From PVC group bacterium (GTDB taxonomy: Bacteria > Verrucomicrobiota > Kiritimatiellia > SLAD01): 38,186 nucleotides of DNA. A model generated the notes under the pieces. It was given only the letters and a program-made list of their open reading frames with translations, did not search any database and was not told the DNA's origin. Shown piece after piece: positions 1 to 38,186 of the stretch (its first letter is position 1; the number at the start of each line of letters is the position of its first letter). The stretch is taken from contig PWVE01000092.1 in assembly GCA_003562335.1 (NCBI GenBank), positions 1-38,186 of the forward strand, read 5' to 3'. The position numbers were made by a program, and so were the translations under genes.

Positions 1-29
1 CGGGCTGGTGGGATTGACGCTGCCAGTGA

Positions 30-1154
30 TCAGTAAACCGTGTAAAGCCGGTCCGGCATAATTCCGTCACGTATAGCCTCCCGCAACGCGTCGCCGGATA
101 GAGCTCTAATGGTCAGGTCCGGTAACGCTGCCTGCAGATAACGCTGCACCACCTCGTCGGTCGGCTGGCCGAAATCAGGCAGCCATAGCTGGTACCCAAC
201 CTGCAGTCCGTGCAGGTAGTTGCCATAGGCGTCAGCAGCCTTACCAGTGGCACGCGGGACCTTGATTAGTTCAATATCGTCCGGCAGTTGGTCGGCTAGG
301 AGTTGGGCCAAGGTGGCGAAATACGCCTCACTCGTTTGATCTTGATCTGCGGCTGGAGCGGCTACTAGCAACTGCGTTGGCCCGACAAAGCGAACCAGTC
401 CGGTGATCTCGCCATCCTCCTTGTTGGGCGGAACCGGCAGGAAGATGATCTGCTCAAGTCCCGTGTTTTGCCGCAGCGTTTGCTTGATGGCGTCCAGTGA
501 CAAGTGTTCGTTTTGGTGGATGACGCGGTTGGAGACCAAGGCCAGTTCCCCCCCATTATGTGCGAGTTGCGTGCCGGTCATGACCAATGGCAGGTCATGT
601 CGGCGCCCATACAGGTTGTCCGCCACCGCTTGACCGGCGGCATGATCGTCCTGGGCGCGGCGTCGCTCCCGGCCGGTAAATCGATCAGCGGCCTGGTCCG
701 GCAGCACCCGTAATAGTCGTCCCTCTTTGTCGATGCCTGCCCAGCCGGACCAGTCCTGAATCAAGACATCCTGAACCGTCGGCGTGGGTAAGTAGCGGGC
801 GGGGCGGCCAAGCGCATCCATGTCACGCGCACTGGGTGGACGCGTCGCCACCAAAGCGACATCGATCGTGGGTGGCAGCGGGCTGAGTAACGTTGTGTAG
901 AGGGGGGTGAGGTTACGTCGTCCCGAAATCCGGGCAGGCCACACCACCACCACCGGGCCGTCTAATTCCCACGCACCAACCAAACGCGCCACGGGAGCAC
1001 CGGTGGCACGCGGCTCTCCGGCCGTTGCCGGGTCTGCCGAGATGACGGTTGTGGCTATGCACACCGCAGCAGCGCCCAGCAATCGCGTTCGCCAGCGTTT
1101 AGCAGCGGGATGGGGGCGGGAGAGATGTTGGTGTTGGTGATCGATTGAGTTCAT
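30..1154 (-). CDS. Secreted pentein-fold (agmatine deiminase / peptidylarginine deiminase-like) protein, probably catalytically dead
   Basis: Start chosen at MNSIDHQHQHL, giving a signal-like hydrophobic stretch (LLGAAAVCIATTVISADPATAG). Family-like blocks: IQDWSGWAGIDKEGRLLRV, HNGGELALVSNRVIHQNEHLSLDAIKQTL, EDGEITGLVRFVGPTQLLVA, YGNYLHGLQVGYQLWLPDFGQPTDE. The upstream part of the ORF overlaps dnaE. Confidence 0.6.
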   Translation of the reverse strand: MNSIDHQHQHLSRPHPAAKRWRTRLLGAAAVCIATTVISADPATAGEPRATGAPVARLVGAWELDGPVVVVWPARISGRRNLTPLYTTLLSPLPPTIDVALVATRPPSARDMDALGRPARYLPTPTVQDVLIQDWSGWAGIDKEGRLLRVLPDQAADRFTGRERRRAQDDHAAGQAVADNLYGRRHDLPLVMTGTQLAHNGGELALVSNRVIHQNEHLSLDAIKQTLRQNTGLEQIIFLPVPPNKEDGEITGLVRFVGPTQLLVAAPAADQDQTSEAYFATLAQLLADQLPDDIELIKVPRATGKAADAYGNYLHGLQVGYQLWLPDFGQPTDEVVQRYLQAALPDLTIRALSGDALREAIRDGIMPDRLYTVY

Positions 1155-1158
1155 GGGA

Positions 1159-4100
1159 TCAGGTCCTAACTCCCTGTCCCCAACGCCGTCCACCATTGCG
1201 GGTTTGCGGGCGTTTGCAGGGGGTGCGCAGGATATCGAGATAGACGCTGTCTTCGCCCAGCACGTGTTCCAGCTTTTCAATGAGTTCCTCGCAGGGGTTC
1301 ACCCGGTAGAGGCGATCGGCGGTAATGAAAACTTTTTGTCCTTCCGGATAGATTAAGCAGCAGGTGATAGGCGTGTCGCCGGGATACTGGCGCAATATGG
1401 TCTTGAGTTGCCCGATCAACTCGTCGGTCACATGCACGTGGGTGAGGTGCAGGCTGACCCGCTGGGTGAAATGCTTGTGGATTTCCGGTAAAGAATAGAT
1501 TTCAGCCGCATGTATTTTGAGGCCCTCACCGTGTTGTATCTCGCCACAGACAAATGCGGGCGCGTTTTCCTCCAGGTAAAGTCCGTATTCCCGGTAGGTG
1601 TTGGGGAAGGCCACTACCTCAAAGGCTCCCTCCAGAGTTTCGAGCTGAAAGATGGCGAAAGGCTCCTTGCTCTTCTTGGTGAACCGCTTGTTGAGTTGTG
1701 TCACCAGCCCGCCGATCCGGGTGACGGTGCGCGCGGGCAGGGTGGCCAGGTCATTGAAACGGGCCAAGCTGAAGTGTTCAAGCGCCCAGGCATGTTCGGT
1801 CAGCGGGTGCCCGGAGATGTAGAATCCAAGCAACTCCTTTTCCGCCGCCAGCATCTGGCTACTGGGCCAAGGCGGCACTTCCGGTAGTGCTTCGGATTGT
1901 ACCGCTTTGGATTCGTCGGCCTCCGCCGGTGCGTCCAACATATCAAACAGCGATGTTTGACCGGCCTGCTGATCCTTCAATTCCGCCGCCGCGCGCTGAA
2001 TGGCAAACTCGATTCCATTGAACAGCCGTGCCCGCGACATTTTGGTGAAATCAAAAGCCCCGCTTTTGACCAAGCTTTCCACGACCTTCTTATTCACGTT
2101 TTGACCGCCCATGCGAGCACAGAAATCGACGAGCCCTTCAAAGGGGCCGTGAGTTTCGCGTTCGCGAATAATGGATTCCACGGCCCCGACCCCCACATTT
2201 TTGATGCCGGCCATGCCGAAGCGGATGCCGTCGTTTTCCGGTTTGAAGCGGACATGGCTCTCGTTGACATTGGGCGGATAGACTTCGAGCCCCATTTCCT
2301 GCGCCTCGGCGATAAACACCGGCAGCTTATCGGCGTTATTCATGTCGCAGGAACAAACCGCCGCCATGAAACAGGCGGGGTAGTGGGCTTTCAGGTAGGC
2401 GGTTTGATACGACAGGATGGCGTAGGCGGCGCTGTGGGATTTGTTAAAGCCGTAGCCGGCAAAGCGCTCAATATTGTCAAAGATACGCGCGGCTATTTTC
2501 TCCGAGATCTTATTGGTCTGTTGACATCCCTGTATGAACGCGTCGCGCTGTTTCGCCATTTCCTCCGGTCTCTTCTTGCCCATGGCCCGCCGCAGGATGT
2601 CACCTTGCCCCAAGCTAAAACCGGCCAGCGAGTTGGCCGCAAACTGTACCTGTTCCTGATAGAGCATGACCCCATAGGTCTCCTTCAGGATCGGTTCCAA
2701 AAGGGGATGATCGTATTGAATGTCGACTTTGCCGTGTTTGCGCGCAATGAAATCATCCAGCATATTCATCGGGCCCGGGCGATAAAGCGCGATCATGGCG
2801 ATTAAATCCTCGAAGCGCGACAACCCGATCCGGCGCAACAGATCCCGCATGCCCTTACTTTCCACTTGGAACACGGCCACGGTGTCGCCGCGATTGAGGA
2901 GGGCAAAAGTCTTTTCATCATCCATCGGCAAATGGGCCATATCGAGTTCCACTCCGGTGGTTTCTTTGACATGCTCCACGGCCTCTTGGATCACGGTCAG
3001 CGTCTTTAAACCGAGAAAATCGAGCTTCAACAGGCCGATCTCCTCGAGCGGCTTCATCTCGTACTGGGTCACGACCTGCTCGTCTTTATCCATAGCCAGC
3101 GGGATAAGGTTGATCAGCGGTTCATCGCCCAGGATCACGCCGGCCGCGTGGGTGCCGGGATTACGGGGATTGCCTTCGAGTATGCGGGCATACTTCATGA
3201 TTAAGGCCGCTTGTTCTTCCGTCTCGACCGTAGCTTTGAATTCAGGGTTTTCTTCCAATGCCTTTTTCAGGGTCATCTTGGGATCTTCCGGGACCATCTT
3301 GGCTAACCGGTCACAGTAGGCGAAGGGTATCTCCAGCACCCGGCCCAGATCGCGGATAACGGTTTTGGCACCCAAAGTCCCAAAAGTGATGATTTGGGCA
3401 ACCGTGTCGCGACCATACTTTTCTTTGACGTAGTCGATGACCTCCTCGCGGCGGGCCTGGCAAAAATCGATGTCGAAATCGGGCGGGGATACCCGTTCCG
3501 GGTTAAGGAACCGTTCGAAAATCAGGTTGTACTGCAGGGGGTCGATGCCGGTGATGCCCAAGGCATAGGCGACCATGCTACCGGCCCCGGATCCCCGGCC
3601 AGGCCCGACGGGGATGTGGTGTTGGCGGGCGTAGTTAATGAAGTCCCAGACCACGAGGAAATAGTTAATGAACCCGGTGGTTTCGATCACGCTAAGTTCG
3701 TGTTCATACCGTTTCCTGATTGCGACTTCCTGCTCATTGGCCGGGTTATCGACGTCTTCGATCTGATAGCGTTCCTTGAGGCCTTCCTTGATGCGCTCCT
3801 CCAAGTAGGCCTTCGGCGATTGGTCGGTGGGCACATCATACAAGGGGAAATGCAGGTCCTTGTTAAGGGCAAATTCCACATTGCAGCGTTCGGCGATGGC
3901 GACGGTATTGGTCAGGGCTTCGGGGAATTCCTTGAACAACTGCCACATTTCCTCCCCGCTTTTCATGTAGAATTCGTTGGAGGAATACCGCATGCGTTTG
4001 GGGTCGCTCATGACGGTCTGGGTTTGCAGACAGAGCATCACGTCATGCGCTTCCGCATGTTCTTTGCGCAAGTAATGCACATCGTTGGTGGCCACCAGCG

Positions 4101-4713
4101 GAATACCTGTCTTTTTGTGTATCTCGATTAAGCCAAGCAGAATGGTGCGTTGCTCCGGGATGCCGTGGTCCTGTATCTCCAGGAAGAAATTGTCCGGTCC
4201 CAGCATGTCCCGGTACAGGCCGGCCAGTTCCAGTGCCCCGTCCATGTCGCCGGCCAGGATACGTTGCGGGATTTCCCCTTTAAAGCAGGTGGAAGTGGCA
4301 ATCAGGCCCCGGCAATGCTGTGCTAGCAATTCTCGGTCAATCCGGGGTTTGTAATAGAATCCTTCCAAGTGTGCGCGTGTGATGAGATGGGTTAAGTTCC
4401 GGTAGCCTTCCTCGTTTTCGGCCAGCAGCAATTGGTGAAAGGTTTGGCCGGTTTGGCCCGGTTGCCGTTGTTTGTGGTGCATGCTGCCGTGGGCCAAATA
4501 GGCTTCGCAGCCGATGATGGGTTTGATCCCCTTGGCCTTAGCCGCTTTGTAGAACTCGATCATCCCATACATCACCCCATGATCAGACATGGCCACCGCG
4601 GTCATGCCTAACTCAGCGGCGCGATCCATGGTGGCTTCTATTTGGCACAACCCGTCCAACAAGCTGTAGGACGTATGGAAATGCAGGTGCACGAAAGGGT
4701 GAGTGGACGCCAT
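1159..4713 (-). CDS. dnaE: DNA polymerase III subunit alpha
   Basis: PHP domain start [88 protein letters not shown]. Start chosen at MASTHPF. Confidence 0.97.
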
Positions 4714-4844
4714 GTCGGTTTTCCTGAATGGTTGGGTTTGCGTTACGCCGTCTACCATACGAAGGGAACCGACGCGGCGCAAGCGGTTTTAGGTTTACAC
4801 CCTCGCTGCGATGCTTACTATCGAGCGATATGAAGGAGGTCAAT

Positions 4845-6116
4845 ATGGAAAAAATCGGTATTGTGGGGCTGGGGTATGTCGGTTTGCCACTGGCGGTCAC
4901 TTTTGCCCCGCACTTTTCCGTGGTTGGGTTTGACGTGAACCCGCAACGGGTGGAGAATTTGCAGGCCGGTCACGATAAGAACAATGAAATCGATGCAGAA
5001 GGCTTGCAGCAAGTGTCACTGACGTTTACGAGCAAGATGGACGATCTCCGTGACTGCACGTTCATCGTCATCGCAGTGCCGTCACCCATCAACGACAGTC
5101 ACGAACCGGATTTGCTTTGCCTGCGTGAAGCTTCAGCTGCGGTAGGCAAGATTTTGCGGCCGGGCATGTGCGTGGTATTCGAAAGCACGGTCTATCCCGG
5201 CGTTACGGAAGACGTATGCTTGCCGATCATGATGAAGGAGTCGGGATTGACCCTGGCCGATTTTCAGCTGGGCTATTCCCCGGAACGCGTGAATCCCGGT
5301 GACAAGGAGCGGCCCATTACCCGGATCATGAAGATCGTCAGCGGCCATGATGACGCTGCACTGGATCGGATTGCCGGAGTGTACGGCCAGGTCATTGAAG
5401 CGGGGGTGCACCGTGCACCCTCGATCAAAACGGCGGAGGCCGCCAAGGTCATCGAAAATGTGCAACGCGATCTCAATATTGCGCTCATGAACGAATTTTC
5501 GAAGATTTTTGCCCGCATGGGCCTGCAGACCGCCGAGGTTTTGGATGCGGCGGCCACGAAATGGAATTTTCACCGTTACTATCCTGGTCTGGTGGGTGGA
5601 CACTGCATTGGCGTGGACCCGTACTATTTGACGCACCGCGCCTTGCAGCTGGGGTACCATCCCGAAGTTATCCTGGCGGGACGACGGATTAACGACAACA
5701 TGGGGAATTATGTCGGAGAATTGACGGTACGGGCGTTAAACCAAGCAGGACGATTGCCGCGCGATGCGCGGATCTGGGTCCTGGGACTCACATTCAAGGA
5801 GAACGTGCCGGATCTGCGCAATACCCGGGCGATTGATGTGATCCGCTACTTACAGGAATACGATGTCGACATTCGGGTATGGGAACCGTTGGTTGATTCC
5901 GCATTTATCGAGGAAACCTTTGGTCTCAAAACCGCGACCCCGGAGACCATCGAGTCCCCGGACGCCGTAGTGATGATCAACGGCCATGACGTGTATCGAT
6001 CTTTATCGCTCACTGCCTTGCGCGCCAAGATGCGGACGCCAGTGCTGGTGGATATCAAAAACTTTTACAATCACCGCGAAGCCGAAGACGCCGGTTTCCT
6101 GCATGTTACGCTATAA
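4845..6116 (+). CDS. UDP-sugar (UDP-GlcNAc/GalNAc-type, TviB/WbpO-like) 6-dehydrogenase
   Basis: ATG preceded by GAAGGAGGT. GLGYVGLPLAVTF Rossmann motif, KVIENVQRDLNIALMNE, GLVGGHCIGVDPYYLTHRA catalytic Cys motif. Confidence 0.9.
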   Translation: MEKIGIVGLGYVGLPLAVTFAPHFSVVGFDVNPQRVENLQAGHDKNNEIDAEGLQQVSLTFTSKMDDLRDCTFIVIAVPSPINDSHEPDLLCLREASAAVGKILRPGMCVVFESTVYPGVTEDVCLPIMMKESGLTLADFQLGYSPERVNPGDKERPITRIMKIVSGHDDAALDRIAGVYGQVIEAGVHRAPSIKTAEAAKVIENVQRDLNIALMNEFSKIFARMGLQTAEVLDAAATKWNFHRYYPGLVGGHCIGVDPYYLTHRALQLGYHPEVILAGRRINDNMGNYVGELTVRALNQAGRLPRDARIWVLGLTFKENVPDLRNTRAIDVIRYLQEYDVDIRVWEPLVDSAFIEETFGLKTATPETIESPDAVVMINGHDVYRSLSLTALRAKMRTPVLVDIKNFYNHREAEDAGFLHVTL

Positions 6117-6136
6117 ATGGGAGGAAAAAAGAAGGC

Positions 6137-7276
6137 ATGAAGATTCATGAATATCAAGCCAAGGAATTATTTGGCGAATACGGTATCGCTGTGCCGCCGC
6201 ATCGGGTGGCTACCACGCCCGACGAGGTACAGGCAGCGGCGGCGGCCTTTGGCGGCACGGTAGCGGTCAAGGCGCAAGTACACGTGGGGGGACGCGGCAA
6301 GGCCGGCGGCATCAAAGTGGTCACGGGCGCCGAAGCCGCCCGGACCGCTGGCGAAGCCATTCTGGGTATGTCCATCAAGGATATCCCCGTTAAGAAAGTC
6401 CTGGTCGTGGAATCGCACGCCGAGATTGTCCGCGAGGCGTATTTGGGGGTGATCCTTGATCGTAGTGTCAAGGGCGTCACCTTTATTTGCAGTGCGGCCG
6501 GCGGGGTGGATATCGAGGAAGTAGCGGCCAATACGCCGGAAAAGATCATCCGCTTCCATGCCACCTCCCGCGATTTCCCGGAAGCCGAGGCGCGGATGGC
6601 CGCCAGTCAGCTGTTCGGGGACGAACAAACGGTGGAACCCGTGTTGAACGCTATGCGGGGGCTCTTCAATTTACTGTGGGAGAAAGACGCATCACTAGCC
6701 GAAATCAATCCGTTGGTTCAGAACGACCGGGGCGAAGTGGTGGCCTTGGACGGCAAAGTTAATTTTGACGATAATGCCTTGTATCGCCAGCCGGAAGTTG
6801 CAGCCTTACGTGATCTTGATGAAGAAGATGTCAACGAGCTGGAGGCGAAAGAGAAAGGGTTGAGTTTTGTTCAGCTTGACGGCGATATTGGCTGCATGGT
6901 CAATGGCGCGGGGTTGGCTATGGCGACAATGGATATGATTCAGCTGTTTGGCGGTGCGCCAGCCAACTTTCTGGATGTGGGAGGCAGCTCAAATCCCGAC
7001 AAAGTCGTACACGCCTTTCAACTGCTGCTGCAAAACCCGCGGGTGAAAGCCATCCTGATCAATATTTTCGGCGGCATTACCCGTTGCGACGATATTGCGC
7101 ACGGGATTCTGGAGTCTTACAAACGAATTGAAATCAACCGGCCGGTGGTGATCCGGCTCAGCGGAACCAACGCGGAGGAAGGACGCCAACTCTTGACCGA
7201 CACACCGTTATTGACGGCCGATACCTTCGAGGCGGCGGTTAAACAAGCCATCACCTGCGCAAAGGAGGCCAAATAA
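6137..7276 (+). CDS. sucC: Succinate-CoA ligase (ADP-forming) subunit beta
   Basis: [52 protein letters not shown]. Confidence 0.97.
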
Positions 7277-8148
7277 TGAGTATTCTGTTGGATAAATCGA
7301 CCAAGGTATTGGTGCAAGGAATCACCGGGCGCGATGGCGCGTTTCATACCCGGCAAATGCTCGACTACGGCACGCAAATAGTCGGCGGCGTGACGCCGGG
7401 CAAGGGCGGGCAACTGACGGATGACGGACTGCCCGTCTTCAATAGTGTCCAGGAAGCGGTGGGCGAGACCGGGGCGACCGCGTCGGTGATTTATGTTCCG
7501 GCCAGATTTGCGGCGGCCGCTGTCAGCGAGGCGGTGGAGGCCGGGATCGGGTTGGTGGTCTGCATCACCGAGGGCATTCCGGTGTTGGACATGGTGACCG
7601 TTTATCATCAGGTGGCGGCGCAAGGTGCGCGCCTGATCGGGCCCAATTGTCCCGGCATTATCTCACCCGGCAAAGCCAAGATCGGCATCATGCCCGGCGC
7701 CATTCATGAGCCGGGCCGGGTGGGCGTGATTTCCCGCAGCGGCACCTTGACGTACGAGATCGTCCACGCGCTGACCACACGGGGTATCGGCCAGTCGACC
7801 TGCATCGGGATCGGCGGGGACCCCATCGTCGGATCCAGTTTCCGTGATTTGCTGCCGTTGTTCGAGGACGACGACGAAACCGACGCCGTGGTGTTGGTCG
7901 GCGAGATCGGGGGCGACGAGGAGGAACGCACGGCGGCCTTTATTCAAGACCATATCCGCAAGCCCGTATTCGCGTATGTGGTGGGCCAGACCGCCCCGGA
8001 AGGCAAGCGTATGGGGCATGCCGGTGCCATTGTGTCCGGCAACGCCGGTACCGCGGAATCCAAGATCAAGGCCTTCGGGGCCGCCGGTGTGCCGGTAGCC
8101 GGTACCATCGACGAGCTAGCCGACACGGTTCGAGCTAAGCTCGAGTAG
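7276..8148 (+). CDS. sucD: Succinate-CoA ligase subunit alpha
   Basis: [63 protein letters not shown] active-site His. Shares one base with the sucC stop (TAATG). Confidence 0.97.
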
Positions 8149-8155
8149 GTGAAAT

Positions 8156-8992
8156 ATGACGCGTCCTGACCTAGCTGCTACGCCGAACAAAGCCAAAGGT
8201 TGTTGGACTGTGTCGCGCATTCGCAAGCAGAAAGGGGTCGCGCCGATTGCCGTACTGACGGCGTATGATGCCACGACCGCGCGCTATATGGATGAAGCTG
8301 GCATCCCGATCATTTTGGTCGGCGACTCGTTGGGCATGACGGTACTGGGCTATGAAAGCACTTTGCCTGTGACCATGGAAGACATGTGCCACCATACGCA
8401 GGCCGTGGTACGCGGGGTGCGCCAGGCGTTGGTGGTGGCGGATATGCCGTTCTTGTCCTTCCAAGTCTCCAAAAGCCAGGCCGTAGCCCATGCCGGGCGC
8501 TTGCTCAAAGTCGGCGGAGCCGCTGCGGTCAAAATAGAAGGGGGCGCCATACGGGCCGAAACGGTCCGGCACTTGGTGGCCAACGGGATACCGGTGATGG
8601 GTCACATCGGTTTGACACCGCAGAGCGTGCGCGCCATGGGGGGATACAAGGTGCAAGGACGGTCCGCAGAATCCGCCCGCGCGTTGGTGGCCGATGCCGT
8701 GGCGCTGACCGAAGCCGGTATTTTTTGTTTAGTACTGGAGGGAATACCGGCACCCTTGGCGGCTGAAATCACGCGGACGGTGAAGGTACCCACCATCGGC
8801 ATCGGGGCCGGTCCGGACTGCGATGGGCAGGTGCTGGTGGTTCACGACTGTCTGGGGCTTACGCCGTCTGCGGCCACGCCACGCTTCGTTAAGCGCTATG
8901 CCGAGGTGGGGGACACGATGCGGCAGGCGTTTGCCGCCTATAAAGACGACGTCGAAGGCCGTCGGTTCCCGGCACCAGAACATTCTTATTGA
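8156..8992 (+). CDS. panB: 3-methyl-2-oxobutanoate hydroxymethyltransferase
   Basis: VLTAYDATTARYMDEAGIPIILVGDSLGMTVLGYESTLPVT, VMGHIGLTPQSV, PTIGIGAGPDCDGQVLV. Confidence 0.96.
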   Translation: MTRPDLAATPNKAKGCWTVSRIRKQKGVAPIAVLTAYDATTARYMDEAGIPIILVGDSLGMTVLGYESTLPVTMEDMCHHTQAVVRGVRQALVVADMPFLSFQVSKSQAVAHAGRLLKVGGAAAVKIEGGAIRAETVRHLVANGIPVMGHIGLTPQSVRAMGGYKVQGRSAESARALVADAVALTEAGIFCLVLEGIPAPLAAEITRTVKVPTIGIGAGPDCDGQVLVVHDCLGLTPSAATPRFVKRYAEVGDTMRQAFAAYKDDVEGRRFPAPEHSY

Positions 8993-9075
8993 TCCCACGT
9001 GATGTAAATATGGCGGAAAATCTTGCGTCAGCAGCTGTAGTTGGTAGTATGCGCTAAGTTGTGTGGGTGCCACGC

Positions 9076-9162
9076 GCTCGGGTGGCGGAATGGCAGACGC
9101 GCTAGGTTGAGGGCCTAGTGACCGATTAGGTCGTGCGGGTTCGACTCCCGCCCCGAGCACCA
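9076..9162 (+). tRNA. tRNA-Leu(GAG)
   Basis: Acceptor GCTCGGG/CCCGAGC, anticodon stem CTAGG-TTGAGGG-CCTAG, T arm GCGGGTTCGACTCCCGC, variable arm present, encoded CCA. Confidence 0.95.
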
Positions 9163-9354
9163 CGGACAGCACCCCATCCATTTTTGCGAGACATTCGCAG
9201 AAATGGGACATCAGGGCCGCTCCGCGCCGGGTACAGCGCGACATGTCCGATTTCTGTGCTTCGTCATTTTCCCACTGCTTTACGCGTTATGTGAAGCATC
9301 TGTGATAGCTCGCTTCATATTTTTTCCTCATTGCCGCAAAGTATGGAATAATTT

Positions 9355-10215
9355 ATGCTATATCCAGCGGTAGGCTTATATTTATTCGTGATGAGTGTGG
9401 TGATTCAGTCGGAAACAGTGGCAAAGGGGTGTTTTACTGACGCCTTTGTGGTCAACGCTGCGTGCACGTATCGGCAGGCCTATTGTGAGGCATTGGAGGA
9501 TCCGTATTTCTCGCGCAATTGCTTGACGCTGCGGGCTATTTCGCACGCGCTCGCCAACCTCATCATGCCTATAAGCGAGTATCCTCGTCTTTTGCAGAGC
9601 GTGTTGCCCGATACATCTCCGGGTAGGGGTATCGTGGAAAAAATGGGAGAGGCCACCGAGGAATTGTGTTATTTGCACCGCGAATTGGTGCGCTTATGCC
9701 ATGGTTTAGAGGGTCAGTCGGTCGAAATGGATTTGGCCGCACTGGTATCCGAGGTGGTGCACACACTATTGGAGGAAGTGGGGGCCTTGCTGGTTCCGTC
9801 GATCCACATTGAGTCCGATGCCGACCCCGTGTATTTATTCGCACCACAGGAAGCTATCTATCATTTGATTCGTGATCTTTGTGTGCGAGCGATTACGGCA
9901 ACCAGCGACCAACATCAATTAATCATTAGGGTGGGCACGGTAAATCTGACGTCCGCTGCGCTGGGAGCAGAATTGGAACTGACACCGGGCCCGTATGCTG
10001 CGCTCCGCGTCACCGATGATGGAAAAAGCCTGAATGACGAGGAATGGGCGGAATGCTTCTGTCCGTTTGCGCGTTGTGCGGTAAATGACCACCATGATTT
10101 AGGGTTGAGCGCCGTATACCGAACGGTGCGGCACTTACAGGGTACGTGCCTATACCAAACACGTAACCGCCAAGGTACGGATATTTTGATTCTTTTCCCG
10201 CAGACTAATCGATGA
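9355..10215 (+). CDS. Degenerate histidine-kinase-like protein (DHp plus eroded HATPase_c)
   Basis: LRAISHALANLIMPISEYPRLLQSVLPDTSPGRGIVEKM resembles the AHDLNNVLSGIVSYPELLL.DLP..SPLR type of HisKA. C-terminus RVTDDGKSLNDEEW..PFAR..DLGLSAVYRTVRHLQG..GTDILILFP resembles HATPase_c with eroded motifs. Start codon uncertain. Confidence 0.55.
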   Translation: MLYPAVGLYLFVMSVVIQSETVAKGCFTDAFVVNAACTYRQAYCEALEDPYFSRNCLTLRAISHALANLIMPISEYPRLLQSVLPDTSPGRGIVEKMGEATEELCYLHRELVRLCHGLEGQSVEMDLAALVSEVVHTLLEEVGALLVPSIHIESDADPVYLFAPQEAIYHLIRDLCVRAITATSDQHQLIIRVGTVNLTSAALGAELELTPGPYAALRVTDDGKSLNDEEWAECFCPFARCAVNDHHDLGLSAVYRTVRHLQGTCLYQTRNRQGTDILILFPQTNR

Positions 10216-10751
10216 CGGACGACCGGCAAAGTGCGTCCTCAGCGCAGCGCGGTTCCGGTTTGCGCTTGCAACGGCCGACTGTGCCGGTGGCGGCTGACGA
10301 GAAGCCCACGCAGCCAGCGACCGGTAAGGCCAAGCCCACACCTCCGCGTAAGATCAATCCGGGCCGTGAACAGTCCATATCCCCGTGGCGGTCGACGGTG
10401 TGTGCTTGGCTGCTGTTCATTGTGATTGGAGTCGGTATGGCGGCGGGGCGTTACGGTGGATGGTATGCGTGGCCGCCGCAGTTTACCGCGTATGGTCCCT
10501 GTGTGGCCATCGGCTTGCACTTGGTGATCATAGGCTTGGCGTTTGATGATGATTGGTTTGCCGGCGCGCTGTGCCTGTTCGTCCCCGGCTACAGTTTATA
10601 CTGGCTATGCGCCCGGTCGGGCCGTGCCTTTTTCATGGCGGTGGTGTTTGGACTGCTGGTCGGCATTGGCGAAGATACCTGGTGGGCGCTGACGGATTGG
10701 TGGCAGCAGTTGAGCGTGCTGATCGAGCGTTCGCTGGCCGGTCAGCGTTAA
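10212..10751 (+). CDS. Hypothetical small membrane protein
   Basis: ATGA overlap with the upstream ORF; several hydrophobic segments (VCAWLLFIVIGVGMAAGRYGG, CVAIGLHLVIIGLAF, FMAVVFGLLVGIG). Confidence 0.6.
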   Translation: MTDDRQSASSAQRGSGLRLQRPTVPVAADEKPTQPATGKAKPTPPRKINPGREQSISPWRSTVCAWLLFIVIGVGMAAGRYGGWYAWPPQFTAYGPCVAIGLHLVIIGLAFDDDWFAGALCLFVPGYSLYWLCARSGRAFFMAVVFGLLVGIGEDTWWALTDWWQQLSVLIERSLAGQR

Positions 10752-10809
10752 CCTGCATTTCTTCGCTCGCCGTTGCGCAGCTACCTCAATGGATTTCAAC
10801 GCACGGTGA

Positions 10810-11694
10810 TCAGCGCTGAAAGCACTTGCGTAGCGCGGGAGCTAAAGCAAAATTTGCGCGGTTGAGGATATACAGATGGACCCCCGGCACCCCCCGTGCC
10901 AAAAGTTCCTCGATCTGTCCCATGGTCCATTCCAGGCCGACTTGTTCAGCACGCGCCGTATCGTCGCCTGCCTCTTGGAGGGCGCGGATAAGCGCCGTGG
11001 GCAGGGAGGCGCGGCATAATCCAGCCATACGCTGCAACTGACCCAATGAATTGGGCGGTAACAAACCCGGAATAATGGGTACGCGGATTCCCCAGTCACG
11101 GCATTGCTTTTCAAAGCGGAAATAAGCGGTGTTATCATAGAACAGCTGTGTGGTCACAAAGGCGCCGCCGGCCTCAGTCTTATCCTTAAGGTACAGAAGG
11201 TCGGATTCCGGCGATAGGGCCTCCTGATGCACTTCCGGGTAACCGGCCACCCCGCAGCAGATATCGGGATGACGCTGCTTAATCAAACGGACCAGTTCCA
11301 CCGCATGCGCCAGCCCATTGACCGGCCGCCGAAACCGTGAATCCCCATGCGGAGGATCACCGCGCAGCGCCATGATGTTACGCAGCCCGTGGGCATGGAG
11401 GCGGTCGACCGTCGCTTCCAGGTCGGTGCGGGTGGCACCCACACAGGTCAGATGGTGCATGACCGGGTCAAAGCCCATCGACATCAACAGGTCGCAGACC
11501 TCAAGCGTGCGCGACCGCGTCGTGCCGCCTGCGCCGTAGGTGACGGTTACAAAGTCGGGCTTGGTCGGCAGTAGTGATTCTGCGACCTGCCGCAACGTGT
11601 TCATCCCCGCGTCGCTTTTCGGTGGAAAGAATTCGTAGGAAAGCAATGGTCGGCGCGCGGTGGCGATACATTCACTAATGCGTTTCTGCTTCAT
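10810..11694 (-). CDS. metF: Methylenetetrahydrofolate reductase
   Basis: LLSYEFFPPKSDAGMNTL, FVTVTYGAGGTTRSRTLEV, NIMALRGDPPHGD, FVTTQLFYDNTAYFRF. Confidence 0.95.
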   Translation of the reverse strand: MKQKRISECIATARRPLLSYEFFPPKSDAGMNTLRQVAESLLPTKPDFVTVTYGAGGTTRSRTLEVCDLLMSMGFDPVMHHLTCVGATRTDLEATVDRLHAHGLRNIMALRGDPPHGDSRFRRPVNGLAHAVELVRLIKQRHPDICCGVAGYPEVHQEALSPESDLLYLKDKTEAGGAFVTTQLFYDNTAYFRFEKQCRDWGIRVPIIPGLLPPNSLGQLQRMAGLCRASLPTALIRALQEAGDDTARAEQVGLEWTMGQIEELLARGVPGVHLYILNRANFALAPALRKCFQR

Positions 11695-11732
11695 GCGTGT
11701 GGCGGTTCATAACACGGTGCGGGCCGTTATGC

Positions 11733-11765
11733 CAAAAAAAATCGCGGCCCTGCGGCCGCGATTTC
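11733..11765 (-). terminator. Rho-independent terminator downstream of HU
   Basis: AAATCGCGGCC-CTGC-GGCCGCGATTT inverted repeat; T-run on the minus strand just after the stem. Confidence 0.8.
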
Positions 11766-11785
11766 TTTTCTAACCGTATCAACCT

Positions 11786-12064
11786 TTACAGGATGGCGTC
11801 TTTAGCCGCCTTGGCAATACGGAACTTGAGCACCTTCTTGGCAGGAATCTTGATGGATTCGCCGGTTGCCGGATTACGGCCCATGCGGGCTTTCCGCTTC
11901 ACGACAACCAATTTACCAATGCCCGGAATGGTAAAGCCGTCTTTGGCCCCTTTGTAGGCTTGGGCCACCAGGTTCTCTAAAATAGCCGCCGCCTGCTTTT
12001 TCGTAATGTCGCCGGCTTCAGCCAATTCAGCGATGATCTGGGTTTTGGTCTTCGGTTTCGCCAT
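11786..12064 (-). CDS. HU-family DNA-binding protein
   Basis: MAKPKTKTQIIAELAEAGDITKKQAAAILENLV, GFTIPGIGKLVVVKRKARMGRNPATGESIKIPAKKVLKFRIAKAAKDAI; GGAAATACC before the ATG. Confidence 0.95.
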   Translation of the reverse strand: MAKPKTKTQIIAELAEAGDITKKQAAAILENLVAQAYKGAKDGFTIPGIGKLVVVKRKARMGRNPATGESIKIPAKKVLKFRIAKAAKDAIL

Positions 12065-12222
12065 GGGTATTTCCTTTCCTTCCATTTCCCATTGACACTG
12101 TCGCCGGGCGGTTCATCCGCAACGGCCAAGTCAATTCGAGGGCAAGCATAGCGAAAATCCGTTAAAAGGCAACAGGAAAAAACTAAAAGGCCCATAAATA
12201 AAGGCCATACCCTTGTTGGTGA

Positions 12223-12693
12223 TTAAAGGCCGTGGACCAACAAGGCGATCACGATACCCAGCAACATACCAAAAAAAACTTCATAGCGCGTATGGCCCAG
12301 CAGCTCAACCAGCTTCTTTTCGGAAAAATGGTGTTCCTTGAACAATTCAGCGACAATTTGGTTCAATAGGCGGGCTTGTTGCCCGGCGGCCTGTCTAAAG
12401 CTTTGGGCATCAAACATTACCACCAGTGAAAATCCAAGTGCCAGGGCAAACAAGGGATGTCCAAATCCCGCCGTAATGCCCACCGAAGTCGCCAATGCGG
12501 TTACCATGGCCGAATGCGAGCTCGGCATACCCCCCGTGCTTACAAATACACCGAAATCGAGCTCACGTTTTTTCACAAGGTGGAAAATGAACTTCAGGGC
12601 CTGGGCGACCAGCCAGCCAAAAAAGGCACTGACAAAGGCTAAATTCGAAAAAAGATTGTTTCCATATTCTTGCATGGCCCTATGTAACCCCAT
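12223..12693 (-). CDS. Divergent PAP2 / DUF212 family membrane protein
   Basis: VSAFFGWLVAQALKFIFHLVKKRELDFGVFVSTGGMPSSHSAMVTALATSVGITAGFG, DAQSFRQAAGQQARLLNQIV. Confidence 0.85.
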   Translation of the reverse strand: MGLHRAMQEYGNNLFSNLAFVSAFFGWLVAQALKFIFHLVKKRELDFGVFVSTGGMPSSHSAMVTALATSVGITAGFGHPLFALALGFSLVVMFDAQSFRQAAGQQARLLNQIVAELFKEHHFSEKKLVELLGHTRYEVFFGMLLGIVIALLVHGL

Positions 12694-12854
12694 TCTGACG
12701 CCTTGGACAATACCAATTGTGCACACTGCGCTACGTCCACGCCCAAAAGGCTGAAAAATGTTTGTAATGACAAGCCGTATTGTTCGATTACTATATAGAG
12801 GGTGGCGTACGGCTGCCCGTTGGAAATTGTGATCACAAAAAAAAGGAGTTAACC

Positions 12855-13484
12855 ATGGCACATACCGTACCGGACCTGCCTTATGATAAGGCAGCATTAG
12901 AACCTCACATCGATGCGCGTACGATGGAAATCCATCATGACAAGCATCACGCAACCTACGTGACCAAGCTCAATGGCGCGTTGGAAAAGTATCCTGAGTT
13001 GGCGGATAAGCCGATCGAAACCTTGTTGGCCGATCTGGGGGCGGTGCCGGAGGACATCCGGACGGCTGTCCGCAATAATGGGGGCGGTCATTATAACCAC
13101 AGCCTCTTCTGGCAAATCATGGGGCCTGGCGCTGGTGGCGCACCGGAGGGGCCGCTGGCGGCAGCGATCGAAAGTGACCTGGGCGGTTTCGATGCCTTCA
13201 AATCGGCATTGGCGAGCGCAGGTGCGAATCAATTCGGTTCCGGTTGGGCGTGGTTGAGTGTGGACGACAGTGGCAAGCTGGTCGTTTCATCAACGCCCAA
13301 TCAGGACAACCCTTTGATGAAAGGTGTAGCCGCCGTAACGGGCACACCCATTCTGGGTGTTGACGTTTGGGAGCACGCCTATTATCTCAATTATCAGAAT
13401 CGGCGGCCGGATTATATCGAAGCTTGGTGGAACACGGTAAACTGGTCCAAGGTGGCCGAGCGCTACGCCGCAGCCAAAGCCTGA
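12855..13484 (+). CDS. Superoxide dismutase (Fe/Mn)
   Basis: AAGGAG then [66 protein letters not shown]. Confidence 0.97.
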
Positions 13485-13544
13485 GCGTCATAGCTTGATC
13501 GTTTGGTCAGCTAGACCTTAAAATCAGGTTGGCCTGTACGGATT

Positions 13545-13579
13545 GGCCCATTTCACCTTCGTGTGGAATGGGCCTTTTT
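13545..13579 (+). terminator. Rho-independent terminator after the SOD gene
   Basis: GGCCCATTTCAC-CTTC-GTGTGGAATGGGCC hairpin followed by TTTTT. Confidence 0.75.
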
Positions 13580-13647
13580 CGATGGGGGATATAGGGAAAA
13601 TGATTGTACCCGGAAGTGAAAGGCGGTAGCGTTCCCCAAGGATTCAT

Positions 13648-14727
13648 ATGAAAACTATTTTTGTCAGTGGCTGTTACGATCTGTTGCACGCCGGTCACGT
13701 CCAGTTCTTCGAGGAGGCCCGCGCGCTAGGGGATCACTTGGTGGTGTGTTTTGCGTCGCAGGATGTCCTGTGGCGGCATAAAAAGCGCAAGTCCTCCTTG
13801 CCCGATCAACACAAAGCCGCCCTCTTGACCAGTTTACGTATGGTTGACGAAGTGGTGTGCGGGGAGGACCTGACGCCTGGGTTGGATTTCGAGACCCATT
13901 TCCGGCGCATACGTCCAGACGTGTTGGCCGTTACCGCTGATGACCAGTACGGCGATGTCAAGCGGGCGTTATGTGCCGAGCTGAGGGTCACCTATCATGT
14001 GTTGCCCAAAACGCCGCCACGCTTTGATCCCGTTTCCTCCTCCTCGATTGTCCGCTGGGTGCAAGCACCACAAGAGGCCCCGTTGCGCGTTGATTTTGCG
14101 GGCGGCTGGTTGGATGTGCCGGCCTTTGCCCGCCCGGGTGCCTACGTGGTGAATTGTGCCATCAGTCCCTTGGTCTCGCTGAGGGACTGGCCCTACGAGC
14201 GCAACGCAGGATTGGGCGGGAGTGGTGCGTGGGCTTTGTTAAACGGCAAGGAAGGGGTAGACGCGGAGCTGCAACTGGGTGTCGGTTGGCAGGATCCCGC
14301 TGTGATTTCCGAGTCCGGACTCTGCGTGTGGCGCAGCGGGCCGCGCCCCGTACTGGACTTCAAGCGTAACGGGGATATCCTGCAAGGGCTGCTGGCCCTG
14401 TATTGGACGGGTACACCTCACGATACGCCAGCCTTGCGGGATTTGTCGCGAGACTATGATCGCATAGCGGAGTCGGGCGCGCTGGCGCGCGAGGGTGTAT
14501 TGCGGGGCGACTTGGATCAACTGGCTGCGGGCATTGACCGCTACTATCAAGTGCAATGCGACGAGGGCATGGTGCCCTTACCGACCTGGGACGGGACTCG
14601 AGCCTGTAAATATTGTGGCGGGGGCCACGGCGGCTATGCCGTCTATCTCTTTACCTCCGCCGCCGACCGCGACCGTGCGTTGTCGGCTTCAACGGAATTG
14701 CGGCCGATCGAACCCTACTGCCGCTAA
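13648..14727 (+). CDS. Fused cytidylyltransferase-like / GHMP sugar-kinase-like protein
   Basis: N-terminus FVSGCYDLLHAGHVQFFEEARALGDHLVV with HAGH and SSSSIVRW motifs. C-terminus APLRVDFAGGWLDVPAF, GLGGSGAWAL, CKYCGGGHGGYAVYLF match GHMP kinase motifs. Confidence 0.8.
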   Translation: MKTIFVSGCYDLLHAGHVQFFEEARALGDHLVVCFASQDVLWRHKKRKSSLPDQHKAALLTSLRMVDEVVCGEDLTPGLDFETHFRRIRPDVLAVTADDQYGDVKRALCAELRVTYHVLPKTPPRFDPVSSSSIVRWVQAPQEAPLRVDFAGGWLDVPAFARPGAYVVNCAISPLVSLRDWPYERNAGLGGSGAWALLNGKEGVDAELQLGVGWQDPAVISESGLCVWRSGPRPVLDFKRNGDILQGLLALYWTGTPHDTPALRDLSRDYDRIAESGALAREGVLRGDLDQLAAGIDRYYQVQCDEGMVPLPTWDGTRACKYCGGGHGGYAVYLFTSAADRDRALSASTELRPIEPYCR

Positions 14728-14750
14728 ACCATGGCGTGTAAGGGACACAC

Positions 14751-16076
14751 ATGTCTTCCGCTTCTTCATCGTCGAGGCCGTTAACGTTGTCGGGTTATCC
14801 CCGCGCCATCGCGCATGTGGACGGCGACGCTTTTTTTACTTCCGTTGAACAGTCCGTGCACCCGGAGTGGAAAGGGTGCCCGGTAGTGACCGGCCAGGAA
14901 CGCGGTATTATCGCCTGTGCCAGCTACGAGGCAAAGGCGCTCGGAATTAAACGGGGGGTCGCCCTTTGGGAAGCGCAGCGGATGTGCCCTGAACTGGTGG
15001 TAGTGCCGAGCGACTATGAGCTGTACAGCCTCTACTCCAAGCGCATGTTCGAAATTATGCGGCGCTATACGCCGATGGTTGAGGAACACTCGATTGATGA
15101 GGGTTTTGTAGATCTGAGCGGGTTGCGACGGGTTTTCCATGGTTCGTACGAGGCCATTGCCCGGGAAATGCAGGCGACCATTCGGCGGGAACTTGATATT
15201 GGTGTATCGGTCGGGTTGGGGCCGTCTAAATCAATTGCCAAACTGGCCTCAAAATTCCGGAAACCGTATGGATTTACCCCCGTAGCCGGATACCACCTGC
15301 ATTTATTTATACCGCGTATTTTGCTCAGCGATGTATGGGGATTCGGGCGCAACACTGTGCAGTTGCTGCAGCAGTACGGTTTGCGCACCGCTTGGGATGT
15401 GGTGCAGCGTTCGGAAGCATGGATTAGCCAGCTGCTGGGTAAGCCGGGTCGCGAAATCTGGCATGAATTGCGCGGGGAATCTATATATGCGGTTAATCCC
15501 GAGGAAAAGACCAGCTACACGACCATTAGCAAGTGCAAAACGTTCACAGCGCCATCTGCCGATCGCGCCTTTGTTTATGCCAAACTGATACGCAACCTAG
15601 AGAACGCCTTTGCCAAATTGCGGCGGTACAAACTGAGCACCCGCGTTATTACGGTAGCCTTGCGGACCAAAGGTTTTATGCAACAAGGGATGGAGGCCAG
15701 GCTAAGTCGTCCGACCTCCGCCACCCAGGAAGTGCTACCGGTGGTGCGGACGTTGTTCGATGAGTTGTACCAACCCGGCGAGGCTTATCGCACCACGATG
15801 ATCGCCTTGGGCAAGTTGCAGGAAGATCGCGGTATCCAGTACGAATTGTTCGAAGATCCGGTACGGATAGACGCGATGAATCGTGTTGCGCAGGCGATGG
15901 ATGTAATCAATAAACGTCTGGGCAAACACAAAGTGCAGCTTGGTCCGGCACTTGACTTGGCGCGCGGGGAAGAGACCGGACCGCGGGATATCCCGCCGCA
16001 ACGCCATAACAACCTGTTACCCGGGGAAACCGCCCGTAAACGCTTGCGCATACCACGACTAGCGGTCCCGGTTTGA
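14751..16076 (+). CDS. dinB: DNA polymerase IV / Y-family polymerase
   Basis: AHVDGDAFFTSVEQ, VEEHSIDEGFVDLSGL, SVGLGPSKSIAKLASKFRKPYG. Confidence 0.93.
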   Translation: MSSASSSSRPLTLSGYPRAIAHVDGDAFFTSVEQSVHPEWKGCPVVTGQERGIIACASYEAKALGIKRGVALWEAQRMCPELVVVPSDYELYSLYSKRMFEIMRRYTPMVEEHSIDEGFVDLSGLRRVFHGSYEAIAREMQATIRRELDIGVSVGLGPSKSIAKLASKFRKPYGFTPVAGYHLHLFIPRILLSDVWGFGRNTVQLLQQYGLRTAWDVVQRSEAWISQLLGKPGREIWHELRGESIYAVNPEEKTSYTTISKCKTFTAPSADRAFVYAKLIRNLENAFAKLRRYKLSTRVITVALRTKGFMQQGMEARLSRPTSATQEVLPVVRTLFDELYQPGEAYRTTMIALGKLQEDRGIQYELFEDPVRIDAMNRVAQAMDVINKRLGKHKVQLGPALDLARGEETGPRDIPPQRHNNLLPGETARKRLRIPRLAVPV

Positions 16077-16096
16077 TTAACCCGTGAGAATGGAGA

Positions 16097-16867
16097 GTGA
16101 CCATGAATAAAGCGGAAGTTGGAAAAACCGAGAGTAAGACGAATGACCATATTGCGATAGAACCCGTGTGCTCTGGTGAAACGGAACTGTTGCTTGGTCT
16201 TTATGCCGACCTTTTTTTTGATCGGGAGCCGCTGACCCGGTATTTCGGGATTAATAAGGAGCGGATGATTGCTATTGCCCGCCAGATGCACGCCGAGCGG
16301 GAAAACAATCCGGTTGAGAAGGGGCTTTGCTGGGTGGCCAAGGACGGATCCCAAGCGGGCCGGATGGCTGGGTTTATCGCATGCGACGACATTGCGGCGG
16401 ATGTAATGCCGACCTTGCCGGGCGGTCTGATAGATGAGGATCAGAAGAAGATGAACGCCATGATGCGCTTGCTGGGGGAGATTCGGGGACCCTGCATGGA
16501 TAGAATAGCGGCCAAGGGGGAAAGATGTTTGCATATAGTCGCCCTCGGTGTCGCGCCGGGGTATGAAGGCCGTGGAATTGGGACCCGACTCCTGAAGCAG
16601 GCGATCACCCAAGCCGCCCGACTCGGGTTTACCGCTGCCTACGCAGAGTGCTCCGGTCCAGCCTCACTAAAGTGCCACGAAAAGGTGGGCTTCACCAACA
16701 TTCACTCCGCTTGTTTGAATGAAATACAGATCGACGGGGCCCGCCCTTATGCCGACAGCGACATCCAAGTCAGCATTGCGTGGCGAAAACTAAATGCCCT
16801 TGATCCGAATGATGCGGAAGTAGCGCAGGGTTTGGAGGTGGCGCGATGCGAAAGTGGCTGGGACTAA
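16097..16867 (+). CDS. GNAT-family N-acetyltransferase
   Basis: LHIVALGVAPGYEGRGIGTRLLKQAITQAARLGFTAAYAECSGPASLKCHEKVGF (acetyl-CoA binding motif). Confidence 0.85.
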   Translation: MTMNKAEVGKTESKTNDHIAIEPVCSGETELLLGLYADLFFDREPLTRYFGINKERMIAIARQMHAERENNPVEKGLCWVAKDGSQAGRMAGFIACDDIAADVMPTLPGGLIDEDQKKMNAMMRLLGEIRGPCMDRIAAKGERCLHIVALGVAPGYEGRGIGTRLLKQAITQAARLGFTAAYAECSGPASLKCHEKVGFTNIHSACLNEIQIDGARPYADSDIQVSIAWRKLNALDPNDAEVAQGLEVARCESGWD

Positions 16868-17000
16868 TTGCTTGGTTGACCGATTGGCCGCCTTTCTGGT
16901 GATCCCATACGCCGTGTGGGTGGGATTTGCGGGCGTGTCGAATTTCACGATTTGGCGCATGAATTGAGCAAGGTGTAGTCGTCCCCGTCACAACCCGGCC

Positions 17001-17417
17001 CTATTGTCGTCGCCAGTGCTGACCATGGTTCTGTCCCGTGCCGATATAGCCGCCCCGACCGTCGGTTCGCCAGCCTTGTCCGTGATTTTCGCCGCCACCC
17101 GTGAAGCCGCCCCTGCCGTCCGAGCGCCATGTCCGTCCATGATTTTTGCCCGTACCGATAAAGCCGCCCCGGCCATCCGAGCGCCAGCCCCGGCCGTGGT
17201 TGGTTCCTGTTCCGATGTAGCCTCCGTGCCCATCAGACCTCCAGCCGGCCCCATGGTTTGAACCGGTGCCAATATACCCTCCGCGCCCATCCGGCCGCCA
17301 GCCGGCCCCATGCAGGCCACCCGCGCCCATAAAGGAGTTGGCGGGGACAGGGGAGGGCAGGGCTAGGAATAGCCCCGCCAAGATGATACCTGCCATGCTA
17401 CGAAAACTGATATTCAT
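17001..17417 (-). CDS. Secreted protein with 19-residue tandem repeats
   Basis: Signal-like MNISFRSMAGIILAGLFLALPSPVPA, then five GxGWRSDGRGGYIGTGxNH units and a partial sixth. Confidence 0.75.
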   Translation of the reverse strand: MNISFRSMAGIILAGLFLALPSPVPANSFMGAGGLHGAGWRPDGRGGYIGTGSNHGAGWRSDGHGGYIGTGTNHGRGWRSDGRGGFIGTGKNHGRTWRSDGRGGFTGGGENHGQGWRTDGRGGYIGTGQNHGQHWRRQ

Positions 17418-17481
17418 CGTTATCCCTCCGTATGGCATACCATACACCACCCATACGCATTTGGAAAGGAGCCGTTCTTCA

Positions 17482-17557
17482 TGGAGCCAGCGATCGGACT
17501 CGAACCGATGACCTGCTCATTACGAGTGAGCTGCTCTACCAACTGAGCTACGCTGGC
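17482..17557 (-). tRNA. tRNA-Thr(CGT)
   Basis: Minus strand GCCAGCG TA GCTC...GCTCA-CTCGTAA-TGAGC...ATCGGTTCGAGTCCGAT CGCTGGC T CCA; anticodon CGT, encoded CCA. Confidence 0.95.
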
Positions 17558-17698
17558 TGCGGGATACAGACGCGACTATACCTGTTGCGCCGATGGCGTC
17601 AAGCACCGGGCAAAGATTTTGTGTGAATCGTGCCTGTTTTGTGACACTATCCCCATGGGTTGAACTGCTGTATGGCCCGCAAAGGAAGGAGCGGGGTT

Positions 17699-18769
17699 AT
17701 GTCCTTTATGATGAAAAAATTTGGTGTGGTCAATGTATGCTGGGTGGCCCTATGGAGTCTCTTCGGGTGGCCCGCCGTGGTGGGTGCCGAGCTGCCCGTC
17801 AACCCGTTACGGGCGTTTGGGGACCATATTGCCGATGTGGTGGAGCAGGTGTTGCCATCGGTGGTGGTGATTCGGACCGAGGCCGTGCGCTATCATCTTG
17901 GGCGGGATTTCTTTTTTGGCCAATTGTATCGCATTCCGGAGCGTACTGAGGGACAGGGATCCGGGGTGATTATTTCGACGGACGGCTATGTGCTGACCAG
18001 CAACCATGTGGTCGACCACGCGCAGCAAATAGAAGTGGTACTGGATGACGGCACCACGTATCGCGCGGAACTGATCGGGAGCGATCCCCATACGGATTTG
18101 GCGGTGGTACGCATTAAGGCGGATGCTGATGCGCTGTTTGTGCCGATCGAATTCGGTAATTCGGACGAGGTGAGGGTGGGGGAAGTCGTGATTGCCATTG
18201 GTTCGCCCTATAATCTGCACAGTACCGTAACGATGGGAATCGTCAGTCAGAAGGGTCGCGTCATCGGCATGTTGCCGTACGAGGATTTTATCCAGACGCA
18301 GGCCCCCATTAATCCCGGAAACAGTGGTGGACCTTTGGTGGATGCCGACGGGCGTATGGTGGGTATCAATGCCGCCATTCATCGCGGGGGCGGCCGCGGG
18401 GCGACGGGTAATGTCGGTATTGGTTTTGCGGTACCGGGTAACCTGGCGATGCGGGTGGCGGCCGCGTTGATGGCGGCCGGCGAGATTGCCCATCCGTGGA
18501 TTGGTATTCTCATGCAACCGGTAGGCGAGGGTGTGGTCGTCGATGAAGTCTTTCGTGATAGCCCGGCGGAAACCGCTGGTTTACAGCGTGGGGATATCAT
18601 CACGCGAATCAATCAGCGGCCCATTGCTTCGCCACTCGATGTGCGGCGGGCAATTTTTCAGCATACCACAGCCACCCCGGTCATCATGCAGGTGCGGCGC
18701 GCTGACGCCACACTGGATATCCCCATCGTGCCGGAAGCCATGCCGGACTTCGACTCGCTGCAGCGGTGA
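17699..18769 (+). CDS. HtrA/DegP-like trypsin-fold serine protease with PDZ domain
   Basis: GQGSGVIISTDGYVLTSNHVV, DPHTDLAVVRI, NPGNSGGPLVDADGRMVGIN (catalytic Ser), PDZ-like DSPAETAGLQRGDIITRIN. Confidence 0.93.
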   Translation: MSFMMKKFGVVNVCWVALWSLFGWPAVVGAELPVNPLRAFGDHIADVVEQVLPSVVVIRTEAVRYHLGRDFFFGQLYRIPERTEGQGSGVIISTDGYVLTSNHVVDHAQQIEVVLDDGTTYRAELIGSDPHTDLAVVRIKADADALFVPIEFGNSDEVRVGEVVIAIGSPYNLHSTVTMGIVSQKGRVIGMLPYEDFIQTQAPINPGNSGGPLVDADGRMVGINAAIHRGGGRGATGNVGIGFAVPGNLAMRVAAALMAAGEIAHPWIGILMQPVGEGVVVDEVFRDSPAETAGLQRGDIITRINQRPIASPLDVRRAIFQHTTATPVIMQVRRADATLDIPIVPEAMPDFDSLQR

Positions 18770-19512
18770 ATACAACGGTCCAACGCGCGCGGCTCGATCA
18801 GCTGCTGGTGGATAAGCAACTGGTGGAAAGCCGCGAAAAAGCGCAGCAGGTTATTCGCGCGGGATCCGTTTCGGTTGACGGTCAGCTGGCCACCAAACCG
18901 GGGCACCGGTTTCCTGTTGATGCGGCGCTGGACCTTGCGACCCCGCCGCCTTATGTGGGGCGCGGTGGCGAAAAACTGGCGGCGGCATTTGACGCGTTTC
19001 CGCTGGTGGTGGACGATTGTGTGTGTCTGGATGTTGGGGCGTCGACCGGCGGGTTCACGGATTGTCTCTTACAGAAAGGTGCGCGCCGCGTGTATGCCGT
19101 GGATGTGGGGAAAGGGCAGCTGCACTGGAAACTGCGCAATGATCCGCGCGTAGTGGTCTATGAGGGGTGCAATGCCCGCGCATTGCCGCCGGATTTTTTC
19201 CCGGAGCAGCCGCAAGTGGCGGTGTGCGATGTTTCGTTCATCTCCTTGACGAAGATACTGCCCGCGATTACAAACAGCTGTGTCCGGAACGGACAAATCG
19301 TGACGTTGATCAAGCCGCAGTTTGAGGCCCGCCGCGCGGATGTTTGCAGGGGAGGCGTAGTGCGCGATGCGGAGGTAAGATCCGCTGTGGTGGCGGCCGT
19401 AAAGGAGTTTGGAGAACGGGCGTGTGGCCTGCACTGGCTAGGACAGTGTGAGTCACCACTGAAGGGACCGGCCGGTAATATTGAATACCTAGCCTATTGG
19501 AGGACGCCATGA
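18766..19512 (+). CDS. tlyA: TlyA-family rRNA methyltransferase / S4-domain protein
   Basis: GTG start overlapping the upstream stop (GTGA). RLDQLLVDKQLVESREKAQQVIRAGSVSVDGQ (S4), YVGRGGEKLAAAFDAF, CLDVGASTGGFTDCLLQKGARRVYAVDVGKGQL. Confidence 0.93.
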   Translation: MNTTVQRARLDQLLVDKQLVESREKAQQVIRAGSVSVDGQLATKPGHRFPVDAALDLATPPPYVGRGGEKLAAAFDAFPLVVDDCVCLDVGASTGGFTDCLLQKGARRVYAVDVGKGQLHWKLRNDPRVVVYEGCNARALPPDFFPEQPQVAVCDVSFISLTKILPAITNSCVRNGQIVTLIKPQFEARRADVCRGGVVRDAEVRSAVVAAVKEFGERACGLHWLGQCESPLKGPAGNIEYLAYWRTP

Positions 19513-20375
19513 AGTGTATCGGGGTGATAGCCAACTGTGGTAAGCCGCAGGCGGGCGACGTGTTGCAGCGGGTGGCGACGGAAGCGGCACGTTTGAATTT
19601 GGAATTAGTGGTGTGCGATGAGACCCGGACCCTGCTGCCTTCTGCCAGATCTCTCACGCTCCCGGAATTCACGGATATCGTCGATGGCGTGCTGACGCTG
19701 GGTGGCGACGGGACCATGTTGCATACCGTACGGATATTGGCCGAGGCCGCCAAACCGGTGCTCGGCGTAAACTTGGGCAGTTTAGGCTTTATGACCCATG
19801 TGCCGCAGTGTGAGGTGGAAGCCGCAATAGGGGCCTTGGCCGCTGATACATTTGCCCTGTCCGCCCGTACCATGCTGGGGGGACGCGTTTATCGCGCAGG
19901 AAACATAGTGGCGCAAACAATGGCGTTGAATGACATCGTCGTGGGCTGGGGGCAATCCTCACGGGCCATGACGCTGGGGCTGACGGTTGACGGTGACGAA
20001 GTGGCTGAATATCTATGTGACGGACTCATCGTTTCCACACCGACCGGGAGCACCGGTCACGCGTTGTCGTCGGGCGGTCCGATCGTGATGCCAACGGCAC
20101 CCGTGTTCAACATGAATGTAATCTGTCCGCATTCGCTCAGTGCGCGCCCGTTGGTTTTGCCGGATACCTGTACCATTCGGGTTAATATACTGCAGTTACC
20201 CAGTGAAAAATGTCCCCTGTTGTCCGCTGACGGCCAGGACGAATTTGTGTTGCAACGCGAAGATGTGCTGGAGATCAACCGCTATCCGCACCACGCCTTG
20301 TTTGTGCAACTCCCCGATCATCTCTACTTTGCCGTCCTGCGGCAAAAGCTGCATTGGCGCGGTTCGGCGCGCTAG
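19509..20375 (+). CDS. nadK: NAD kinase
   Basis: VLTLGGDGTMLHTVRI, GVNLGSLGFMT, DGLIVSTPTGSTGHALSSGGPIV. ATGA overlap with tlyA. Confidence 0.95.
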   Translation: MKCIGVIANCGKPQAGDVLQRVATEAARLNLELVVCDETRTLLPSARSLTLPEFTDIVDGVLTLGGDGTMLHTVRILAEAAKPVLGVNLGSLGFMTHVPQCEVEAAIGALAADTFALSARTMLGGRVYRAGNIVAQTMALNDIVVGWGQSSRAMTLGLTVDGDEVAEYLCDGLIVSTPTGSTGHALSSGGPIVMPTAPVFNMNVICPHSLSARPLVLPDTCTIRVNILQLPSEKCPLLSADGQDEFVLQREDVLEINRYPHHALFVQLPDHLYFAVLRQKLHWRGSAR

Positions 20376-21496
20376 CCCACGGCAGGCGCGGCCAGAGTGG
20401 CTAGAAAGTCATACGGATAGATGGAGGCATCGTGGCCGTCGCTCCACTGAACGGCGACGGCGTAATTGCCCATGGGGTGCAGCTCCGTCGGGTAAATATC
20501 GTCGGGCACGGATTCAGGGTCCAGTAGGGGTTGGCCGGTGTTTTCGTCGATGCAGCGCGCACATTGGCAACGGCGGCGGAGGGTGGCGGGATCAATGTCC
20601 TGCTCGCGACCATCCGGCCAAGTCAGTACCACCCCGCGCCCAATGACAAAGCGAGCGATAGGGTTGGCCCCACCGGTCTGTAAACGATTGATCTCTTCGT
20701 CAGCGGCTCTGGCTAATGCCACAAAGGTTTGGGACACGACGTGGTCCGGCTGCTCCAGTAGAACCGGTCGGCCCGCGTCGCCGGATTGCGATAAGGCGGA
20801 CCAAAGTGGTATTTCAAAGGCATTATGGATGCCAAATTGTTCTACGATGCGATTACGGACGCCCGGACCAAATAAATAGTCGCGATGCCCGCATTGTCCA
20901 CATTCGTAGAAGGCCATGTTTTCCACCACGGCAATGGTCGGAACCTTCAGTTTCTGGAACATCTGGATCCCCTTGACCACGTCGACAAAACTTAATTCCT
21001 GAGGGGTGGTGACAATGATAGCAGCCGTCAGCGGAATCAGCTGGGTTAGCGTCAGTTGGATGTCCCCGGTTCCGGGCGGCATGTCGATCACGAGATAATC
21101 CAATTCCCCCCAGTCGGTGCCGGTCAGCAATTGATTGATGACTTGGGTAACCATCGGGCCGCGCATGATTGCCGCCCCGCTGCTGCCGGGGGCGGTGGGC
21201 ACAAATCCGAACGACATCAACTTAACCCCTTCCGCTTCCAGCGGTACAATCAACTCGTTGCGACTGAACAGGTCGGTCGAACGGGGACGGACAATAGTCG
21301 GCAGGCTGGGGCCGTAAACGTCGGCATCGAATAAGCCCACCTTCATGCCCTGTCCGTGTAGTGCGTAGGCCAGATTGACGGCTACGGTGGACTTGCCCAC
21401 GCCGCCTTTACAGCTGGAAACAGCCAGCAGGTGGCGTACGCGCTGTAAGCCGGGCGCTTTATCGATGAGCGGGTTGGGGCGCTTATTGGGGGGCAT
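20372..21496 (-). CDS. Mrp/NBP35-type P-loop ATPase with C-terminal DUF971 domain
   Basis: LLAVSSCKGGVGKSTVAVNLAYALHGQGMKVGLFDADVYGPSLP (deviant Walker A), YLVIDMPPGTGDIQLTLTQL. C-terminal VLTWPDGREQDIDPATLRRRCQCARCIDENTGQ...GNYAVAVQWSDGHDASIYPYDFL. Confidence 0.92.
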   Translation of the reverse strand: MPPNKRPNPLIDKAPGLQRVRHLLAVSSCKGGVGKSTVAVNLAYALHGQGMKVGLFDADVYGPSLPTIVRPRSTDLFSRNELIVPLEAEGVKLMSFGFVPTAPGSSGAAIMRGPMVTQVINQLLTGTDWGELDYLVIDMPPGTGDIQLTLTQLIPLTAAIIVTTPQELSFVDVVKGIQMFQKLKVPTIAVVENMAFYECGQCGHRDYLFGPGVRNRIVEQFGIHNAFEIPLWSALSQSGDAGRPVLLEQPDHVVSQTFVALARAADEEINRLQTGGANPIARFVIGRGVVLTWPDGREQDIDPATLRRRCQCARCIDENTGQPLLDPESVPDDIYPTELHPMGNYAVAVQWSDGHDASIYPYDFLATLAAPAVG

Positions 21497-22811
21497 TCGA
21501 ATCCTCCTGGGGTTTAATGGTGTTGAGCGTGCGCTCGATTCGTTGTGTGACCCGGTCACGGCCCAGCACCGCCAGCATCTTAAAAAGACTGGGACCAAAC
21601 GGTAGTCCCGACACAGCGATTCTGGTTGGATGAATCAAATCCGCTGGTTTCACCCCGCGCGCGTCCGCCAAGTCGCGCAAGGTGGCCTCCGTCGATTCTT
21701 CGGTGAACGGTGTGCACTTCGCAAAGGCCGTGTGCAGCGCGGCCAGCAAGTCCAACGCACCGGGTTTGCGCAGTCGCTTGTTGACCGCTTTTTCGTCACA
21801 GGGGTAATCCTCGGTGAAGAAAAAACCCGCCATCACCGGTATATCGGACCACTTCTTGACGCGATCTTCCATGGCCGCAATGACGGCATCCAAGTAGGCG
21901 GGGTTATTGCCCGCCTGCGGGATGGCTTGGATATATTGTTCGCGGTGCATGGATTGTGGAAGTTGTCGCAGGTGTTCGCCATTGACCCACTCAAATTTGC
22001 GTTGATCAAACTGGGCGGCCGAAGATTGAACGCGTTCGAGGCTAAACGCGGCGATCAATTCATCGGGTGTGAGCACCTCACGATCATCACCGGGTGACCA
22101 ACCTAGCAGCGCCAAGTAATTCAGCAAGGCTGCGGGCAGATAACCGTTGGTGCGAAAGTCGCCCACAAAGGCGTCGCCATCGCGCTTGGAATAGGGTTTG
22201 CCCTGCGCATTTACAATCATCGGCAGGTGCGCAAATACCGGGACAGGGGCGTTCAGTGCCTGATATAACGCGATATGGCGAAAGGTGTTTTCCGTGTGGT
22301 CGTCACCCCGGATTACGTGGGTCACGTTCATGAAGATATCATCGACCACGTTGGCCAGATGGAAAACCGGCGAGCCGTCAGAGCGAACAATCACAAAATC
22401 CTGCATGTCCTGGGCTGCCTTGTGAAGCGCCCCTTTGACCTGATCGGTAAACGTAATGTCTGTCCCCGGCATCCGGAAGACAATTGCTTCGCCTTTGCCG
22501 GTGTCGCCTTTATCCTGCTTGTAGGCCTGCCCCGCTTCAAGTAATTGTGCAGCGGCTTCTAAATGGGCGGTTCGTCGTTGCGATTGGTAAACGGGCGGTT
22601 CATCAGGTGTCAACCCGAGCCACTCAAGGGCGTCCAACACGGTTTGCACCGCTGCCGGGGTGGAGCGTTCGCGGTCCGTATCTTCCATGCGCATCAGGAA
22701 CTGGCCGCGGTTATGTCGCGCGTAGAGCCAATTGTAAAGGGCCACGCGCATGTTGCCGATATGTACGTTCCCCGTGGGGCTCGGTGCAAAGCGAGTGCGA
22801 ATAGTAGTCAT
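21483..22811 (-). CDS. gltX: Glutamyl-tRNA synthetase
   Basis: TRFAPSPTGNVHIGNMRVALYNWLYAR, IRGDDHTENTFRHIALYQAL, PYSKRDGDAFVGDFR (KMSKS-like). Confidence 0.95.
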   Translation of the reverse strand: MTTIRTRFAPSPTGNVHIGNMRVALYNWLYARHNRGQFLMRMEDTDRERSTPAAVQTVLDALEWLGLTPDEPPVYQSQRRTAHLEAAAQLLEAGQAYKQDKGDTGKGEAIVFRMPGTDITFTDQVKGALHKAAQDMQDFVIVRSDGSPVFHLANVVDDIFMNVTHVIRGDDHTENTFRHIALYQALNAPVPVFAHLPMIVNAQGKPYSKRDGDAFVGDFRTNGYLPAALLNYLALLGWSPGDDREVLTPDELIAAFSLERVQSSAAQFDQRKFEWVNGEHLRQLPQSMHREQYIQAIPQAGNNPAYLDAVIAAMEDRVKKWSDIPVMAGFFFTEDYPCDEKAVNKRLRKPGALDLLAALHTAFAKCTPFTEESTEATLRDLADARGVKPADLIHPTRIAVSGLPFGPSLFKMLAVLGRDRVTQRIERTLNTIKPQEDSNAPQ

Positions 22812-22839
22812 ATAATTCCGTTCTCCGGTTGCGCCACAG

Positions 22840-23421
22840 TCAGGACGCCCTCAATTGCTGAATTTCCCGCCTGATAACGGGTGCGTGTGTATTGATTGTT
22901 TCCTGCCAGTTGTGTTCTAACTGCTCTAATTGGGCGGCTCGACGATTCTGGGCGGCGGCTGGATGGCCAAGCGTGCGGATCGGTTGTTCGGCGGTGGAGG
23001 TATACGATTGATCCTGCTGCTGCCGCAACGAGTTGAGCAGCTGCAAACGCCCGACAACCCGTCGGGCAAGTTCAGCCTGGGCGGGTGTGAGCCAACCGCG
23101 TTGCTGGTCCTGCGCGATGGTGCGTCGCATGGCCGCCAGTTCGGACTGATAATTTACAGGGCCGTCTGCTAGCGACCCCGCAAGCTGGTCAACCATGCGC
23201 TGTAGCGAACGGGAAATCTCCTCCGCACGGATTTCCTCCTCGCGCTCTTCGCCCGCAGCAGTCCGCCGGGGCCCCGCATCAGCATCCCCCCGATCAGCAT
23301 TGCGAGAGACTAACCCCCTGAAATCCTGGCGTCCGAGGATACTGGTCTGGCCCTGTTCCCAATAGTCCCAGGCCAACCACGCCACCAACACTACCACTAA
23401 AATAATGACAATCTTTTTCAT
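22840..23421 (-). CDS. Hypothetical single-pass membrane protein with charged helical domain
   Basis: MKKIVIILVVVLVAWLAWDYWEQG anchor, then Gln/Arg/Glu-rich region. Confidence 0.6.
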   Translation of the reverse strand: MKKIVIILVVVLVAWLAWDYWEQGQTSILGRQDFRGLVSRNADRGDADAGPRRTAAGEEREEEIRAEEISRSLQRMVDQLAGSLADGPVNYQSELAAMRRTIAQDQQRGWLTPAQAELARRVVGRLQLLNSLRQQQDQSYTSTAEQPIRTLGHPAAAQNRRAAQLEQLEHNWQETINTHAPVIRREIQQLRAS

Positions 23422-23581
23422 CCGAACTCAATCCATGCACTTCATGGCCACAGTATAGCCCGCCTGTAGTGAAACACAAAGGGATTACGGTCCGGGTTCA
23501 TACGCACACGGCAAATAGCCGGACGCAGAAGGAGCGCAAGCGTCCAAAGGATTCCTGAGGTCGCGTTCCAAACCTTATGTT

Positions 23582-24871
23582 TTATCGACCCGTGCGCCGG
23601 GCTGCATGCCATTCAAAATATCCGGCTGGAACGATGATGACCGGTTCCTGCAACGGGTTGGGCGGCTCGCTCTCCGTCAGCGCGCCGTTGAGGTACCTGT
23701 ACAGGTCGTTGCTGCCCTCTTCCCGGTAGTAAAAGCCCTCGATAAAGCCATACCGCAAGGCCAGGTAGGCTTCCGTGATTTTTTCATAGAGGTAGGGATC
23801 CTCGCCAATCGTATCCTGCGCCGCCTCAGGAATGGCTGGTCGCAGGGGAACGGTCGCCTCCCAACCGGTTTCTTCGGCATGATCATTATAGCTGGGTATG
23901 ATGATCACCTCGGGGTTTTGTTTGATGGCCTCCAGCCACTGGTTGATGTAGTGCCCCCCGATCATTCTCGGCACCGGGTCAATGGGGGCACCCTGATGCG
24001 CCTTGTTGTAGCCCGGCTGGGCACCCATCACTTCGGAACCCGGATTCTGAAGATCAAAGACCCACGCCCAGTTTCCTGTTGTTCTAAAGATATCGGTGTC
24101 TCGCGCTCGATGCTGCCAGGTCGCCAGTCCGGTGCCGTAACGCAAGGTGAACCTCCGGTCCCGCATGCGTTGGCCTGATTGCCCGGCCAGGTACATGATG
24201 ACCAGCGGCTTGCCCCGCCAATTGAAGAAGGCATCCGGATGTTTTTTTACAAATTTCTCGTAATAGGCATTCAGCTCCCGTCGTTGTTCGCGATAATCGC
24301 CCTCCCGGAGCGGACGGCCGGTGGCAATGGTAACCTGGGGGGCATCCTCGCCCAATCGATCCGCCACCCGGTAAACCGCCTCCATGTTTCGCGCAATTAA
24401 ACCGTAGTCGTTCCAGTGCCCGTTGGTGTCATCCAGCGCGATGAAATCGATCCCGATGGCCTTCAATCGCAGCAGGACGTGTGTCAGGTAGTGTTCGTCG
24501 CCACTGCTGTAGTAGCCATAGTCCACCGGCTTGACGCGGGTCCAGTCCTCTTTAGTCCAGTGATCAAATGTTTTCGCGCCTTCTTCGGTCCACCAGACGG
24601 TAAACCAGGTTCCGACCTTGGATGAGTAGTAGGGTTCCCCTTCCTTGGCAGGCCATTCGCCAAATTTGTTGATTACTTTAATTTCCCTGAACGGATTGTC
24701 CGGCGTGAGGTGCCTGTCCACATCAACCCCCACTGCGCTGTGGACCAGTATCAAGGAAACAAGCACGCAAAGTGCTGCCCCACCTGCTGGCCCCCGTCGG
24801 CCGGTGCCCTTCGTTCGACCATCCGGATTGCTATGTGCGATCTTCATGTTTCTTTCTTTTGTTTCGATCAT
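23582..24871 (-). CDS. Secreted GH71/GH99-like hydrolase-fold protein
   Basis: Signal-like GGAALCVLVSLILVHSAVGVD; WFTVWWTEEG, YGYYSSGDEHYLTHVLLRLKAIGIDFIALDD, VIIIPSYNDHAEETGWE. Confidence 0.6.
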   Translation of the reverse strand: MIETKERNMKIAHSNPDGRTKGTGRRGPAGGAALCVLVSLILVHSAVGVDVDRHLTPDNPFREIKVINKFGEWPAKEGEPYYSSKVGTWFTVWWTEEGAKTFDHWTKEDWTRVKPVDYGYYSSGDEHYLTHVLLRLKAIGIDFIALDDTNGHWNDYGLIARNMEAVYRVADRLGEDAPQVTIATGRPLREGDYREQRRELNAYYEKFVKKHPDAFFNWRGKPLVIMYLAGQSGQRMRDRRFTLRYGTGLATWQHRARDTDIFRTTGNWAWVFDLQNPGSEVMGAQPGYNKAHQGAPIDPVPRMIGGHYINQWLEAIKQNPEVIIIPSYNDHAEETGWEATVPLRPAIPEAAQDTIGEDPYLYEKITEAYLALRYGFIEGFYYREEGSNDLYRYLNGALTESEPPNPLQEPVIIVPAGYFEWHAARRTGR

Positions 24872-25185
24872 GGGGTCCTTTCTTGTTTAAATGGGTTTCA
24901 TTTAAGGCTTTTTAGTGTAGTGGGTGAAACCGGCTTCCGGCAAGGCTTGTTAAGCCCTTCCGAGCCGATTGCGCTGCTGGGAAGATGCGTGAATAGAGGC
25001 TGAAAAGAGCGGAATGAATTTCAATCCCCCAGATTGGCATCGAAAACACCAATGTTTTTGAATGGAGAAAGTGAAGCTGCGGTTTTTTCGACCACCAAGC
25101 TTTTGGTGCGGGGATTTTTTGCGATGAGAGCGCTGGCGAATACCCGACCACACTGGTCACCGTGATAACCCGCACGCTCGCCTGC

Positions 25186-25352
25186 TGTCATTTTGAGCGG
25201 AGCGGCCTGTCGCGCCGTAGGCCGTCTTCGGCGAAGGCGGAAGCGTAGTCGAAAAATCTCGTTTCCCGCCAGGCCGCGTCGCCTTTGAATCCGTTCCCAA
25301 CGCGAAGGTAGCTGGCGCGATTCTGAGATGTCTCGAAAAGCTCGACATGACA
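25186..25352. repeat. Intergenic element with imperfect terminal inverted repeats
   Basis: TGTCATTTTGAGC (25186-25198) against the reverse complement of GCTCGACATGACA (25340-25352): 11/13 identity. Confidence 0.6.
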
Positions 25353-25539
25353 AAGTCCTTTCAGATTCAAGCACAGCCTCCACACACGCTCCCTACAGCA
25401 CGTACTCCATCAATTTCTTACAGCGCAATCGCCCAGGTAGCGTTCCGCTTGCAGTGCGGCGATGGACTTGCTAGGCTGCGCCCATCCTAATGCAAGGGAC
25501 AGGAACTTTATTAGAATGGGATGGTTTAAGGAGGGCAGT

Positions 25540-27180
25540 ATGACCCGAATCAAACGGGCGTTGATTAGTGTTTCGGATAAGACCGGTGTCGTTGAATTCG
25601 CGCAAGCCTTGGCGGAACGCGGGGTGGAGCTTTTATCGACCGGGGGTACGGCCCATGCCTTGCGCGAAGCGGGCCTCAAGGTGCTGGACGTTTCCGATTT
25701 TACCGGTTTCCCTGAAATGCTGGATGGGCGCGTTAAAACCCTACACCCCAAAGTCCACGGCGGGTTGCTCTACTTGCGCGACCAAGCCGAACACGAAGCG
25801 ACCATCGCTGAACATGGCATCCAGCCGATCGACCTGATTTGTGTGAATCTGTACCCGTTCGAGGATACCGTGGCGCGGCCCGGGGTTACGTTCGAAGATG
25901 CGGTGGAGCAAATTGATATCGGCGGGCCGGCTATGGTGCGGTCCGGTGCCAAAAACATGCGTTCCGTTACGGTGGTCACCGATCCGGCCGATTATGACCG
26001 GGTCGTGTCGGCCATGGACGCCCATGAAGGAAACACGACCCTCGAACTACGTGTGGAACTGGCACAGAAAGTATTTGCCCGCGTGGCGGCGTACAATGCG
26101 GCCATCGCATCCTATTTGGCGCGCGAAGCCGTAGTTTCCTCTGAGGATTGTGCGCGGCCCTTTGTGCTGGCGTATGGCACCGGCACCCATCTGCGCTATG
26201 GGGAAAACCCGCACCAGGAAGCTTGTTTGTTTGTGGACGCCGATACCCGCGAGGCCACGATTGCCGGCGCGGAGCAACTACACGGCAAGGCCCTCTCGTT
26301 CAACAATTACCTGGACGGCGATGCGGCGCTGGAGGCGGTAAAGGAATTGGCCGGCGAACCGGGGGTGGCCATCATCAAACACAGCAACCCGTGTGGCTAC
26401 GCCACGGGTAAGACCCTGGCGGCTGCCTTCGAGGCGGCGTGGGCCGGGGATACCGTGTCGGCGTTCGGCAGTGTGATCGCCGTCACACAACCGGTGGATC
26501 TGGCCACCGCAGAGTGCCTGAAAGGGCGGTTTGTGGAAGTGCTGATCGCGCCCGATTATGCGCCCGATGCGCTCGAATACCTGCGCCAGAAGAGCAAAGA
26601 CCTGCGGTTGTTGAAGTTGTCGAACACCTTGCAGAAACCCGCGCACGGGGCGACGATCCGTCAAATTGGCGGTGGCTTGCTGGTCCAGGACCGTGATGTG
26701 GGGTTGGTGGCGAACTGGGTTACACCTACCGAACATCCGTTCCCGGACGAAATGCAGTCGTTGGCGTATTTCGGTATCAAGGCCTGCAAACACATCAAAT
26801 CAAATGCCATCGCATTGGTGCGGGCCTACGCGCCTGAAGCCTACGCCTTGCTCGGTATGGGAGCCGGCCAGCCCAACCGGGTCGATGCCTTGCGTAAGCT
26901 GGCGTTTGCGCGGGCCGAGGAAAATGTGAATGCCCTGTTCGCCGAATCCAAGGTTTACGGTCAATCCCCGAAGGAGTTCCGGGCGAAAGTCATGCATGAA
27001 TGCGTGCTGATTTCGGATGCGTTCTTCCCGTTTGCCGACAGCATTGAACACGCGGCAGAGGGCGGTATCCGGTATATTGTGCAGCCCGGCGGCTCAAAAC
27101 GGGACGAGGAAGTGGTGGCCGCCTGCGATAAGTACGGCATTGCCATGGCCTTCACGGGCATGCGTCATTTCCGGCATTAA
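25540..27180 (+). CDS. purH: Bifunctional AICAR transformylase / IMP cyclohydrolase
   Basis: RIKRALISVSDKTGVVEFAQALAERGVELLSTGGTAHAL, VNLYPFEDTVA, IDIGGPAMVRSGAKN, RYGENPHQEA, KHSNPCGYA. AAGGAGGG before the ATG. Confidence 0.97.
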   Translation: MTRIKRALISVSDKTGVVEFAQALAERGVELLSTGGTAHALREAGLKVLDVSDFTGFPEMLDGRVKTLHPKVHGGLLYLRDQAEHEATIAEHGIQPIDLICVNLYPFEDTVARPGVTFEDAVEQIDIGGPAMVRSGAKNMRSVTVVTDPADYDRVVSAMDAHEGNTTLELRVELAQKVFARVAAYNAAIASYLAREAVVSSEDCARPFVLAYGTGTHLRYGENPHQEACLFVDADTREATIAGAEQLHGKALSFNNYLDGDAALEAVKELAGEPGVAIIKHSNPCGYATGKTLAAAFEAAWAGDTVSAFGSVIAVTQPVDLATAECLKGRFVEVLIAPDYAPDALEYLRQKSKDLRLLKLSNTLQKPAHGATIRQIGGGLLVQDRDVGLVANWVTPTEHPFPDEMQSLAYFGIKACKHIKSNAIALVRAYAPEAYALLGMGAGQPNRVDALRKLAFARAEENVNALFAESKVYGQSPKEFRAKVMHECVLISDAFFPFADSIEHAAEGGIRYIVQPGGSKRDEEVVAACDKYGIAMAFTGMRHFRH

Positions 27181-27199
27181 GCACCGAGACAACACGTCA

Positions 27200-27922
27200 T
27201 CAGTCAGCGGGTGCCCGATCCAGATTGGTCCACGTGTGCGCACGCTCCTCGCGACCTGCGTGAAGGCTGTAATCGACGGTCAGTTGCTCCAAGCGTACCG
27301 TTTGCCCAAGCAACCGGGCGGCCTCGGTTTCATAGTGCACACCTTCGAGGCGTGTGGTTACCTGTCCCTCTGCGTTCCGCCAACGGATATTGGCATCGAG
27401 GACACGCACGTGCCTGGATTCAAGTGGAGGGGCCACACTGTTTCCTTTGTCGAAAAGTCCAATCCGCGCGCCGATGTATTTTGCGAAGTCTGCAATTACC
27501 GTTGGTTGCGACGGTCCGTTGGCGTCGTGTACCAAGTCGGCGTCGACTCCTCGAACGGTGAGCGCTGTAAACCGATAAGGCCCGGTAGACCACCTCCCGG
27601 TAAGAACCCCGCTGACGTTTAAGTCCTGAATCTCAAACCCCGGCAGGCCAGATTCTGCCGCTTCGCTTCGTATTCCTTCCAAAACCAAACGCAACATGAG
27701 ATCGCACCAGGCACGGTCAATTTCGAGTTCCGGTGTGCCCCACGCCGCACGCAAATGTTGTTCCACCACGTGACGGAACCCGTCCGTACGGGAGAGGAGC
27801 AATACCCCGGCATAAAGCAGCAACAGCACCACCACCACCGTGCCCACCACCCGCTTCCAGCCGCCATCGCCGGGAACGACGTTGGCATGGGCGGTAAAAC
27901 GTTGGCGGCGGGTAGGGGACAT
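27200..27922 (-). CDS. Hypothetical membrane-anchored protein
   Basis: N-terminal TM VVGTVVVVLLLLYAGVLLLS; downstream beta-rich pattern, weakly AsmA-like. Confidence 0.5.
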   Translation of the reverse strand: MSPTRRQRFTAHANVVPGDGGWKRVVGTVVVVLLLLYAGVLLLSRTDGFRHVVEQHLRAAWGTPELEIDRAWCDLMLRLVLEGIRSEAAESGLPGFEIQDLNVSGVLTGRWSTGPYRFTALTVRGVDADLVHDANGPSQPTVIADFAKYIGARIGLFDKGNSVAPPLESRHVRVLDANIRWRNAEGQVTTRLEGVHYETEAARLLGQTVRLEQLTVDYSLHAGREERAHTWTNLDRAPAD

Positions 27923-27929
27923 AGGCGGC

Positions 27930-28766
27930 CTAAGTTGCTTGAGCCAATTCCTGTGCGCGTTGATGAGCGGCTTGCACGGCCTGTACCCAGTGTTGCTGCA
28001 CGTGGGCGTTATCCAGCACCGCTATCGCGGCGGCGGTTGTGCCGCCTTTGGACGTGACGCGTGCTCGCAGGTCGGCGGCGGACTGGTCAGGACTGGCCTG
28101 CCACAAGGCGGCCGCTCCGTCGACCGTCCCGATTATCAGGTCGCGCGCCATCCGGGGCTCAAGCCCAAGGGATTCCGCAGCCGCTTGCATGGCCTCCATC
28201 AGGTAAAACACGTACGCGGGCCCGCTACCACTAACAGCGGTTACCGCATCCATCTGCGCTTCGGTCACGTGTACGACCTGGCCAGACGCACCCAGCCAAG
28301 CGGCTACGCGCTCCGTATCATCCGCCGTGGCCCGTGTGCCAGGTGCAATGGCGTGCACGCCCCGCCCGACCAGCGCCGGCGTATTGGGCATGACCCGCAC
28401 CACGCGCACCGTTGCGGGCAGTTCCGCCTCGATACGAGCCGTCGTCACCCCTGCCGCAATGCTGACCACCAGTTGGCCCTCTGTCCAATGACCAGCCAGG
28501 TCCCGCAAAACCGTCGCTAATTGTTGAGGCTTGACCGCCAACACCACCGCTGTCGCTTCAGCCACCGCCTGCGCATTGTCGGGCGATGTGCTAATCCCGT
28601 AGGTTTCCTCAAAAAAGGCCCGACGGTCTGGATTGATGTCGGTAACCCGCAATTGCCTTGCAGCAATCCGGCCTTGCGCCAGTAGCCCGCGGATCAAAGC
28701 TTCTGCCATATTGCCGCCCCCGATAAAGGTGAGCGTGTCGGCCGTAGAGTCGGTATGTATGTTCAT
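27930..28766 (-). CDS. proC: Pyrroline-5-carboxylate reductase
   Basis: LTFIGGGNMAEALIRGLLAQG, VRVMPNTPALVGRGVHAI, AVSGSGPAYVFYLMEAM. Confidence 0.95.
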   Translation of the reverse strand: MNIHTDSTADTLTFIGGGNMAEALIRGLLAQGRIAARQLRVTDINPDRRAFFEETYGISTSPDNAQAVAEATAVVLAVKPQQLATVLRDLAGHWTEGQLVVSIAAGVTTARIEAELPATVRVVRVMPNTPALVGRGVHAIAPGTRATADDTERVAAWLGASGQVVHVTEAQMDAVTAVSGSGPAYVFYLMEAMQAAAESLGLEPRMARDLIIGTVDGAAALWQASPDQSAADLRARVTSKGGTTAAAIAVLDNAHVQQHWVQAVQAAHQRAQELAQAT

Positions 28767-29482
28767 CGCTTGCGTGCTCCAAATAAGTCGGTCCCTACGC
28801 GTACCCAAGTGGCCCCTTCTTCGATGGCGACTTCCAGATCATGCGACATGCCCATCGAGAGCTCGTCCAAGGGAAAACCCGTGGTCTTGCGCCATTCGTC
28901 CCGGCATTCACGGAGCCGGGCGAAATGGGGCCGGGCCTTGGCGGGATCTTCGGTGAACGGCGGGATAGTCATCAGCCCAACCACGTCCAGCGCCAGGCAG
29001 CGGGTGGCGGCCTCCAGCAAGGCCGGCACCTCGGTTGGCGCGAGGCCAAATTTGTTAGGATCCTCCGCCACATTGACTTCCAGCAGCACCTGTAAATTAC
29101 GTCCCGCCGCTTCGGCACCGCGGTTCAGGGCGTCCAGTAATTTCAGGGAATCGACCGCGTGGATGGTTTCAAAGAGTTGCACGGCGAATTTGACCTTGTT
29201 GGTTTGCAAATGACCAATCAGGTGCCAGTGCAGATGACTTGGTGCCAAGGGAATCTTGGCCCGGGCCTCCTGCACCTTGCTTTCGCCAAACACCTGAATG
29301 CCGGCGGAGGCCGCCTCCGCAATGCGCTCCGGTCCATGTCCCTTGGATACCGCCAGTAGCTTCACGTCATCCACGGCCCGGCCCGCTCGGGCGCTGGCCG
29401 CCGCGATACGTGCCTGGATCCGTTCCAAACGTTCCGCAATCGTCATGTCATCGGGGGATAAACTTGTCTCATCCGTCATCAT
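28763..29482 (-). CDS. YggS/PROSC-family PLP homeostasis protein
   Basis: VKLLAVSKGHGPERIAEA, FGESKVQEARAKI, HLHWHLIGHLQTNKVK, LSMGMSHDLEVAIEEGATWVRVGTDLFG. Overlaps proC by 4 nt. Confidence 0.95.
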   Translation of the reverse strand: MMTDETSLSPDDMTIAERLERIQARIAAASARAGRAVDDVKLLAVSKGHGPERIAEAASAGIQVFGESKVQEARAKIPLAPSHLHWHLIGHLQTNKVKFAVQLFETIHAVDSLKLLDALNRGAEAAGRNLQVLLEVNVAEDPNKFGLAPTEVPALLEAATRCLALDVVGLMTIPPFTEDPAKARPHFARLRECRDEWRKTTGFPLDELSMGMSHDLEVAIEEGATWVRVGTDLFGARKR

Positions 29483-29537
29483 GGTTTTAGTATAGGGGGC
29501 CAATCACCAAACACAAAAGCAAATTCATGGAGGCCTG

Positions 29538-29828
29538 ATGCAGACACACACACATTTGGACATTAACGGCGAGGCGGCCGACGGCTACGTTATTCCGGTG
29601 GGCGCCTGCACCTTGGTCTTTATCAAAAAAGGCGAGGCGCTGCTGGCCTGTGGCGCAATTGATATTGCGGCCCTCGATAAATTCAAGGTGCCCGCCGCCA
29701 AAGTGACCGGCGTGGCGACACTGGACGAGCTGTTGGACGGTACGGTCCGGGCCGTCAACGCCACCGCTACCCAACAAGGTGCGGTGGCCGGTCAAACGGG
29801 TAGGGCTACGCTTGAAATAATCAGCTAG
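29538..29828 (+). CDS. DUF1805-like small protein
   Basis: GYVIPVGACTLVFIKKGEALLACGAIDIAALDKFKVPAAKVTGVATLDELLDGTV. Confidence 0.65.
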   Translation: MQTHTHLDINGEAADGYVIPVGACTLVFIKKGEALLACGAIDIAALDKFKVPAAKVTGVATLDELLDGTVRAVNATATQQGAVAGQTGRATLEIIS

Positions 29829-29850
29829 TGGGGGTTTTTGCGAACCCTGT

Positions 29851-29901
29851 CGTGGCATGGACGTCCCGCCCATGATTCACGGGCAAGATGCCCGTGCCAC
29901 G
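29851..29901. repeat. Composite palindromic intergenic element
   Basis: Outer CGTGGCA/TGCCACG, inner CATGG/CCATG, and CACGGGCA-AGA-TGCCCGTG. Confidence 0.7.
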
Positions 29902-29929
29902 CGGTGTGGCTGCTGGTCTTGCAAGGGCC

Positions 29930-30625
29930 TCAGTCGACAAAGCGGTATTTCAAGATGCACCAAATGGCGCGGAACCCGTCGCGCCAAGTAATTTTTTTGC
30001 CTTCGGCGTAACTGCGTCCGTAGTAGGAAATCGGGACCTCGTAGATCACCCATGGTCCGCGTGCAACCTTGGCGGTGATCTCGACTTCAAAGCCGAAGCG
30101 GTCCTCTTTCAGGTCCAACGCCGCCAGCACCTCTCGTTTGAAAACCTTGTAGCAGACCTCCATGTCGGTCAGGTTGATGTTGGTCATCATGTTCGAAAAG
30201 GTCGTCAAAAAACGGTTGCCCACGTAATGCCAATAGTAGACCACCCGATGCGCGCCACCGCCCAGGAAGCGCGAGCCGTAAACTACATCGGCGTGCCCGT
30301 CGAGGATCGGTTGCAACAAACGCGGGTACTCTTGGGGATCGTATTCCAAGTCCGCATCCTGGATAATCACCAGATCGCCAGTGGCCATTGAAAAGCCCGT
30401 GCGCAGCGCCGCCCCTTTGCCTTGATTGACTTCGTGGCGGGCGAACTGCCAGTCCGAATGCTTGGCTTGCAGGCGGCTCAGTGCTTCCGCCGTGCCGTCC
30501 TGCGAGCAGTCGTCCACCAGCACCAGCTCTTTTTCCACTCCGGCTTCAACGGACGCGACCTTTTCCGCCAGCGCTTCAATCGTTTGGGCCTCGTTGTAGA
30601 CCGGGATGACCACCGACAGTTTCAT
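29930..30625 (-). CDS. Family 2 glycosyltransferase (dolichol-phosphate mannosyltransferase-like)
   Basis: [69 protein letters not shown]. Confidence 0.93.
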
Positions 30626-30717
30626 GCGCGATCCAGTACCTCGCGCACGCAAGCTTGGATGCCGACGGATCCTTCTATATATCCGCAACCGGCCAATAAA
30701 ACGCCTACTTTTTTCAT
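30622..30717 (-). pseudogene. 31-aa ORF resembling the N-terminus of ElbB (DJ-1/PfpI family)
   Basis: [31 protein letters not shown] resembles ElbB starts (MKKxGVxLSGCGxxDG). Preceded by AAAGGAG; stop overlaps the GT2 ATG. Confidence 0.5.
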
Positions 30718-30736
30718 GTGATCTGCTCCTTTCGCT

Positions 30737-33163
30737 TTATTCCCATTCCAATTCCGGTAACAGTTCCACTGCATCCGATCGTAACCCTTTGGCCTTTTCC
30801 AGTGCCCGATCCGCGTACATGCGGGCGGGCCGTAATCCCCGGTTCTGATAGGCGAACACGGCCAGCGAGAGCCACCTGTCCGCTTGTTGGTCGGCCGGCA
30901 AGCGTTCAATGTAGAATTCCGCCAGATCGGCAAACATGCGCACGTTGATTTGATCCCAGGTCCGCGTCATGGATCCATGGTCGCCGAGGCGGAAGTCGAT
31001 ACCGTCCGAGCTGGCACCCAGTATGTCGGAAGGCAAGCGTGGCAGGTCGCGCTGACTCACCGGCCGGTCCTCGATGGCGTCCACCAGAAACCGGCGCAAA
31101 TCGTCCATACGATTGTAGCTTTCCAGTAATCGCTCTCGATAGGCCCGGGCTTCGGCGGTGTCCAGCGTAGGTACACGTTGCCGTAATTGCGACGCGGCCC
31201 GTCGGAAATCGCGGGACTCCACATGTTCAAACAAGGCTTCCCGCGCCTCGTCGATCTGTGCGATTTCCTGCTCGATCAATGCTTGGCGGGCCGCTTCCTC
31301 GGCAGCTTGCCGTTCGCGGTCGACCTCCTCCGCCCGACGACGGGCTTGCGCCAAGGCTTGATCGATTGCCTCACGAAACTGGGTTGGGGCTTCGTTGCGG
31401 AAATCGCGCAGTGTCTGTACGGCCTCCTCGGGCTCCTGGCCGGTGGTCTCCTGTTTGACTTGTTGCCAATTCTGTAGGTGGTCACGCCATTCGGCCGCGT
31501 GGGGTTGGAAGGCGTAGGGCCAACGTGCATCATTGCCGGCGGTTCCTGCCATATACTGTTCCAAGCGTGTCAGCGCCTCGTCCAAACGTCCGGCTTGCAG
31601 ATGGCGTATGCCTGCAAAATACGACCCTAAATCCGCAAACCACTCGGGCCACTCTTCAGCTACCGCCTGTAATTCCTGTTCATCGATCCGGCCCAACATG
31701 AAGCGCGCCAGCGATTGGGGCATAATCCCGGGATGCGGAGCGTCGTCTTCCAACTCGCGCAAGGTCGCATCTTGGATGCCTCGCAGATATCGCTGCATGA
31801 GGCTGTCCTGGCCCGCCAACCAAGCCGGCACGGCCTGCAAAACACCAATCCAGGGACGCTCGACACCCATGCGCGGCAAATCTCGAAATATTCGGCCCAG
31901 TCGTTCCTCATAGCTTGCGGGTCGACCATCCATCCAAGCCGTGACAGCCTGTCCAATAGCCTGCTGCACGTCCGCTTCGAACGGCTGGACCTCATAAACG
32001 ATTTCAGGATCCTCTGGTGTAGGGGGATCGTCTTCGGGGGACGCAGGATCTACAACCGGTCCCGGTGGCGGTGGTGGCGGTTCAGGGTCTTCGCTACCAA
32101 GAAAATAGAATCCGCCAGAAATCAGCGCCAGGAAGAGGGCCGCCCCGGCTACCCAGCCCCACTTCTTGGCGCCGCCCGGGCCGGAGGAAGGCGGCAAACC
32201 CTCGCGAACGCGAGCCCATTTGAGGGCCTCTTCCAAGTCCGCCAGCAAAGACTGGTAGGTGGGATACCGGCGTGCCGGATCTGCTTCCAGTGTGCGTGCA
32301 ATGACATCGGCGGTTTCCGGTTGCAGGGTCGGCCTTACCGTACGCAAGCTGGGGGCCGGCGCTTTCAAGCGCGCCACCACCACCTCCTTCGCCGTTTCAC
32401 CCTCAAACGGTGGCTGGCCAGCCAAGGCATGGAAGAGGGTTGCGCCTAGACTATAGATATCGGCCCGCTGATCTTCTTGTTGGGAACGGACCTTTTCAGG
32501 TGCGATATAGTAAGGAGTCCCCCAAATCTCGCCCGGCTGCAGGTGCTGCTGCGCGGCAAACCGGGCCAACCCAAAATCGACCACCTTGGCCTGCTGTTGC
32601 TTATCGAATAGAATGTTGGCGGGTTTGATATCCCCATGCACGAGGCCGATTTCGTTCGCGGCCTGCAGGCCTTTGGCCACCTGCACGCCCACTTCTAGTG
32701 TGAACACTTCATCCAGCGCCTTGCCGTCCTCCATCATCTGGTCCAGACGACCGCCGTTGACCAGTTCCATGACGATATAAAGTTGGCCTTCTTCCTGGCC
32801 GCAGGAATAAATCTGGACCACATTGGAGTGATTAAGCGCCGCTGCCGCACGGGCTTCGCGCAGGAAATTGTCGGCAAATTTCTTGTCGGCCGCCAAATGC
32901 TTTTGCATGACCTTGATGGCGACGTAACGACTCAAGGTCTGATCATAGGCGCGGAAAACCGATCCCATACCGCCCCGGCCCATTTCAGCCAGCAACAAGA
33001 ATGATCCCAGCCGCATGGGGGCTACCTGCTTGGTGCCACACTCGGGACAGGTCACCTCGTCGAACGGTTCCACGTCCGACAAATCAATGTGGTGACCGCA
33101 TTTGGCACACGCCAACCGCTTGACCCGCTCTGCTAAAATATCGACAGCTTTTTTTCCCGCCAC
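30737..33163 (-). CDS. Ser/Thr protein kinase with N-terminal zinc ribbon and C-terminal helical region
   Basis: CAKCGHHIDLSDVEPFDEVTCPECGTKQ, GRGGMGSVFRAYD, YVAIKVM, HGDIKPANILFD, VVDFGLARF, TM VAGAALFLALISGGFYFL. Confidence 0.92.
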   Translation of the reverse strand: MAGKKAVDILAERVKRLACAKCGHHIDLSDVEPFDEVTCPECGTKQVAPMRLGSFLLLAEMGRGGMGSVFRAYDQTLSRYVAIKVMQKHLAADKKFADNFLREARAAAALNHSNVVQIYSCGQEEGQLYIVMELVNGGRLDQMMEDGKALDEVFTLEVGVQVAKGLQAANEIGLVHGDIKPANILFDKQQQAKVVDFGLARFAAQQHLQPGEIWGTPYYIAPEKVRSQQEDQRADIYSLGATLFHALAGQPPFEGETAKEVVVARLKAPAPSLRTVRPTLQPETADVIARTLEADPARRYPTYQSLLADLEEALKWARVREGLPPSSGPGGAKKWGWVAGAALFLALISGGFYFLGSEDPEPPPPPPGPVVDPASPEDDPPTPEDPEIVYEVQPFEADVQQAIGQAVTAWMDGRPASYEERLGRIFRDLPRMGVERPWIGVLQAVPAWLAGQDSLMQRYLRGIQDATLRELEDDAPHPGIMPQSLARFMLGRIDEQELQAVAEEWPEWFADLGSYFAGIRHLQAGRLDEALTRLEQYMAGTAGNDARWPYAFQPHAAEWRDHLQNWQQVKQETTGQEPEEAVQTLRDFRNEAPTQFREAIDQALAQARRRAEEVDRERQAAEEAARQALIEQEIAQIDEAREALFEHVESRDFRRAASQLRQRVPTLDTAEARAYRERLLESYNRMDDLRRFLVDAIEDRPVSQRDLPRLPSDILGASSDGIDFRLGDHGSMTRTWDQINVRMFADLAEFYIERLPADQQADRWLSLAVFAYQNRGLRPARMYADRALEKAKGLRSDAVELLPELEWE

Positions 33164-33407
33164 AGCCTATCTCCCAACACCTGTGGCAAGTTACTCAATT
33201 CCCGCTCCGGTTGCAATCGGAAACCGGTCCCATTTATTTCCCGATGGGGAACTTGCATGGGAGGATCAGCTTGCGACGGCCATTGTGGCACGCGGACGGT
33301 CAGGAAAGGATGTGGTGCAAGCCAATCGGGAGGGGCGCTGGTGATCGATCTTGATACCAGCGCATTCGTTAAGCTTTTACAGCACATTGGCCAAAGCGGG
33401 ACGGGCT

Positions 33408-33680
33408 TCAGGGCATCCGTAATCGATAGAACCGCTGGCCATCAAGCGGAACAGGGGCGTGGAACACTTCTGTGTCATTTTCCAAATTCAGCGTCGCCAG
33501 TGCTTCCCACACATCATCGCGCAAGTCTGTCACATACTCTATGAGCACGGACATGCCCTGTGCCCATTCAACATGGATGTGATAGCCATCGTCGCCCGCC
33601 CCGAGGGGCGCACCCACTGCGATTCGTGGAGACTTGTACTGGTGGGAAACTTGGGTGTAAATTGTAGTCGGGAAGATCAC
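33408..33680 (-). pseudogene. Possible C-terminal fragment of a surface protein
   Basis: WAQGMSVLIEYVTDLRDDVWEALATLNLENDTEVFHAPVPLDGQRFYRLRMP ends like C-terminal domains of large secreted proteins (VQY..DL....W......QRFYR); the rest of the gene is absent. Confidence 0.35.
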
Positions 33681-33806
33681 GTGTGATGTCGACGAATGCT
33701 GAATTGGAACCGCTGCCGCAGCCTGACCGACTGCTACACCTCGATGTGTTGCGGGGGCACCCCCTTGGCCCGCAGCACTTCCGGGGGTAAATCCCTCAGG
33801 TAGGTC

Positions 33807-33847
33807 TCAAGACTTCGTCTTGACATCAGAGGGATAGCAATTAGGAT
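33807..33847 (+). promoter_or_regulatory. Putative vapBC promoter and operator
   Basis: Palindrome TCAAGAC-TTC-GTCTTGA (33807-33823) overlapping TTGACA (33820-33825), 16-nt spacer, TAGGAT (33842-33847), 24 nt before the vapB ATG. Confidence 0.5.
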
Positions 33848-33870
33848 GCTTAAAGGTAGGAGTAAGTAGT

Positions 33871-34119
33871 ATGAATAATTCATTGGTGTTTGTACGTCCA
33901 GTGAGTCGTCGGGGGCAAGTGGTGCTGCCCAAGGATATTCGCTCGCATCTTGGAGTAAAAAACGAGGTTGTTTTTGAGGTCCACGGTGATCGTGTGGAGA
34001 TTCGTCCATCGGCTGCTGGCTTTTTAGATGAATTTCTCAGTCTGCCTCGTCAGTCGGCCGGACCTGACCCGAAGCAATTGAAGCATCTCATGGAAGACCG
34101 ACATGCTGAGCTACATTGA
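33871..34119 (+). CDS. vapB: AbrB-fold antitoxin (VapB-like)
   Basis: VRPVSRRGQVVLPKDIRSHLGVKNEVVFEVHGDRVEIRPS (SpoVT/AbrB). Confidence 0.88.
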   Translation: MNNSLVFVRPVSRRGQVVLPKDIRSHLGVKNEVVFEVHGDRVEIRPSAAGFLDEFLSLPRQSAGPDPKQLKHLMEDRHAELH

Positions 34120-34507
34120 TTCGAACATTTTCCTGTATGCGGTTCTCTATGACGATGAGCGTGCGGCACGATGTCGCAACGTGCTTTCTGAGATTGTGGA
34201 TGGCAAACTGGACGCTGTAACTAGCGTGTTGACGTGGGATGAATTCACGCATGTGGTGGAGAAGGTGTTGGATCGGCCTTCCGGTTTAATTCAAGGGGAG
34301 CGTTTTCTTCATTTCCCCCGCCTATTATTCCAGCCCTGCACAACCGACGTGCTGATCCGCGCTCAACAGGTACGCGCCTCCACATCTCTGGGCGCCCGTG
34401 ACAGTGTTCATGCCGCCAGTGCGCTGATTGCCAGGGCGGGAACGCTGGTTTCTGAGGATCGCGATTTTGACGAGATCCCGGATTTGAATCGTCGATCCGC
34501 AGGATGA
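34103..34507 (+). CDS. vapC: PIN-domain toxin (VapC-like)
   Basis: MLSYIDSNIFLYAVLYDDERAARC, TSVLTWDEFTHVVEKVL, LGARDSVHAASAL, LVSEDRDFDEIPDL. Overlaps vapB. Confidence 0.9.
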   Translation: MLSYIDSNIFLYAVLYDDERAARCRNVLSEIVDGKLDAVTSVLTWDEFTHVVEKVLDRPSGLIQGERFLHFPRLLFQPCTTDVLIRAQQVRASTSLGARDSVHAASALIARAGTLVSEDRDFDEIPDLNRRSAG

Positions 34508-34592
34508 ATTGGGTGCCGGGATGAAGAGGTCAAACGGTCCAAATCAAAAAACCCACGTCACGGTGGCAATCACATTGCGTCCCGGTTCGTTG

Positions 34593-34608
34593 CCGAGCTA
34601 GGGCTCGG
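34593..34608. repeat. Palindrome between vapC and hsdM
   Basis: CCGAGC-TAGG-GCTCGG perfect 6-bp arms. Confidence 0.5.
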
Positions 34609-34751
34609 TGCTCCCGGCTTGATGGAACCATGCACTGGGCGGAGATCCCGATGCATTGGCACGGATGAATCTATCGACATTCAATGGCAATCTCTTTACT
34701 GTTCATGGAAAGAGAGGGCTTATCATCCATTACAAAAGGGCTAGAGGGCGG

Positions 34752-36311
34752 ATGGCGAAAAAGAACGAAAAGGGGAAATCTCTGGAATCCTGGATTTGGG
34801 ATGCGGCGTGCTCAATCCGCGGCGCGAAAGATGCGCCAAAGTACAAGGATTTTATCCTGCCGCTGATCTTTACCAAGCGGCTCTGCGATGTTTTCGATGA
34901 CGAGATCAACCGGATCGCGGCCGAAGTCGGTTCACGCAAGAAGGCCTTCCAACTCGTCAAAGCCGATCACAAACTGGTGCGCTTCTACTTGCCCCTGCTG
35001 CCGGAAGACCCGGAAGAACCCGTCTGGTCCACCATCCGCAAACTCGCCGACCAGATCGGGGAAGGCGTTACCACCCGCATGCGCGCGATTGCCAAGCAAA
35101 ACCCCAGCCTGCAGGGGATCATTGATCGAGTCGACTTCAACGCCACCACCCATGGCCAGCGGGATATAGATGACGACCGACTCTCCAACCTGATCGAGGC
35201 CATCAGTACCAAACGCCTCGGCCTCGAAGACGTCGAAGCCGATATCATCGGCAAAAGCTACGAATACCTCATCCGCAAGTTTGCCGAGGGCGGCGGACAA
35301 AGCGCTGGCGAGTTTTACACCCCGCCGGAAGTCGGCACCATTATGTCGAAAGTGCTCCAGCCGGAGCCCGGCATGGAGGTCTATGACCCGGCCTGCGGGT
35401 CCGGCGGTCTGCTCATTAAGTGCGAGATCGCCATGGAAGAGTCAGCCAAAGGCAGAAAACGCACCGTCGCCCCGCTCAAACTCTATGGCCAGGAATACAT
35501 CGCCGACACGTGGGCCATGGCCAACATGAATATGATTATCCATGACATGGAAGGCGAAATCGAGATTGGTGATACCTTTAAAAACCCCAAATTCCGCAGC
35601 AAACAAGGCAAGCTCCGCACGTTCGACCGTGTCGTCGCCAATCCAATGTGGAATCAGGACTGGTTCACCGAAGCCGACTATGACAATGACGAACTCGACC
35701 GCTTTCCCGCCGGGGCCGGTTTCCCCGGCAAATCCTCCGCCGACTGGGGCTGGGTCCAGCACATGCACGCCAGTTTAGGTGCAAAAGGCCGTGCCGCCGT
35801 GGTGCTGGACACCGGCGCCGCCTCGCGCGGATCGGGCAATGCCGGCACCAACAAGGAAAAAACCGTCCGCCAATGGTTCGTTGATCATGACTTGATCGAA
35901 AGCGTCCTCTACCTGCCCGAAAACCTCTTCTACAACACCACAGCCCCAGGCATCGTGTTGTTTCTGAACAAGGCAAAAGCAAAAGCGCGCAAGGGCAAGG
36001 TGTTGTTGGTCAACGCCAGCCAGATTTTTGAAAAAGGCGACCCCAAAAACTTCATCCCGGACGCTGGCATCCAGCGCATCGCCGATGTCCTGATTGGTTG
36101 GAAGGAAGAGGACAAGCTCAGTCGTATGGTGGACCATGCCGAGTTGCAAAAAAACGACTACAACATCTCGCCTAGCCGCTACATCCACACCAGCGACGCC
36201 GAAACCTACCGCCCCATCGCCGAGATTGTCGAGGAATTGAAGGTGATTGAGGCGGAAGCGAAGGCAACGGATAAGGCGCTGCGAAAGATTCTGAAACAAT
36301 TGGGGGTTTAA
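34752..36311 (+). CDS. hsdM: Type I restriction-modification methyltransferase subunit
   Basis: SLESWIWDAACSIRGAKDAPKYKDFILPLIFTKRLCD, GEFYTPPEVGTIMSKVL, VYDPACGSGGLLI, GQEYIADTWAMANMNMIIH, VVANPMWNQDWF. Confidence 0.96.
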   Translation: MAKKNEKGKSLESWIWDAACSIRGAKDAPKYKDFILPLIFTKRLCDVFDDEINRIAAEVGSRKKAFQLVKADHKLVRFYLPLLPEDPEEPVWSTIRKLADQIGEGVTTRMRAIAKQNPSLQGIIDRVDFNATTHGQRDIDDDRLSNLIEAISTKRLGLEDVEADIIGKSYEYLIRKFAEGGGQSAGEFYTPPEVGTIMSKVLQPEPGMEVYDPACGSGGLLIKCEIAMEESAKGRKRTVAPLKLYGQEYIADTWAMANMNMIIHDMEGEIEIGDTFKNPKFRSKQGKLRTFDRVVANPMWNQDWFTEADYDNDELDRFPAGAGFPGKSSADWGWVQHMHASLGAKGRAAVVLDTGAASRGSGNAGTNKEKTVRQWFVDHDLIESVLYLPENLFYNTTAPGIVLFLNKAKAKARKGKVLLVNASQIFEKGDPKNFIPDAGIQRIADVLIGWKEEDKLSRMVDHAELQKNDYNISPSRYIHTSDAETYRPIAEIVEELKVIEAEAKATDKALRKILKQLGV

Positions 36312-36356
36312 CCGCAGGTGACACAGAAAACCACAGATTCAGAGACCTCACGACCG

Positions 36357-36383
36357 GAGCGCGGACTTTCTGGTCCGCAGCGG
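36357..36383. repeat. Short palindromic repeat, copy 1
   Basis: GAGCGCGGACTTTCTGGTCCGCAGCGG, with GCGGAC/GTCCGC stem. Confidence 0.6.
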
Positions 36384-36409
36384 CTCAGGGTTAACGGTTT
36401 CACATATAT

Positions 36410-36856
36410 ATGAAATATTCTGTTGACATCGCCCTGACTACGATACATATTGGTCGGCATCACCGGGTGGTCACGCTTGGATTGAATGGCCAGGACCCGG
36501 CGGAAGAATATCTGAATGAACTTGAAGAAAAGGATGCCAGGGCATTTGGCAAAATACAGGCTCGGCTCAAATTCGTTGCTGATCTGGATCGCTATGAAAA
36601 CAAAGTAGCATTCAGGTCACTGGGGGAAGGTTTGTTTGAGGCCAAGATAAAAACACCTTTTGCTGTCCGCGTTTACGTGTTTTATGACCGTAAGACACTC
36701 GGTGAGGAATCGATGATCATAGCGGCACACGGAGGGGGAAAATCCTCACAACAGAAAGATATTAGGACGGCGAGAAAGCGGCAAGAACAGTATACGACGG
36801 CACTGAAAGAACAAGACACCACGCTCACTTTAATTAAGGCTAAAAATGAAGATTAA
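36410..36856 (+). CDS. higB: HigB / Gp49-like RelE-superfamily toxin
   Basis: DPAEEYLNELEEKDARAFGKIQARLKFVADL, GEGLFEAKIKTPFAVRVYVFYDRK, MIIAAHGGGKSSQQKDIRTARKRQEQYTT. Confidence 0.8.
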   Translation: MKYSVDIALTTIHIGRHHRVVTLGLNGQDPAEEYLNELEEKDARAFGKIQARLKFVADLDRYENKVAFRSLGEGLFEAKIKTPFAVRVYVFYDRKTLGEESMIIAAHGGGKSSQQKDIRTARKRQEQYTTALKEQDTTLTLIKAKNED

Positions 36857-37289
36857 TAGAATTAAAGCTAATAACCCGCTGTCGCAAAAGGTCGCAAAGG
36901 CGCTTCAATCTGTTGAGGCAGAAGTTGAATACCGCAAACTGATGGTTGTCGAAGAGCTGCTTCAATTCATGAAGCGGAAAGGCGTAAACAAATCTGAGTT
37001 GGCTGCACGCATGGGCATTCAGCCCTCCCGGGTCACGGCGATGCTCGCCGGAGACAGCAACTTAACCATTGAGACATTGGTGCGGGCTGGGCGTGCCGTG
37101 GGTGCCAGCTTGCAGCAAACCTATGTGCCTGCTGGACAGATTGGCCACTGGGTTCATTACAACAAGATTCGTTCAAAGGGTCGCACCGCTCTCGTCGTGG
37201 ATTTCCAGCCCAAAAAGATTCAGCTTGCCCAAAACCCACAACCGATTTCAAAACAAAGAGCCCAATACGATGCCGAAGACGCCGCTTAA
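36846..37289 (+). CDS. higA: HigA-like XRE antitoxin with C-terminal extension
   Basis: HTH VVEELLQFMKRKGVNKSELAARMGIQPSRVTAMLAGDSNLTIETLVRAGRAVG, then a ~55-residue tail. Overlaps higB by 11 nt. Confidence 0.85.
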   Translation: MKINRIKANNPLSQKVAKALQSVEAEVEYRKLMVVEELLQFMKRKGVNKSELAARMGIQPSRVTAMLAGDSNLTIETLVRAGRAVGASLQQTYVPAGQIGHWVHYNKIRSKGRTALVVDFQPKKIQLAQNPQPISKQRAQYDAEDAA

Positions 37290-37698
37290 AGTTTCCCCAC
37301 TGGATGTGTTGACCCAGGAGTTCCTCGCGATCTCCATCGAAGCCACGCCCGGCGAAGAATTCGGAGCGGGCCGGATCGAAGTGGAGCGCAAGTTGGTGGG
37401 GGATAATGCCGAGACCGATGAATGGACGCTTTATCTGACGGTTGAAATTAGCGGTTCTGATGGGAGGGCATCTCCTCCCTATACAGGCCATGTTACTGCT
37501 AGAGGCGTCTACACGGTACATCCGGACTACCCTCAGGATCCCGAACGTCTCATTCGCATCACGGCCGCCTCTATGCTTTATGGGGCAGTGCGCGAACTCG
37601 TCAGCAGCTTCACCGCTCGCGGCCCGAACGGCATGATCACATTGCCTTCGCTTTCCTTCTACGAAAAACCACCCAAACCAAAGAAAAAGGCAGGTTGA
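37270..37698 (+). CDS. SecB-like chaperone (TAC-type)
   Basis: TLYLTVEISGSDGRASPPYTGHVTARGVYTVHPDYPQDPERLIRITAASMLYGAVRELVSSFTARGPNGMITLPSLSFYE aligns by eye with the SecB core (..ILFPYARE.I..M.SRG.FP.L.L.PVNF). Overlaps higA by 20 nt. Confidence 0.75.
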   Translation: MPKTPLKVSPLDVLTQEFLAISIEATPGEEFGAGRIEVERKLVGDNAETDEWTLYLTVEISGSDGRASPPYTGHVTARGVYTVHPDYPQDPERLIRITAASMLYGAVRELVSSFTARGPNGMITLPSLSFYEKPPKPKKKAG

Positions 37699-37771
37699 AG
37701 CAGTGTCGGCCTCGTGAAATACGCAAACGATGCGGGAAAGAAACTGGATATGAGTGCCCCCCCTAACGGCG

Positions 37772-37821
37772 GGCGGACATCGGGACCGCCGGAGCCTCGG
37801 CGAAGGAGGTTCCTGTCCGCC
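37772..37821. repeat. Intergenic palindromic element
   Basis: GGCGGACA (37772-37779) / TGTCCGCC (37814-37821) enclosing GCCG-GAGCCT-CGGC. Confidence 0.6.
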
Positions 37822-37860
37822 GACAAGGCCGGGTGGGTTGGAAAAAGCGCCATCGTAACG

Positions 37861-37884
37861 GAGTGTGGACTTTCCAGTCCGCGG
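37861..37884. repeat. Short palindromic repeat, copy 2
   Basis: GAGTGTGGACTTTCCAGTCCGCGG, homologous to the 36357 copy; stem GGACT-TTCC-AGTCC. Confidence 0.6.
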
Positions 37885-37958
37885 TCATCAAAGAATGGTG
37901 GGTTATCCCGCAACTGCGGGACGCCCTTCTGCATGGCGGTGCTGGAGGAGGGCAGGGC

Positions 37959-38186
37959 ATGAGTGCGCTCCTTGAAAATCTTCCTGAAGACTGGAAACAA
38001 ACATCGCTGGGTGAGATCAATTTGCACAAATCGCCGACATTGAACCCCAAACAGTTCCCAGAGGAGACCTTCGAATATTACAGTATTCCCGACTATCAGC
38101 GCGATCAACGCCCTAGCCTTACGAAAGGCGGAGCGATTGAAAGCTCCAAGTTGCTTCTTCAACCCAAGACCGTGCTTTTCGGTAAA
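37959..38186 (+). CDS. hsdS: Type I RM specificity subunit, 3' truncated by window end
   Basis: Manual translation MSALLENLPEDWKQTSLGEINLHKSPTLNPKQFPEETFEYYSIPDYQRDQRPSLTKGGAIESSKLLLQPKTVLFGK, a typical HsdS TRD start. Not in the ORF track because no stop is reached. Confidence 0.88.
   Translation, partial: MSALLENLPEDWKQTSLGEINLHKSPTLNPKQFPEETFEYYSIPDYQRDQRPSLTKGGAIESSKLLLQPKTVLFGK

Follow-up and report, generated by a model that had tools for sequence, protein, structure and literature searches.

The stretch of DNA analysed here (henceforth the window, 38,186 bp) is a whole contig, C196, of a Verrucomicrobiota MAG assembled in 242 contigs (2.66 Mb, ~94% completeness). Towards its end it carries, all on the + strand, the methyltransferase subunit gene hsdM of a type I restriction-modification (RM) system (34752–36311, 519 aa; N6_Mtase 2.6e-90, HsdM_N 5.1e-20), followed by genes for a toxin of the HigB/RelE fold (36410–36856, 148 aa), an Xre/HigA-like antitoxin (36846–37289, 147 aa) and a SecB-like chaperone (37270–37698, 142 aa), and then by a partial hsdS with its ATG at 37959 (PADLOC Specificity_I, 2.4e-6). 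Because the window is the entire contig, hsdS is known from its first 76 codons (37959–38186) and hsdR is absent from it. These coordinates are identical to those of the initial annotation for hsdM, the three ORFs between the hsd genes and the hsdS start. Toxin and antitoxin genes overlap by 11 nt, antitoxin and chaperone genes by 20 nt. The GC content of the toxin gene is 44–47%, versus 53–61% in the hsdM region ahead of it, and directly 5' of hsdM there is a second toxin-antitoxin (TA) pair, MazE-PIN. An Rfam search of the locus gave no match, and a promoter/terminator scan returned hits at chance level only.

A repeat search of the genome uncovered a palindrome, GCGGACTTTCTGGTCCGC, 32 nt upstream of the toxin start (36361–36378), with a second copy 77 nt upstream of hsdS (37865–37882). 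Allowing at most one mismatch to GCGGACTTTCYRGTCCGC, these are the only two copies in the genome; a third, with two mismatches, lies inside the hsdR gene of contig C194. Elsewhere in the Verrucomicrobiota the element is REP-like, with 21 exact copies in G253, and in G004, which belongs to the same family as the window genome, all seven exact copies cluster in a 3.5-kb stretch of a single contig, at and inside an hsdR ORF. A role of the palindromes as HigA operators is disfavoured by this dispersal in other genomes and by their presence inside an hsdR ORF. The repeats may mark how sequence entered these loci.

In single-sequence searches the chaperone reached Pfam SecB at E = 0.013, under the gathering threshold, and the toxin reached TIGR02683 at 5.5e-9, under the family cut-off, while the antitoxin matched HTH_3 (1.9e-6), with its HTH at residues 40–89 of 147. 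Profiles built from relatives led to known structures for all three proteins: E. coli SecB for the chaperone (profile A1; 1qyn, 6.8e-6), a HigB toxin for the toxin (A6; 6af3, E = 4.5e-5) and HigA-type structures for the antitoxin (3trb, 3cec), whose HTH also resembles PDC-M64, a name that occurs in no open-access paper searched. AlphaFold models of the chaperone and the toxin (mean pLDDT 87.5 and 86.8) were compared with solved structures using Foldseek. The best matches of the chaperone were all SecB proteins (TM ~0.6–0.68), including 1qyn and Rv1957 of M. tuberculosis (5mtw, the SecB-like protein with the HigA1 chaperone-addiction, or ChAD, peptide bound), to which structural alignment gives 16–17% identity; that of the toxin was S. 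pneumoniae HigBA (6af4, prob 1.00, E = 5e-3). The SecB fold suspected for 37270–37698 was thus recovered, and since profile, AlphaFold and Foldseek results agree, the HigB-HigA-SecB naming is sound. The three genes are a genuine HigBA-type toxin-antitoxin-chaperone (TAC) module, arranged as in M. tuberculosis and lying within a type I RM locus, as the initial annotation had proposed from the sequence.

Past its HTH the antitoxin carries about 55 more residues, with an invariant tryptophan (W102, alignment A9), and ends in the degron-like ...QYDAEDAA. From its conservation in the alignment and its AA end, we consider residues 95–147 (37128–37286, + strand) a putative ChAD region. Such ends are common among TAC antitoxins: 16 of 30 non-redundant sequences terminate in AA and 23 of 30 in A, as against AA in none of the 29 toxins and none of the 29 chaperones of the same operons and a background of 4% in neighbouring ORFs (P about 3e-12). 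Among the readable ordinary HigA antitoxins of the same phylum the AA end was found in one of twelve (P = 0.007 versus TAC antitoxins). Gene starts were taken from a simple ORF caller, of which the C-termini are independent. The HigA1 antitoxin of M. tuberculosis depends on chaperone addiction (PMC5105189) and has a C-terminal ClpX degron that its chaperone shields (PMC8165232; for further TAC biology see PMC4257090), and the AA enrichment fits this known scheme. An ssrA-like antitoxin C-terminus recurs across several TAC families of a single phylum, extending the mechanism reported for HigA1 and making chaperone-masked degrons directly testable through a two-residue change.

To place the module among its relatives, the profile of seven chaperones (A1) was run against 390 genomes of the phylum. 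It yielded 28 matches besides the window's own chaperone, in 25 of the 390 genomes (a count that includes the window's genome); the single-protein search had produced no relatives on genome contigs and one on viral contigs. Every relative with a readable operon was part of a toxin-antitoxin-chaperone trio, with toxin and antitoxin of the RelE/Xre type, of a second, Xre/MqsA-like type, HicA-HicB (L044, assigned by eye) or CmdT-like (L062). One copy was decayed (L060), and one trio stood near a terminase-like gene on a viral contig (L006). All three genes of the window are kept together elsewhere at ~40–59% identity (e.g. in L064 and L065), so they are real genes and not chance ORFs, and the location of the chaperone relatives in TA operons rules out an ordinary export SecB. 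Chaperones of the window subtype (~51–55% identity) were present in Coraliomargarita, a PVC-group MAG, Opitutales and a Spirochaetaceae MAG, a scatter that suggests horizontal transfer, and no close relative (at least 50% identity) was located in an RM operon.

The other TACs repeatedly have defence genes as neighbours. In three genomes a TAC directly follows hsdS, in the orders hsdR-hsdM-hsdS-TAC (L048), hsdM-hsdS-TAC (L058) and hsdR-DUF1016-hsdS-TAC-AAA (L041). One is flanked by a PLD-helicase and a type ISP enzyme (L055); others are placed within a DUF1156/KAP/DUF499-HEPN cluster (L059; DUF1156 and KAP named by eye), ahead of GmrSD (L053) or a STAND NTPase (L052), behind an MmeI-like gene (L011), or, on a plasmid of Thiodictyon, next to DISARM genes (L007). 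With the window left out, 4 of 26 TACs had a same-strand N6 methylase no more than 5 kb away, where 0.15 were expected (P = 2e-5). Ordinary HigA loci, however, cluster with methylases about equally (4/45, 0.25 expected, P = 1.3e-4; TAC versus HigA, Fisher P = 0.32), leaving an attraction to RM genes specific to TACs unsupported; since the two groups do not differ, TA-RM clustering is general in the phylum. As to whether the arrangement seen in the window recurs, a point on which the initial annotation had placed weight, the exact order hsdM-TAC-hsdS was found in this MAG only, but the three loci above have a TAC immediately after hsdS.

The interval between hsdM and hsdS was then followed in relatives of the window HsdM (~49–89% identity): none had a second TAC, but the same slot holds other effectors. 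The closest orthologue (G346, HsdM 89% identical), which comes from outside the class of the window genome, has a TIR-domain protein there; RhuM occupies the slot in G193 (74%), a DUF4062/HATPase_c_4 protein in G295 (68–77%, with a broken hsdM) and a DUF1016 fragment in G022 (55%), and in G031 (54%) an MNT-HepT pair follows hsdM on a contig that stops before hsdS. In G323, G282 and G312 (49–55%) hsdS comes directly after hsdM and the slot is empty. No HsdM of this kind was present in the sampled genomes of the same family. Judging by these gene orders, the content of the slot varies, with the TAC as one cargo among several. One could go further and see the interval as a cargo bay for interchangeable suicide or effector modules under common hsd control, in which restriction and abortive infection would be expressed or triggered as one programme, a generalization that we advance as a rather doubtful one. 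The missing subunit of the RM locus is probably encoded on C194, where the HsdR belongs to the family accompanying this HsdM lineage (43–64% identity to L099 and L101–L103) and does not match the HsdR of either L041 or L048. Its gene is preceded by an Mrr-like gene and followed by a small YgjP/M48-like gene (both names assigned by eye).

What purpose would a TAC serve in such a place? Our preferred interpretation, held with moderate confidence, is that the HigBA-type TAC is cargo of a type I RM locus that moves horizontally and acts as phage-sensing abortive infection behind restriction. The antitoxin would normally block the RelE/HigB-like toxin; during infection an unfolded phage protein (e.g. 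the major capsid protein) would pull the chaperone away, ClpXP would then remove the antitoxin, and the freed toxin would cleave translated mRNA, stopping growth ahead of phage release. The TAC would in this way back up restriction as a second line, with no need to sense the RM enzyme. Such a second-line role is likely because the position of the TAC is taken in relatives by other killer or defence genes. The abortive-infection function is extrapolated from CmdTAC and MqsRAC, and the chaperone dependence, antitoxin degradation, toxicity and phage trigger presumed for the window TAC are carried over from the TAC literature. Several observations count against this interpretation: the window chaperone lacks a PADLOC match, the exact arrangement was seen in one MAG only, close relatives of this chaperone subtype are outside RM operons and hsdR is unlinked on the contig. 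To these may be added that in M. tuberculosis the TAC is connected with general stress and not with phage.

Two roles raised in the initial annotation, addiction and guarding, gained no support from the analysis. The strongest competitor, although in our judgement an unlikely one, is that the TAC is an addiction or stabilising element, so that a cell losing the RM locus would die, its main effect being retention of the locus and not phage defence. The RM locus does look mobile, given an HsdM 89% identical outside the class and absent from sampled genomes of the family, and TA pairs are found both directly upstream of hsdM (MazE-PIN) and after hsdM in an orthologous locus (MNT-HepT). Against this, the slot also accepts TIR, RhuM and DUF4062 proteins, which are not classic addiction modules, and a chaperone-dependent antitoxin is a complicated build for plain addiction. 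Markedly less probable is a guard of the RM enzyme, in which failed or inhibited restriction or methylation (e.g. by an Ocr-like anti-restriction protein) would trigger the toxin in the manner of PrrC in EcoprrI: the position of the TAC within the hsd operon and the sharing of one slot by different effectors speak for it, but neither a contact partner nor a sensing element was found for HsdM, HsdS or HsdR, in most genomes TACs of this kind stand apart from any RM operon, and the methylase enrichment does not exceed that of ordinary HigA. A general stress-responsive growth regulator of the M. tuberculosis style, lying in a defence locus by chance, is just as improbable, for although Rv1957 is the closest solved homologue of the chaperone besides E. 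coli SecB and Coraliomargarita and other PVC bacteria have free-standing members, defence genes repeatedly adjoin TACs and a role in phage defence has been published for CmdTAC and MqsRAC.

Among known systems, the window TAC resembles that of M. tuberculosis (HigB1-HigA1-SecB-TA, Rv1955-Rv1956-Rv1957) in gene order, in the HigB/RelE-fold toxin and SecB-fold chaperone, and in an Xre antitoxin that is extended at its C-terminus and has a small hydrophobic end there; it differs in its setting inside a type I RM operon and its low sequence identity. Effector genes within an hsd operon have precedents in PrrC of EcoprrI and in the restriction-linked ORFs that accompany type I RM genes. The PrrC protein, a lone anticodon nuclease, is under the control of the Hsd complex, a link with no counterpart found for the window TAC. 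With CmdTAC (PD-T4-9) and MqsRAC of E. coli it has in common a SecB-like chaperone as third gene. Both of these combine a chaperone-dependent antitoxin with phage defence: CmdTAC is triggered by the T4 capsid protein, and its antitoxin CmdA, otherwise protected from ClpP, is lost in a ClpP-dependent way after capture of the chaperone (PMC11618068), while MqsRAC protects against T2 (PMC9519451). Their toxins are different, CmdT being an ADP-ribosyltransferase and MqsR another toxin again, whereas that of the window has the HigB fold, which excludes it from CmdTAC. PADLOC gave no PD-T4-9_A match for the window toxin and no CmdC match for its chaperone, although the CmdC model matches three of the seven chaperone relatives (to 1.1e-10). 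A parallel in location is DarTG2, a TA system in the type I RM system of EPEC, in the RRDM island, between hsdS and hsdR (PMC12255303). There, the hsdS-hsdR interval is used and an RptR repressor is present, unlike the hsdM-hsdS interval used here.

SecB-dependent TACs as phage sensors and TA systems inside RM operons were therefore both already known, and we found no published TAC between hsdM and hsdS in the open-access literature searched. The hsdM-TAC-hsdS order is a new arrangement of known parts, and the locus would offer a case in which to ask whether shared transcription coordinates restriction with abortive infection.

Directly upstream of hsdM lie a MazE-like antitoxin and a PIN-domain toxin (33871–34119 and 34103–34507 of the window), and because this pair adjoins hsdM, the RM locus has a second TA module on its flank. 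The toxin-antitoxin-chaperone (TAC) trio has one copy of a palindromic repeat on either side (36361–36378 and 37865–37882). In G004, a genome of the same family, all seven exact copies of this repeat (7/7; locus L146, G004:C46) were located at or within the hsdR ORF, which stays open through them. This hsdR, with a HipBA-like pair upstream, is 95% identical to that of the window's own genome (L157, G000:C194, 978–3986), where an Mrr-like gene (113–1045) precedes and overlaps hsdR and a small YgjP/M48-like metalloprotease gene (3991–4296) lies downstream, both labels being assigned by eye.

A decayed copy of the window-type TAC was found in L060 (G382:C74, 7956–8309), with one short ORF in which a piece of the antitoxin is fused to a piece of the chaperone. 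On a Thiodictyon plasmid (L007, NZ_CP020372.1, 8835–15650), an MqsA-type TAC has a DNA methyltransferase upstream and is directly followed by drmA of DISARM. Phage terminase-like genes occur near another trio, on the minus strand of L062 (G205:C4, about 7980–9318). This trio is CmdTAC-like: its antitoxin ends C-terminally in LALAA and its toxin is ADP-ribosyltransferase-like, with a weak match to PD-T4-9_A, the PADLOC model for a CmdTAC component.
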